From Paludibacter jiangxiensis (GTDB lineage Bacteria > Bacteroidota > Bacteroidia > Bacteroidales > Paludibacteraceae): DNA of 64,000 bases. Of the stretch, positions 1 through 64,000 are shown one piece after another. The position numbers and the translations under genes were made by a program. Position 1 is the stretch's first letter; the number at the start of each line of letters is the position of its first letter. The stretch spans positions 1 to 64,000 of the forward strand of contig CAMDGD010000003.1 of NCBI GenBank assembly GCA_945897785.1, in the 5' to 3' direction. The notes under the pieces are model-generated. The model was not told the origin of the DNA. It was given only the letters and a program-made list of their open reading frames with translations, and searched no databases.

Positions 1-776
1 TTATCTAACTGATAGAGATTAACGGTAAAATAATCGCAACTAACCAATGGTATGGGGGTGTTATTTTTTTCTTGATAACCTACTTTTGCATCAAAAGTAT
101 CATCAAAGTTAATAGCCTCCAAGGCTTCTTCAATATGTAGTTCGCGGGCTTGTCCGTTGTTATCGACCCTGCCGTAATCGTATAAGCGGTAAGTGATATC
201 GCTTGCTTGCTGCACTTCGGCAAGCAAAATATCTTTACCAATGGCATGCACCATACCTGCGGGGATATAAAACACATCGCCTTTTTTAACCTTCACTTTG
301 TTTAAAACAGTTTCGAGGGTGTTGTTTTCGATATGCGCTAAACACGATTCCTTATCCATTTGCTTATTAAACCCGAGTATAAGCTCCGATCCTTCTTCGG
401 CATCAATAACAAACCACATTTCGGTTTTGCCCATGGCATTATGAGCTGCTGCCATTTCGTCGTTGGGGTGTACTTGTATAGAGAGGGTATCTGACGATGC
501 AATAAATTTAAACAACAAAGGGAATTCATTACCAAATTGTTCAAAGACCTTAGCTCCAACCAATTCGTCCATATAAATTTCGAGCAATTCGTTGATGGTG
601 TTTCCGGCAAGGAGGCCGTTAACAACAAGCGACTCGTGTCCGGGCAAGCCCGACAGCTCCCAACTCTCGCCTATAGGCTCTTCAGAATCAGGTCCTTTAC
701 CAAATAGCTCTTTCAACTTATTTCCGCCCCAAATAGGTCGCTTAAGTATGGGTTCAAATTTTAGTGGATACAACAT
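1..776 (-). CDS. manA: Mannose-6-phosphate isomerase, class I (3' end beyond window edge)
   Basis: Reverse-strand translation from ATG at 776: MLYPLKFEPILKRPIWGGNKLKELFGKG...LSIQVHPNDEMAAAHNAMGKTEMWFVIDAE...KGDVFYIPAGMVHAIGKDILLAEVQQ; open to the left edge. Confidence 0.9.
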   Translation of the reverse strand, partial: MLYPLKFEPILKRPIWGGNKLKELFGKGPDSEEPIGESWELSGLPGHESLVVNGLLAGNTINELLEIYMDELVGAKVFEQFGNEFPLLFKFIASSDTLSIQVHPNDEMAAAHNAMGKTEMWFVIDAEEGSELILGFNKQMDKESCLAHIENNTLETVLNKVKVKKGDVFYIPAGMVHAIGKDILLAEVQQASDITYRLYDYGRVDNNGQARELHIEEALEAINFDDTFDAKVGYQEKNNTPIPLVSCDYFTVNLYQLD

Positions 777-877
777 TATAAAATACTTTATAAGGGCGGA
801 TAAAAGTACAGTTTTTTATTTACAAAAAAAAGCTATCAGCAAACCGATAGCAATTAATTTTAGCAGGCTCAACACAC

Positions 878-2284
878 TTATTTTAGAGCAGCTAAGGATT
901 TTATCTCTTCGTTGCGTGCTTTTTTATAATAGAAAATGGGTAATTCTTTTATTTTTTCATATTCTATCTCCATAGTTCGAATGGTTGCCACCATTTTCTT
1001 TTGCTCACTATCTCCCGCTAAAAAGGCATATGCTGTTCTTGTTTCCTGTAGTTTTTCTTGCAAATCTATTAGTCTTAGGCGATATTTCTCGGCCATTTCA
1101 TAAGCCACTTTTGCTTCGTCACTAACAAACTGACTAACAGAAGTATAGGCAATTTCATCGGTAATTACAAAATGCATTGACTTTAACGCGCTTTGCGTAT
1201 TAACCGGAACAAAATCGAGCGAATCTTGCCAACTAATATCCACCGGTTCGTCGGGCAGTCGATATGCTTTTAGTTGAGCAAAAGAGAGTAAGGCACTTGA
1301 GTCGGCTGTTTGCACAAACTGTTTTTTTTGTTGAGGTATAAATTGATAAATTAGTACAGAATCCTCGTGTTGGTATCTATCCGAAGCAAACCAGCCCACA
1401 CCATTCTCTTCATCTACAACCAGTAAATAATCGTTATACGGAGAGTTGAAAGGCATACCGATATTTTCGGGCAATAGAAAATCGCTCCTATCAGAACTAA
1501 AACGACTGATAAAAATATCGTACCCCCCTATTGAATTATCGCCATCGGAACAAAAATACAAGCTAATACCATCCGATAACAAATAAGGAAAGTTTTCGTT
1601 TGCTGAGGTATTGATAACATCGGAAAGTGGAAGTTTCTCTGACCAACCGTCGAGCAATTTATACGAACGAAGCATATCTGTTTGACCGTTTACAGTATCG
1701 GTAAGTATTTGTTGGTCTTTTCGGGGAGAAAGGTATGCGGTAAGGGGTAACGAAACACTATCGGTTTCAATACTGGCAAACAGACTGCCGGCATCAGCCC
1801 CTTTCAGCGGATAGTGCTTAAAGAAATCTGCCTTACCAACACGCATACTATCGGTTAGCACTATTTCTTCTACCACCGACAACATACGCAGAGCGGCAGT
1901 AGCCTTTTCAATTTTCTTTGCAATGGAAATTACAATGGAGTCGAGTTCTGTCGAAACAGATAGCTTAGTGTATGCTTTTATTGCATCTTCAAATTGATAA
2001 CTGTAATAATAGGCATCGGCTACATACAGATAAGCCTCCGGATTTCTCTTTGCACTCAACTGTAAATACTTAACGGCACGATCGGGAGCTCCTGTATTCA
2101 GCAAGCAAAGGCCATATTTAAAATTGATATCTGTGTCGAAAGGCTTATGTTGCAGTAATGCTTCATAATGTACTATAGCCTCAACAAAATTTGATTGCTC
2201 AAACAACAAATCAGCTTCTTTTTTTTGGTCGGAAAAAGCTACACTTCCATAACAAAAAAGCATCAACAATATAAGATATTTCAC
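878..2284 (-). CDS. Exported TPR / WD40-like (PD40) repeat protein
   Basis: Signal peptide, N-terminal TPR-like repeats, then PD40-like segments (YLLSDGISLYFCSDGDNSIGGYDIFISRF). Confidence 0.65.
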   Translation of the reverse strand: MKYLILLMLFCYGSVAFSDQKKEADLLFEQSNFVEAIVHYEALLQHKPFDTDINFKYGLCLLNTGAPDRAVKYLQLSAKRNPEAYLYVADAYYYSYQFEDAIKAYTKLSVSTELDSIVISIAKKIEKATAALRMLSVVEEIVLTDSMRVGKADFFKHYPLKGADAGSLFASIETDSVSLPLTAYLSPRKDQQILTDTVNGQTDMLRSYKLLDGWSEKLPLSDVINTSANENFPYLLSDGISLYFCSDGDNSIGGYDIFISRFSSDRSDFLLPENIGMPFNSPYNDYLLVVDEENGVGWFASDRYQHEDSVLIYQFIPQQKKQFVQTADSSALLSFAQLKAYRLPDEPVDISWQDSLDFVPVNTQSALKSMHFVITDEIAYTSVSQFVSDEAKVAYEMAEKYRLRLIDLQEKLQETRTAYAFLAGDSEQKKMVATIRTMEIEYEKIKELPIFYYKKARNEEIKSLAALK

Positions 2285-2471
2285 TGAAAAATTAATTTAC
2301 TGTATTTATAACTAAGCACTTTTATCTATTTACAAGGGGTAAAAAAACTCAACCCAAAAATGTTGGAGGATTTGAGATCTCTGAATATAGAAAAATGGCA
2401 TTTATATAGAATGTCTGCTTGGCCTACAAAGAATAGGTGAGCAACATTTAACATTTTGTTCCAACTACCAT

Positions 2472-5018
2472 TTATTTACTATCATCCTTTTTAAATATCC
2501 CTTTGATTATTTTTTTTCCACCTTCTTTTATGTTTTGCCCTGCTTCTTTTAACTCCGGTGCAATACCTTCTTTAAGCTGTTCTTTTATTTCGGTAATTTG
2601 CTCTTTAGCCACTACCTTTACCTCGTCCATTGTTTCTTTAGTTTGGCTTTTTAGAGTAGCAGCTACATCTTTAAGCATCTCTCTTGTTTCAATTTTAACC
2701 GTAGGTTTACTAAACGACCCCCCTAAACGAACGCCAATTTTATTGAGTTTAATAAGTGTCGATTCCGGAGTTGGAATTTCCAGTTTCATGGTATAATCAA
2801 TGGTTTGATCGATACCGGTTGAGCCTTTATCCATATTGATGGTGGTTTCGCCTACTGTCATAGCAAAAGGATCTGTAAATACTCGTCCATCCTTAATTTC
2901 GAAAGGAACAGACACCCTGTCGAGTTCCGGATTTTTGAGTTCGTCGCGGTTTAATACCGTGCCCAAATTATTTAGCACCTTTACATCTTTAATAGCTAGG
3001 TTATCGGACACCAACAAACCCTTGCTGTATAAAGTGTTAATATCGGGCATCATATCATTACCTAACTTGGTTTTAAGTGTTAAGTTTGTTGTTAACCTAC
3101 CGCTTGTCTTGGCAAAAATTGGCGCTAATTTTTGTATTGTTTCAACTTGGGTAAATAATTCGGAAAACAACACATTGTTCATCTTAAAATCTATATCAAC
3201 AAGCGGATTACTCAAGTTTTGTGTGTTATATTCGCCATTCATAAGGACAGTACCACCCATGGTTTGTAGACTTATATCTTTAAAACTAAGTTTTGAATCA
3301 GCTAGTAGTAAACTCCCTTTAGCATTATCAATCACAATTGTTCCAAAAATAATTTTTTTGAAGCTAGAATTAAGCGAAAAATTTAAATTTGCCGGCAAAG
3401 CCACAATAGCCATAGCCGTAGTATCTTTATTCGTTGCTGTTTCAAGAGCAACTGTATCTGTCATTAAATCTGCTACATTTAAGTACACCGATTGCGTTTG
3501 CAAGTTGCCCTTTAATATTTCATTGCGCAAAACAAAAGGAATAAAATTCTCCAATTTACCGCTACCCGACAAATCACTTTTACCAATTTTTAGTTGAAAA
3601 ACAGGTAAGTTTACAAACTTAGGATTAAAATCGAGTTCCGCTTTTTTTATCTCTACCACATGTGGTAAACTCGTAGTTTTAATCACCATATCAGCCAATT
3701 TCAATCCGCCATCGAAGAAAAACTTTTCGTATTGTTCCTTATCGTAATACGACATTTTTCCCTTTAATTTTAGGTCAGCATCTACTATTCCGGTGAGTTC
3801 CATGCCACTATCTAAGGGATACACTTCTTTTATCATGCCTAAATTTAATTTCCCTTTAGCAAAGAAATCAATATCGGGGTCACTCACAGGTGTGGCAACA
3901 CTTACTGTACCTGTAAAAGGATTTCCTCCCAACACAAAGGCAAAATTTTCAACCTGAATTTTGGTGTAATCAAGTAAGCCACCTGGATTTGAAATCGTTG
4001 CAGAAATATTGATATCATCAACCGACTTAGGCAACGCAGGATACTTAAACCAAGCATCAGTAACAAGCATATTTACTAAAAACGAAGGAAATAAACTATC
4101 GGTATATAAACCTTTTACCACTCCATCTAGTGTTACATTGCCTTTAGTTTCTATGCTCTCGAAGTTTTTGGCATAGATAGCCGGAATCATGGATAAAATT
4201 TGTTTAAAATCTGTTCCTGGAGCATTTAGTTTGATGTCCATATCATAGCCATTTTCTAACATTTTCACCCAACCATTTAACTCAAACTCAATGGCGTTTA
4301 TAGACGATTTATTATCACTAAAAGTAAACACCATATTCTTTAAATCAGCCTTTATATCAGCATTCAACAAAGCAGTAGCCTTTTTTAAGTATGCAATATT
4401 GTCCATTTCCAGGGTAAGAGCTCCTGCCGTTGTACTTGTTTGGAGCAAGGTCGTTTCTGCGGTTAAATCGCCAGACAAGCTATGATTTAAATTTTGAAGC
4501 AAAAAACTGATATTGGCTTGTTCATCAATATATTTTATGCTACCGTTTTCTATAGTGAGCTGCTGCAATTTCAATCTAAAGGCTGATGTCGTTTGCGTGC
4601 TATCTGCGACAACAGCAGTATCCGGAATGGAAATATCCCAATTAACCCTTCCATCTTTCAATACATGGGCAAAAACCGAGGGGTTCTCTAAAAAAACTCG
4701 TTTAACATCATAGCCGGTATCAGCAAATAAACTTCTTAAATCGATTACGGCACTAGCTTCTTTCACAAAAAGTAAGGTGTCTGTCTCAAATGGAGCTTTG
4801 CCAACAATATAAAAATCTTGCAACACTATACTGGCGTTCGGAAAATTACGGATAAAACTTAACCGAATATTTTTAAAGCCAATGGTAGCGTTTAGGTTAT
4901 TGTTTGCTTGGGTTAATACCGCTTGTTCTATTTTGTCCTTAAATAAAAACGGAGCCGACAACAAAACAGCAAATACTAGCAAAATAACCGTACCGGATAT
5001 AATTAATGCTTTTTTCAT
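2472..5018 (-). CDS. AsmA family outer-membrane-biogenesis-like protein
   Basis: 848 aa, N-terminal TM, 'IGFKNIRLSFIRNFPNASIVLQDF' and AsmA-like C-terminus. Confidence 0.75.
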   Translation of the reverse strand: MKKALIISGTVILLVFAVLLSAPFLFKDKIEQAVLTQANNNLNATIGFKNIRLSFIRNFPNASIVLQDFYIVGKAPFETDTLLFVKEASAVIDLRSLFADTGYDVKRVFLENPSVFAHVLKDGRVNWDISIPDTAVVADSTQTTSAFRLKLQQLTIENGSIKYIDEQANISFLLQNLNHSLSGDLTAETTLLQTSTTAGALTLEMDNIAYLKKATALLNADIKADLKNMVFTFSDNKSSINAIEFELNGWVKMLENGYDMDIKLNAPGTDFKQILSMIPAIYAKNFESIETKGNVTLDGVVKGLYTDSLFPSFLVNMLVTDAWFKYPALPKSVDDINISATISNPGGLLDYTKIQVENFAFVLGGNPFTGTVSVATPVSDPDIDFFAKGKLNLGMIKEVYPLDSGMELTGIVDADLKLKGKMSYYDKEQYEKFFFDGGLKLADMVIKTTSLPHVVEIKKAELDFNPKFVNLPVFQLKIGKSDLSGSGKLENFIPFVLRNEILKGNLQTQSVYLNVADLMTDTVALETATNKDTTAMAIVALPANLNFSLNSSFKKIIFGTIVIDNAKGSLLLADSKLSFKDISLQTMGGTVLMNGEYNTQNLSNPLVDIDFKMNNVLFSELFTQVETIQKLAPIFAKTSGRLTTNLTLKTKLGNDMMPDINTLYSKGLLVSDNLAIKDVKVLNNLGTVLNRDELKNPELDRVSVPFEIKDGRVFTDPFAMTVGETTINMDKGSTGIDQTIDYTMKLEIPTPESTLIKLNKIGVRLGGSFSKPTVKIETREMLKDVAATLKSQTKETMDEVKVVAKEQITEIKEQLKEGIAPELKEAGQNIKEGGKKIIKGIFKKDDSK

Positions 5019-5200
5019 GTGTAAAAAATTTTAGTTGTTAGTGCTACATGCAACATGATATTTCACAGAACACACAGGGAATAAATGCGATAACAAAAAT
5101 ACGAATAATCTTTAGCTATCACAGCCTGTTCCGAATTAAATTTTGTAATTTTGCCGTACATTTTTCTATTGATACAACAAATACAAAAATTCCACAAGCC

Positions 5201-5944
5201 ATGATTTCTACACTCATCAATCACCGCACCATTCGAAAATACAAATCGACCCCTATAGCGCCTGAATTATTAACCGAATTACTCGAAGCTTCGTGCAGAG
5301 CATCGAACACCGGAAACATGCAAACTTACAGCATTATTGTTAGTACAGACACGGAGAAAAAGAAAGCTTTAGCGCCCTTCCATTTCAATCAGGCAATGAC
5401 AACTCAAGCTCCTGTTGTACTAACTTTTTGTGTTGATTTTAATCGTTTTAACCAATGGTGTTTGCTACGAAAAGCGGAACCCGGATATGGTAATTTCTTA
5501 TCGTTCTCATCGGGTTTAATTGATACGATTATTGCGGCACAAAACTTTTGCATTGCTGCAGAGAGTAAAGGATTAGGCATTTGTTACCTAGGTACAACAA
5601 CTTATACCGCCGATAAGATTATTGAACAGCTAAGCTTACCCAACTATGTGGTTCCCGTAACCACAATTACGGTTGGTTATGCTGATGAGGAACCCGCACA
5701 AGAAGACCGACTTCCTTTGGAGGGCATTGTGCATTATGAATCGTACAAAGACTATACAGCAGCTACAATAGAAAAAATATACGCCGAAAAAGAAGCCATT
5801 GCAAAACACAAACAATTTATTGCCGAAAACAGTAAAGAAACACTGGCACAGGTATTTACCGATATCCGTTATACAAAAGCCAATAACGAACATTTCTCGA
5901 AAGTGTTGCTGGATGTACTTAAAAAACAAGGCTTCTGGGATTAA
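5201..5944 (+). CDS. Nitroreductase family protein (NfsA/FRP-like)
   Basis: MISTLINHRTIRKYKSTPIAPELLTELLEASCRASNTGNMQTYSIIV; the ORF track extends to 5048 but the internal ATG at 5201 fits the family. Confidence 0.8.
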   Translation: MISTLINHRTIRKYKSTPIAPELLTELLEASCRASNTGNMQTYSIIVSTDTEKKKALAPFHFNQAMTTQAPVVLTFCVDFNRFNQWCLLRKAEPGYGNFLSFSSGLIDTIIAAQNFCIAAESKGLGICYLGTTTYTADKIIEQLSLPNYVVPVTTITVGYADEEPAQEDRLPLEGIVHYESYKDYTAATIEKIYAEKEAIAKHKQFIAENSKETLAQVFTDIRYTKANNEHFSKVLLDVLKKQGFWD

Positions 5945-6011
5945 TCTTTTAAATAGTAACACAAAACTAGCCCGAGCAATTCATTACGCCTTAATTATTT
6001 TCACTAATTAC

Positions 6012-6057
6012 AAAGAGCGCAAACTATTGACTTATATTCAATAATTTGCGCTCTTTT
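6012..6057 (+). terminator. Intrinsic terminator downstream of nitroreductase
   Basis: aaagagcgcaaactattga / tcaataatttgcgctctttt long inverted repeat ending in T run. Confidence 0.75.
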
Positions 6058-6078
6058 ACATGTGCTGAGCTAAAAAAA

Positions 6079-7450
6079 GGTAGTATCTCACTAACTGTGT
6101 AAGTTGAAAAGTTATTCTGAAAATTATTTTGAGTCCACAAAAACTCAAAAAATAATTTTCGGAAATAACTTTTTGCTATTTTTATAAACTACATAGTTAT
6201 GATTGACAAAGAAGAATTATTAAACAACAAGGACTTTTATAAGTCTTTCAAGAATGGAGCGGATTTAACATCCTTCTTCAAAGAGATGCACAAAAGAGCA
6301 GTGGAACATATGCTCGAGGTAGAACTTGATTCTCATTTGGATTATGAGAAACATCAAAAGACCAGTACAGGTAATTATCGTAATGGGCATGGCTCCAAGA
6401 AGATAAAGACCTCATTTGGAGAAGATGAAATTAAAGTCCCCCGAGATAGAGATGGTTCATTTGATCCTATGTTGGTTCCCAAAAGACACAATATCATTGA
6501 AGGGTTGGAAAACATCATTATCTCATTCTATGCCAAGGGAATGAGTGTAAGTGATATTGAGGAACAAATAAAAGAAATGTATGATTTTGATGTTTCCACA
6601 TCCACCATTTCTCGTATCACCAATGCTGTTGCCAGCGAAGCTCTTGCGTGGCAAAATAGACCATTAGAGGAGCTTTATTTGATAGTTTGGATGGATGGTA
6701 TTGTTTTTAAAGTTCGAGAGAACTCCAAAGTGATAAATAAAACAATTTATCTAGCAGTAGGGCTTACCAAAGAAGGAAAAAAGGAAGTCTTAGGTATGTG
6801 GCTTGGTAAAAACGAGTCTTCCAGCTTCTGGATGAGTGTTTTAACTGATTTAAAAGCTCGTGGGGTAGAAGATATTTTAATTACTGCCACAGACAACCTT
6901 AATGGATTTACTCAAACTATCAAAAGCGTTTTCCCTGAGTCTCAAACACAAATCTGCGTAGTGCATCAAATCCGAAATGCCTGCAAATATGTGGTTTGGA
7001 AGGATAGAAAAGAGTTTTCTGCCGACATGAAACACATTTATACTGCTCCAAACAAACAAGCTGCAGAAATGGCCTTAAAGGACTTTGCTGCTAAATGGGA
7101 AACTAAATATGCTTATGCTATAAAATCTTGGAGAGATAACTGGGATGAACTTACTGTGTTTTTTGACTTCCCTTTAGAAATCAGAAAAATCATCTACACA
7201 ACCAATTTAATAGAAAATTTGAATGGTAAAATTAGAAAATACACTAAAAATAAAATGTCTTTTCCAACGGATGACGCAGTGCTAAAATCAGTATATCTTG
7301 CTCTAAAAGAGGCTACTAAAAAATGGAGTATGCCTATCCAGAATTGGGGTATTGTTTTGAACCAATTTGTTCTTATATTTGAAAAAAGGCTCAGATTATA
7401 AAATCCAAGCCTTAACTTTTCAACTTACACACTTTATGGGATAGTGTCAC
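6079..7450 (+). mobile_element. IS256-family insertion sequence, apparently intact
   Basis: Transposase flanked by imperfect inverted ends: ggtagtatctcactaactgtgtaagttgaaaagtt (6079-6113) versus reverse complement of aacttttcaacttacacactttatgggatagtgtcac (about 7414-7450), 17 bp perfect core; both ends abut A-tracts. Confidence 0.85.
6199..7401 (+). CDS. IS256 family transposase
   Basis: 400 aa; [84 protein letters not shown]. Confidence 0.95.
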
Positions 7451-7469
7451 AAAAAAAAAAAAAAAACTA

Positions 7470-9155
7470 CTACTCTTTCCCCTCTGCAGCGGCTTCAACC
7501 ACATTAATGATATAATCGCCCATTTTTTCGCATTCCACTACCATATCCATATAAATAATACTGGTATTGTATTGGTAAGTACAATCTTTTACATCGCATA
7601 CATTTTTTAGCTTATTCTGATTGCGCGCATAATTAATCTCATCTTCTAAGTTGATTGACTTAGTAATGTCAATTCGGTCATCATCCATTTTCTTCAACAC
7701 TTGTAACATAGCAATAATCGCATCATCAATCAATCGAAACATTTCAGCCAAGTTACCATCTATACAATCAGGCATTTCCACTTTTTCAATTCTTCCTCGC
7801 TCAATAACTCGCGATAAGTTATAACAGCCATCAGCCAAGCTTTCTATTTCAGTAATAATTCGAAGCATTTTATATACTTTGGCCTTACTTTCATCAGCCA
7901 ACTGACCTTCAGTAAGTTGACTTAAATACTCGCCTATTTCCACTTCCATCCTATCACTAATATTTTCGTATTTGGTAATACGTGCAAAAATTTTGGCTTG
8001 TTTGTTTGGATGGGTTTCGGCATAATACTCTTTTACAATACCAAACATCTTTTGTATACGCTCGGCATACACCAAAATTTCTTTTTGTGCTTGCAATACC
8101 GATAGCTCTGATGTTGACAATAATCCGGTAGAAATATAGGTGAGTTTAAATTCTTCGTCGGAATGTTTTTGTTTTATCATTTTGGTAACCAAATTGGCTA
8201 AAGGCACTGCAAACCAACCCAACACCAACACATTGGTAATATTAAACATAGTATGAAATAATGACAAAGAAAAAGCATCTAATTGCATTAACTCAGTTGC
8301 GCCCATATAGTAGGATACTATAGATTGCACCATAGCCGTAAACGGATAAAACACAATTAGTATCCACATAATACCAAATACATTAAAAACAGTGTGCGCT
8401 AATGCTGTTCGTTTAGCCGAAACATTGGCAGATATGGCCGCAATATTTGCCGTAACTGTAGTGCCTATATTCTCTCCAAGTACCATAGCTGCGGCAATCT
8501 CGTAAGTTATCCATCCTTGGGCACACATTATCAGGGTAATGGCCATTGTTGCACTTGACGATTGCACTACAATGGTAAGTAGAGTTCCAACAAATAAGAA
8601 TAAAATAATTGATAAGTACCCTAATTCGGTATATGCACTTAGAAACTGTAGTATTTCCGGATTTTGTTTTACATCGGGTACTGAACCTTTGAGTAAATCG
8701 AGCCCCAGAAATAACAAAGCGAACCCAATTAAAAGGTGCCCCCAATTTTTGCGCGAGTTTCGCTTAGAGAATATCAACGGAAAAGCGATGGCAATAATAG
8801 GAATAGAAAAATCGCTAATATTTACTTTGAAACCAAATATTGATATAATCCATGCCGTAATGGTTGTTCCAATATTAGCTCCCATAACTACGCTAATAGA
8901 TTGAACCAAAGACATTAAACCGGCATTTACAAAGCTAACCAACATTACTGTTGTGGCACTTGAGGATTGAATAACAGCAGTAACCAATACCCCTGTAATA
9001 ATACCCATCAATCGGTTAGAAGTCATGGCTGCCATAATAGAGCGCAACTTGCTACCTGCAGATTTTTGCAAAGCTTCGCTCATCATCTCCATACCAAAAA
9101 GAAAAAGGCCCAAAGAACCTACAAGGTGTAATAAATCAAAAAGTCCGTAATTCAT
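7470..9155 (-). CDS. Na/Pi cotransporter family protein with C-terminal PhoU-like domain
   Basis: LFGMEMMSEALQKSAGSKLR, VTAVIQSSSATTVMLVSFVNAGLM, repeated QSSSAT motif, helical PhoU-like tail. Confidence 0.9.
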   Translation of the reverse strand: MNYGLFDLLHLVGSLGLFLFGMEMMSEALQKSAGSKLRSIMAAMTSNRLMGIITGVLVTAVIQSSSATTVMLVSFVNAGLMSLVQSISVVMGANIGTTITAWIISIFGFKVNISDFSIPIIAIAFPLIFSKRNSRKNWGHLLIGFALLFLGLDLLKGSVPDVKQNPEILQFLSAYTELGYLSIILFLFVGTLLTIVVQSSSATMAITLIMCAQGWITYEIAAAMVLGENIGTTVTANIAAISANVSAKRTALAHTVFNVFGIMWILIVFYPFTAMVQSIVSYYMGATELMQLDAFSLSLFHTMFNITNVLVLGWFAVPLANLVTKMIKQKHSDEEFKLTYISTGLLSTSELSVLQAQKEILVYAERIQKMFGIVKEYYAETHPNKQAKIFARITKYENISDRMEVEIGEYLSQLTEGQLADESKAKVYKMLRIITEIESLADGCYNLSRVIERGRIEKVEMPDCIDGNLAEMFRLIDDAIIAMLQVLKKMDDDRIDITKSINLEDEINYARNQNKLKNVCDVKDCTYQYNTSIIYMDMVVECEKMGDYIINVVEAAAEGKE

Positions 9156-9289
9156 CTCGTGCTGTTCTTGGTTTGTAAAAATGAATGTTTTATAAATTAT
9201 GGATGCAAATTTACTTTTTGAAATTATTGTTACAAAAGAATTTCAAAACTATTACAAAAAACTGTTGATAACTTTATAGCAAAAGAAAA

Positions 9290-9319
9290 CTCCCTGCTTG
9301 GACAAGCCAAACAGGGAGC
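9290..9319 (-). terminator. Intrinsic terminator of nadC operon
   Basis: ctccctgcttgg-acaag-ccaaacagggag stem-loop, T-rich on the minus strand. Confidence 0.6.
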
Positions 9320-9339
9320 TATAAAATATTTACAATAAG

Positions 9340-10182
9340 CTATTTAACAGCTTTAAAACTTATATCTAAGCTTTTAACAGAGTGGGTTAGCGCTCCTACA
9401 GAAATGTAATCGACCCCACATTCACCGTAGGCTCTGAGCGTTTCCACCGTAATATTTCCGGAGGATTCAATTTCGCATTTACCATCAATAATGGCTACTG
9501 CTTTGCGGGTATCTGCAGGGGTAAAATTATCCAACATAATCCGATCAACGCCACTACAAGCCAAGGCTTGCTGCAACTCATCAAAATTACGCACTTCAAT
9601 TTCAATTTTCAAGGGTTTATTATGCTCTTTGCAATACTGTTTAGCACGATTAATGGCATTGGCTATGCCGCCGGCAAAATCAACATGATTGTCTTTAAGC
9701 AAAATCATATCAAACAAACCAATACGATGATTAGTGCCTCCCCCAATTTTTACGGCCTCTTTTTCGAGCATACGCAAACCGGGCGTTGTTTTTCGGGTAT
9801 CCAACACCTTGGTTTTTAACCCTGCCAATTGCTTTACATAGGTAGCGGTAACGGTTGCTACGCCACTCATTCGTTGCATAACATTAAGCATTAATCGCTC
9901 AGTTTGCAACAAAGACAACACCTTGCCTTCTACTTCAAAAACAATATCACCAGGGTTTACTGCGGCACCATCTTGAATAAAAACGGTAGTTTTTAGTTGC
10001 GGATCAAAAGACTCAAAAATGGCTTGTGCAACCCTTACTCCGGCTAATACGCCTTTTTCTTTAATAATAAGTTGTGATTTACCTATGGCTGTATCCGGAA
10101 TACACGAAAGCGAAGTGTGATCTCCGTCTCCGATATCTTCAGCAAACCAATAAGGAATAAGTGTTTTATAATAATTACTCAT
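9340..10182 (-). CDS. nadC: Nicotinate-nucleotide pyrophosphorylase (carboxylating)
   Basis: EDIGDGDHTSLSCIPD, VLDTRKTTPGLRMLEKEAVKIGGGTNHRIGLFDMILLKDNH. Confidence 0.95.
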   Translation of the reverse strand: MSNYYKTLIPYWFAEDIGDGDHTSLSCIPDTAIGKSQLIIKEKGVLAGVRVAQAIFESFDPQLKTTVFIQDGAAVNPGDIVFEVEGKVLSLLQTERLMLNVMQRMSGVATVTATYVKQLAGLKTKVLDTRKTTPGLRMLEKEAVKIGGGTNHRIGLFDMILLKDNHVDFAGGIANAINRAKQYCKEHNKPLKIEIEVRNFDELQQALACSGVDRIMLDNFTPADTRKAVAIIDGKCEIESSGNITVETLRAYGECGVDYISVGALTHSVKSLDISFKAVK

Positions 10183-10583
10183 TGGGATCTTCTATTCGAA
10201 GTTGATAAATTAAGGATTGATTGGACACTTTTCGCGAGAAAACAGAAACACGAAAACTTCCTTTTGACGAAACGAGGGTTCCTATTAAAAAAGAAGCATT
10301 TTCTTTATTGCCATTATGTAAAATGGTAAAATCGATAATGGGGTTTTTGCGAAAGAAATCGACTAGAATACTTTTTGCTTGTTGTTTTGCGAAAAAATTT
10401 TCTGTGCGTGGTATTACTAATTCAACATTATCATTTAATAAAGTAGAAAGCATTTCTGCATCTCCTGTTTCGAACGACTTAATTAATTTCGCCGAGAAAC
10501 TGCTTTTTTGAGCTGAAGTAGTTTGAATAGGCAATGAAACTAATATGAAAAAAGAAAGAATTATTAGGAGGCAATTTTTCATT
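10175..10583 (-). CDS. DUF4783-like exported protein
   Basis: Signal peptide plus 'FSAKLIKSFETGDAEMLSTLLNDNVELVIPRTENFFAKQQAKSILVDFF'; overlaps nadC start by 8 nt. Confidence 0.7.
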
Positions 10584-10969
10584 ACAATATTTTTTTGTCG
10601 ATTGGTATTCAAATATAATACCAAGAACCTTTTTATATGCTAATTACAACGCTAACTTATTAACTAAACTAAAAATTGTTCAGATGCGAATGCGAAAGTA
10701 AAACAAAAAAGGCTAATTTTAAAAATCTATTTTTTTCTGCGATATTTGCATCTAAAGTTGCACTATTTAACAATGTACAACCAACGGCCAATAACCGAAG
10801 GGATTTAATTTACATTTTAATGAAAACAGCTAATAAGTAACACCCTAATTAAAGGGAGAGAACTACAATAATATATTTTTATTCATTAAATATAACGAAC
10901 AACAAAAATAATTCTTTTTTCTTTACCTAACTGTTTTTTGTATTTTACTTACAACCCTACTCACAGCTT

Positions 10970-11443
10970 ATGAAAATAGTACTGCTAGCTATAGGTAAAA
11001 CAAACGATGCTTATTTGATAGAAGGTATAGCCGACTACCACAAAAGGCTTACGCACTATCTGCCTTTTGAAATGAAGGTAATTACCGAACCAAAAAACAC
11101 AAAAAACTTATCTTTCGACCAACAAAAAGAAAAAAGTTCGGAGCTAATGCTTACGTTTGTACAAGATTCTGATATTGTTGTTTTGCTCGACGATAAAGGA
11201 AAATCATTTTCATCGATGGATTTTGCACTGTATATGCAGAAAAAAATGGCTACAGTAAATAAACGATTAGTTTTCATTATTGGCGGGCCATATGGTTTCT
11301 CGGATAAACTTTACCAACGGGCTAACGAAAAATTATCCCTATCAAAAATGACTTTTTCGCATCAAATGGTTCGTTTGGTGTTTTTAGAACAACTGTATCG
11401 AAGCATGACAATACTAAAAGGAGAACCGTATCATCATGAATAA
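10970..11443 (+). CDS. rlmH: 23S rRNA (pseudouridine1915-N3)-methyltransferase RlmH
   Basis: MKIVLLAIGKTNDAYLIEGIADYHKRL...FIIGGPYGFSDKLYQRANEKLSLSKMTFSHQMVRLVFLEQLYRSMTILKGEPYHHE. Confidence 0.95.
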   Translation: MKIVLLAIGKTNDAYLIEGIADYHKRLTHYLPFEMKVITEPKNTKNLSFDQQKEKSSELMLTFVQDSDIVVLLDDKGKSFSSMDFALYMQKKMATVNKRLVFIIGGPYGFSDKLYQRANEKLSLSKMTFSHQMVRLVFLEQLYRSMTILKGEPYHHE

Positions 11444-14400
11444 CTACCCTTACTTGCTGACAAATAAAAAGAACCGAGAGCTTTATTATTTGGGCGTAGC
11501 ATCAATGATTCTGTGCTTTATCATTGCCGGCATTTTTCAATACCACTATACTAAATCGCCGGAAAACGATTTGGAAATTAAAAACTTTCAAACCGTACTA
11601 AACAAAAAACTTTTGCTTGCTGATGAAGCGCTTAATGAGATTAAGCAAACTATTGAACAAAATAACCTTACCTTAAATAACATCCAATCTAATCAAGGTA
11701 TTTCTTTTTATATTTACCAAAACGACTCTTTATTTTTTTGGACAGAAAACGAGATTGCCGTACCGGAAATACTTCAAGCAAACAAAGCCAATACTTCGTT
11801 TGAACAGCTTCAAGGAATAAGCTGTGTGTACCGTTCAATAAACTATAAGCAATACCTCATACTTGCCTTAGTTCGAATAAAAAACAACTACGCAGACCCC
11901 AACGATTACCTTAAAAATGATTTCGAAGCAGATTACGGCATGGATAATCGTATCGAAATTACTTACGGTACGGCAAAAGATGCATACGCCATTTTTAGTC
12001 CGGAAAACGAATACCTATTCTCCTTAAATAAAGAAAATATTGCTGTTTATAACAAAACACTATCAGTTTGGAGCATGATTTTTTGGGTGGTTGGCTTATG
12101 TATTTTGTACCTACTTAGCAAAAACAGCTACTTATTGCAGCATAAAAAGAAACCGCGGCTTAACGACTTCCTTGTATCGTTTTTCGTGCTTTCAACACTT
12201 ATATACTTAGGCATTCGTATTAACGAACCTTGGATGATGTTTTCGCAAGATTTCTTCTCCCCTATTTACTATGCTTCCGGCAGTATACTTAACTCGTTAG
12301 GGAGTTTAACTATCGTGAGCGTTTTTTTATTGGCCGAAATCTCATTTTTATATCGACGGGTTACGCTTCCAAAAATTACTTTAGATAAAAAGCTAAACAG
12401 TTTTACTGGTCTATATCTTAACTTAGTAAGTGCGGTATTTTTTGCATTTATAAGCTGGCTTTTTAATAGCATCATTTACAATGCTTCTTTCGAAATTACC
12501 CTATACAAACTAGAAAACATATCAGCACCCTCTGTCATCGCTGTAATGCTTATTATTAGCTGGATTAGTGGTTTTATTTTACTAAGATTAAAAAGCTTAC
12601 AAGTTGTTAGAGCAAGATCATCATTAGTTAAAAATTTTATTTCTAACTTACTAATTGCAGCAGCGGCTTTTGTTTGGTTCTTTTTTGTTAACAAAAACTA
12701 CTGTATGCTTGCCGTATGGTATATTATCTTGAGCAGTTCGGTTGATTATATTCATTACAAAAATACCAAAATAAACTTAAGCAGTTTGGCTTTTTTACTT
12801 ATTGTTAGTACGGCATTAATTGTGCATTTTTCTGTTATACATAGCAATATAAAATTACAAGAAAAATACAAGGCCTTGGCCGAAAACATTAGTTCGGGAG
12901 ATGTGTTAAACCGAAATATTTTTTCCGAAATATTATTCGAAGAAATGGATAAAAAACTTAAAAAAGACTCGAACATAAATAAAATAGCATTGAACAAAAC
13001 AGCCGGCACTGATATGCAGGCATTTGTAATGGATAATTATTTTCGGGGATTTTGGTCATCCAATTACGATATTAAGACTTATATAATAGATAATTCCAAT
13101 CCTTCCAAAAGCGATTTAGAGAGAAAAAGCTTTTACGACAAACTGCTTAAAAATAGCGAACAAGTAAAACAAACGGCTTTCTATTATTGTTCCAACGAAT
13201 CGGCTAAAATGGATTATATTGGCAAAATACCTTTGAATAATGTGGTGGTATTTATTGAGTTCCATTCTAAATTGCGTTCGAGTAGCTATAGCTATCCAGA
13301 ACCGTTACTCAATGCCGGAAAATCTAAATCATACAGCAACACACTGTCAATTGCACGCTACAAAAACAACAGCATCAGTTCTCAAATTGGCGAATACGAA
13401 TTTCCCAAGACCTTGCAATGGGTACCAGTAAAAAATAAGAATTATTATGCCTTTAGTAAAGATGGATACATGCATTTTGTTTTTAAAACGAATCAATCGG
13501 CAAGCATAGTTATTAGTCAGCCCAAAGCAAGCGGATATTATGTTTACATCGTTTTTGGGGCTTATCTGTTGGCCTTGTACTTTTTCTTATTATTTATTTT
13601 TTACGGCATACTTACTTTTAAACGAAAACAAAGCCAACAGCAGCTAAGTTTTTTATCGCGCTTGCAAACGGCTTTTATCTTCTTGTTGATTATCAGTTTT
13701 TTAAGCATCTTTTTGTTTTCGATTACTTTCACTATCAATCAGTATAAAAACAAACAAAGCAACGAACTAAAAAACAAAACCAAGTATATAAAAAAATACA
13801 TTCAAGAGAGCCTTAAACAGTACAACAACCTTGCACAATCAAATACAGTTGACCTGAATTTTTTCTTACAAGATTTGTCGAATACCTACGAAACAGACAT
13901 TCATATTTACGACGAAAAAGGGTTTTTAGTGGCTACCTCTCAACCAATAATTTTTTCCAAAGGACTGCTAAGTTACCGTATATCGCCGAATCCTTTTTTC
14001 ACTAAAGCAAATGAAATTACACAAACAGAATACATTGGTGAGCTTAGTTATTTAGCTTCATACACAGAAATATTTAACGAAAACAATGAGCTAATGGGCT
14101 ATATTTCGGTACCCTCTTTTTTAAGCTCGAATGAAATACAAAAACAAGTATTTAGCCTGCTTGCTGTAATTATCAACGTTTATTTGTTTATTATTTTCAT
14201 AGCTCTATTGGTAAGTTTTATTGTAAATAACCAACTTTCTAAACCCATTAAGGCATTAGAGAACAAAATCAAAAGCTTTAGTCTTAAAGGCTACAACGAA
14301 AAACTAGTGTATTTGCGCAACGATGAAATTGGGCGCTTGGTAAGTCAGTATAACTTAATGATAGAAAAACTGGAAAAAAGTGCCGATAAATTAGCGCAGT

Positions 14401-15074
14401 CTGAACGAGAAGTTGCCTGGAAACAAATGGCACGACAAATTACCCATGAAATAAACAACCCCTTAACACCAATGAAATTATCGATTCAACAATTGCAACG
14501 GATGCAGGAGTTGAAAAGCGAAGCGTTTGAGGCGTATTTTTCTAAAACTGCACAAATGCTGATAGAACAAATTGAGAACTTATCGCGCATAGCCAGCTCC
14601 TTTTCTGATTTTGCAAAGATGCCCGAAGCCAAACAAGAACGGGTTAATATTATTGCTCGAATAGAGTCGGTTGTAAATTTATTTGCCCATACTAACGAAG
14701 CCATAAAATTAAACTTCAAAAGCACGGTTGATGAAGCCTATATTTTGGCCGACAAAGAACAACTGACACAGGTTTTTAATAACTTGATTAAAAATGCCAT
14801 TCAGGCAATACCTACTACTAAAAAAGGTATAGTTACTATTAAAGCTCAAGTAAACGAGAAAAGCATTCTTATTGAAATTAAAGATAACGGAGCCGGCATT
14901 GAGAAAGAAGCTGAAAAGTTATTGTTCTCACCAAATTTCACTACCAAATCGAGTGGCATGGGCTTAGGACTTGCCATTGTTAAAAACATAGTTGAAGGAA
15001 GCGGTGGAAAAATATGGTTTAAAACAAAAGCAGAACATGGCACTAGTTTCTTTCTAGAATTCTACTTGTGTTAA
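11436..15074 (+). CDS. Multi-TM sensor histidine kinase (HAMP + HisKA + HATPase)
   Basis: 1212 aa; AWKQMARQITHEINNPLTPMKLSIQQLQRM (H-box), FNNLIKNAIQAIP (N), IEIKDNGAGIEKE, TTKSSGMGLGLAIVKNIVEGSGGKIWF. Confidence 0.92.
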   Translation: MNNYPYLLTNKKNRELYYLGVASMILCFIIAGIFQYHYTKSPENDLEIKNFQTVLNKKLLLADEALNEIKQTIEQNNLTLNNIQSNQGISFYIYQNDSLFFWTENEIAVPEILQANKANTSFEQLQGISCVYRSINYKQYLILALVRIKNNYADPNDYLKNDFEADYGMDNRIEITYGTAKDAYAIFSPENEYLFSLNKENIAVYNKTLSVWSMIFWVVGLCILYLLSKNSYLLQHKKKPRLNDFLVSFFVLSTLIYLGIRINEPWMMFSQDFFSPIYYASGSILNSLGSLTIVSVFLLAEISFLYRRVTLPKITLDKKLNSFTGLYLNLVSAVFFAFISWLFNSIIYNASFEITLYKLENISAPSVIAVMLIISWISGFILLRLKSLQVVRARSSLVKNFISNLLIAAAAFVWFFFVNKNYCMLAVWYIILSSSVDYIHYKNTKINLSSLAFLLIVSTALIVHFSVIHSNIKLQEKYKALAENISSGDVLNRNIFSEILFEEMDKKLKKDSNINKIALNKTAGTDMQAFVMDNYFRGFWSSNYDIKTYIIDNSNPSKSDLERKSFYDKLLKNSEQVKQTAFYYCSNESAKMDYIGKIPLNNVVVFIEFHSKLRSSSYSYPEPLLNAGKSKSYSNTLSIARYKNNSISSQIGEYEFPKTLQWVPVKNKNYYAFSKDGYMHFVFKTNQSASIVISQPKASGYYVYIVFGAYLLALYFFLLFIFYGILTFKRKQSQQQLSFLSRLQTAFIFLLIISFLSIFLFSITFTINQYKNKQSNELKNKTKYIKKYIQESLKQYNNLAQSNTVDLNFFLQDLSNTYETDIHIYDEKGFLVATSQPIIFSKGLLSYRISPNPFFTKANEITQTEYIGELSYLASYTEIFNENNELMGYISVPSFLSSNEIQKQVFSLLAVIINVYLFIIFIALLVSFIVNNQLSKPIKALENKIKSFSLKGYNEKLVYLRNDEIGRLVSQYNLMIEKLEKSADKLAQSEREVAWKQMARQITHEINNPLTPMKLSIQQLQRMQELKSEAFEAYFSKTAQMLIEQIENLSRIASSFSDFAKMPEAKQERVNIIARIESVVNLFAHTNEAIKLNFKSTVDEAYILADKEQLTQVFNNLIKNAIQAIPTTKKGIVTIKAQVNEKSILIEIKDNGAGIEKEAEKLLFSPNFTTKSSGMGLGLAIVKNIVEGSGGKIWFKTKAEHGTSFFLEFYLC

Positions 15075-15133
15075 GTATTTTTTAATATATTTGAAAAAAA
15101 AAAAAAAAAATCACACATTAATACAGAAAAAAA

Positions 15134-15724
15134 ATGAAAAAATTCAACTTGATTTTTGCTATCTTGCTTATCGGATTTAGCTTAACTGCACAAACGGCCA
15201 TAGGTATAAAAGGCGGTATTCAGAGTACAAAAATTTACGAAAAAAGCGGCATCTACGACCCTACCCTGCGTACGAACTTGGGTTTAGTTTGCAATTTTAG
15301 CTATACCAGTGCGGCTTCCTTCCAGATGGAGCTTAACTATAGCCGAAAAGGGAGTAACGTTTTTAATAGCACAAAAGCTACCTTAGGTTATCTAGAGCTA
15401 CCGTTATTGTTAAAAATTAGTGGTGGCAAAGAAAAATTCAAGGTATTTGGTCTTGCCGGACCATACATTGCAGCTCCGCTTAGGTCTGAACTAATTGTTG
15501 GCGACGAAAAAACAGTTACGACCGTTTCTGACGACAGTAATCTTATCGAAAAAATGGATGTTGGTTTTCATATTGGCGGAGGCGTAACTTACAAAATGGG
15601 ACCTGGCCGATTATTGACAGAAATTAGATACTGTAAAGGTTATGGAGAAAATTTTATCGAAGATTCTTTTAATACAAATGCCTGGCAACTAAATGTGGGT
15701 TACTTGTTTACTTTTGGCGAGTAG
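15134..15724 (+). CDS. PorT-family outer membrane beta-barrel protein
   Basis: Signal peptide; 'IGIKGGIQSTKIY...FQMELNYSRKGSNVF...LGYLELPLLLKI' typical of PorT-like barrels. Confidence 0.75.
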   Translation: MKKFNLIFAILLIGFSLTAQTAIGIKGGIQSTKIYEKSGIYDPTLRTNLGLVCNFSYTSAASFQMELNYSRKGSNVFNSTKATLGYLELPLLLKISGGKEKFKVFGLAGPYIAAPLRSELIVGDEKTVTTVSDDSNLIEKMDVGFHIGGGVTYKMGPGRLLTEIRYCKGYGENFIEDSFNTNAWQLNVGYLFTFGE

Positions 15725-15737
15725 GTTACAATAATAC

Positions 15738-15781
15738 AAAAAGCGACCGCAAAAACAATTGAGTTTTTACGGTCGCTTTTT
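15738..15781. terminator. Bidirectional intrinsic terminator between convergent genes
   Basis: aaaaagcgaccgcaaaaac / gtttttacggtcgcttttt. Confidence 0.75.
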
Positions 15782-15809
15782 GTATCTAATATTCCGTATT
15801 TTTAAAACA

Positions 15810-16712
15810 TTATTTCTTCCCCCCAAACAAAGAAAAATGCACATACCGTTTTGGGTTTTCTTTTAAATCGATTACCAATTGATTAGCACTAGTGGTTGTT
15901 TGGTTTAAGTTATCGTAAAATGAACGATCGTTTATAAGCAAGCCCAAAGAGCCTTCTTTACTGTTCATTTTTTGTGTAATTTGTTGCAAATCGAGCATTG
16001 TAGCATCAATGCCTTGTGCTGTTTTAGCAAAATCAATGCCTTTCATATTGGTACTTACTTGGGCAAAATCATTGGTAATGGTATGCACATTCTTAACAAT
16101 ACCGGGCACATCATGTTGCATTACCGATTTTAGTTGAACAGCAGACTGTTCTAGATTTGAGCTCATCTGCTCAATAGAACTAAGGGTGTTTTTTATTTCA
16201 TTACCCGAGGTAATTTCTTTTACCGAGCGAATCAACGAATCAGTAGTACTAACCAACCTATCTACTTTTGGCAATAAATCTTCTGATACATATGCCATCA
16301 ACCCTCGTACAGTTAATGAAGTCAAGGTATCACCTACCGGTATAAAAGCAGTTGACTGCGGAGAATACACAATACGAATTGCTTTTCCGCCCAACATTCC
16401 GTTATCAAATAACTCTGCACGAGTTCCTTGTGGCAACTGCAACTCTTTATCAATATCTAAGGTTACAACAAAGGAAGTTTCTTTTGTGAAATCATAGGAG
16501 ATGTCTCTGATTTGTCCGACCTGATGCCCCTTAATAAAAATGGGTGCTGTTTCGACCAAACCATCAATATTGCTAAAAGTAGCATAATAATAATTGGTTG
16601 GTTTAAAAACATTTACCCCTTTTAAGAAATTTAATCCGTACAACAGTAATGCTGTAGCTGTAACGGCCAAAATGCCGATTTTAACTTCTCTAGTAAAATA
16701 TTTTTTTAACAT
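15810..16712 (-). CDS. MlaD/MCE family lipid-transport protein
   Basis: MLKKYFTREVKIGILAVTATALLLYGLNFLKGVNVFKPTNYYYATFSNIDGLVETAPIFIKGHQVGQI; the ORF track start at 16736 is also possible. Confidence 0.85.
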   Translation of the reverse strand: MLKKYFTREVKIGILAVTATALLLYGLNFLKGVNVFKPTNYYYATFSNIDGLVETAPIFIKGHQVGQIRDISYDFTKETSFVVTLDIDKELQLPQGTRAELFDNGMLGGKAIRIVYSPQSTAFIPVGDTLTSLTVRGLMAYVSEDLLPKVDRLVSTTDSLIRSVKEITSGNEIKNTLSSIEQMSSNLEQSAVQLKSVMQHDVPGIVKNVHTITNDFAQVSTNMKGIDFAKTAQGIDATMLDLQQITQKMNSKEGSLGLLINDRSFYDNLNQTTTSANQLVIDLKENPKRYVHFSLFGGKK

Positions 16713-16739
16713 GATAAAATAAGCTTTTGTTTTCAATTA

Positions 16740-18557
16740 TTATTTCAAAGCCTCACTCAATGGCACTTTTCGTCCATTTTTAAACGCAATGATTATAGCA
16801 TCGGGAAACTTTGATGCAATACTTTTTTTTAGTTGAACAATTTCGGTGTATTCAGTTGTATTTCCGTAAGTATATTTGAATAAGGCGGCTTCTTGATAAT
16901 AATCCAATTGTAAGCCTTTAAAAGAGGTATCGTTTTTTGGCTTTTCTTTACTTACCGCAAACAACTGCAATTTAAACACAAACGATTCTGCCTGGGATTT
17001 AGTTACTGCAGGAGCACTTGTATTTGGTACAACTGCCTTGCTTACGGGTTGAGTGGAAACTTCACTATCCTTAGTTTTTGGCAATACTACGGAAGATTTT
17101 TCCTGAGCAGCTAATTCTTTAGGCATGAAAGCAATGATTTTCGCATCGGGAAACTTTGATGCAATATCTTTTTTTAGTTGAACAATTTCGGTGTATTCAG
17201 TTGTATTTCCGTAAGTATATATGAATAAGGCGGCTTCTTGATAATAATCCAATTGTAAGCCTTTAAAAGAGATATCGTTTTTAGGCTTTTCTTTACTTAC
17301 CGCAAACAACTGCAATTTAAACACAAACGATTCTGCCTGGGATTTAGTATCTAAAGTATCACTTGCAGTTGTTATAACTGCTTTGCTTACTGGTTGAGTG
17401 GAAACTTCATTAACATTAGTTATTGGCAATGCTACGGCAGTTTTTGCTGGAGTAGCAAATTCTTTGGGGATAGACACCGTAGTTGGCAACTCAATGATAG
17501 GCTCTACTTTAGGTTCTGCTGTTTTGGTTACTTGTGTTTTTTCATTGCTTGGCTTGGCTTCTTCCACCTTAGCTTCGGTCTTCATCTTATCTAAAAACTG
17601 TTGAGTTGATGCCTCCTCTTCTTTAGTTAATTTGTTTGATGCAACACTATTTTCCTGAGTAGGCTTTGTCATTTCAGGAAGTGCTTGAGTTTCCGGTTTA
17701 GCTCTTGATTTATTGGATTTCTCCGCAACTTCTTGGGCAGGTTTAGATGGTGAATTATACAGTTGATTGCCTGATTTTAAATCGTATTCTTTTTTAAAGC
17801 GGTCAAAAGAACCATAAATAGCCTCGGCCATCTTTTTTTGTCCATCAGTACTAATTAAGAACTTTTTTTCTTGATCGTTACTCAAATACCCCACTTCAAC
17901 CAAAACACTTGGCATGGCTGTTTTATGCAACACCCAAAATCCGGCTTGTCGTACACCGCGGTCTTTTCTGCCAACAGTAGTAAAATTCTTCTGTACCTCA
18001 GAAGCAAATTCAATGCTTTTATCTAAAAACCGGTCTTGAATACACTCGAACATAATATACGAATCAGGAGAATTGGGATCGAAACCGGCATATTTTACCT
18101 TATAATCATCTTCGAGCAAAATAACGGAGTTCTCTCGCATCGCCACATCTAAATTCGACTGCGATTTGGTAAGCCCCAGCGTATAAGTCTCTGTACCAAA
18201 AGCCTCCTTGTTATTATTTGCATTGGTGTGTATAGAAATAAACAAATCAGCATGTGCTTTATTAGCAATATCGGCTCTTTCTTGAAGGGTTAAATACACA
18301 TCTTTATTTCGGGTGTAAACTACGCTTACATCGCTATGATTCTTTTCTATCATCTCTCCTAAAGCCAACACTACACCTAAATTGATGTCTTTTTCGTACG
18401 ATTTTCCATTAACAGCCCCAGGATCTTTACCCCCATGTCCGGCATCCAATACAACAATAAAACTTGGAGCCTTAACAGCAACAAGTGGTGTAAACGGAAA
18501 TAACAAAACAATACATGCCACTGTTATTTTACAAAACCTCTTTTTAATACCGTTCAT
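16740..18557 (-). CDS. N-acetylmuramoyl-L-alanine amidase with duplicated SPOR-like C-terminal domain
   Basis: FIVVLDAGHGGKDPGAVNGKSYEKDINLGVVLALGEMI ... DLFISIHTNANNN ... SVLVEVGYLSNDQE; two near-identical C-terminal repeats. Confidence 0.92.
   Translation of the reverse strand: MNGIKKRFCKITVACIVLLFPFTPLVAVKAPSFIVVLDAGHGGKDPGAVNGKSYEKDINLGVVLALGEMIEKNHSDVSVVYTRNKDVYLTLQERADIANKAHADLFISIHTNANNNKEAFGTETYTLGLTKSQSNLDVAMRENSVILLEDDYKVKYAGFDPNSPDSYIMFECIQDRFLDKSIEFASEVQKNFTTVGRKDRGVRQAGFWVLHKTAMPSVLVEVGYLSNDQEKKFLISTDGQKKMAEAIYGSFDRFKKEYDLKSGNQLYNSPSKPAQEVAEKSNKSRAKPETQALPEMTKPTQENSVASNKLTKEEEASTQQFLDKMKTEAKVEEAKPSNEKTQVTKTAEPKVEPIIELPTTVSIPKEFATPAKTAVALPITNVNEVSTQPVSKAVITTASDTLDTKSQAESFVFKLQLFAVSKEKPKNDISFKGLQLDYYQEAALFIYTYGNTTEYTEIVQLKKDIASKFPDAKIIAFMPKELAAQEKSSVVLPKTKDSEVSTQPVSKAVVPNTSAPAVTKSQAESFVFKLQLFAVSKEKPKNDTSFKGLQLDYYQEAALFKYTYGNTTEYTEIVQLKKSIASKFPDAIIIAFKNGRKVPLSEALK
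16786..17475 (-). repeat. 345-bp tandem duplication (2 copies) inside the amidase gene
   Basis: Copy 1 16786-17130 and copy 2 17131-17475; constant offset of 345 nt checked at gcaatgatt, gatttagt and cttac(g/t)ggttgagtggaaac. Confidence 0.95.
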
Positions 18558-18749
18558 ATCCCTTTTTATTTTTTTACTTTTTTTTTTGATACGCAAAAAT
18601 AGATATTATCTTCCTATTTGGCACACTATTTATAACAATAAAAACTCCTTTTTTTTATTTGTCTATTAAAAAAAACAGTGAAATAACCGAAGAATTCTTA
18701 TTCTATTCCATATAATAACTAAATTTGCGGGCATAATAATTTTTAGCAA

Positions 18750-21407
18750 ATGCTATTTTTGAAACAGAAACACCTTATTCCTCTACTGATTGCTTGCTTG
18801 CTTATAAGTTTCAGCTCATTGTGGAGTCAAAATACAAAAGAAACGTTCGATTCTGTTTCAATTGTAACAGACACTGTCTTTATTACATCGAAAAAAGAAA
18901 AAAAATCTAGCATAAGCACCCCTATTCATTACAAAGCAAACGACTCTATTATACTTACAGGATCGGGAAATGCTTTTTTATATGGAACAGGAAATGTGAC
19001 TTACGAAAAAATTGACTTATCGGCAAATTTCATTAAGCTCGATTTCGACAGTGCTACAGTATATGCTGCTGGAACAGTAAATAAATCTGATGAAGGTGGC
19101 GACGAAGTAATTTCAGGTTCTCCCATTTTTAAAGATGGAGATGACGAGTACAAAACAGAATCCATCAGATACAACCTCAACACAAAAAAAGGCTATATTG
19201 TACAAGGCGTTGTACAACAAGGTGAGGGCTATATTATTGGCGAACAAACAAAAAAAATTGACGACGAGATTCTTTGCATGAGAAACGGCAAATATACTAC
19301 TTGCGATAATCACGACCATCCGCATTTTTACCTAAACCTAACCAAAGCCAAAGTAAAACAAAAAAAATGGGTAGTTACCGGTCCGGCTTACCTAGTGCTA
19401 TTGGATGTTCCATTACCGCTGGCTATCCCCTTCGGTTTTTTCCCTTTTACCAAACAATACTCTTCGGGCATTATTATGCCTAGCTACGGACAAGAATTAA
19501 CCCGTGGTTTTTACTTGACAAACGGAGGGTATTATTTTGCGTTAAACGATTATATGGACTTAGCCGTTACCGGTGATTTATACACCATGGGTACTTGGTC
19601 GTTAAATGGAACATCAACTTATTTAAAAAGATACAAGTACCGAGGAAACCTAAACCTTAGTTACCGCGAAGATGTTTCGGGCGAAAAAGAGCTACCTAAT
19701 TATTCGAAAAGCAAAAACTTGTCGATTAACTTGACACGTTCTCAAGACCCCAAAGCTAGTCCGAACAGCACCCTCTCTGCCAGTGTGAATTTTTCGAGCA
19801 GCGGCTACGACCGTAGCAATATAAACAACTATTACAATCCCGCATTATTAGCACAAAACACCAAAAGCTCAAGCCTATCGTGGGGGTATCGCTTCCCTGA
19901 ATCTCCTTTTAGCTTATCGGCAAATATTTTGGCCAATCAACGCACATCCGATTCTACTATCATGCTTACCTTACCCAATTTAAGCCTTAACATGTCAAGA
20001 ATTTACCCTTTTAAACGGAAGAATGCGATAGGAAAAGACCGTTGGTACGAAATATTATCAGTATCTTTAAACAGTAGGTTTAGCAATAGTATCCAAACAA
20101 AAGAAAATAAATTAGTAAGTGCTTCGTTTATTAACGATTGGAGAAACGGATTCGACCACAATATCCCTATTAATATGTCTTTCAATGTTCTAAAATACAT
20201 TTCTATTTCTCCAACAGCCAATTACCATGAAAGATGGTACTTTCAATCGATAGAAAAATCGTGGGACAACATCAACAGCATTGAAATTAACGATACCATA
20301 AACAGTTTTTATCGGGTGTACGATTTCTATGCAGGGATAAGTGCATCAACAAAGCTATATGGATTTTTTACCCCTAATCGCAAACTGTTTGGTGATAAAA
20401 TTGACCGAATCCGACATGTCATTACCCCATCCGTTGGTTTCTCATATAAGCCAGATTTTAGCGATCCTTTCTGGAGCTTCTACGCAAACTATCAAAAGCC
20501 AACCAGCAGCACCGATCTTACTCCGATTGTAGTTAACTACTCTCCTTTTGCTAGCGGATTATACGGTTATCCGAGCATTGGTGAAACAGGAAACATTACC
20601 TTTTCGCTAAACAATAATATTGAAATGAAGGTGAAGCAAAAAAATGACACTACAGACAACCCATATAAAACCATTAGTTTGCTCGATGCATTTAGTGTAA
20701 GTGGTAGTTATAATTTGGCAGCCGACTCGATGAATTGGTCAAATTTTAATGCAAACCTCCGGTTAAAATTATTTAAAGGATTAAATATCAGCTTGGGTGG
20801 TTCCTTCGAAACTTATTTGTTTGCACTTAATGCAAACGACAACCCTGTAAGAATTAACACACCCCGTTGGGAAGTACGAAAATTACCTCGATTAATTAAT
20901 ACGGGCACTTCTTTTGGCTATACTTTCAACAATAAAACTTTTGCCAAAAATGATGATAAAGACGCAACTAATAATCCTACAGACTCAATTGCCAGAACAG
21001 AAGATGCTCCAAAAGAAACATTAGAAAACGAAGGTTATCAAGATTTTAAGTTACCATGGAGCTTATCCTTTGATTATTCTGTACAATACGGAAACACTGT
21101 TTTCAACAAAAGCCTACTCGAATACGACCGAGAACTTACGCATAATATGAGTATGAGAGGAAATATAAGTCTGACTCCTAAATGGCAAGTAAATTTTGGT
21201 GGAGCGTACGACATCACAAACAAAAAAATTACTTATACCAACTTGGGTATAACCAGAAATTTGCATTGTTGGAGCATGAACGCAAACATAGTACCTTTAG
21301 GCTTGTACAAATCTTACAACTTTTTACTTCAAGTTAGTTCCAGTTTATTAAGCGACTTGAAATATGAAAAAAGAAGTGATTTTACAACTCCTGTCGATTG
21401 GTATTAA
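18750..21407 (+). CDS. LptD-like LPS-assembly outer membrane protein
   Basis: OstA-like N-terminus (ANFIKLDFDSATVYAAG) and LptD barrel; 'MRNGKYTTCDNHDHPHFYLNLTKAKV', 'PLPLAIPFGFFPFTKQYSSGIIMPSYGQELTRGFYLTNGGYYF'. Confidence 0.88.
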   Translation: MLFLKQKHLIPLLIACLLISFSSLWSQNTKETFDSVSIVTDTVFITSKKEKKSSISTPIHYKANDSIILTGSGNAFLYGTGNVTYEKIDLSANFIKLDFDSATVYAAGTVNKSDEGGDEVISGSPIFKDGDDEYKTESIRYNLNTKKGYIVQGVVQQGEGYIIGEQTKKIDDEILCMRNGKYTTCDNHDHPHFYLNLTKAKVKQKKWVVTGPAYLVLLDVPLPLAIPFGFFPFTKQYSSGIIMPSYGQELTRGFYLTNGGYYFALNDYMDLAVTGDLYTMGTWSLNGTSTYLKRYKYRGNLNLSYREDVSGEKELPNYSKSKNLSINLTRSQDPKASPNSTLSASVNFSSSGYDRSNINNYYNPALLAQNTKSSSLSWGYRFPESPFSLSANILANQRTSDSTIMLTLPNLSLNMSRIYPFKRKNAIGKDRWYEILSVSLNSRFSNSIQTKENKLVSASFINDWRNGFDHNIPINMSFNVLKYISISPTANYHERWYFQSIEKSWDNINSIEINDTINSFYRVYDFYAGISASTKLYGFFTPNRKLFGDKIDRIRHVITPSVGFSYKPDFSDPFWSFYANYQKPTSSTDLTPIVVNYSPFASGLYGYPSIGETGNITFSLNNNIEMKVKQKNDTTDNPYKTISLLDAFSVSGSYNLAADSMNWSNFNANLRLKLFKGLNISLGGSFETYLFALNANDNPVRINTPRWEVRKLPRLINTGTSFGYTFNNKTFAKNDDKDATNNPTDSIARTEDAPKETLENEGYQDFKLPWSLSFDYSVQYGNTVFNKSLLEYDRELTHNMSMRGNISLTPKWQVNFGGAYDITNKKITYTNLGITRNLHCWSMNANIVPLGLYKSYNFLLQVSSSLLSDLKYEKRSDFTTPVDWY

Positions 21408-21476
21408 AAAAAAACAAACCCAACTTTGTAAAGATTTGATTATCTTTGCATCATTATTAATTTAACACACTAGCAT

Positions 21477-22046
21477 ATGAATATCTCTGAAAAAAAAATT
21501 GTAACAGTTAGCTACGATTTATTCGTTCAAGCAGAAAAAGAAACCCCTGAATTGATGGAAAGCGCCACAAGCGAAAATCCCCTAGTATTTTGTTTTGGCA
21601 TTGGCATGATGCTTCAAAAATTCGAAAATGAATTGCAAGATAAAAAAACAGGCGACTCGTTCGATTTCACTATTGCCTGCGATGATGCATACGGACAATA
21701 CAACGAAGAACATGTAATTGATTTGCCAAAATCTATTTTTGAAGTAGAAGGTAAATTTGACGATGAAATGGTTGCTATTGGCAAAATTGTACCATTAATG
21801 GATGCTGAAGGAAACCGCTTAAGTGCCGAAGTTTTGGCTGTAAACGAAAATGATGTAAGCGTTGACTTAAACCACCCTTTGGCCGGTGAAAACTTACACT
21901 TCAAAGGAAAAGTACTTGATGTACACGAACCATCTGAAGAAGAATTAGCTTCTTACTTAAATGGCGGAGGTTGTAGCGGTTGTGGTTCCGGTGGTTGTGA
22001 TGAAGGTGAGTCAAGTGATTGCGGTTGCAATTGTAATTGTAATTAA
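21477..22046 (+). CDS. FKBP-type peptidyl-prolyl isomerase, SlyD-like, with Cys-rich tail
   Basis: SYDLFVQAEKETPELMESA...FCFGIGMMLQKFENEL...DAYGQYNEEHVIDLPKSIF; tail GGGCSGCGSGGCDEGESSDCGCNCNCN. Confidence 0.88.
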   Translation: MNISEKKIVTVSYDLFVQAEKETPELMESATSENPLVFCFGIGMMLQKFENELQDKKTGDSFDFTIACDDAYGQYNEEHVIDLPKSIFEVEGKFDDEMVAIGKIVPLMDAEGNRLSAEVLAVNENDVSVDLNHPLAGENLHFKGKVLDVHEPSEEELASYLNGGGCSGCGSGGCDEGESSDCGCNCNCN

Positions 22047-22091
22047 TTTATAAAACCCTATTATTATTTTTTCCTTCAATAAGTAGCATTC

Positions 22092-23165
22092 ATGTCAAAT
22101 ACTATTGGAAATATATTCAGACTTACTTCTTTTGGAGAATCGCACGGAAAAGCTATTGGCGGTGTTATTGATGGCTGTCCTTCAGGGATTTTCCTCGACG
22201 AGCAGTTTATTCAAACACAGCTAAATAGAAGACGCCCCGGACAGTCTGACATAACAACTTCGCGCAACGAGGCTGACAAAGTGGTATTTTTATCGGGTAT
22301 TTTTGAAGGACAAACGACTGGTGCTCCAATTGCATTTGTTATATGGAATGCCGACCAACACTCGAGCGATTACGACAATTTAAAAGATGTTTTCAGACCC
22401 TCGCACGCTGATTTCACCTACCAAACAAAATATGGTATTCGCGATCATAGAGGTGGCGGACGAACTTCTGCAAGAGAAACAATAACTCGCGTAGTGGCAG
22501 GGGCCATAGCGCAAGTAGCTTTAAAACAGTTGGGTATATCAATTATTGCCTTTACCTCGCAAGTAGGTGATATAAAATTGACAGAAAACTATCAAGCCTA
22601 CACGCTCGAAGAAGCCGAAAAAAACGCTATTCGTTGTCCGGATAAAGCCACAGCCGAAAAAATGATTGCGCTAGTGCAACAAATTAAGGCTGAAGGCGAT
22701 ACCATCGGGGGACTTATTAGCTGTGTTGTTAAAGGCGTTCCTGCCGGTTGGGGCGAACCTGTTTATACAAAATTACATGCGGTATTAGGTAATGCTATGC
22801 TATCCATAAATGCCTGTAAAGGATTTGAATACGGCAGCGGATTTGATGTTAGTAACAAAGGTTCCGAAATAAACGATGTATTTGTGATGGATAACGGCAA
22901 AGTGAGCACAAAAACAAACCACTCAGGAGGAATGCAGGGCGGTATATCAAACGGACAAGACATATATTTTCGTGTAGCCTTTAAACCGGTAGCCACTATT
23001 TTACGGGAACAAGAAACGGTAACTAAATCGGGTGAAAAAAGTCTTATCAAAGCGGCTGGAAGACACGATCCGTGTGTGCTACCAAGAGCTGTTCCAATTG
23101 TTGAAGCAATGGCTGCAATCTCTTTGTATGACATGTACCTGTTGAGCAAAACAAACGAAAAATAA
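22092..23165 (+). CDS. aroC: Chorismate synthase
   Basis: [74 protein letters not shown]. Confidence 0.97.
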
Positions 23166-23178
23166 TACAGCAACAAAG

Positions 23179-23988
23179 ATGATTCCTAAACTAAAACATA
23201 CCGATGCGGAAAATTTTTTATTGTTAGCCGGACCTTGTGTAATAGAGAGCGAAGCAATGGCTTTCGAAATTGCAGAAAAACTAGTTGAAATTAGCAATAA
23301 ATACAAAATTCCCTTTGTTTTTAAAGGTTCTTACCGCAAGGCAAACCGTTCTCGATTAGATTCATTTACTGGAATAGGCGATGAAAAAGCACTTTCGATA
23401 CTTCAGGCTATTGGAAACCGATTTGATATTCCGGTAGTAACTGATATTCACACCGAACATGAAGCAGCTTTGGCTGCTGAGTTTGTAGATATCTTACAAA
23501 TACCAGCGTTTCTTTGCCGACAAACAGAATTATTGCTTGCCGCAGCCAAAACCGGAAAAGTGGTAAATATCAAAAAAGGACAGTTTCTATCTGCCGAATC
23601 CATGCAATTTGCTGTACAAAAAGTATTGGATGGCGGAAACAAGAATATCTTACTTACCGAAAGAGGCAATAGCTTTGGGTATCAAGATTTAATTGTCGAT
23701 TTTAGAGGAATTCCTGTCATGCAAAAAATTGGCTATCCGGTCATTCTAGACATCACCCACTCCTTACAGCAACCCAATCAAACAAGCGGTGTAACAGGAG
23801 GATTGCCTGAGCTTATTGAAACTATTGCGCGCGCCGGTATAGCTTGCGGTGTTGACGGCATATTTATGGAAACTCATCCGGAACCAAGCAAAGCAAAATC
23901 AGACGGAGCCAACATGTTAGCCCTACGAGATGCAGAAAAATTACTCCAAAAGCTAGTTAGCATAAAGCAATGCATTAACACCTTATAA
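23179..23988 (+). CDS. kdsA: 3-deoxy-8-phosphooctulonate (KDO8P) synthase
   Basis: LLAGPCVIESEAMAFEIAEKL...FVFKGSYRKANRSRLDSFTGIGDEKALSIL...DIHTEHEAALAAEFVDILQIPAFLCRQTELLLAAA. Confidence 0.95.
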   Translation: MIPKLKHTDAENFLLLAGPCVIESEAMAFEIAEKLVEISNKYKIPFVFKGSYRKANRSRLDSFTGIGDEKALSILQAIGNRFDIPVVTDIHTEHEAALAAEFVDILQIPAFLCRQTELLLAAAKTGKVVNIKKGQFLSAESMQFAVQKVLDGGNKNILLTERGNSFGYQDLIVDFRGIPVMQKIGYPVILDITHSLQQPNQTSGVTGGLPELIETIARAGIACGVDGIFMETHPEPSKAKSDGANMLALRDAEKLLQKLVSIKQCINTL

Positions 23989-24012
23989 CCTCGATTAATT
24001 CGGGGTTTTTTT
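23988..24012 (+). terminator. Intrinsic terminator of aroC-kdsA
   Basis: aacctcga-ttaa-ttcggggttttttt. Confidence 0.55.
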
Positions 24013-24436
24013 ATGTAAATTAAACAATAATTCCCGTAGTGCACTTGGGACTATAAATAGAAAAAGAAAAAAATAGTATTAAGAAGCACAAACCCCTCCA
24101 TTGGTTGCGGATAGAACAATTGTTAAGGTTATTTACCATATACTTTACAGGTAATGAAATAATATAAGCTTCTTTGAACAGTCGTATCATATATAACATA
24201 TACAATAGTTAATATATGCAAACAACCTTTAATGTCATTTAGCAGTAACTGCCTTTTGTTCAGCAAAATGAAACCAAACGAACAAAAACATATAAAAAAT
24301 ATATTTAACAACATATTTAGCTTAAAAACTCCGTTTAAAACGACGATATATCAATTAAAATTTTAACTTTGCATGTGTTAAAAAAACTTTAATACTTAGT
24401 TGTACAAAATAAATTCATTAACCAACTGATTATCGT

Positions 24437-26305
24437 ATGAGAAATCTATCAAACTTGTTTTTCAAACTCTATCTATTGATAGCAGTTTTAGGAGCATGGA
24501 CAAACGCATCGGCTCAAATCATTGAAGCCAGAAGCATCAGCTGTCCGGGTGCTAACGACGGACAATTAAATGTTCATTCTGTTTGGGGAACTCCCCCCTA
24601 CACTTATGCATGGACATTAAACGGAAACCCTATAGTAGCTGATAGCATTATCAAAGGAGCTAATCCGGGTGATTATGAAGTTACTGTAACAGATGCCACT
24701 TTAGTTGATACCGTCTGGACCTACACTCTACTAGACGCTATTCCAATCAGCATTAATCCAATAACCATAGCAAACACCACATGGCCTGCTTACGACGGAA
24801 CATTAGATGTTGGTGCAACAGGTGGTAGCAATACATATATTTACACTGTTATTGACAGTACTTTTAGAAGAACTGTAAACGCAACAGGCCCTATTTACAA
24901 CACACTTGCTCCCGGTAATTATCAAATCACCGTTGAAGACTCACACGGATGCATTGCAAAAGCATCGGCAATAATAACCGATAACAGCGAAAGCCTGTTA
25001 AGTTCCATTACCCCAACGACTATAACTTGTTACAAAATACCTGTAAGCTGTGCAGTAGTTCCTTCTGAACAAGATATTTTCCCTGTGACTGCCGAATTTG
25101 ATGATAGTGTTATAGACCAAGCCATCTATTATGTTATAGATTCCAATTTAGTATCCGGAACACCATACGCATTTAATTATATTGATTCAATTCGCTATTG
25201 GAAAATTGCTGTTACAAATAATGTTGACACCTTTTTATATCTTAACACTACCCCTATAATTACACTTGGTGACGCATCGGGTGTATATACGCAACATTCC
25301 TTTGTTAAAACGGTTTTTTTTGTTGATTCTGTAAGTGTACTACAAACACTACCGGACACTAGCTACTATAAAAACCGCTTTATTGGGCTTAATAGAATTC
25401 TATTAGCTTCTCCCTCTCTTACACCGGTACCTTTATTAGAAGATGGTTTTCATTATGCAGAATACTGGAGCACAGACGGAAAAGGGAAACGAGCCAGTTG
25501 GGATATTGTAGCCCCTCCAAACCCTGTTTCTATTAACTTCACACAAACAGACATTACTTGCTATTTAGGTACTAACGGAGCCATAACCGCAAATGCGCAA
25601 GGGAGTTGGCACAACTATTTTACACCCTATGCCTCTATTAGCATTTCCGGTCCGGGTGGTTTTATTACAGCTTTAAACAACAACAATGTTAGTTTAGCTA
25701 ACTTAACTGCCGGCACCTACAGCATTACGGCCACAGACATTCAAGGATGTAGTAGAACACAAACGGTTGTATTAGAACAGCCCGACGAACCGCTCCGTAT
25801 TGTGTGGGCAGATGTAATTAATGCACGCTGTCCGTACAGTTTAGATGGAGCAGCAAATATCCACAGAATAGATGGATCTGTTGGAGCCGTTAGTTATGCT
25901 TGGTCAAACGGAGACACTAGTCCAAACCTAACCGACATTACTCCGGGCACTTACATACTAACTGTTACCGATGCTAACGGATGTACCGGTCAAGATTCGA
26001 TAAAAGTAGAAGGAGAAAGAAGAAACTGTTTTTATAATATTGTAACACCAAACGGCGATGGCTTCAACGATTATTTCGATTTATCCGATTTCTGTGTAGG
26101 CGTACAAATGAAAGCAGTAATATTTAACGAAGCCGGTAATAAAGTAATTGAGTTGAATGAAAATAACCCGCGATGGGATGGATACGACCCAGCCTTACCG
26201 CCAACCGGAACATCATCTACTTACACCTGTTTTGTTGCTTTGTTTGAAAACGGTGTAAAAACGGTCGAATTTGCCGAAAGCTTTTCGGTAGTTCATCAAC
26301 AATAA
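24437..26305 (+). CDS. SprB-repeat surface protein with type B T9SS C-terminal (CHU_C/gliding) domain
   Basis: Repeats such as 'YAWSNGDTSPNLTDITPGTYILTVTDANGCTGQDSI' and C-terminal 'NIVTPNGDGFNDYFDL...VIFNEAGNKVIEL...RWDGYD'. Confidence 0.88.
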   Translation: MRNLSNLFFKLYLLIAVLGAWTNASAQIIEARSISCPGANDGQLNVHSVWGTPPYTYAWTLNGNPIVADSIIKGANPGDYEVTVTDATLVDTVWTYTLLDAIPISINPITIANTTWPAYDGTLDVGATGGSNTYIYTVIDSTFRRTVNATGPIYNTLAPGNYQITVEDSHGCIAKASAIITDNSESLLSSITPTTITCYKIPVSCAVVPSEQDIFPVTAEFDDSVIDQAIYYVIDSNLVSGTPYAFNYIDSIRYWKIAVTNNVDTFLYLNTTPIITLGDASGVYTQHSFVKTVFFVDSVSVLQTLPDTSYYKNRFIGLNRILLASPSLTPVPLLEDGFHYAEYWSTDGKGKRASWDIVAPPNPVSINFTQTDITCYLGTNGAITANAQGSWHNYFTPYASISISGPGGFITALNNNNVSLANLTAGTYSITATDIQGCSRTQTVVLEQPDEPLRIVWADVINARCPYSLDGAANIHRIDGSVGAVSYAWSNGDTSPNLTDITPGTYILTVTDANGCTGQDSIKVEGERRNCFYNIVTPNGDGFNDYFDLSDFCVGVQMKAVIFNEAGNKVIELNENNPRWDGYDPALPPTGTSSTYTCFVALFENGVKTVEFAESFSVVHQQ

Positions 26306-26345
26306 AAATTAATTTGTAAAAAGTCAACCATCAAAATAAGCTGCA

Positions 26346-27257
26346 ATGAAAAAAACAAAATATATCCTGCTAAGTGTAAGCTTACTACTTATCTCTACGC
26401 AAAGCTACAGCCAACGAATATGGGGAAACCCTGTAGGTCAATATGCCTATAACCCTGCCGGTGCTGCAATGAACGATTTAGGCGAATTAGTGAGTTGTTT
26501 TTATACAACCTACGAATCGGCAATTAACAGTCCGAAGGGATTAATGCTAATGGGTTCTTCTACCTTCCCCACCGATAATATTGGGGCCGGTTTCCGATTA
26601 ACATCGGAGTCGGGAGGAGTTATCAAAAACCTTATGGGTGAAGCAACATTTATGTATCGTGTAAACCTAAGCAGAGATACCAAACTTGCCTTCGGCTTAT
26701 CTGCGGTGTTTAACCAAATAGGCTTAGATTATGATTTACTTACCCCTCAGCACAGCCAAGACCCTATCATTACTATAGGCGCTGAAACGGGTTCGTATGT
26801 AGATGCCAACTTTGGAATAAGCATTTACGAAGCCAATCATTTTTATTTTGGAGTTGCTGGCTATAATTTAATCGGACAACAAACCAGTTGGCTTTTGCCT
26901 AACTTTACCAATAGAGCTTCGCGCTTAATTAGTGCCAGTGGTATGTATTCGCTTAATCTTTTTCAAGGCGATGGTAAGCTAGAAACTACCGTAGTTGGTA
27001 TGACTTTTATGCCTCAAGATGACTTTACATTTAGTTATGATGCCAGTACCCGCTTAATAATGAACAAAACATTTTGGGTTGGAGGCGGATACTCCAATAG
27101 TTTTGTCAAATTGTTACTAGGATTATATATTCAAAACCTAACGGTAGGGTACACAGGTGCTATTGGCATGGGAGATATTACAAGTTATACCTATGCTTTT
27201 CCAAAACACGAATTATTTTTAAGGATGGAATTAAACACTTCCAGCTCTTCTCGTTAA
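26346..27257 (+). CDS. PorP/SprF family type IX secretion membrane protein
   Basis: 'QYAYNPAGAAMN', 'DNIGAGFRLTSESGGVIKNLMGEATFMYRVNLSRDTKLAFGLSAVFNQIGLDY'; adjacent to CHU_C protein. Confidence 0.85.
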   Translation: MKKTKYILLSVSLLLISTQSYSQRIWGNPVGQYAYNPAGAAMNDLGELVSCFYTTYESAINSPKGLMLMGSSTFPTDNIGAGFRLTSESGGVIKNLMGEATFMYRVNLSRDTKLAFGLSAVFNQIGLDYDLLTPQHSQDPIITIGAETGSYVDANFGISIYEANHFYFGVAGYNLIGQQTSWLLPNFTNRASRLISASGMYSLNLFQGDGKLETTVVGMTFMPQDDFTFSYDASTRLIMNKTFWVGGGYSNSFVKLLLGLYIQNLTVGYTGAIGMGDITSYTYAFPKHELFLRMELNTSSSSR

Positions 27258-27278
27258 GAAATTTGTAAGACCATTTGT

Positions 27279-28643
27279 ATGAATAAACTAAGCTATACAG
27301 TTTTGTTGTGTTTAAGCATCATGTTTTCCGGATTGAGTTATGCTCAAAAATTTAAAACAGAATTTAAACTGCGCGAAGTGGCTAAAGATACCGTTTGTGT
27401 AAATATGCAAACAATAAACAGCCCCTATGACGACTATTTGCCTTTTTTAATTGGCAAAAAAGACATGCTGTTTACATCCAACAGAAAAAACACGCAAGAA
27501 GGCCAAACCTTACAATACTCAGAAAAAGTATATTGGACGCGTGAAAAAAAGAAAAACGATTGGCAAAAACCAAAAAAGAATGGGTATTCATGGAATAGCG
27601 ATAACAACACCGCTTTAATAGGTATTGGTGACGCCTTGTATTATTTTTATCGTTCGTACTGGAAAGATAATGGAGAGATTTTTACTGCCGAACGCGACAC
27701 CAAAGGGAAAGAACCTTGGCAAGCGTCCAATTTAAAAAAGATGAATTACATCTGCACCAAGTACGATGAAAATTCAATTACTCCATCGAATGGGGATAGT
27801 GTATTTTTTGTTTCGAACCGCAATGGAAACTACGATATCTTTCTACAAGTAGGTGAAGCAAAAGCTTCTCCGGTAGAAATACTTAACACCGAATACAACG
27901 AAAATGATGTGTTTTTCAGTTTTGCCAACCAAACGCTGTATTTTAGTTCAAACCGACCAGGAGGCATTGGTGGCTACGATATTTACAGAGCACCAATAAT
28001 TGACAATACCTTCTCTGCACCAGAATTACTACGAGACACCATGATAAACAGCAGTTCTGACGATAGAGATTTTAGATGGTATAATGATTCGTTGATGTAT
28101 TTATCTTCTAATCGACTAATGGGACTCGGCGGATTTGACATCTACAATATTCGTGTAAAAAGCCGAAATGTTTACGACACCATCATTACAGAAATTCCGA
28201 TTATTGTTGACACTATTAAAGACCTAAAAGGCGAACTGTATGCAAAACTAAAAGAATTAGGTTTGTTCCCATTTAGAGGAGAAGTACAAGTAGGTGCATA
28301 CAGATATATCCCCTCCTTAGATGACTTCTTAACAAAATTCCCTTGCATTAAAACGCAAAACATCCGTATGGATAAAATTATTGTGGATGATAGCATAACT
28401 GTACATAAGTATATAGTAGATACGCTTTATACGGATGTTGATAAGGCTGTAAACAAACAAATTGAAATTGAAGCCATGCGTTGCTTGCCCGACGAAGTTT
28501 TTTCTGATATGCCATTTATTGGTATGTTAGATAAAGACAAAAACCGATATGCCATATTCTGGAAAAAAGATGAGTTCCACACCAAAAAAGTTTTTTATAT
28601 CTTTAAAAACGGGAAACAAATTTGGAAAACCCGTCTATTCTAA
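27279..28643 (+). CDS. PD40-repeat exported protein, T9SS-associated (PorE-like context)
   Basis: 'NSPYDDYLPFLIGKKDMLFTSNRKN', 'FFVSNRNGNYDIFLQ', 'LYFSSNRPGGIGGYDIYRA' PD40 motifs. Confidence 0.75.
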   Translation: MNKLSYTVLLCLSIMFSGLSYAQKFKTEFKLREVAKDTVCVNMQTINSPYDDYLPFLIGKKDMLFTSNRKNTQEGQTLQYSEKVYWTREKKKNDWQKPKKNGYSWNSDNNTALIGIGDALYYFYRSYWKDNGEIFTAERDTKGKEPWQASNLKKMNYICTKYDENSITPSNGDSVFFVSNRNGNYDIFLQVGEAKASPVEILNTEYNENDVFFSFANQTLYFSSNRPGGIGGYDIYRAPIIDNTFSAPELLRDTMINSSSDDRDFRWYNDSLMYLSSNRLMGLGGFDIYNIRVKSRNVYDTIITEIPIIVDTIKDLKGELYAKLKELGLFPFRGEVQVGAYRYIPSLDDFLTKFPCIKTQNIRMDKIIVDDSITVHKYIVDTLYTDVDKAVNKQIEIEAMRCLPDEVFSDMPFIGMLDKDKNRYAIFWKKDEFHTKKVFYIFKNGKQIWKTRLF

Positions 28644-28660
28644 AATAAAACTTAATATAT

Positions 28661-28698
28661 AAAAAGCGCACAAAGGAAGAATCCCTTGTGCGCTTTTT
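28661..28698 (+). terminator. Intrinsic terminator
   Basis: aaaaagcgcacaaagg-aagaat-cccttgtgcgcttttt. Confidence 0.75.
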
Positions 28699-28788
28699 AG
28701 TTTATAAGACCTTAATTATTGAAAAGAATAGTCAAGAAAAACGATATTTTGTTACTTTTGCAAGCAAACTCATAAAACAACCAAAAAC

Positions 28789-29400
28789 ATGAAAATATTT
28801 TTGTTCGATTTTGACGGTGTTATTATAGACACCCTTCCTATTGCGGTAGAAGTGTACAATCAACAGATGCAAGCACATGGCATTCAATATCAATTTACCC
28901 CACAAAGCTTTGCCGAACTATTCTTAAACAATTTTCATAAAGGATTATCAGCCGCTATACCCGACGAGACTATTCGAGAAAAAATACTCAAAGAAAAAAA
29001 TGCCGAATACGAAAGAAGAAAGGACGATTTTAGAATCTTTGACGGCATAAAAGACACTTTAGACCAATTGGCTAAAGGCGGAAAAATGATTATTATCTCG
29101 TCTAACGGAACACAATTTATTAATGCTTTATTAAATAGTAGAGGGATAAATTATTTTGACGAAGTACTAGGCGGTGATATAGAGAAAAGCAAGGTAAAGA
29201 AAATTAACTGGCAAAAAGAGAAGTACCCAGATGCCGATATTTATTATATTGGCGACACAACAGGCGATGTAAAAGAAAGTATAGAAACCCAAGTGAAAGC
29301 CGTAGCGGTTAGCTGGGGATTTCATAGCCGAAAAGAGCTTGAAAAAGAAACCCCCGATTATATATTCGATACGCCAAGTGAGCTATTACAACTGCTTTAA
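28789..29400 (+). CDS. HAD family hydrolase (phosphoglycolate-phosphatase-like)
   Basis: MKIFLFDFDGVIIDTLPIAVEVYN...IIISSNGTQF...YYIGDTTGDVKESIETQVKAVAVSWGF. Confidence 0.88.
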   Translation: MKIFLFDFDGVIIDTLPIAVEVYNQQMQAHGIQYQFTPQSFAELFLNNFHKGLSAAIPDETIREKILKEKNAEYERRKDDFRIFDGIKDTLDQLAKGGKMIIISSNGTQFINALLNSRGINYFDEVLGGDIEKSKVKKINWQKEKYPDADIYYIGDTTGDVKESIETQVKAVAVSWGFHSRKELEKETPDYIFDTPSELLQLL

Positions 29401-29949
29401 CAAGGCTTTATATACGAAAGGATGCAACCAAGTAGAAGCATCCTTTTTTTGTGCTATTAATTCGCGAATTTCTGTAGATGAAATTGGGAACAATGGAGCT
29501 TCAATTACCTTTACCTGAGGATATTGTTCGTGTAATAGCGCTACATTAAAACCAGTACGGGGATATACTATTATTGCAAAATTAGCCAACAACTGCTCGT
29601 AAGCTTTCCATAAATGAAAAACGGCTAAATTATCAGCACCAATAAGCAAAGTAAATTCCTTATTAGGATACAGTGCGTGTAACTTTTCAAGTGTCTGATG
29701 CGTGTAATTTGGCGTGGGCATCGAAAACTCCACATCACAAGCTTTAAACGAAGGATTATCAGCAATGGCAAAGTTTACCAATTGTAAACGAAAAGCATCG
29801 TCCAGCAAATCGGCTTGTTTTTTTAGTGGATTATGCGGACTAACAACAAACCAGACTTCATCCAAGCCGGCATGAGTCAACAAATAATTTGCTAAAGCCG
29901 TATGCCCAAGATGTATGGGATTGAAAGAACCGAATAATAGACCTATCAT
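29386..29949 (-). CDS. nadD: Nicotinate-nucleotide adenylyltransferase
   Basis: MIGLLFGSFNPIHLGHTALANYLL...EVWFVVSPHNPLKK...PISSTEIRELIAQKKD. Confidence 0.93.
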   Translation of the reverse strand: MIGLLFGSFNPIHLGHTALANYLLTHAGLDEVWFVVSPHNPLKKQADLLDDAFRLQLVNFAIADNPSFKACDVEFSMPTPNYTHQTLEKLHALYPNKEFTLLIGADNLAVFHLWKAYEQLLANFAIIVYPRTGFNVALLHEQYPQVKVIEAPLFPISSTEIRELIAQKKDASTWLHPFVYKALLKQL

Positions 29950-29955
29950 TGTTAG

Positions 29956-30519
29956 TTACAATTTCAAATACGCTTTTATTACTTGTAATGTTTGGGCTTG
30001 AGCTTTCTCTAAATCATCATTTACAATAATGGCATCAAACTTTGGTGCAAAGCTCATCTCCCATGCTGCTTTAGCTACTCGTTCTTCAATAACCTCTGCC
30101 GTATCAGTTTGTCGTATTTCAAGGCGCTCTCTCAAAGCATCTACACTTGGTGGCTGAATAAAAATTGACAACGCATTTTCGCCAAACTGCTGTTTTACAT
30201 TAACACCTCCAACCACATCTAAATCGGCTATAGCTACACTGCCCTTTTGAGCAATTCGTTCTACTTCACTTTTTAGTGTGCCGTAATACCTATCTTTATA
30301 CACTTCTTCGTACTCCAAAAATTCATCATTGGCAATCTTGGCACGAAACTCATCCGGACTTAAAAAATAATACGCTACCCCATCCTTTTCATTCCCTCTA
30401 GGAGGCCTACTGGTAGCCGAAATAGAAAATTCTAACCCCAAATGCTGCGTAAGCAGATAGTTAATTATGGTACTTTTACCAGCACCCGATGGAGCAGAAA
30501 AAATGATTAATCTTGACAT
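29956..30519 (-). CDS. gmk: Guanylate kinase
   Basis: MSRLIIFSAPSGAGKSTIINYLL...SISATSRPPRGNEKDGVAYYFLSPDEF. Confidence 0.95.
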   Translation of the reverse strand: MSRLIIFSAPSGAGKSTIINYLLTQHLGLEFSISATSRPPRGNEKDGVAYYFLSPDEFRAKIANDEFLEYEEVYKDRYYGTLKSEVERIAQKGSVAIADLDVVGGVNVKQQFGENALSIFIQPPSVDALRERLEIRQTDTAEVIEERVAKAAWEMSFAPKFDAIIVNDDLEKAQAQTLQVIKAYLKL

Positions 30520-30594
30520 ATATAAAACGATTAAATATTCGATATAAACAAGCAACAGCAATAAACCCTAAAGCTAAAAAATACAGGTCTACTA

Positions 30595-30704
30595 ATTAAA
30601 ACACAATGCTTATCTTTTGTCTTTGTTCTTGGCTCTAAGAAAACCACAGATTACACAGATTTTCACAGATTAAAATGCAATGCTTATCTTTTGTCTTTGT
30701 TCTT
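30595..30704. repeat. Two 36-nt direct repeats (34/36) flanking three CACAGATT units
   Basis: attaaaaNNcaatgcttatcttttgtctttgttctt at 30595-30630 and 30669-30704; CACAGATT at 30645, 30654, 30664. Confidence 0.9.
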
Positions 30705-30718
30705 TTATCTTGACTTTA

Positions 30719-31594
30719 TCAAAGCACATTCAACACCTGTTCTTTTATTTGCTCCAGTTCGTCTTTCATCAACACCACCAATTTTTGCATTTCGCTATGG
30801 TTTGATTTTGAGCCTAGTGTATTTATTTCGCGACCAATTTCTTGTGCAATGAACCCAAGCTTTTTCCCCACAGCACCCTCTTCATCCATCGTTTGTAAGA
30901 AATACGACAAATGATTGGCTAAACGCACTTTCTCCTCATTTACATCCAGTTTTTCTATGTAAAAAATCAATTCTTGTTCAAAACGGTTTTTGTCATAATC
31001 AACTTTTTCACCCAACGCCAGCAAATTGTCACGCAATCGCGATTTCACTTTTTCTATCCGTTCCGATTCGTATGTTTCTATTTTAAACGCAAATTGTTGA
31101 ATACTGGCAATTTTCTCTTTAAAAACTAATGCCAAGGAATTTCCCTCTTGAATCCGAAATGCATTAAACTGATCGATAGCCGCATCGATAATCTTTTTCA
31201 CCTCTTCCCATTCATCTTCGTCCACTTCTTGCATCTCTGCCTTTAAAGCGTCAGGCATACGCAATAACACGGAGAACCAATCGGCCGGCACAGGCACACC
31301 CATGCTATCTGCCAAATCGGAAATTTGCTTGTAATACCCCTCAACAACAGATTGATTGATTAGGGTAACACTTTCTTTTCCTGAATTATCAATATACAAA
31401 GCAAAATCGATTTTTCCTCGTCCCAATTGTTGGGCTAAAACATTTCGAATTTCTATATCTTTTTCGCGGTATAAGCTACAAATACGGGTAGATAAATCTA
31501 GTTGTTTACTGTTTAGCGATTTTATTTCAACGGTAATTTTTTTATTGGAGATTTCGGCAGAGGCTTTACCAAAGCCAGTCATTGATTGAACCAT
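30719..31594 (-). CDS. YicC/YloC family endoribonuclease or adaptor
   Basis: MVQSMTGFGKASAEISNKKITVEIKSLNSKQLDLSTRI...GKKLGFIAQEIGREINTLGSKSNHSEMQKLVVLMKDELEQIKEQVLNVL. Confidence 0.93.
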   Translation of the reverse strand: MVQSMTGFGKASAEISNKKITVEIKSLNSKQLDLSTRICSLYREKDIEIRNVLAQQLGRGKIDFALYIDNSGKESVTLINQSVVEGYYKQISDLADSMGVPVPADWFSVLLRMPDALKAEMQEVDEDEWEEVKKIIDAAIDQFNAFRIQEGNSLALVFKEKIASIQQFAFKIETYESERIEKVKSRLRDNLLALGEKVDYDKNRFEQELIFYIEKLDVNEEKVRLANHLSYFLQTMDEEGAVGKKLGFIAQEIGREINTLGSKSNHSEMQKLVVLMKDELEQIKEQVLNVL

Positions 31595-31796
31595 ACTATT
31601 ATTTACAATTAAACTAGTTACAATTTACGATTAAAAAAAATCGCATTAACACTGCAAATTTACATTTTTTTATTCGTAAGCTTGGTTTAAATATAGTACT
31701 TTTGTAAACTATGAGTTTAGACGGCTTAGCTTACATTATACCCTTTTATATATTTAACTTGCAAATTACAACTCGTCTAATCGTAAATACCCTTTC

Positions 31797-32492
31797 ATGG
31801 CTGTAATTTTAAGCATCGAAACCTCCACCTCTGTTTGCTCTGTTGCCTTATCGAAAGACGGCGATTGCTTGGTCGAAAAAACTCATTACGATGGACCATC
31901 GCACGCGACAAAATTACCCGTTTTTATTAAAGAAATGCTCGATTTTGCCGCAGTTAAAAACTTAAGTCCGGATGCAATAGCCGTTAGTTGCGGACCTGGT
32001 TCTTATACTGGTTTGCGGATTGGTGTTTCTACAGCTAAAGGCTTGTGTTTTGGTTATGACATACCCCTAATTGCCATCAATACACTCCAAATAATGGCGT
32101 CAACAGTAATTCAAAACCAACAAGTGGATGCAAACACAATACTTTGTCCCATGATTGATGCCCGAAGAATGGAAGTATATACTGCTTTTTTCAATAATCA
32201 ACTTGAAACAGTACGAAAAACTTCGGCCGATATTATTGAAGAAAACAGCTACGATGAGCAATTAAACAAGCAAACCGTATTATTTTTTGGTAATGGAGCC
32301 GAAAAATGCAAAACCACACTTAAGCACTCAAATGCAGTATTTTTAAACGATATACATCCTATCGCAAAAAATATGATTACCTTAGCCGAAGCATCTTTCA
32401 AAACAAAAATATTTGAAGATGTGGCATATTTTGAACCCTTCTACTTAAAAGAATTTGTGGCTACCACAGCTAAAGAGAAGTTGAAAAATTAA
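31797..32492 (+). CDS. tsaB: tRNA threonylcarbamoyladenosine biosynthesis protein TsaB
   Basis: ILSIETSTSVCSVALSKDG...SCGPGSYTGLRIGVSTAKGLCFG. Confidence 0.93.
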   Translation: MAVILSIETSTSVCSVALSKDGDCLVEKTHYDGPSHATKLPVFIKEMLDFAAVKNLSPDAIAVSCGPGSYTGLRIGVSTAKGLCFGYDIPLIAINTLQIMASTVIQNQQVDANTILCPMIDARRMEVYTAFFNNQLETVRKTSADIIEENSYDEQLNKQTVLFFGNGAEKCKTTLKHSNAVFLNDIHPIAKNMITLAEASFKTKIFEDVAYFEPFYLKEFVATTAKEKLKN

Positions 32493-32559
32493 CAGTTATA
32501 AATTAAAAAAAAGTCCTTTGTGTTTATAGTAGCACAGGGACAAATTGGCAAATTATTTT

Positions 32560-33183
32560 ATGGAATATTCAAAAAGAACTGATCTTATTCTACCGGAATA
32601 CGGTCGCAATATTCAACAAATGGTTGATCACTGTGTATGCATTGAAGACCGTGAAGCACGCACGCAATGTGCGCAAACCATTATCAATATAATGGGCAAT
32701 ATGTTTCCTTACCTTCGAGATGTAAACGACTTTAAACACAAGCTTTGGGATCACTTAGCAATAATGTCTGATTTTAAACTCGATATTGACTATCCGTACG
32801 AAGTGTACAAGAAAGAGAACCTTCAAAGCAAACCGGATCACATTCCCTACAAAAATTCCCGTATAAAATACATGCATTATGGCCGTACGCTTGAACAAAT
32901 GATAGAAAGAGCCATCGATTATCCGGAGGGAGAAGAAAAAAATCAGCTACTATTACTGATAGCCAACCACATGAAAAAATGTTTTCTTACTTGGAACAAA
33001 GAATCGGTTAGCGATGAAAAAATCTTTAAAGACCTAAACGAACTATCTAACGGAAAGCTCAATTTAAATCAAGACCTGCTAAAACTGATTGAATCGAAAG
33101 ATATTTTGAGTCGTAACAAACCCAAAAACAACAAAACAAACAGCAACAATACAAATAACAAAAAAAACAACGGAAGAAAGTAA
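32560..33183 (+). CDS. DUF4290 family protein
   Basis: MEYSKRTDLILPEYGRNIQQMVDHCVCIEDREARTQCAQTIINIMGNMFPYLRD; ATG 32560 preferred over the TTG at 32545. Confidence 0.8.
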   Translation: MEYSKRTDLILPEYGRNIQQMVDHCVCIEDREARTQCAQTIINIMGNMFPYLRDVNDFKHKLWDHLAIMSDFKLDIDYPYEVYKKENLQSKPDHIPYKNSRIKYMHYGRTLEQMIERAIDYPEGEEKNQLLLLIANHMKKCFLTWNKESVSDEKIFKDLNELSNGKLNLNQDLLKLIESKDILSRNKPKNNKTNSNNTNNKKNNGRK

Positions 33184-33236
33184 TTCATCGTGCCAACTTG
33201 CCAATGAATTTTCATTTTTCATTATATAATTAAAGA

Positions 33237-34544
33237 ATGGCATCATTTGTAATCGAAGGCGGACAACGCTTACAAGGAGAAATCAAGGTTCAAGGAGCAA
33301 AAAATGAAGTGCTTCAAATTATATGTGCTACCCTACTTAGCGACGAAGCTATCACGGTAGAAAACATTCCCGATATTTTGGATGTAAACAACCTTATTCA
33401 ACTTTTGCGGGATATGGGTGTTACTGTAACTAAACTAAACGACAACGACTATATCTTTCAAGCCAAAAAGGTAAATCTGGATTACCTGAATAGTGCAGAT
33501 TTTTTCAAAAAAAGCGCTGCTTTGCGTGGCTCGGTTATGATAGTTGGTCCACTTGTGGCTCGCTTCGGACAAGCCATTATTCCTAAACCGGGAGGCGATA
33601 AAATTGGTCGCCGACGGTTGGATACACACTTTGAAGGCATACAAAAACTGGGTGCTACCTTTACCTACAATCCTGATAAACAACGATACGATATTAAAGC
33701 CAACAAGCTGAAAGGGTGTTATATGTTATTGGATGAAGCATCTGTAACGGGAACTGCCAATATTGTAATGGCAGCAGTGCTTGCCGAAGGAACAACGACC
33801 ATTTACAATGCCGCTTGCGAACCTTACTTACAACAACTTTGCAAGATGCTTAACTCCATGGGATCCAACATTTCCGGGATTGGCTCAAACTTAATTACTA
33901 TAGAAGGGGTAACAACCTTAGGCGGATGCAAACACCGCATTTTGCCTGATATGATTGAAGTAGGTTCGTTTATTGGTTTAGCAGCCATGACGGGATCCGA
34001 AATTACCATAAAAAATGTTGGGTACGAACACTTGGGTGTTATTCCACAAAGCTTTAAGCGCTTAGGTATACAAATGGAACTTAAAGGCGACGATTTGTTT
34101 ATCCCACAACAAGATTCGTACACCATCGAAAGTTTTATCGACGGGTCCATAATGACCATTGCCGATGCCCCTTGGCCGGGATTAACCCCTGACTTATTAA
34201 GCGTATTGCTGGTTACCGCTACAAAAGCCAAAGGCAGTGTGCTTATACACCAGAAAATGTTTGAAAGTCGCCTTTTCTTTGTCGATAAACTCATTGACAT
34301 GGGCGCCCAAATTATACTCTGCGACCCACACCGCTGTACAGTTATCGGGTTGGGCGATCAGTTTAAACTACGGCCTGCCAAAATGAGTTCTCCGGATATC
34401 AGAGCGGGTATAGCCCTACTTATTGCAGCCCTTTGTGCCGACGGTACTTCTACCATCGAAAACATAGAACAAATAGATCGCGGCTATCAAGATATAGATA
34501 AGCGCTTACAAGGCTTAGGAGCTAAAATTGTGCGGAAAGAATAA
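33237..34544 (+). CDS. murA: UDP-N-acetylglucosamine 1-carboxyvinyltransferase
   Basis: FVIEGGQRLQGEIKVQGAKNEVLQIICATLLSDEAITVENIPDILDV... Confidence 0.95.
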   Translation: MASFVIEGGQRLQGEIKVQGAKNEVLQIICATLLSDEAITVENIPDILDVNNLIQLLRDMGVTVTKLNDNDYIFQAKKVNLDYLNSADFFKKSAALRGSVMIVGPLVARFGQAIIPKPGGDKIGRRRLDTHFEGIQKLGATFTYNPDKQRYDIKANKLKGCYMLLDEASVTGTANIVMAAVLAEGTTTIYNAACEPYLQQLCKMLNSMGSNISGIGSNLITIEGVTTLGGCKHRILPDMIEVGSFIGLAAMTGSEITIKNVGYEHLGVIPQSFKRLGIQMELKGDDLFIPQQDSYTIESFIDGSIMTIADAPWPGLTPDLLSVLLVTATKAKGSVLIHQKMFESRLFFVDKLIDMGAQIILCDPHRCTVIGLGDQFKLRPAKMSSPDIRAGIALLIAALCADGTSTIENIEQIDRGYQDIDKRLQGLGAKIVRKE

Positions 34545-34578
34545 TAACTTTACATAACCATTTTAAAAACTAAAGATT

Positions 34579-35100
34579 ATGAAGATTAACAAAAATGTAG
34601 AAGAGATTCTCAACAAACAAATAACTGCTGAATTATGGTCGGCTTATTTGTATCTATCTATGTCAGCTTGGTGCGAAACCAAAGGATTAAAGGGTTTTGC
34701 AAATTGGATGCGTATTCAGTTTCAGGAAGAAACAACACATGCACTTAAAATTTATGATTATGTATTAAGTCGTTCAGGTGAAATAAAACTAGCACCAATA
34801 ACTGAAGTAGAAAATTCATGGAATAATCTGTTACATGTTTTTGAAGAAACATACAAACACGAATGTTTAGTAACGGATATGATAGCCAAATGTTATGAAG
34901 TAGCGGTATCTGAGAAAGACCACGCTACAGCATCTATGCTTCAATGGTTTATTAACGAACAAACAGAAGAAGAAAGCAATGTCTTGGAGATAATTGACCA
35001 ACTGAAACTTGTAGGCGAAAAAGGCGAAGGTATTTACCTTCTTGACAAAGAATTAGCCACACGCGTTTTTGTTGACGCTACACAAAATGGGGCTAACTAA
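34579..35100 (+). CDS. Ferritin
   Basis: ITAELWSAYLYLSMSAWCETKGLKGFANWMRIQFQEETTHALKIYDYVLSRSGEIKL...WFINEQTEEES. Confidence 0.95.
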   Translation: MKINKNVEEILNKQITAELWSAYLYLSMSAWCETKGLKGFANWMRIQFQEETTHALKIYDYVLSRSGEIKLAPITEVENSWNNLLHVFEETYKHECLVTDMIAKCYEVAVSEKDHATASMLQWFINEQTEEESNVLEIIDQLKLVGEKGEGIYLLDKELATRVFVDATQNGAN

Positions 35101-35218
35101 TAGGTTTCTTTGTTGGCTAAGGCTTTTCTGCAACGCGCTCAATACCATTAAGTTGAGATAATTATTTATCTGCATATTTGCTTCTAGATAGAATACCCAA
35201 ATTATAAAATGAAGAATA

Positions 35219-35253
35219 AAAAAATCCGTCTGTTAAAGCAGACGGATTTTTTT
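35219..35253. terminator. Bidirectional terminator between ferritin and cca
   Basis: aaaaatccgtct-gttaaagc-agacggattttttt. Confidence 0.75.
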
Positions 35254-35257
35254 GTCT

Positions 35258-36685
35258 TTACTCTTTTGTCTTGGCTCTTGACTCTATAAAAAAGCCCATT
35301 TCCCTAGCTTTCAACAACATAAAATTATAAGCTGCATCATAATCGTTAGGAATAACTCCGTCTAAAATTGCCTCTTTAATATGCGATTTAAGTTCGCCCA
35401 CCTGCGCACAAGGGCTTAAATTAAAGGTTTGCATAATCAACTCGCCTGAGATAGGTGGTTGAAAATTACGCACACGGTCCTTCTCTTCAATAGCCTTTAG
35501 TTTAGTACGCACTAAGCTAAAATTAGCAAGGTACTTTTTCACTTTATCGGCATTTTTCGAGGTAATATCAGCTTCGCAAAGCATCATCAGCTTTTCTATA
35601 TCATCACCGGCTTCAAACAATAAACGGCGTACGGCAGAATCGGTTATTTCATCTTCACTCAACACAATAGGTCGCATGTGCAATGAAACCATCTTTTGCA
35701 CAAACTTCATTTTCTCATTCATAGGCAATTTCATCCGTCTAAAAATTACCGGTATCATTTTTTCTCCAATAAAATTATGATTATGAAAAGTCCAACCCAA
35801 ACGGCTATCATACTTTCTGGTTTTAGGCTTTCCAATATCGTGAAATAAGGCAGCCCACCGCAACCACAAATCATCGGTGTGCTTGGCCAAATTATCCAGC
35901 ACCGTTAGTGTGTGTCTAAAATTATCTTTATGCCCTCTACCCTCTTTTGTTTCAACACCCTTTAATGCATATAACTCCGGAATAATAAGCTTCAATAATC
36001 CGCAGGCTTCAAGTAATTCAAAACCAATGCTTGGAGTATCTACGAGCATCATCTTATTTAACTCATCTACAATTCTTTCTTTAGAAATTATTTCAATACG
36101 GTCTCTATTACGACTTATAGCATCAAAGGAATTTTCTTCAATATAAAAGCCCAACTGAGCAGCAAAACGCACTGCTCGCATCATCCGTAATGGATCATCG
36201 CTAAAAGTAATATCCGGATTGAGAGGAGTACGTATAATTCTATTTTTTAAATCAGAAACGCCATTAAATGGATCGATTAATTCACCGTACCGTTCTTTGT
36301 TCAAACAAATAGCTAGTGCATTGATGGTAAAATCGCGCCGATTCTGATCATCCTCTAGCGAACCATCTTCAACAATAGGCTTTCTACTATCGCTACGATA
36401 GGATTCTTTTCTGGCACCAACAAATTCGATGTCCAAATCCTTATACTTTACTTGAGCCGTACCATAATTTTTAAACACAGCCAAGTGGGTGTGCTTACCT
36501 AATTGCTCTGCTACGGCAGATGCTAACTCAATACCGCTACCAACAACAACAATATCAATATCTTTAGATACTCTTGTTAATAATATATCGCGCACAAAAC
36601 CACCTATAACAAAACAGGATTGATGTTTTGCATCAGCAATAGTAGAAATCACTTTAAAAACGGGATTTTGAAGAAATGCTTTCAT
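35258..36685 (-). CDS. CCA-adding tRNA nucleotidyltransferase / poly(A) polymerase family with HD domain
   Basis: CFVIGGFVRDILLTRVSKDIDIVVVGSG...RRDFTINALAICLN...DPLRMMRAVRFAAQLGF...WAALFHDIGKPKTRK. Confidence 0.93.
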   Translation of the reverse strand: MKAFLQNPVFKVISTIADAKHQSCFVIGGFVRDILLTRVSKDIDIVVVGSGIELASAVAEQLGKHTHLAVFKNYGTAQVKYKDLDIEFVGARKESYRSDSRKPIVEDGSLEDDQNRRDFTINALAICLNKERYGELIDPFNGVSDLKNRIIRTPLNPDITFSDDPLRMMRAVRFAAQLGFYIEENSFDAISRNRDRIEIISKERIVDELNKMMLVDTPSIGFELLEACGLLKLIIPELYALKGVETKEGRGHKDNFRHTLTVLDNLAKHTDDLWLRWAALFHDIGKPKTRKYDSRLGWTFHNHNFIGEKMIPVIFRRMKLPMNEKMKFVQKMVSLHMRPIVLSEDEITDSAVRRLLFEAGDDIEKLMMLCEADITSKNADKVKKYLANFSLVRTKLKAIEEKDRVRNFQPPISGELIMQTFNLSPCAQVGELKSHIKEAILDGVIPNDYDAAYNFMLLKAREMGFFIESRAKTKE

Positions 36686-36817
36686 GAAAAAAACAATAAT
36701 TACACAAAGGTATAGCTTTTAAGCCAATAAACCGAAAGAGCCCATGTTGAAAAAAATATAGCTATTTCATTTTTTTCATCAACGAAAAATGCGTATTTTG
36801 CATCTAATAAAAATCAA

Positions 36818-37702
36818 ATGGTGATGAAAATTAACTTACTGATACTCTTAATTATAACGGGTATTGCATATGGATGTGGGCCAAGAAAACTTAGTGAAAA
36901 AGAATTGGCCGAGATTCATTTACAAAAAACTGACAGCCTGTTTAACAAAGAGGCATATAATGCAGCAAAACTGCATATAGAGAGCATTCACACACAATAC
37001 CCCAAAGAAATTGCCGTACGCAAAAAAGCCAATAGCATTTTATATAGTATCGAACTAATTGAATACAAAAGAAATTTGATTTATGCCGACAGTGTAATAA
37101 GAATTAAACAAAAAGAGTTGGATTCGATAACCAAAATTTTTCGTTTTGAAAAAAACAACCAATACCAAACTATTGGAAATTATGTATATAAACACCAGAT
37201 AACGGAGTACAACCCCACCGGTACATACATAAAAGCCTTTGTTGATGAAAATGGTTTGTTTTACTTATCCAGCCATTACTGTGGGACTTATCCAATTAAC
37301 CATTTCGTTACCCGTTTTAATATAAAAGATGTGTATGCCGAAACAGATACCGTAACACAAGAAGGCTTTAACCATAGCTTTACCGACAACGACAAGTACT
37401 TTGAACGGGTAATATACAAAAGTGAAGCAAACAAAGATATTGGCACACTAATACAACAAAATAGTGGCAAGACAATTGTTGTAACACTTCAAGGAAAAAA
37501 AAAGAAATATACTTTTTGGCTAAGTACAAACGAGAAAAAAGCGATTACTGAAGCCTACAATTTAGCTGTTGTACTTGGTGATTTTAAAAATTTGGAGCGA
37601 ATTATTGATGTTTCTAAAAAGAAAATTATATTTTTGGAGAATATTATACAGACAGACCTAAAAAAAGATACAACACAAAAAACAAAAAAACCTCTAAAAT
37701 AA
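36818..37702 (+). CDS. Hypothetical lipoprotein-like exported protein
   Basis: Signal peptide ending ITGIAYGCGPRKLSEKEL (lipobox-like). Confidence 0.6.
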   Translation: MVMKINLLILLIITGIAYGCGPRKLSEKELAEIHLQKTDSLFNKEAYNAAKLHIESIHTQYPKEIAVRKKANSILYSIELIEYKRNLIYADSVIRIKQKELDSITKIFRFEKNNQYQTIGNYVYKHQITEYNPTGTYIKAFVDENGLFYLSSHYCGTYPINHFVTRFNIKDVYAETDTVTQEGFNHSFTDNDKYFERVIYKSEANKDIGTLIQQNSGKTIVVTLQGKKKKYTFWLSTNEKKAITEAYNLAVVLGDFKNLERIIDVSKKKIIFLENIIQTDLKKDTTQKTKKPLK

Positions 37703-37708
37703 ACACTA

Positions 37709-38167
37709 ATGAAAAAAAACACCTCATTAACACTTGTATTTCTATTTATTGTCAGTTTTGTTTATAGTCAAACAGTAAAACATGATGAATTAGAAAAACT
37801 AAACAAAGTAAAATTTACCAATAAGGTTTGGGATTACGATAAAAGCAAAAAATTCAAATACAAGGGAACTCAACCAATAATCATCGATTTCTATGCAACT
37901 TGGTGTGTGCCTTGCAAAGCAATTTACCCATCGCTAGTAGAACTACAAAAAGAATACGGAGACAAGATAACTATCTATCAAATTAATGTTGATAAAGAAC
38001 CCGAAATTACCGAAAAGTTTAAAATTCAAAACATTCCGGCCTTAGTCTTTATAAGTGATTCAAAAGATTACAGTATTATTGTTGGAAAAAAGACGAAAGA
38101 TCAACTTAAACAGCTTATTGATAACAAATTTTTTGGTGCTCCTCTTCCGGAAACAACTGCAAAATAA
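37709..38167 (+). CDS. Exported thioredoxin-family protein
   Basis: IIIDFYATWCVPCKAIYPSLVELQKEYGDKITIYQINVDKEPEITEKFKIQNIPALVFI. Confidence 0.92.
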   Translation: MKKNTSLTLVFLFIVSFVYSQTVKHDELEKLNKVKFTNKVWDYDKSKKFKYKGTQPIIIDFYATWCVPCKAIYPSLVELQKEYGDKITIYQINVDKEPEITEKFKIQNIPALVFISDSKDYSIIVGKKTKDQLKQLIDNKFFGAPLPETTAK

Positions 38168-38194
38168 ATTTATTACAGACTAAGTACAATTTAT

Positions 38195-38231
38195 AAAAAG
38201 ACACGCAATGTAGCATTGCATGTCTTTTTTT
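38195..38231. terminator. Intrinsic terminator
   Basis: aaaaagacacgcaatg-tag-cattgcatgtcttttttt. Confidence 0.7.
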
Positions 38232-38241
38232 TATACCTTAC

Positions 38242-38805
38242 TTATTGAAAAGGCCTTATCTTATCTGGATGATTGTAACGATCTATACAATCGCGGCAAT
38301 TTTCCAAGGTATGGTTTTTATCAAAACAATGGTAAAAAGGTGCATATTTAGGATGCATTTGTTTAAAGTCTTCATACTGCTCAAGAATTGCCGGTTTTGC
38401 ATCCGGAGTAGGCAGAGGAATCAAGTTACCATTTAAGCTTTCGGCAATAAAATTATAATGCCCAACCAAAAAAGTGCCTTTATTTAAATATGCTTCTCCA
38501 TTTTCAAAATAAAACAGCTTATCACCATCAACTTGCATCACATACTGTCCGCTTCCATAGGAACGAAACAAGGTATTTTCGAGCATAAAGCCCCAAATCC
38601 GTTCGCATTTAATTCGATGATTTTTACCTGATTTTCGCGCTAAAATTCTATACTTACCTGTAGCTGTATGTCTTATCTTTTTAAAAACATCGTATTTTAT
38701 GCCTTGCTTATTCAAGTATTCTTCATACCCTCTAAAAACAGTTACCGATTGGCTAAAAGCATACGAACCGATAAGAAAAATTAGCAAAAAAAACGACTTT
38801 TTCAT
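38242..38805 (-). CDS. Hypothetical exported protein
   Basis: Signal peptide MKKSFFLLIFLIGSYAFSQS; C-terminal Cys/His cluster HCFDKNHTLENCRDCIDRYNH. Confidence 0.55.
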   Translation of the reverse strand: MKKSFFLLIFLIGSYAFSQSVTVFRGYEEYLNKQGIKYDVFKKIRHTATGKYRILARKSGKNHRIKCERIWGFMLENTLFRSYGSGQYVMQVDGDKLFYFENGEAYLNKGTFLVGHYNFIAESLNGNLIPLPTPDAKPAILEQYEDFKQMHPKYAPFYHCFDKNHTLENCRDCIDRYNHPDKIRPFQ

Positions 38806-38965
38806 GCGTAATTGGTTGATTAAGTATATACTATTTACAATGTAATTATATAGTTAATAATTAGCTTCCTAATTAAAGTAAGAAGACGAAATTATTATAT
38901 TCGCATTAGATAAAACTTGCCCAAAGATATAATTTTCAATGTAAAACAAACAAAAAAAACAAAAC

Positions 38966-39001
38966 AAAAAAAACCGACAGGAAAACATGTCGGTTTTTTT
39001 T
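38966..39001 (-). terminator. Terminator of rpsF-rpsR-rplI operon
   Basis: aaaaaaaccgaca-ggaaaaca-tgtcggttttttt. Confidence 0.75.
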
Positions 39002-39019
39002 AAAACTAGTTGAATAAAA

Positions 39020-39463
39020 TTACTCTGCCACTACATTTAACTCTATTTCAACACTAACTTCTTTGTGTAATTTTAACATTGCTTTATAAGTACCCACTTC
39101 TTTAATGGAATCTTTGATAGTAATTAATTTACGATCAACTACATGTCCAGCTTTTTCAATGGCCTCAGCAATTTGAATGGTAGTAACAGAACCAAATATT
39201 TTTCCGTTAGTACTAGCTTTTACACCTAAAGCAATGGTTAATCCTGTCAGTTTCTCGGCCAACGCAACTGCCTCAGCTTTGATTTTCTCAAGCTTATGAG
39301 CCCGTTGTCTTAAATCTTCTGCCAACATCTTTTTTGCTGATGAAGTAGCTAAAACAGCTTTCTTTTGTGGAATTAAAAAGTTACGGGCATAACCATCTTT
39401 TACAGTTACAACATCGTCTTTATATCCAACAAACTCTACATTTTCTTTTAATATAATTTCCAT
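39020..39463 (-). CDS. rplI: 50S ribosomal protein L9
   Basis: MEIILKENVEFVGYKDDVVTVKDGYARNFLIPQKKAVLAT. Confidence 0.97.
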   Translation of the reverse strand: MEIILKENVEFVGYKDDVVTVKDGYARNFLIPQKKAVLATSSAKKMLAEDLRQRAHKLEKIKAEAVALAEKLTGLTIALGVKASTNGKIFGSVTTIQIAEAIEKAGHVVDRKLITIKDSIKEVGTYKAMLKLHKEVSVEIELNVVAE

Positions 39464-39478
39464 TTTTTCCTCCTTATT

Positions 39479-39751
39479 TTATTTCATCATATCGGTTACA
39501 TAAGGAAGCAACGCCAGATGACGCGCTCTTTTAACTGCCTGGGCAACTTTGCGTTGAAACTTCAACGAAGTACCGGTAAGACGACGAGGAAGGATTTTAC
39601 CTTGCTCATTCAAGAATTTTTTCAAGAACTCAGGGTCTTTGTAATCGATATACTTAATACCGCTTTTCTCGAAACGACAATATTTTTTCTTTTTCACCTC
39701 AACAGAAGGAGGTGTTAAATAACGAATCTCAGAATTGTTTGCTATTGCCAT
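39479..39751 (-). CDS. rpsR: 30S ribosomal protein S18
   Basis: [64 protein letters not shown]. Confidence 0.97.
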
Positions 39752-39754
39752 AAT

Positions 39755-40111
39755 TTAGTTCTCCTTTACTACTGCTTTAGTTGATTTAACACTCATTCTT
39801 TTCGTTGCATACTCAACCGAATACTTATCCATTGCAAAGGTTAAGAAACGAATAACGCGCTCATCACGACGGTATTGCAGTTCTAACTTTTCTATTACAA
39901 CCGGTTCTGCTTTGAATTGAAGCAAGGAGTAAAACGCACTTGATTTTTTTTCGATAGGATACGCCATTTTTTTCATACCCCAATTTTCTTCATTCACGAT
40001 CTCTGCACCCTCTTGAATAAGGAGATCTTTGAATTTTTGTACCGTCTCCTTCATCTGAGCTTCAGATAAAACGGGAGTTAAAATGAAAACGGTTTCATAG
40101 TTTTTCAACAT
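39755..40111 (-). CDS. rpsF: 30S ribosomal protein S6
   Basis: [31 protein letters not shown]...[25 protein letters not shown]. Confidence 0.95.
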
Positions 40112-40288
40112 AAACACTTAAAATTAAATTTGTTATTATTAATGCTTTTTATAACTAAAAGCGGGCTGCAAAGATAGAATTAATTTTATCAAATTACAAC
40201 AAGCTTTTGATATCAAAAATGATTTTTCATCAATTTTTCGTAATACAAGCTGAAAGAAGTATCTTTGAAGCGGCAAAAAAGCATTACA

Positions 40289-40825
40289 ATGATTACAAAA
40301 GAAGAAATACTTTCTGTAGGAAAAACGGGTAAACCACACGGCATAAAAGGCGAACTGGCTTTTTATTTTTCATCGCATCACGTCATTCAAGAAGAAACAC
40401 CCTATTACATATTCGAAATAGACGGACTGTTTGTCCCATTTTTCGTAGAATCATACCGTTCTAGAGGAAGCCTAACTGCCTTAATTAAATTAGATGGAAT
40501 TGATAGTGATGCAATAGCCCGTTCGTTAAGCAATCAAACCATTTATATACACCAAGAATTTGTAACTATATATGAAGATGATGCGTCTAACAGCAATGGG
40601 CTAATTGGGTTTACAGTTCACGATAACAAGGTTGGCAAATTAGGAGAAATAATCGAAATAGATGAAAGTACTAGCAACACCCTTTTTGTTGTTAAATACA
40701 AAAACACCTCTTTACTTATTCCGGCTACAGATGATTTTATTGAACGCATGGATAAAGAAAAAAAGGAAATTCACATGCAATTACCTGAGGGTCTGACAGA
40801 TTTGGACGCAGCTGAAGAAGTATAA
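40289..40825 (+). CDS. rimM: 16S rRNA processing protein RimM
   Basis: MITKEEILSVGKTGKPHGIKGELAFYF...LIPATDDFIERMDKEKKEIHMQLPEGL; TTG start at 40265 disfavoured. Confidence 0.9.
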   Translation: MITKEEILSVGKTGKPHGIKGELAFYFSSHHVIQEETPYYIFEIDGLFVPFFVESYRSRGSLTALIKLDGIDSDAIARSLSNQTIYIHQEFVTIYEDDASNSNGLIGFTVHDNKVGKLGEIIEIDESTSNTLFVVKYKNTSLLIPATDDFIERMDKEKKEIHMQLPEGLTDLDAAEEV

Positions 40826-40841
40826 TAAAAAGGCTCGGAAT

Positions 40842-41642
40842 TTATCCACACAACACATACAAATCAGCTCTGGGGTTAATGAGCATTATCGGCACTGCTG
40901 CTTCATTGATACAATGCAGTTCTTTTGGTCCGAAAAGGATATCGTCCAAGCCATATGAGCGAGAGGCTGATATAAGTACCAACCCTGCTTGCAACTCTTC
41001 ACAACGCAAAGTAGCTTCAAGTTCAACTTTAAAACTATCCTTTTTAGCCTCAATAAAGCTATACGGCAATTTAAATTTATCTAGCAACGTAACAATCGCT
41101 TGCGTATTTTTTTTGGCACTGCTACCGTAGTCGTTTGCCGGCATCATCAACAATTCCGAACCAAAAAAACGACCAAAACTACTACTAAAAGGCCCTTTTT
41201 CTCTATCTTCTATTAAAAAAGTAACCGGAATTACCACTTTAGATAAATTGATGGGTTCAAAATATGGTTTGGTAAAAATATAGGGAATGCGCAACTCACG
41301 ACTTAACGTTAAAAAAGGCTGCACCTTATTGTATCCCTTATGCTCTGAGAGTTGAAAAATCAGCATAGAAGCTTCGGCATTTTCCATAAACGGATAAAAA
41401 GCGGCTTTGCTTGGCAATACATGAGCAGAAACACCATACGGTGCATCTGCTTCCATTTTCCTAATCCAATCTTGATGTACTTTATCAATAAAGCCCTTAT
41501 CTGCCTTCACTTTTTTATCTAGATACGATAAAAAACAAAGCGGTTTTTCGGCTCCTTTGGATAATTTTAAGGCCAAATCAACAGCCTTATCCGGATACGC
41601 TTCGTGCGATGCAAAAATAAATATCTGATCTTTAATTAGCAT
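40842..41642 (-). CDS. Universal-stress-protein-like (UspA fold) protein
   Basis: Two alpha/beta halves, 'IPVTFLIEDREKGPFSSSFGRFFGSELLMMPA' and 'EELQAGLVLISASRSYGLDDILFGPKELHCINEAAVPIMLINP'. Confidence 0.55.
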   Translation of the reverse strand: MLIKDQIFIFASHEAYPDKAVDLALKLSKGAEKPLCFLSYLDKKVKADKGFIDKVHQDWIRKMEADAPYGVSAHVLPSKAAFYPFMENAEASMLIFQLSEHKGYNKVQPFLTLSRELRIPYIFTKPYFEPINLSKVVIPVTFLIEDREKGPFSSSFGRFFGSELLMMPANDYGSSAKKNTQAIVTLLDKFKLPYSFIEAKKDSFKVELEATLRCEELQAGLVLISASRSYGLDDILFGPKELHCINEAAVPIMLINPRADLYVLCG

Positions 41643-41645
41643 TTC

Positions 41646-44111
41646 TTACTCTTTAAAATAAATCCTTTTTACCCTACGCGATATTCCTGTAAGTATTTCA
41701 TAAGGGATAGTATCCAATTGTTTTGCCAATTCATGGATTGAATTTTCTTTCCCGAAAACAATGACCGTATCCCCTTCATTTGCTGAAATACCAGTAATAT
41801 CTATCATACAAATATCCATACAAACATTACCAAGAATAGGCGCAAGCTGTCCGTTAACCCACACCTTACCCACTCCATTGCTTAGTTTTCGGTCGTACCC
41901 ATCAGCATAACCAATAGGAATTGTAGCAATCGTTGTTAAGCGATTCAACTTCCCTTTTCGTCCGTAACCCACCGTTTCGGTAGCAGGAACGGTTTTAATT
42001 TGCAAAATGGTAGTTTTTAACGTACAAACCTCTTGCAAAAAAGCATGATTTAACGCACTTACACCATAATGCCCAATACCCAATCGCACCATATCAAACT
42101 GATATTGAGGAAATCGTTCGATACCTGCAGAATTTAGCACATGCTTCATTATTTTATATGAAAAAGCGGCATCAAATAAAGCACATCCGATTTTATAAAG
42201 CACCAATTGCTTTTCGGTAAAGGAATCGAATTGAGCCTCATCGGCTCCAGCTAAATGCGTAAATACAGAACGCACTAAAAGCTGATGTTGCGATTGCAGC
42301 AATTCAATTAAACGAGGTATCTCTTCGGGGTAAAAACCCAATCGGTTCATCCCTGTATCAATTTTAATATGCACCGGATAATTACTAACACCTTGTTTTC
42401 GGGCTTCGTTTAAAAAATCCGTTAACAAACCAAAACTATATATCTCCGGTTCGAGTCTATTGTCAATTATTTTTCCTAATGCACCAATCTCCGGATTCAT
42501 CACCACTATGGGCAAATGAATACCTTCCCTTCGTAAATCGGCACCTTCATCGGCAACGGCAACTGCCAAGTAATCACAATTGTGGAATTGCAAGGTACGC
42601 GCCACTTCAATATCGCCACTACCATATGCATACGCCTTAACCATACTCATAATTTTGGTATCGGGATGCAATTTCGCTTTAAAATAATTTACATTATGTA
42701 TGAGCGCATTTAAATCTACCTCTAATGTAGTTTGATGGGCTATTGCTTCGAGTCGTTCGGTAATTTGCTCAAACGCAAACTGACGCGATCCTTTCAACAA
42801 AATCACCTCATCTTTTATCGTTCGTATAGCAGCACTTTGCAGAAAATCTTCGGTAGTACTGAAAAAATATTGTTCTGCTAAGGTAAAAACTCTTTGTTGA
42901 GTTAAAAGCTGTGGACCAATAGCAATGAGCTTATCCAGCTTTTTGGCCAAAAGCAAATCCGCTACGGTTTTATACAAGGCATCTGCGGTTTGTCCGCTTT
43001 GCAAAATATCCGATAAAATAACCGTTCGTTTCATCCCGTTGGCTTTTGCCTCACTACCATGAAAATCTAGTGCTATGCGCAAAGAACCTAAATCAGAATT
43101 ATAAGCATCATCTATTAGCAAACAATTGTTCATGCCTTTTTTCACTTCTAGGCGCATGGGAACTGACTCCAAACTATTTATTCCCTGCATAATGGCATTG
43201 TCATCAAGCTGAAAATAAAGCATTACCAATAAACAATGTAAGGCATTTTCCACAGAAGCCTCGTCGGTAAAAGGAATAATAAGCTCACGCCTAGTAATAG
43301 CTAAGCTCGAAGCAGTATACGCAATTGTCGTTATGCCGTTTGCAACCGTTTTATCTACTAGCCGCACAGTAGCATCTTTACTTTTTCCCCAGGTAAAAAG
43401 TGTTGCCGACAAACCAGCTTGCTTCACGGCAATATCAATTAATTTATCATCTTTACAATACATCAATACCGCCGACTTAGCAAAAAGTCGTAGCTTTTCA
43501 CTACACTTTTCTTTTAAGGAAGTGAAATTTTCCTGATGCGCATCGCCTAAATGAGTAAATATGCCAATTGTAGGCGAAATAATAGCAGTTAGCTTCTCCA
43601 TCTCTCCAGGTAAAGAAATACCTGCTTCAAAAATACCCAGTTCCGTTTGGGCATTCAGTTCCCACACCGAAAGAGGCACTCCTATTTGCGAATTATAACT
43701 GCGTGGCGAACGGGTAATCGTATATGTTTTGTGCAACAACTGATACAACCACTCTTTTACAATGGTTTTTCCGTTGCTTCCGGTAATACCTATAATTGGA
43801 ACAGTAAATAAGGTACGATGATAAGCTGCTAAAGCTTGTAAGGCTTTTAGCGCATCATCTGTAACTAAATAATTGGCCTCTTCAAGATGCTCGGGTACTT
43901 GTTGCACCAAAAAATTACGCACCTGTAAAGCATACAGCTCGGCAATATAATTATGACCATCGTTTCGTGCTGTTTTCAGGGCTACAAACAAGCTATCTTC
44001 CGGAAAAGATACCGCACGACTATCGGTAAGTAGCCATTGCACTTGGGCATTGCCATTACCAATTAACTTGGCTCCGGTAATTTGAGCAATTTGTTGAAGG
44101 GTATATTGCAT
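41646..44111 (-). CDS. Bifunctional UDP-MurNAc-tripeptide:D-Ala-D-Ala ligase / alanine racemase (MurF-Alr fusion)
   Basis: MurF: 'VPIIGITGSNGKTIVKEWLYQLL'; Alr: 'TTLEVDLNALIHNVNYFKAKLHPDTKIMSMVKAYAYGSGDIEVAR'. Confidence 0.95.
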   Translation of the reverse strand: MQYTLQQIAQITGAKLIGNGNAQVQWLLTDSRAVSFPEDSLFVALKTARNDGHNYIAELYALQVRNFLVQQVPEHLEEANYLVTDDALKALQALAAYHRTLFTVPIIGITGSNGKTIVKEWLYQLLHKTYTITRSPRSYNSQIGVPLSVWELNAQTELGIFEAGISLPGEMEKLTAIISPTIGIFTHLGDAHQENFTSLKEKCSEKLRLFAKSAVLMYCKDDKLIDIAVKQAGLSATLFTWGKSKDATVRLVDKTVANGITTIAYTASSLAITRRELIIPFTDEASVENALHCLLVMLYFQLDDNAIMQGINSLESVPMRLEVKKGMNNCLLIDDAYNSDLGSLRIALDFHGSEAKANGMKRTVILSDILQSGQTADALYKTVADLLLAKKLDKLIAIGPQLLTQQRVFTLAEQYFFSTTEDFLQSAAIRTIKDEVILLKGSRQFAFEQITERLEAIAHQTTLEVDLNALIHNVNYFKAKLHPDTKIMSMVKAYAYGSGDIEVARTLQFHNCDYLAVAVADEGADLRREGIHLPIVVMNPEIGALGKIIDNRLEPEIYSFGLLTDFLNEARKQGVSNYPVHIKIDTGMNRLGFYPEEIPRLIELLQSQHQLLVRSVFTHLAGADEAQFDSFTEKQLVLYKIGCALFDAAFSYKIMKHVLNSAGIERFPQYQFDMVRLGIGHYGVSALNHAFLQEVCTLKTTILQIKTVPATETVGYGRKGKLNRLTTIATIPIGYADGYDRKLSNGVGKVWVNGQLAPILGNVCMDICMIDITGISANEGDTVIVFGKENSIHELAKQLDTIPYEILTGISRRVKRIYFKE

Positions 44112-44166
44112 TGTTGGAATATAGCGTAAATTTAGTTACTAAGGATAAAAAACTAAGTCCTGTTTA

Positions 44167-44868
44167 TTACCCTTCAATTTTAAACATTTCTTCAAATTTG
44201 AGTCCGGTAAGTTTAGTAAGTGAGCCAAATAAATACCATAAAATAAAAGCCATCACCACCATAGATGGAACGACAATTACCGGCCAACTTAGACCTAACA
44301 TTCGACTGTATTCGTCGTTAAAGCTGGGAGTTCCGGCAGGACTTTGCATAATTATTTTGGCCAAAACAAAATTTAATATAGCGGATAAGAAAAAGGAAAA
44401 AGCCAATAAATAAGATGAGTTTCGCATAATCTTATCAAAACTTTCGTTGGCATTTTTTGCTATCAATATAGCATCAATTCTTTCTACATCCATAAGTTCC
44501 GGACTATACAACAGTCTTTTCACCAAAGGAAGTCGGCTTTTTATAGTAACCAATACCGCCACACCTATAATAAACGGAATACTAGCCTCTTTATAGGCCA
44601 CCCAAGCGGTAGGCAATTCAAACACACCAATAATTCCGGTTAAAAAGATACCGGCAAAACCCAGTATTGAAATAAAATTTTTCTTTTTGCGCAAGAACCA
44701 ATCGTACAAACCATACCCTAAAGGAAATGCTAACGCAATTAACAAGGCATAAACAGGCCCTATTTCATCAAGCTTTGTGAGTTTATTCAGTATTAATATT
44801 GGAACTAAGATATTAAATAGAATACTCAACAAAGGATTTTCTTTTTTTTGTTTCGAAGGTGTTGTCAT
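44167..44868 (-). CDS. Integral membrane protein, VC0807-like
   Basis: Hydrophobic, 'LLSILFNILVPILILNKL...IGPVYALLIALAFPLGYGLYDW'. Confidence 0.6.
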   Translation of the reverse strand: MTTPSKQKKENPLLSILFNILVPILILNKLTKLDEIGPVYALLIALAFPLGYGLYDWFLRKKKNFISILGFAGIFLTGIIGVFELPTAWVAYKEASIPFIIGVAVLVTIKSRLPLVKRLLYSPELMDVERIDAILIAKNANESFDKIMRNSSYLLAFSFFLSAILNFVLAKIIMQSPAGTPSFNDEYSRMLGLSWPVIVVPSMVVMAFILWYLFGSLTKLTGLKFEEMFKIEG

Positions 44869-44897
44869 AATTTATAGGCTAAAATTAAGTGTATTGA

Positions 44898-45851
44898 TTA
44901 AAACTCAAAATCGAATTCGACGAAGCGCTTTTTTATAGCTGCTTTTTTTTGTTCCATTTGCGCACAAAACATTTCATAGGCTTCACTCTCTGTATTAAAC
45001 GGTCTATGCAGCTCCATTTTTGTGAGCTTTTCCATTTCACCAACAAGCTCTTTGGTGCTCCCTGTAAAATAGCTATCCCCAAATTTCTCCCAAATATACG
45101 CAATTGCCGTGGAGTTTGGGTGCATCATATCTTCGGTATAAAACCGATAATCGCGCAAATCGTCCAGCAATAACTCATACGCAGGAAAATAAGATACGGT
45201 TTTCATCGTTTTTTGCAGCGCTTCTATAGCCAGCAAAAGAATGGATTTACTCAAGTTGTTTTCATGAGCCCCATCTTTCCAATGCCGAATAGGACTAACC
45301 GTAAACACCACTTGTATGTTGGGGTTTATGCTTTCTACTTTTTGTAGCAACGGCACAAAAGCACTTACAATTTCATCAACCGTTAATCGACGACGGATAA
45401 ATAAACTGTCGGGCAACTTATGACAGTTAGATACAACCGCACCGTTATCTTTAAGTGTGTACACCCAAGCAGTACCGAAAGAAATAAAAACAATATCTGT
45501 TTTTGGCAATGATGCTGCAGCAAGAAACAACCTACTATTTATCTCAGTTAAAGTAGCATCGGGCGTAGAAGCAGAAAAACTACTGTGATGCATAAAGCTA
45601 TGCCACCTATCTTGATGTAGAAACAAATCACTTGTACCGAATTGTTTTTTCTCCACCAAATATTGCAGTGCTTGAGCAACTGATAAAGGATTATACTGAA
45701 TACCAAAGGGATTAATAGCTACCTTAAACTTAGCTTGCTGCAATTTTTTACCAATATTATCGGTAAAACAAGAGCCCAACATCAATATTCGGGACGCATA
45801 GCTTACTTCAACAGCAGCCTTTTCGATAGATATTTTTGTTCTGAAGTTCAT
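44898..45851 (-). CDS. GSCFA domain protein
   Basis: MNFRTKISIEKAAVEVSYASRILMLGSCFTDNIGKKLQQAKFKVAINPFGIQYNPLSVAQAL (GSCF motif). Confidence 0.9.
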   Translation of the reverse strand: MNFRTKISIEKAAVEVSYASRILMLGSCFTDNIGKKLQQAKFKVAINPFGIQYNPLSVAQALQYLVEKKQFGTSDLFLHQDRWHSFMHHSSFSASTPDATLTEINSRLFLAAASLPKTDIVFISFGTAWVYTLKDNGAVVSNCHKLPDSLFIRRRLTVDEIVSAFVPLLQKVESINPNIQVVFTVSPIRHWKDGAHENNLSKSILLLAIEALQKTMKTVSYFPAYELLLDDLRDYRFYTEDMMHPNSTAIAYIWEKFGDSYFTGSTKELVGEMEKLTKMELHRPFNTESEAYEMFCAQMEQKKAAIKKRFVEFDFEF

Positions 45852-46232
45852 GTTTATAATATGCAAATGTACAAATAAGGTACAAGCCTACACACTAATA
45901 TCAAAATTTTAGAAGCCAAAATTTTTAATATTTCCAAAAGCACCTAACTTTGCTTTTCAAATTGCTCAAAAAGCAGTATTTTTATGCTCTAAAACACATT
46001 TTCGACCAACTTAAGTGTTAAAATATGTTTAAACAATGATTTTACATCAAAAAATGCCAGAAATTTTAATTCAAAGCGAATACAAAAGAAAAAAAATGCT
46101 TTCAGAATGAAAGTAAACTTACAGAAACTATTAAAAAATAAATATATAAAAAATCATTTTGATACACATTTCACATATTTGTTTTACATTTTGATATATT
46201 TTTAAATTAATCACTATTATTTTGATATATTT

Positions 46233-46263
46233 TTTGCCAATTTAAAAACACATAATATATTTG
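46233..46263 (+). promoter_or_regulatory. Candidate Bacteroidota-type promoter of dapF (TTTG-N19-TATATTTG)
   Basis: TTTG at 46233-46236, TATATTTG at 46256-46263, ATG at 46266. Confidence 0.5.
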
Positions 46264-46265
46264 CA

Positions 46266-47147
46266 ATGGATACAAACAACAACGGGGAACGCCCCTTACT
46301 TTTTACAAAAATGCATGGTGCAGGGAACGATTACATTTATGTAAACGGATTTACTGAGTCAGTAAAAAACCCCTCGGAATTAGCCATAAAATTGAGTAAT
46401 CGGAATTTTGGAATAGGATCGGACGGATTGGTGCTTATTTTACCATCAACGAAAGCAGATTTTAGAATGAGGATGTTTAACGCTGATGGCACAGAAGCTG
46501 AAATGTGCGGAAACGCATCCCGATGTGTAGGAAAATTTGTGTTCGACAAAGGATTAACAGACAAGACGGAACTTAGTCTTGAAACCGGAGCCGGCATTAA
46601 ATTTTTGCAATTACACACCCAAAATAAGTTGGTAAATAAAGTAACAGTAGATATGGGAGAACCCATACTTATACCAACTGAAATTCCAGTAAAAGTTGCA
46701 GGCGATAAAGCGGTAAAAGTACCCTTAATCATTGATCAAACGGAACATCATATTACTTGTGTGTCGATGGGAAATCCACATGCGGTGATTTTCACCAAAG
46801 CAATTGACGGGTTAAACCTCCCTGAGATAGGGCCAAAATTTGAAAACCACCCCATTTTCCCAAAACGCACCAACACAGAGTTCATTGAAATACTGGATCG
46901 TAATACCTTAAAAATGCGCGTATGGGAACGCGGAACGGGCGAAACACTAGCCTGTGGAACAGGTGCATGTGCCGCTTTAGTAGCTGCTGTACTCAATAAC
47001 TACAGTGAACGAAAAGCCCAACTGCAACTCTTAGGCGGTAATTTAGCTATTGAGTGGGATGAAAAAACCAATCATGTTTTTATGACTGGACCGGCCGAAA
47101 CAGTTTTCGAAGGAGAAATAAACACTGAGTTATTTACTACGCGATAG
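46266..47147 (+). CDS. dapF: Diaminopimelate epimerase
   Basis: LLFTKMHGAGNDYIYVNGF...NADGTEAEMCGNASRCVGKFV...RVWERGTGETLACGTGACAALVAA. Confidence 0.97.
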   Translation: MDTNNNGERPLLFTKMHGAGNDYIYVNGFTESVKNPSELAIKLSNRNFGIGSDGLVLILPSTKADFRMRMFNADGTEAEMCGNASRCVGKFVFDKGLTDKTELSLETGAGIKFLQLHTQNKLVNKVTVDMGEPILIPTEIPVKVAGDKAVKVPLIIDQTEHHITCVSMGNPHAVIFTKAIDGLNLPEIGPKFENHPIFPKRTNTEFIEILDRNTLKMRVWERGTGETLACGTGACAALVAAVLNNYSERKAQLQLLGGNLAIEWDEKTNHVFMTGPAETVFEGEINTELFTTR

Positions 47148-47280
47148 AGTTAGATATTTGCTGGCAACACTCACGATAATAATTACAATCAATATCACGA
47201 CCAAAGGAGTTAATATCAGCAAAGCGAATATCACGACTGTAAGGAGTAACTATTAATAAAAACCATAATAAACAAAAAAA

Positions 47281-48519
47281 ATGGCATTAGTAAACGAAAA
47301 TTATTTAAAATTACCCGGCAACTATCTATTTTCTGAAATTGCCCGCAGAGTAAACGAGTTTAGTACAGCAAACCCAGACGCAACTATTATTCGCATGGGA
47401 ATTGGCGATGTTACCCGTCCCCTACCCGATGCTGTAATTCAATCGTTGCACAAGGCCGTTGATGAAATGAGCCAAGCAGAAACATTTAAAGGATACGGTC
47501 CGGAACAAGGCTATCAATTTTTGGTAAATAAAATAATTGAGAATGACTTAAACCCGAGAGGGCTAAACATACAAAACGACGAAGTATTTGTGAGCGACGG
47601 CTCCAAAAGTGACACCGGAAATATTGGCGATATATTAAGCGTAAAAAACAAAGTTGCGGTTACCGACCCTGTTTATCCTGTATATGTAGATACCAATGCA
47701 ATGGCAGGTCGAGCAGGTGATTTTTTAGAAAAAACCGGAAAATGGAGTGATATACTTTACATTCCTTGTACGGCCGACAACAATTTTATACCGGCCTTAC
47801 CAGCACAAAAACCGGATATTATTTACCTGTGTTACCCAAACAACCCAACAGGTACTACGCTAAAAAAAGAACAACTAAAAGTTTGGGTAGATTATGCACT
47901 AAGCAACAAGTGTTTAATTTTATTCGATGCCGCTTACGAAGCATACATCTCCGAATCAGATGTTCCGCACAGTATTTACGAAATTGAAGGAGCCAAAAAA
48001 GTAGCCATTGAGTTTAGAAGTTTTTCGAAAACGGCAGGCTTTACAGGAACCCGATGCGCATACACTATCATTCCAAAAGAATTGGAAGCTTATACTGAAA
48101 AAGGCGAGAAAGTACAACTGAATAAATTATGGAACAGACGGCATACAACAAAATTTAACGGTGTTCCATATATCATTCAACGCGCAGCCGAAGCTGTTTA
48201 TAGCGAAGAGGGAAAAATACAAGTAAGCGAACTTGTAAACTATTATATGACGAATGCGAAAATCATCAGAGAAAGTTTGTTGAACATGGGATTTGAAATT
48301 TACGGAGGCATTAATGCTCCCTATATTTGGCTTAAAACACCCAACAACATGCCTTCTTGGGATTTCTTCGACTTGCTTTTACAAAAAGCACATGTAGTAG
48401 GAACTCCCGGTGTTGGTTTCGGACCTAGTGGCGAAGGGTACTTTAGACTCACCGCCTTTGGCAAAAAAGAAGCTACTCTAGAAGCTATGGATAGATTAAA
48501 AACACTATTCAATAAGTAA
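47281..48519 (+). CDS. dapL: LL-diaminopimelate aminotransferase
   Basis: [20 protein letters not shown]...[28 protein letters not shown]...[21 protein letters not shown]. Confidence 0.97.
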
Positions 48520-48694
48520 TACGCTTTTTTATAAGCCCAACAGGTCTTTCGCATTTTTAAAGTATAATAGATACGGATTTTTCTGAAAAAAACATTATCC
48601 ACTTACTTATTCCGGATGCAAGTATTTGCTAATGTTTCTATTCATATTATTCATTTAATTATTTATTATTAATTCTATCAAAAAAACATTGATT

Positions 48695-49396
48695 ATGAAA
48701 ACTTTAAAAATGACAACAGTGAGAGTCCTTTTGGGCTTATTATTTACATTATTTAGTCTTGGCGCAAGTGCTCAAACAGCAGACTCAACTGCTACAAAAT
48801 CAGGCGTAGAATTTTCTACTGGAACAGATTTAGTTAGTTCCTATGTGTGGCGTGGTAGCTACATCTCAGGTGCTGCATTCCAACCTACAGTAGAAATGAC
48901 TGCAGGTGCATTTACATTAGGAGCTTGGGGTTCTGCAGATTTCAATTCCACATTATTGGAAATGGACCTTTATGCTTCAGTTTCTCTAGGGGGATTTTCA
49001 GTTGGTTTAACTGATTATTACTACCCAGGTGGAAGTTTCTTTGACACAGATGCATTGTCAAGCCCACATGCATTTGAAGTAAACTTAGGCTACGAAGTTA
49101 GCGGTTTATCATTAGGCGGCAATTACATTCTTAACGAAGCTGCAGGTGCTTTATCAATGGGTGGAGACATGTATTTTGAAGCGGCATATGACTTTGGAAA
49201 ATTTGCTTTCACCTTAGGTGGAGGTAACGGATGGCATACTTTAGCTGGAGACGAAGATTTCCAGATTGTAAACATAGGCATATCAACTTCAAAAGAAATT
49301 AAAATCACTGATTCATTTTCTATTCCATTCACTGGATCAGCAATTCTAAACCCAAACAAAGAACAGTTCTACATCGTAGTAGCTGCATCCTTCTAA
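48695..49396 (+). CDS. TorF-family putative outer membrane porin
   Basis: Signal peptide; 'VEFSTGTDLVSSYVWRGSYISGAAFQPTVEMTAGAFTLGAWGSADFN'. Confidence 0.8.
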   Translation: MKTLKMTTVRVLLGLLFTLFSLGASAQTADSTATKSGVEFSTGTDLVSSYVWRGSYISGAAFQPTVEMTAGAFTLGAWGSADFNSTLLEMDLYASVSLGGFSVGLTDYYYPGGSFFDTDALSSPHAFEVNLGYEVSGLSLGGNYILNEAAGALSMGGDMYFEAAYDFGKFAFTLGGGNGWHTLAGDEDFQIVNIGISTSKEIKITDSFSIPFTGSAILNPNKEQFYIVVAASF

Positions 49397-49410
49397 ATAA
49401 TCAAATATCC

Positions 49411-49460
49411 CTTTTTCTTTATCCGTCTTCGAAGCACTTTCGGAGACGGACAAGAAAAAG
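49411..49460 (+). promoter_or_regulatory. Long intercistronic stem-loop between porin and first PII gene
   Basis: ctttttctt-(tat)-ccgtcttcgaa-gcact-ttcggagacgg-(ac)-aagaaaaag; no T-run after the stem. Confidence 0.7.
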
Positions 49461-49509
49461 TACAGCTTAACACAAAAAGTTTATCCATATTAATTTAAAA
49501 ATTATTCGC

Positions 49510-49866
49510 ATGAAAAAAATTGATGCAATTATTCGAAAAACCAAATTTGACGATGTACGAGAAGCATTAGACAAAATAGACATCGAATGGTTTTCTTACT
49601 ATGAAGTAAGAGGCGTAGGTAAAGCAAAACAAAGCCGCATTTATCGGGGCGTGGCTTACGACACAAGTTATATCGAACGAATACTGGTAAGCATTATTGT
49701 TCGAGATAAAAATGTAGAAAAAACAGTGAAAGCTATTGAGAGTGCTGCCAAAACAGGCGAAGTAGGCGACGGGCGAATTTTTATCATCCCTGTTGACGAT
49801 GCCGTTAGAATCAGAACAGGAGAATCGGGCGATATAGCACTTTATAACGCAGAAACTGAAAAGTAA
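49510..49866 (+). CDS. P-II family nitrogen regulator, copy 1
   Basis: MKKIDAIIRKTKFDDVREALDKIDIEWFSYYEVRGVGKAKQSRIYRGVAYDTSYIERI...AAKTGEVGDGRIFIIPVDDAVRIRTGESG. Confidence 0.93.
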   Translation: MKKIDAIIRKTKFDDVREALDKIDIEWFSYYEVRGVGKAKQSRIYRGVAYDTSYIERILVSIIVRDKNVEKTVKAIESAAKTGEVGDGRIFIIPVDDAVRIRTGESGDIALYNAETEK

Positions 49867-49890
49867 ATTACCACCTAAAAATACACAAAA

Positions 49891-51120
49891 ATGACACAAG
49901 AAATTTTAGAAGTAGTCAGAGGTATAGATACCATGTGGCTATTAATAGCAGGATTCTTAGTAATGTTTATGCAAGCCGGATTTGCATTGGTCGAAGCAGG
50001 TTTTACACGATCAAAAAATACAGCTAACATTCTTATGAAAAACTTAATGGACTTTGCCATCGGATCCTTATTGTATTGGTTTATCGGTTTTGGAATAATG
50101 TATGGTTGGAGTTTCACTCCATTTTCAGGAGGAAACGAAGCTTTAACTGCGTTTGGTGAAGGATACAACTATCCTGGATATGCCGATTTGTTTTTCCAAA
50201 CCGTATTCTGTGCAACTGCAGCAACCATAGTATCAGGTGCAATGGCAGAACGCACTGAGTTTAAAGCTTACTTGATTTTCACAGTTATTATTTCGGTTAT
50301 TATCTATCCAATTTCCGGTCATTGGACTTGGGGTGGCGGATGGTTAAAGGAAATGGGATTTCATGATTTTGCAGGCTCTTCTATCGTACACTCTGTTGGT
50401 GGCTGGGTAGGTTTAGCCGGTGCTGCAATCATTGGCCCTCGTATTGGTAAATACGGAAAAGACGGAAAAGCAAAAGCAATTCCAGGTCACAACTTACTAT
50501 TAGGAGCCTTAGGTGTGTTTATTCTTTGGTTTGGATGGTTTGGTTTCAACCCCGGCTCTCAATTAGCTGCATCAGGAACAGACAACGCTATAGCAATTGG
50601 TCACATTGCAGTTACAACTAACTTAGCTGCCGCAGCAGGTGCCGTTACAGCAATGATCGTAGCTTGGTTCCGCTATAAGAGACCTGTATTATCGATTTCA
50701 TTGAACGGTGCATTAGCCGGTCTTGTAGCAATCACAGCCGGTTGTGATGCTGTTGATCCTGAAGGTGCAGTTATCATTGGTATTGTAGCCGGTTTTGTAT
50801 TACCGTTTGCAGTTGAATTCTTTGATAAAATATTGAAAGTAGATGACCCTGTAGGCGCTATCTCTGTACACGGTGTAAGTGGTGCATTAGGAACATTAGC
50901 TGTAGGTTTATTCTCTACATCTGAAGGATTATTCTACGGACATGGGGCTCATTTACTTGGCGTACAAGCAATTGGTGTACTTGCTTTCTTTGCTTGGGCT
51001 TTTGGTACCGGTTTAATACTATTTTTCATATTGAAAAAAGCAGGCATACTTCGCGTATCTAAAGTAATTGAAGAAGAAGGCTTGGATGTTTACGAACACG
51101 GAGAAACTGCTTTCAATTAA
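49891..51120 (+). CDS. Ammonium transporter, copy 1
   Basis: VMFMQAGFALVEAGFTRSKNTANILMKNLMDFA...AMAERTEFKAYLIF...GHWTWGGGWLKEMGFHDFAGSSIVHSVGG. Confidence 0.95.
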   Translation: MTQEILEVVRGIDTMWLLIAGFLVMFMQAGFALVEAGFTRSKNTANILMKNLMDFAIGSLLYWFIGFGIMYGWSFTPFSGGNEALTAFGEGYNYPGYADLFFQTVFCATAATIVSGAMAERTEFKAYLIFTVIISVIIYPISGHWTWGGGWLKEMGFHDFAGSSIVHSVGGWVGLAGAAIIGPRIGKYGKDGKAKAIPGHNLLLGALGVFILWFGWFGFNPGSQLAASGTDNAIAIGHIAVTTNLAAAAGAVTAMIVAWFRYKRPVLSISLNGALAGLVAITAGCDAVDPEGAVIIGIVAGFVLPFAVEFFDKILKVDDPVGAISVHGVSGALGTLAVGLFSTSEGLFYGHGAHLLGVQAIGVLAFFAWAFGTGLILFFILKKAGILRVSKVIEEEGLDVYEHGETAFN

Positions 51121-51145
51121 TCACAGATCTTATAATCCTTTTATT

Positions 51146-51181
51146 AAGGGGATGGTTGCATGGCAACCATCCCCTTTTTTA
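51146..51181 (+). terminator. Intrinsic terminator after amt copy 1
   Basis: aaggggatggttgc-at-ggcaaccatcccctttttt. Confidence 0.85.
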
Positions 51182-51356
51182 TATCCAGAATAGATACCTG
51201 GACAATAGATCAAAGAACAAAGAGTAAAAACAAAAGACAAGTTTTATATTATACACTTCTTTTGTCTTAATATTATTATTTTTGTCATTTAAAAATCAAT
51301 TTTAATTACTTTATGTTATATTTATAATGATTTTACTATTATTTTGATGTATATAT

Positions 51357-51387
51357 TTTGTTTTTTTAAACACTATGCTTATTTTTG
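51357..51387 (+). promoter_or_regulatory. Candidate promoter of second PII-amt unit (TTTG-N19-TATTTTTG)
   Basis: TTTG at 51357-51360, TATTTTTG at 51380-51387, 53 nt before ATG 51440. Confidence 0.55.
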
Positions 51388-51439
51388 TAGCGTATTAAAA
51401 AAAACACATCTATTACAAACCATAAAAATCAAAGATCAA

Positions 51440-51784
51440 ATGAAAAAAATCGAAGCAGTTATTCGAGTATCTAAGTTCGAAGAGGTAAAGCAAGCGCTTT
51501 ACGATGTGGATATTCAATGGTTTTCCTACTGGGACATTACCGGATTAGGAAGAAGTACAGAAGATCAGATCGTACGGGGACAAGTTTTTCAATCTAGCTA
51601 TATTCAACGGCGTATGCTCTCCGTTGTTGTACGCGATCAGAATGCAGAAAAAACAATCAAAGCCATTATGAATGCAGCACGAACAGGAGAAGCCGGCGAC
51701 GGGAAAGTTTTTGTGTCGGATATAGAAAACTCCTACCGCATACGCAATGCAGATGAAGGACCGGAAGCGCTTTATATAAAATAA
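51440..51784 (+). CDS. P-II family nitrogen regulator, copy 2
   Basis: MKKIEAVIRVSKFEEVKQALYDVDIQWFSYWDITGLGRSTEDQIVRGQVFQSSYIQRRMLSVVV...AARTGEAGDGKVFV. Confidence 0.93.
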   Translation: MKKIEAVIRVSKFEEVKQALYDVDIQWFSYWDITGLGRSTEDQIVRGQVFQSSYIQRRMLSVVVRDQNAEKTIKAIMNAARTGEAGDGKVFVSDIENSYRIRNADEGPEALYIK

Positions 51785-51811
51785 CCCTTTTAAAAGAAAA
51801 ATCGAAAAATC

Positions 51812-53179
51812 ATGAAAAAATATATCATATCACTCCTTGCCTTATTAAGCTTTTTCAGCTTACCGGCTCTTGCTACAGAAACAACTGTCACCCCTACAAT
51901 CAACACAGGAGATACCGCTTGGATGATTGTAGCCATTGCCTTTGTACTTATGATGTCTATTCCGGGACTAGCCTTGTTTTACGGCGGATTGGTTCGTAGA
52001 AAAAATATTCTTAGCGTATTTATGCAAGTATTTATCTTGGTTGCCGCTATTAGTGTTCAATGGGTAGTATTTGGATACAGCAACGCTTTTGGAACCAACT
52101 CAATTGAAGCATTAAGGCCATTTATTGGTGGATTTGATTGGGCGTTTTTAAAAGGCATCGGCATCAATGATTTGAGTCCTTATTTTATTTCCAACTCACA
52201 ATTAGCTGCTGATGGTAGTGATATTGGCACTATTCCCCACATTATCTTTATCATGTTTCAATGTATGTTTGCCGTTATTACTCCGGCATTAATTATTGGT
52301 GCTTTTGCCGAAAGAATCAAATTCAAAGGCTTTTTAGTGCTTAGCATTTTGTGGGCAATAATAGTTTACAACCCTGTTGCACATTGGGTATGGTCGGCCG
52401 ACGGTTGGTTATTAGCATTAGGAGCACTCGATTTTGCCGGCGGAGCCGTTGTTCACATAAACGCAGGTATTGCCGCCTTAGTAATTGCCATTATGTTGGG
52501 CAAAAGAAGAGATTATAAAGGACATGCGCTACCTCCACACAATATTCCGTTTGTAGCTATTGGCGCGGCGTTACTTTGGGTAGGCTGGTTTGGCTTTAAT
52601 GCAGGTAGCGGTTTAGCGGCAGATGGATTAGCAGCAAATGCCTTAATGGTAACGCATATTGCAGCTGCCAGCGCAGCCTTTGTTTGGGCAATACTTGATT
52701 GGATTGTTGGAAAGAAACCAACCCTGGTAGGAATTTCAACCGGAGCCGTTGGTGGATTAGTAGCCATTACTCCGGCCGCCGGATTTGTTGATGTAACCGG
52801 TGCTTTAGCCATAGGAATTCTAGTATCCTTAGTGTGTTTCTTTATGGTTGCTACAATTAAACCAAAACTTGGATACGACGATTCGCTCGATGCATTTGGA
52901 GTACACGGTATTGGTGGAGTTGTTGGAGCTTTAGCCGTTGGTTTTTTAGCCAACCCAAGCATACAAGAATCATATAGCGGAGCATTTTACGGAAACTGGA
53001 ATCAGGTAGGCATACAAATATTATCCGTTTTAGCAGTAGCAGCTTATTCCGCCATCATGACCTTCATCTTATTTAAAATTACCGATAAATTTATAGGTGT
53101 ACGAGCAAGCGATAAAGATGAAGCTGTGGGTCTAGATGAAACCATGCACCACGAAACAGCATATACCGTCTTTGATTAA
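51812..53179 (+). CDS. Ammonium transporter, copy 2 (with signal peptide)
   Basis: NTGDTAWMIVAIAFVLMMSIPGLALFYGGLVRRKNILSVFMQ...AFAERIKFKGFLVL...DFAGGAVVHINAG. Confidence 0.96.
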   Translation: MKKYIISLLALLSFFSLPALATETTVTPTINTGDTAWMIVAIAFVLMMSIPGLALFYGGLVRRKNILSVFMQVFILVAAISVQWVVFGYSNAFGTNSIEALRPFIGGFDWAFLKGIGINDLSPYFISNSQLAADGSDIGTIPHIIFIMFQCMFAVITPALIIGAFAERIKFKGFLVLSILWAIIVYNPVAHWVWSADGWLLALGALDFAGGAVVHINAGIAALVIAIMLGKRRDYKGHALPPHNIPFVAIGAALLWVGWFGFNAGSGLAADGLAANALMVTHIAAASAAFVWAILDWIVGKKPTLVGISTGAVGGLVAITPAAGFVDVTGALAIGILVSLVCFFMVATIKPKLGYDDSLDAFGVHGIGGVVGALAVGFLANPSIQESYSGAFYGNWNQVGIQILSVLAVAAYSAIMTFILFKITDKFIGVRASDKDEAVGLDETMHHETAYTVFD

Positions 53180-53240
53180 ACAGACACTATATTTTATCCT
53201 GAAATAATAATTCAGGGTTATATAAAATACGTAATTCCCT

Positions 53241-53273
53241 AACAGTAGTAAACTAGTTTACTACTGTTTTTTT
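53241..53273 (+). terminator. Intrinsic terminator after amt copy 2 (perfect palindrome)
   Basis: aacagtagtaaactagtttactactgttttttt. Confidence 0.85.
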
Positions 53274-53587
53274 ATAGCCAAAATAATAAATAGCACATTA
53301 GTAATAAAGCGCAAACTTAGTATATGGCTAAATCCAAAAACACAAAAACCATCTGTTCATCCGATAAAATTTGACAGAAGTTACTAAAAAAATATTGCAT
53401 TATTTTACATTGTTTGTATAGTAAATCTGCATTAGTCTATTTACAAAAACTAAAAAAAAACAGAAAAACAGCGCCTATACCATATCACTTTTCGCAAATA
53501 ACACATAAAAAATTTACTTTTTGTCGTATTAATAAATTTAAACAATCTTTTTGCTATCTTTTTTATTTAAAAATGAACACTTTTTTT

Positions 53588-53595
53588 TATCTTTG
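53588..53595 (+). promoter_or_regulatory. Candidate -7 box (TATCTTTG) for gltB leader transcript
   Basis: Exact TAnnTTTG; TTTA 18 nt upstream as a weak -33. Confidence 0.45.
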
Positions 53596-53725
53596 TGGCT
53601 GTATAGTGGTACAGGGGCATTTTCTTACATATTGAAAACTTGCAGTCTTATTCCATGTAACTAATTCTTTTAGTTACAATGATGCATATGCATTATCAAA
53701 AATGATTATGTCTTCTTTACTTAAA

Positions 53726-53901
53726 AAGGTACAGTAGTTTTCTCAACATTTTAAATCAACAACAAGAGCTTTTTTCTTACATAAGATTCAAAGTTGTTAC
53801 TAACTACATGCCCCACCTTATACAGTTGCAGTGATGCAATATGTATAAAAGGTCTCCTCTAACAATACTTAGAGGAGATTGGTGGGGAGTTACTGTACCT
53901 T
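53726..53901 (+). ncRNA. Structured leader RNA upstream of gltB (candidate cis-regulatory RNA or sRNA)
   Basis: 11-bp outer stem aaggtacagta(53726-36)/tactgtacctt(53891-901); ccccacc(53811-17)/ggtgggg(53881-87); hairpin 53818-53848 with GUGA loop; hairpin tctcctcta/tagaggaga 53853-53878. Confidence 0.65.
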
Positions 53902-53943
53902 GAAAATTATTTAATATTAAAACTAAAAATAGGGGGCTAATCT

Positions 53944-56900
53944 ATGTATTTAAGGAATGCTCAGGGACTATATAATCCCGAGAACGAACACGACGCATGT
54001 GGAGTTGGTTTAGTTGTACAAATCAACGGGAAAAGATCGCATAGTATTGTAGAGCGAGGATTGCAAGTATTAGAAAATATGGAACACCGTGGCGCGGAGA
54101 GTGCCGACAACAAAACTGGTGATGGTGCAGGATTAATGCTGCAAATTCCACACGAATTTATTCTACTACAAGGTATTGCAGTACCAGAAAGAGGGTTATA
54201 CGGAACAGGACTTGTTTTTCTACCAAAACAAAAAAGCCAAGCAGAAGCGTGTATAAAAATTATGCGTGAAAAAATTGAAGCTGAAGGATTAATGCTTACA
54301 GCTGTTCGTGACGTGCCTGTAAATAGCGATATTTTAGGTGAAATTTCGCTCTCTAACGAACCTCAAATAAAACAAATATTTGTTACGGGAGGTTCTGACC
54401 AAAAACAATTAGAACTAAAATTATATCTTGTTCGCAAAAAAATAGAGAAAACAGTTACTCAATCAACTATATCAGAGAAGAATAGTTTTTATATTGTAAG
54501 TCTTTCTACACAAAGAATAGTGTACAAAGGAATGCTTACTTCCGAACAATTAAGACATTATTTCCCAGACTTAACAGACAGTCGCTTAACTAGTGCCATC
54601 GCATTGGTTCATTCTCGTTTCAGCACCAACACTATGCCTACATGGCCATTGGCTCAACCTTTTAGATTATTGGGGCATAATGGAGAAATTAACACCATCA
54701 AAGGAAACCGCTTTTGGATGGAAGCCCGAGAAAGCGTATTAAAATCAGAGCAACTGGGTGACCTAAAGGAAATTTTCCCAATTATACAACCAGAAATGAG
54801 TGACTCGGCATCTTTTGACAATGCCTTAGAATTTTTGGTAATGTCAGGAAAATCATTACCTCATGCTATTGCTATGATGGTTCCTGAAAGCTGGAACGAC
54901 AAAAATCCAATATCCAGTGATTTAAAAGCTTTCTACGAATACCACAGTATCTTTATGGAACCATGGGACGGACCGGCAACTTTGTTGTTTACAGATGGTC
55001 GTTACTGTGGAGGAACTTTAGACCGGAATGGCTTGCGTCCGGCTCGTTATCTAATTACAAAAGACGATATCATGATTGTAGCTTCTGAAACCGGAGTGCA
55101 AAATATTGATATAAATAACATTAAAGAAAAAGGCCGTTTAAGTCCGGGTAAAATGTTGATGGTAGATACAGAAACCGGACAAGTAATGTACGACCCTGAG
55201 CTTAAGAAAAATCTTGCAAAAGCTTTTCCTTATAAAGAATGGTTGAATGATAACCGTATTGATATTAGCAATATATCATCCGGTAGGTCTGTAAAGAATG
55301 GAATATCTAACTACCATTCAATGTTGCAAACATTTGGTTATTCTAAAGAAGATGCCGAAGTGTTGATTTTACCCATGGCAAAAGACGGGCAAGAACCAAC
55401 AAATTCTATGGGAAACGATGCTTCTCTTGCGGTTTTCTCTGATAAACCACAGTTGCTTTTTAACTATTTCCGCCAGCTCTTTGCTCAAGTAACAAATCCA
55501 CCTATTGACCCAATTCGTGAAGAATTAGTGATGTCATTAACCGGATATATTGGTTCTTTGCATAAAAACATGCTAGATGCCATACCCGAACATTGTAAAG
55601 TTGTTAAAACAAAAAATCCTGTTATAACAAATAAGGAGTTTGATCTTATAATTAACCTCAGATATAAAGGCTTTACTACAGAAGTATTGCCTATGGTTTT
55701 TCCTGTCAAAGATGGTAAAGATGGCATGGAAAAATCCTTAAAAGAATTATGTTTGCAAGCAGAGAAGGCTGTTGATGCTGGCAAAAACTACATCGTTTTA
55801 AGTGATAAAAATGTAAATAAAGACATGGCTCCTATCCCATCTTTATTAGCCGTTTCTGCAGTACACCACTATCTAATTGATAAAAGGAAAAGAATGCAAA
55901 TAGATTTAGTGGTAGAATCTGGAGAACCACGGGAAATTATGCACTTTGCTTTATTATTTGGGTACGGAGCAAATGTTATAAATCCCTATTTAGCATTTTC
56001 AATAATAGAAAATCAAATTGCAAAAAATAACCTGAATTTAGACTTTGATACAGCAGAGAAGCATTTCATAAAAGCTATTAATAAAGGCTTATTAAAAGTT
56101 TTATCTAAAATGGGGATTTCTACTTTACGGTCTTACAGAGGAGCTCAGATTTTCGAAGCTGTCGGCCTAAACTCAAGCATTTTAAGTAAATATTTCAAGG
56201 GCACCACATCTAAAATTGAAGGTGCTGATTTAAGTGACATTGCAAATGATGTAATCAAAAATCACAAAAAAGGATTCTTTTCTGAAGAATTACCTGATGC
56301 GTTAACTGAAAATAATGGTATTTATAATTTCCGAAAAACCGGAGAGAAACACTCTTGGAGTCCTGAAGTAATTGCTAAACTACAAATTGCAACCAAAACA
56401 GGCAACTACCAAATTTTTAAAGAATTCTCTAAATTGGTAGATGAAAACCCCGGGAAGATTTTCCTTCGTGATTTCCTAGATTACAAACGAAATCCTATTA
56501 ACATTTCTGAAGTAGAACCCGTAAGTGAAATAACAAAAAGATTTGTTACTGGAGCAATGTCATACGGTTCTATCAGTGCTGATGCTCATGAAGCAATGGC
56601 TATTGCCATGAATAAGCTAGGAGGGAAATCTAACACAGGAGAAGGAGGAGAAGACCCTGAACGATTCAAAAAACGCCCTGACGGGACAAGTGCTCGCTCA
56701 GCCATAAAACAAGTGGCATCTGGTCGTTTTGGTGTTACAACTGAATATTTAGTAAATGCCGATGAATTACAAATAAAAATTGCACAAGGAGCAAAACCAG
56801 GTGAAGGAGGTCAGTTACCCGGATATAAAGTAGATGAGATTATTGCAAAAACCCGTCACTCAATTCCAGGAATTTCATTAATTTCTCCACCACCCCATCA

Positions 56901-58449
56901 CGATATTTATTCTATAGAAGACTTAGCACAATTGATTTTTGATTTAAAAAATGTCAATCCCAAAGCTCGGGTTACGGTTAAATTAGTTTCCGAAAGTGGT
57001 GTTGGAACAGTAGCCGCTGGAGTAGCAAAAGCAAAAGCAGATATGATTCTTATCTCCGGATGCGAAGGGGGTACTGGAGCTAGTCCGTCAAGTTCAATTA
57101 AACATGCAGGGCTTCCGTTAGAAATTGGGTTAGCAGAAACCCAACAAACATTAGTTATGAACAACCTGCGTGGTCAAGTTCGTTTACAAGCAGATGGTCA
57201 GCTTAAAACTGGCAAAGACATCATTATTTCTGCCCTTATGGGAGCTGAAGAATATGGTTTTGCTACATCGGCATTAATCGTTTTAGGATGTGTCATGATG
57301 CGTAAATGCCATGTAAATACTTGTCCACGTGGAGTAGCAACTCAAGACCCTGAATTAAGAAAAAGGTTTATTGGTCGCTACGAATACTTAATCAACTACT
57401 TCACGTTTTTAGCAGAAGAAGTTCGTGAACATTTAGCTGCGTTAGGGTATAAAAACCTTGATGAAATTATTGGCCGTACCGACTTAATCGAATATATTCC
57501 AGAAGGGTATAATGAAAAAGTTAAAAAACTAGACTTTTCAAAATTATTATTTATCCCTGCAGAAGCAAAGAAAAATGCGCTGAGAAATGTAAAAAAACAA
57601 TTACACCGTATTGACGATGTAATTGACAGAAGTTTAATTGAAGAAGCCAAAGTTGCTATTGAAAATGGCTTGTCCGTTTCTTTAAACCGCGACATAAAAA
57701 ACACCGACCGAACAGTTGGAGCTATGTTATCTGGAGAGATTGCGTTGCGCTATGGATACGCCGGCTTACCGGAAGATACGATAAAATGTTCTTTTAAAGG
57801 TTCGGCTGGTCAAAGCTTCGGAGCTTTTTTAGCTAAGGGAATTAGCTTTCGTTTAGAAGGAGATGCAAACGACTATTTAGGAAAAGGATTATCTGGTGGA
57901 AAAATTACCGTTGTTCCTCCAATAGGATACGACTTTAAACCGGAAAACAATATTATTGTAGGAAACACACTTCTTTATGGTGCAACGAGTGGTCAAGTTT
58001 TTATAAATGGTCGTGCTGGAGAACGATTTTGCGTACGTAACTCGGGAGGAGTAGCAGTTGTTGAAGGAGTTGGTGACCATTGTTGCGAATACATGACAGG
58101 CGGTCGTACGGTTGTTCTTGGTTCTACCGGAAGAAATTTTGCGGCTGGTATGAGTGGAGGTGTGGCTTATGTTTGGAATGTAAACGGCGATTTTGATTAT
58201 TTCTGCAACATGGAAATGGTTGAATTATCTTTAATTGAAGACATGAGCGATAATCGTGAGTTAAAAGAACTAATAACCGAACATTACAAATACACACAAA
58301 GCCCTCTTGCTAAGATGCTATTAGACAGCTGGGAGAATTATGTCGATCAATTTATCAAAGTAGTACCAATCGAGTATAAAAAAGTGCTTCATGCTGAAAA
58401 GATGGATGCAATAAATAAAAAAATTGCTCAAGTAAACAGAGACTATTAA
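53944..58449 (+). CDS. gltB: Glutamate synthase (NADPH-type) large subunit
   Basis: 1501 aa; MYLRNAQGLYNPENEHDACGVGLV, NTKTGDGAGLMLQIPHEF-like amidotransferase, FMN domain SGCEGGTGASPSSSIKHAGLPLEIGLAE, GXGXG domain at C-terminus. Confidence 0.97.
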   Translation: MYLRNAQGLYNPENEHDACGVGLVVQINGKRSHSIVERGLQVLENMEHRGAESADNKTGDGAGLMLQIPHEFILLQGIAVPERGLYGTGLVFLPKQKSQAEACIKIMREKIEAEGLMLTAVRDVPVNSDILGEISLSNEPQIKQIFVTGGSDQKQLELKLYLVRKKIEKTVTQSTISEKNSFYIVSLSTQRIVYKGMLTSEQLRHYFPDLTDSRLTSAIALVHSRFSTNTMPTWPLAQPFRLLGHNGEINTIKGNRFWMEARESVLKSEQLGDLKEIFPIIQPEMSDSASFDNALEFLVMSGKSLPHAIAMMVPESWNDKNPISSDLKAFYEYHSIFMEPWDGPATLLFTDGRYCGGTLDRNGLRPARYLITKDDIMIVASETGVQNIDINNIKEKGRLSPGKMLMVDTETGQVMYDPELKKNLAKAFPYKEWLNDNRIDISNISSGRSVKNGISNYHSMLQTFGYSKEDAEVLILPMAKDGQEPTNSMGNDASLAVFSDKPQLLFNYFRQLFAQVTNPPIDPIREELVMSLTGYIGSLHKNMLDAIPEHCKVVKTKNPVITNKEFDLIINLRYKGFTTEVLPMVFPVKDGKDGMEKSLKELCLQAEKAVDAGKNYIVLSDKNVNKDMAPIPSLLAVSAVHHYLIDKRKRMQIDLVVESGEPREIMHFALLFGYGANVINPYLAFSIIENQIAKNNLNLDFDTAEKHFIKAINKGLLKVLSKMGISTLRSYRGAQIFEAVGLNSSILSKYFKGTTSKIEGADLSDIANDVIKNHKKGFFSEELPDALTENNGIYNFRKTGEKHSWSPEVIAKLQIATKTGNYQIFKEFSKLVDENPGKIFLRDFLDYKRNPINISEVEPVSEITKRFVTGAMSYGSISADAHEAMAIAMNKLGGKSNTGEGGEDPERFKKRPDGTSARSAIKQVASGRFGVTTEYLVNADELQIKIAQGAKPGEGGQLPGYKVDEIIAKTRHSIPGISLISPPPHHDIYSIEDLAQLIFDLKNVNPKARVTVKLVSESGVGTVAAGVAKAKADMILISGCEGGTGASPSSSIKHAGLPLEIGLAETQQTLVMNNLRGQVRLQADGQLKTGKDIIISALMGAEEYGFATSALIVLGCVMMRKCHVNTCPRGVATQDPELRKRFIGRYEYLINYFTFLAEEVREHLAALGYKNLDEIIGRTDLIEYIPEGYNEKVKKLDFSKLLFIPAEAKKNALRNVKKQLHRIDDVIDRSLIEEAKVAIENGLSVSLNRDIKNTDRTVGAMLSGEIALRYGYAGLPEDTIKCSFKGSAGQSFGAFLAKGISFRLEGDANDYLGKGLSGGKITVVPPIGYDFKPENNIIVGNTLLYGATSGQVFINGRAGERFCVRNSGGVAVVEGVGDHCCEYMTGGRTVVLGSTGRNFAAGMSGGVAYVWNVNGDFDYFCNMEMVELSLIEDMSDNRELKELITEHYKYTQSPLAKMLLDSWENYVDQFIKVVPIEYKKVLHAEKMDAINKKIAQVNRDY

Positions 58450-58522
58450 TTAAGTGTAACACTAAAAATTAATAACTTTTAGAACAACGCACTAGTATAT
58501 TTTTAATTGAAAACTTACAATC

Positions 58523-59947
58523 ATGGGAAATCCAAAAGGTTTTTTAACTATAGAAAAAAAAGAAGCTGGTTACCGTCCTATTCATGAACGGATAGCCGAC
58601 TTTGGAGAAGTGGAACAAACATTGAACTCAGAAGATAGAAAACTACAAGCCGCTCGTTGTATGGACTGTGGTGTTCCCTTCTGTCATTGGGCTTGTCCTG
58701 TAAGTAATAAAATGCCTGAATGGCAAGATTTATTATTCAAAGGGAAATGGAAAGAGGCCGTTGATTGTTTACAATCAACAAACGATTTTCCTGAGTTTAC
58801 CGGTCGCATATGTCCTGCTCCATGCGAGAAAGCTTGCGTATTGAATCTTGATGACAATAGCGTAACCATTCGCGAAAACGAAGCAGCCATTATTGAACAT
58901 GCATTTGAACATGGTTACATAAAACCAACCCCGCCAAAAACCCGCAATGGTAAAACTGTTGCTGTTATTGGTAGCGGCCCTGCTGGTTTGGCTGCAGCAA
59001 ATCAATTAAATAAAAAGGGATATACCGTAACCCTATTCGAGAAAGAAAATGCATTGGGAGGTTTACTTCGCTATGGTATCCCTGATTTTAAATTAAACAA
59101 ATCAGTAATTGATCGTCGATTAGAAATATTTAAAGCAGAAGGTATCGAATTCAAAACAAACACCGAAGTAGGAAAAGATATTCGTGGGGCTGAAATTTTA
59201 AATAAATTCGATGCTGTTCTTATTGCTATTGGAGCTCAAGTTCCACGCGATTTACCTATAGAAGGACGCCAAATAGCCGGAATTCATTTTGCTATGGATT
59301 TTTTAACCCAACAGAACCAGTTAAATCGTGGTGAAGAAATAACCGAAGAAACAAAAATTTCAGCTAAAGGAAAAAATGTATTAGTTATTGGAGGAGGAGA
59401 TACAGGATCTGATTGTGTGGGAACTTCTATTCGACAAGGTGCTAATAGTGTAACACAAATAGAAATACTCCCAAAACCTCCCGAAGGCAAAAATGATGAA
59501 ACCCCTTGGCCCTACTGGCCAAATACGTTACGAACTTCTAGTTCTCATAAAGAAGGATGTAATCGTCGCTGGAGCATGGCTACAAAGAAATTCATTGCAA
59601 ACAAAGACGGAAAACTATCGGGAGTTGAGGTAGTTGAAGTTGCTTGGGAAAAAGATAAAACCGGTCAATTTAAAATGAAAGAGGTAGGTAAACCCGAAAT
59701 TATAAAAGCAGAATTAGTTACCTTGGCAATGGGCTTTATTAACCCTATTCATGACGGATTAGTAAACGAATTAGGATTAGAAAAAGATGCTCGTGGAAAT
59801 GTAAAAATTGACCCAAAAACTTTTCAGACTTCAGTTGCAAAAGTTTTTGCTGCCGGTGATGCTGCCACAGGAGCAAGTTTAGTTGTACGCGCCATCGATT
59901 CGGGCAGAAACGCATCGACTCAAATTGATACATTTTTAACTAAATAA
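58523..59947 (+). CDS. gltD: Glutamate synthase small subunit
   Basis: MGNPKGFLTIEKKEAGYRPIHERI...ARCMDCGVPFCHWACPVSNKMPEWQDLL...VAVIGSGPAGLAAANQL. Confidence 0.97.
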   Translation: MGNPKGFLTIEKKEAGYRPIHERIADFGEVEQTLNSEDRKLQAARCMDCGVPFCHWACPVSNKMPEWQDLLFKGKWKEAVDCLQSTNDFPEFTGRICPAPCEKACVLNLDDNSVTIRENEAAIIEHAFEHGYIKPTPPKTRNGKTVAVIGSGPAGLAAANQLNKKGYTVTLFEKENALGGLLRYGIPDFKLNKSVIDRRLEIFKAEGIEFKTNTEVGKDIRGAEILNKFDAVLIAIGAQVPRDLPIEGRQIAGIHFAMDFLTQQNQLNRGEEITEETKISAKGKNVLVIGGGDTGSDCVGTSIRQGANSVTQIEILPKPPEGKNDETPWPYWPNTLRTSSSHKEGCNRRWSMATKKFIANKDGKLSGVEVVEVAWEKDKTGQFKMKEVGKPEIIKAELVTLAMGFINPIHDGLVNELGLEKDARGNVKIDPKTFQTSVAKVFAAGDAATGASLVVRAIDSGRNASTQIDTFLTK

Positions 59948-59963
59948 ATAACAGAGTCCTATT

Positions 59964-60006
59964 AAAAAAGGGGTTCTCCAATAAATTATTGGAAAACCCC
60001 TTTTTT
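59964..60006 (+). terminator. Terminator of gltBD
   Basis: aaaaaaggggttctccaat-aaatt-attggaaaaccccttttttt. Confidence 0.85.
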
Positions 60007-60033
60007 AGTACTGTTAAAAAACTCTTACCTCCT

Positions 60034-60879
60034 TTATGTCATTACTGATTCACAAATAAAATCAGGAATAATTCCACTTGCTGCAATATTCAATTCCACC
60101 TTTCTAGCTTGCACATTACCAGACAAAACCAAACAAGTATCAATACCAAATTTATTTCCACCAATGATGTCTGTTTTTAATGTGTCACCAACCATCAATA
60201 TCTCTCGTTTTGTAACCGTATTCTTGCTGAGAATATAATTATATGCAAAATTGAACATCTGAGAATCTGGCTTACCAAAACGCATAAAAGTTTTCTTTAC
60301 CATTTTCTCTACCAACTGAGCTATACCTCCTATAGCAATACTAACATCTTCTTTATTAACAGGATAAGTAGCATCCAAGTTAGCAACAATAACAGGTACA
60401 CTTTTTTTTCGCAACAAATTTACCGTTTTCGAAAGGTCCTTATTCCAATCAAAACCCTCGTCATCCAAAAACACTAAAGAACTTACATCATCAATATTAT
60501 CTAAATCTAAATCAGAGATTGAAATCGTATTTAAACCAATAGACGCTACATAATGCGCCGATTGTTCCGTTCCAAGATATACTACAGTGCCTGCATTGAC
60601 TTTATTCGCAATATAATCCATGGCAATCATTCCCGAAGAAATTATTTTATCCTTAGTAATTTCAGGAACACCTCTACTAAGAAAGCTATCGGCAAGCAAC
60701 TGAGGACTACGAGACGCATCGTTAGTTAAAATATAATAATCTATACCATCTTGTTCTAAAGATTGTAACATCTCTCTTACCCCAGAATATATTCCTTTGT
60801 AATTGCGAAGCACTCCATACGAATCGAAAAAAATAACCTTATATTTTCTCGAAAGCTCTTTGAATAAACAAATGTCCAT
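60034..60879 (-). CDS. HAD-IIA family hydrolase
   Basis: KVIFFDSYGVLRNYKGIYSGVREMLQSLEQDGIDYYILTNDASRSP...FGKPDSQMFNFAYNY...ILMVGDTLKTDIIGGNKFGIDTCLVLSG. Confidence 0.85.
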   Translation of the reverse strand: MDICLFKELSRKYKVIFFDSYGVLRNYKGIYSGVREMLQSLEQDGIDYYILTNDASRSPQLLADSFLSRGVPEITKDKIISSGMIAMDYIANKVNAGTVVYLGTEQSAHYVASIGLNTISISDLDLDNIDDVSSLVFLDDEGFDWNKDLSKTVNLLRKKSVPVIVANLDATYPVNKEDVSIAIGGIAQLVEKMVKKTFMRFGKPDSQMFNFAYNYILSKNTVTKREILMVGDTLKTDIIGGNKFGIDTCLVLSGNVQARKVELNIAASGIIPDFICESVMT

Positions 60880-60929
60880 TTTAAAAAAAATAAATAGTTA
60901 ATAAACTAAAATAAAGATACTTACAAACT

Positions 60930-61643
60930 TCATTTACAAATTGCATTACCAAATGCTTCAAAAACTTTATAATTACCAACATGCTCATCCAACATTCGTT
61001 CTGGATGAAACTGCAAACCAAATACAAATTTTTTATTTGGATTATAAATTGCCTCTATTAATCCATCATCAGCCACAGCCATAGGTTTAAGATTATTACC
61101 TAACACCTTAATACCTTGATGGTGATAACTGTTTACTGTTAAACTTGACTTCCCATACCAAACAGACAAGGGTGTATTCTCTATAATGGATATAACATGT
61201 CGATGCGCATCGTAGTTTTGATAATCAAGATGCACTACTTTTCCTTCATTAGCTTCGTGTACATCTTTGTAAATCGTTCCTCCGTGTAATGAATTTATCA
61301 ATTGCATACCACGACAAAAGCCTAAAACAGCTTTATTGTTCTCTAAAGCATCTTGTAAACAAGCAACTTCTATCTCATCTTTTAAAGCATCATACTCGTC
61401 TAATAAATCAGTATTATAGTTTTCTCCATAATACATTGGATCAATATCTCCCCCCTCCATCATCAATAAGCCGTCATACTCTTTTAAATATTCATCCAAT
61501 ATTGTTTTAGTAGCCTCTGCTATCGGAACAATAATTGGCATTATTTGCTGCTTAGCCAGCAGTTCTAAATAAATTTCAGACACCCAGTTAATTGGTTTGT
61601 TTTTCCGCAATAATCTACGTGAAACAATAAGCACTTTTTTCAT
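60930..61643 (-). CDS. Gamma-glutamyl-gamma-aminobutyrate hydrolase family (class I glutamine amidotransferase, peptidase C26)
   Basis: LLMMEGGDIDPMYYGE...NKAVLGFCRGMQLINSLHGGTIYKDV...VFGLQFHPERMLDE. Confidence 0.88.
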   Translation of the reverse strand: MKKVLIVSRRLLRKNKPINWVSEIYLELLAKQQIMPIIVPIAEATKTILDEYLKEYDGLLMMEGGDIDPMYYGENYNTDLLDEYDALKDEIEVACLQDALENNKAVLGFCRGMQLINSLHGGTIYKDVHEANEGKVVHLDYQNYDAHRHVISIIENTPLSVWYGKSSLTVNSYHHQGIKVLGNNLKPMAVADDGLIEAIYNPNKKFVFGLQFHPERMLDEHVGNYKVFEAFGNAICK

Positions 61644-61762
61644 CTGATAATATATATATATATTTATTTGCTCACAACTAATTCGGCAAGACTCACCAAT
61701 AACTATGCTTGGCTTGCTTCATTTACTATGAATAGAAAAAAGTTGAAAGCCCAGCACCTTTT

Positions 61763-62887
61763 TTACATATTCATTTTACTAATATCTTTCAATGCGTTAA
61801 CCAATAATTTATCTTTTATCTTGCCCTGCGAAGCCACACGAATATGAAATTGATCCATACCAACCTTATTTGTACAATCGCGAACATAAGCCCCATACTT
61901 CTCTAATAAGATATATTGAAGCTTTTCGGCAGTTAATCCACACAACGTTTTTATCAGAAAAAAATTAGTACCCGATTTATACACATAAAAACCCGGAATA
62001 TCCTTTAATTTTGCATACAAAATCTCTACATCTCTAATCACCTTCATCCTTGCCTTATGATAATTTGCATCCGTTTTATGCAACTGAGTTAGGAAGTATT
62101 CTGCTACAGAATTAATATTCCAGATAGGAATAAATTGCTTCAATTGATCTATAAATAAACTGTTTGACGAACAACAGTATCCCAAACGAAGACCGGGAAC
62201 TCCACAATGCTTACTCATGCTTCTAACAATTATCAAGTTAGAAAAGTCATTTATATGAGGTAATAAACTTGGTATCTCCTTGCCTGCAAAATCTATAAAA
62301 GACTCATCAACAACAACCATTTTAAGATGTTTCATTGTATGTAGAAAAGCAAGCATTTCATCAAGACTCTTTAACTCTCCCGTTGGATTTCCAGGATTGA
62401 TAATTAGCGCAGCACTTATTTGCTGTTCATTTATCCAAGCTGCATAATGGTCTAAATCGAGCCTGTAATTATCGTCAGGAGGCAATTGATAAAGTTTTAC
62501 TGTTTTATGCTCCCGTAGCTTCTCTAAGTATTCACTAAAGGTTGGCACCGGAATAGCAATATCATCAACAAAATGGCTATTAATAACGGTTATTAATTCG
62601 GTAGCGCCATTCCCAATAATCAAGCTTTCTGGTGGCACATGCAATACTGCAGCTAAGTGATTTTTTGAAATCATCGGATTACTAGACGGATACGACTTTA
62701 TTAATACAGGCAGCTTTTCCTGTAATTTTTTTATAAGCCGCTTATCCGGATAATACGGATTTGCAATAAAGCAAAAATCAATCACCTTATCAACCAACCC
62801 TTCTCCATACATATCTGCCAACGAAGGAGAATGGGAGGTTTCGTAAAAAAGATTTTTTTTTATTTTCAAGGTTTTATGTGGCAACAT
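61763..62887 (-). CDS. Class I/II PLP-dependent aminotransferase (HisC/CobD-like)
   Basis: LIIGNGATELITVI, AALIINPGNPTGELKSLDEML, VVVDESFIDF, IVRSMSKHCGVPGLRLGYC. Confidence 0.88.
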   Translation of the reverse strand: MLPHKTLKIKKNLFYETSHSPSLADMYGEGLVDKVIDFCFIANPYYPDKRLIKKLQEKLPVLIKSYPSSNPMISKNHLAAVLHVPPESLIIGNGATELITVINSHFVDDIAIPVPTFSEYLEKLREHKTVKLYQLPPDDNYRLDLDHYAAWINEQQISAALIINPGNPTGELKSLDEMLAFLHTMKHLKMVVVDESFIDFAGKEIPSLLPHINDFSNLIIVRSMSKHCGVPGLRLGYCCSSNSLFIDQLKQFIPIWNINSVAEYFLTQLHKTDANYHKARMKVIRDVEILYAKLKDIPGFYVYKSGTNFFLIKTLCGLTAEKLQYILLEKYGAYVRDCTNKVGMDQFHIRVASQGKIKDKLLVNALKDISKMNM

Positions 62888-62988
62888 GGATTAGAAAATA
62901 ATTTGTGTGAAGGTAGTAAATGGAAGGGAAAAGACAAAATATTTTGCTTATAGTCAACCAGTGTAATTTACGATATCGACGAACAAAC

Positions 62989-63023
62989 AAAAAACCCTCA
63001 ACTAATAAGTTAAGGGTTTTTTT
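62989..63023 (-). terminator. Terminator of glutamine synthetase gene
   Basis: aaaaaacccttaac-ttat-tagttgagggttttttg on the minus strand. Confidence 0.75.
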
Positions 63024-63041
63024 ATCTTAAAAAATCAAGAA

Positions 63042-64000
63042 CTATACTTGTCCTGATTTTTTAGTTGTTTTTACAATAACAGCTCCAATTTGATAAGGAC
63101 AACCATTAGACGCTGGACGACGATCTTCCAAACGACCTTTCCATCCATCTTCTACAGTACCTACAGGAATACGGATAGAAGCACCACGGTCAGACACACC
63201 CCATGAAAAGTCATGGATTGATGCTGTTTCGTGTTTACCAGTTAATCGTTGTTCGTTGTATGCACCATAAACAGACATATGTTCGCTTACATGTTTGCCA
63301 AATTCTTCGCAAATAGCATCAAACACTTTCTTATCTCCACTATTTCTCATTTTACTATTAGAGAAATTTGCGTGCATTCCAGAACCATTCCAATCTGTAT
63401 CTCCAAGAGGTTTTGGATGCCATTCTACATAAACGCCGTATTTTTCACAAGTTCTTTCTAACAAGAAACGAGACACCCATATTTCGTCACCGCCCAATTT
63501 TGCTCCTTTAGAAAAAATCTGATACTCCCATTGACCGGTAGCTACTTCTGCATTAATACCTTCAATATTTAACCCCGCCTCTAAACAAAGATCAAAATGC
63601 TCTTCAACAATTTCTCTTCCAAAAGCATTACGAGCTCCTACCGAACAATAGTAAGGCCCTTGTGGACGATCAGGGAAACCACCTTTTGGAAAACCTAAAG
63701 GCATTCTTGTTTCTATATCATATAAAAAGTACTCTTGTTCGTATCCAAACCAGAAGTCATTATCATCATCATCAATTGTTGCACGATGATTAGTAACATG
63801 TGCTGTTCCATCTGGATTTAAAACTTCAGTCATAACTAAATATGCATCTTTGCGATCAGGATCAGGACAAATAAAAACAGGTTTTAACAACAAGTCAGAA
63901 GACCCACCTTTAGCCTGATTAGTAGAAGATCCATCAAAAGACCACATCGGACAATCTTCTAATTTTCCACTAAAATTTTCTTTGATACGAGTTTTGCTTC
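63042..64000 (-). CDS. Glutamine synthetase, GSII (eukaryote-like, short) type; 5' end beyond window
   Basis: CPMWSFDGSSTNQAKGGSSDLLLKPVFICPDP...WFGYEQEYFLYD...NGSGMHANFSNSKMR...RRPASNGCPYQIGAVIV; frame stays open to the right edge. Confidence 0.92.
   Translation of the reverse strand, partial: SKTRIKENFSGKLEDCPMWSFDGSSTNQAKGGSSDLLLKPVFICPDPDRKDAYLVMTEVLNPDGTAHVTNHRATIDDDDNDFWFGYEQEYFLYDIETRMPLGFPKGGFPDRPQGPYYCSVGARNAFGREIVEEHFDLCLEAGLNIEGINAEVATGQWEYQIFSKGAKLGGDEIWVSRFLLERTCEKYGVYVEWHPKPLGDTDWNGSGMHANFSNSKMRNSGDKKVFDAICEEFGKHVSEHMSVYGAYNEQRLTGKHETASIHDFSWGVSDRGASIRIPVGTVEDGWKGRLEDRRPASNGCPYQIGAVIVKTTKKSGQV

Follow-up and report, generated by a model that had tools for sequence, protein, structure and literature searches.

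Genes and transcription unit at the gltB locus

The window analysed here, a stretch of 64,000 nucleotides from Paludibacter jiangxiensis, carries the genes of both glutamate synthase subunits on its forward strand, behind a long inferred leader. Genome G003, referred to below, belongs to the same genus.

53588-53595, + strand: TATCTTTG, probable -7 promoter element of gltBD, matching TAnnTTTG; also found before the G003 leader (L029:2914-2907)
53600-53943, + strand: 5' leader inferred for gltB, running from the promoter box up to the ATG (z -5.9)
53944-58449, + strand: gltB, glutamate synthase large subunit (NF008730, 1791.8 bits)
58523-59947, + strand: gltD, glutamate synthase small subunit (TIGR01317, 635.6 bits)

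The TAnnTTTG motif is the -7 element of Bacteroidota promoters (PMC7366714). The sequence around the box shows weak similarity between the window and G003 (score 93 against a shuffle maximum of 95; 2/300). A terminator-like hairpin (53241-53268) is located between the upstream Amt gene and this box. Because of this hairpin and of TATCTTTG at 53588-53595, gltBD is probably a transcription unit of its own, having a leader of approximately 345 nt counted from the predicted start.

Positions 49510-53179 carry two PII-Amt pairs in succession, which differ in the type of Amt. The first Amt matches the marine subtype TIGR03644 far better than the second, and the second is the better match to AmtB (NF007947). 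In the first-pass annotation these neighbours were taken as a pointer to nitrogen or amino acid sensing by the leader. They have no bearing on it, as gltB of G003 has no PII-Amt unit upstream of it and the terminator-like hairpin stands in between in the window. Other upstream regions of the window also fold strongly (6039-6198, 28629-28788 and 62888-63047; z -4 to -5 against mononucleotide shuffles), and these are possibly terminators of neighbouring genes.

Fold of the leader RNA

The region 53726-53901 had been proposed, from inspection of the sequence, to form a large structured RNA with an 11-bp closing stem around a three-way junction. Its predicted minimum free energy was -59.4 kcal/mol, compared to a mean of -33.3 kcal/mol (sd 3.8) for dinucleotide-shuffled sequences (z -6.93, 0 of 200 shuffles as low), so that the comparison with shuffles gave no ground for refuting a structured RNA. 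The core alone gave z -7.3, and the leader from the predicted transcription start to the start codon (53600-53946) z -5.9. The helices are as follows.

53726-53736, + strand: P0 5' strand, aaggtacagta, one side of the 11-bp closing stem; sequence not conserved in G003
53811-53817, + strand: P1 5' strand, CCCCACC (pair probabilities 0.97-1.0); sequence kept in G003
53818-53848, + strand: P2 arm with a bulged A and a GNRA loop (GUGA), the conserved element
53851-53880, + strand: P3 hairpin, 53851-62 paired with 53869-80; in G003 a hairpin of unrelated sequence takes its place
53881-53887, + strand: P1 3' strand, GGTGGGG, from pair probabilities
53891-53901, + strand: P0 3' strand, tactgtacctt, perfect complement of 53726-36

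The P1/P2/P3 three-way junction dominates the ensemble, with pair probabilities above 0.9 for most pairs of the three helices; those of P0 range from 0.68 to 1.0. The reverse strand folds nearly as well. Most helices named in the first-pass annotation were recovered, i.e. the perfect complementarity of 53726-36 and 53891-901, the ccccacc/ggtgggg pairing (53811-17/53881-87) that closes the junction, the GUGA-loop hairpin at 53818-48 and the 9-bp hairpin tctcctcta/tagaggaga (53853-61/53870-78). The aacaac/gttgtt stem (53758-63/53793-98) was absent both from the minimum free energy structure and from the pairs with a probability above 0.5. The closing stem is real in the window, but the single homologue described below does not keep the sequence of this stem. 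Upstream of P0, at 53656-53697, there are two more hairpins, TGTAACTAA/TTAGTTACA and TGATGCA/TGCATTA, which do not occur in the G003 leader and could be DNA operator sites.

A homologous leader in G003

Orthologues of gltB were collected from 55 of 120 relatives and complemented with 80 named loci, the nearest of which belong to Paludibacter and other Bacteroidales. A single leader was recognisably homologous, that of G003, where it also precedes gltB and the GltB protein is 89 % identical. This leader contains CCCCACCU and the P2 arm UCAUACAUCUGCAGGGAUGUAGCAUGUAUAA, as well as a P3-like hairpin whose sequence is unrelated and a closing G-rich strand. When P1 5' strand and P2 were aligned together to the G003 leader the score was 132, the best of 300 shuffles reaching 93, and for the P2 arm 0 of 300 shuffles were as similar. 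Conservation extends to the 3' linker and the start-codon region (116, shuffle maximum 109); the part of the window upstream of the core (53600-53800) is not conserved in G003.

Nine of the 13 pairs of P2 are invariant between the window and G003. One has changed in a compensatory manner, one from G-C to G-U, and two (one U-A and one G-U) are lost; with two homologues, the covariation check thus consists of one compensatory pair, one one-sided change and two departures. The loop is GUGA in the window and GGGA in G003, a GNRA loop in both. The G003 core folded better than shuffles (z -2.8, 1/200), the whole G003 leader barely so (z -1.75, 12/200), and with P2 held fixed the P1/P3 part gave 20/500. 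An 81-aa GTG-initiated ORF on the minus strand (L144:5250-5495) crosses the G003 leader and extends into gltB in a different frame; it is probably due to chance.

The leader RNA stands before the same gene in the genome of the window (G000) and in G003, with different genes upstream, as expected of a cis-regulatory leader. A structured RNA in the gltB leader, as first proposed, is supported and is linked to gltB in two species.

Distribution

A covariance model built from P1 5' strand and P2 (R1) identified the window and G003 leaders and no other among 358 genomes of the family. No further homologue was obtained from samples of the order (393 genomes) and the phylum (346 genomes). The stricter filters of these large searches, that of the family included, may miss distant relatives. 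With the same model the RNA was not there in the gltB leaders of other Bacteroidales (56 loci). Weak matches at L142 (22.9 bits), at L147 (26.6 bits) and in genome G001 (14.9 bits) are at the level of chance for the number of genomes searched, and at L142 and L147 the surrounding sequence is unlike a gltB leader. Viral contigs and plasmids contained no homologue, and the RNA is present in a single copy in its genome, which rules out a mobile repeat or MITE. BLASTN of the leader against 60 relatives returned only short chance matches and missed the G003 homologue, because the exact stretches shared by the two leaders are very short.

Two other members of the genus have neither a gltB match nor the RNA. 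Genome G025, whose GltB is 86 % identical to that of the window, has a short leader with neither the RNA nor the G-run described below. By sequence comparison, it is the gltB gene of this genus that the RNA accompanies, rather than the PII-Amt units, since the RNA is lacking in G025 and in the genus members without gltB and since the G003 gene has no such unit upstream.

No Rfam family matched anywhere in the window at the gathering score. Even at E values up to 10, the two leaders gave only implausible families, and the remark of the first-pass annotation that the RNA belongs to no known class was borne out. The glnA RNA (RF01739) and the Downstream-peptide RNA (RF01704), which form the glutamine riboswitch group, are likewise leaders of nitrogen-assimilation genes, and glnA RNAs have also been found ahead of glutamate synthase genes (PMC2864571). 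They have been described from Cyanobacteria and marine samples, and neither leader matched them at E up to 10. The Bacteroid-trp leader (RF01692) shares with the gltB RNA that it is a cis-regulatory leader listed for Bacteroidetes; it differs in that it too was absent from the matches of both leaders at E up to 10, and that the gltB RNA is not followed by a terminator. The structured leader RNA at 53726-53901 is real; it belongs to a known general kind, is uncatalogued in Rfam and has a narrow distribution.

The G-run at the gltB start and predicted alternative folds

Both leaders end in the same short motif, 6-7 nt before the ATG:

53931-53937, + strand: AGGGGGC, G-run in the gltB initiation region; kept in G003

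Among the 46 long ORFs of the window the G-run occurs only before gltB, and AGGAG precedes one other. At this position GGGG was present in 3 of the 102 gltB loci having enough upstream sequence, namely the window, G003 and L044; at L044 it is unrelated and belongs to a CCCCTC...GAGGGG hairpin, of which it forms one half. In the genome of the window, the glnA leader has no G-run ahead of the ATG. The RNA and the G-run thus occur together in the gltB leaders of the window and G003 and are both missing from G025.

Shine-Dalgarno sequences are generally absent in Bacteroidota (PMC6847099), and in Prevotella bryantii structure in the initiation region strongly lowered translation while an added Shine-Dalgarno sequence was of no help (PMC3155529). 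On these grounds we infer that the conserved G-run is better read as a target for base pairing than as an aid to ribosome binding. Two strands of the window leader take part in the predicted alternatives:

53608-53614, + strand: P0', second copy of GGUACAG, which pairs with the P0 3' strand in the alternative fold with a free initiation region
53704-53716, + strand: predicted pairing partner of the initiation region at 53931-53942 (pair probabilities about 0.8-0.94)

As GGUACAG occurs twice in the leader (53608-53614 and 53728-53734), two closing stems that exclude each other are possible, one with each copy as the partner of the P0 3' strand. In the favoured fold of the window (-89.8 kcal/mol) the initiation region is paired with 53704-53716, around P0. 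The fold in which P0 3' strand pairs with 53608-14 and the initiation region is free (-87.5) costs only 2.3 kcal/mol. A fold in which the P1 C-run binds the G-run is less favourable (-82.2), and one in which the P3 5' strand does so is poor (-72.3). The folds of the G003 leader also lie close together (-60.9 with a hairpin competing with P1, -59.5 with P1, -57.0 with the P1 C-run on the G-run), these gaps, like that between the paired and free folds of the window, being within the error of the energy model. Bistability of the leader is plausible from these predicted energies. The two leaders are predicted to use different strands for pairing with the G-run, no counterpart of 53704-53716 being seen in G003, and the switching scheme is drawn from energy predictions and not from conservation. 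No terminator-like site was found on the plus strand between the core and gltB, and control of translation is therefore likelier than transcription attenuation.

Discussion

We consider it somewhat probable that the RNA is a cis-acting leader of gltBD, restricted to the genus as far as searched, which controls initiation of translation by way of base pairing at the G-run. This motif, seldom seen upstream of genes in this DNA, would serve as the pairing target. The leader would alternate between folds with the G-run paired (to 53704-53716 in the window, to a local strand or else to the P1 C-run in G003) and folds that leave it unpaired. The conserved P1/P2 junction would read a signal that biases the choice of fold, and this choice would set the synthesis of glutamate synthase. 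The signal may be a metabolite, glutamine or 2-oxoglutarate being candidates because they fit the gene, or an RNA-binding protein, which fits equally well. Translation-initiation riboswitches in general resemble the gltB leader: in both, a long 5' leader contains a junction, together with strands that can form pairs close to the start codon. The gltB leader differs from them in its target, a G-run in bacteria whose phylum makes little use of Shine-Dalgarno pairing, in being represented by two homologues only and in having no assigned ligand.

A riboswitch proper, whose P1/P2/P3 junction would have glutamine, 2-oxoglutarate or some other nitrogen metabolite as its ligand and would directly control gltBD, would account for the compact junction with its sequence-conserved arm, the predicted alternative folds and the position before a metabolic gene. 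We nevertheless regard it as unlikely: the conserved bases are mostly helical, the conserved unpaired core typical of many aptamers is lacking, there are two homologues only and the known glutamine riboswitches do not match. Slightly less likely still is the more specific proposal of a new, genus-restricted riboswitch class for glutamine or 2-oxoglutarate which hides or exposes an added G-run by the gltB start codon. Hairpins with a bulged A and a GNRA loop are a usual form of protein site, and the concentration of conservation in a single such hairpin is what would be expected if an RNA-binding protein, and no metabolite aptamer, recognised the P2 arm. This explanation has about the same low probability as the riboswitch proper, given that there is no candidate protein and that P1 and a P3-like hairpin are kept as well. 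The very stable fold of the window, with P1 favoured by about 6 kcal/mol, could also be a static element which protects the mRNA or simply lowers translation without sensing anything; conservation of P2 in sequence, beyond its structure, and retention of the G-run ahead of the ATG make this equally doubtful.

Two further explanations have to be considered far less probable. The P2 arm contains a palindrome, TTATACA...TGTATAA, and the good folding of the reverse strand would suit an imperfect palindrome acting in DNA as the binding site of a regulator. P2 is located about 220 bases downstream of the promoter box, however, the G-C to G-U change breaks DNA symmetry while preserving RNA pairing, the GNRA loop is kept and P1 and P3 flank the arm, all of which makes a DNA operator very unlikely. 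In leader-peptide attenuation, ribosomes stalling on a tiny ORF would select the fold. Two candidates overlap P0 or P1/P2 strands, MPHLIQLQ-stop from the ATG at 53808 (53808-53834), rich in Gln codons, and MSSLLKKVQ-stop from the ATG at 53708 (53708-53737), and the PHLI(Q/H)LQ frame reads through in G003 as PHLIHLQ. In that frame G003 has neither the ATG nor the stop, so the short ORF is not conserved, and the lack of a plus-strand terminator-like site past the core is not what an amino acid attenuator would show; attenuation is accordingly the least probable of the explanations considered.

Control of glutamate synthase at the RNA level in Bacteroidota was not found described in our literature search. 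If the leader RNA proposed here to act on translation initiation is regulatory, it would provide such control in this phylum, and would be one of the few leader RNAs of nitrogen assimilation outside Cyanobacteria. A G-run conserved ahead of the start codon, where genes of this phylum avoid such sequence, provides a convenient test of how translation can be regulated without Shine-Dalgarno pairing. With its narrow range, the gltB leader would exemplify a young, lineage-specific leader RNA.
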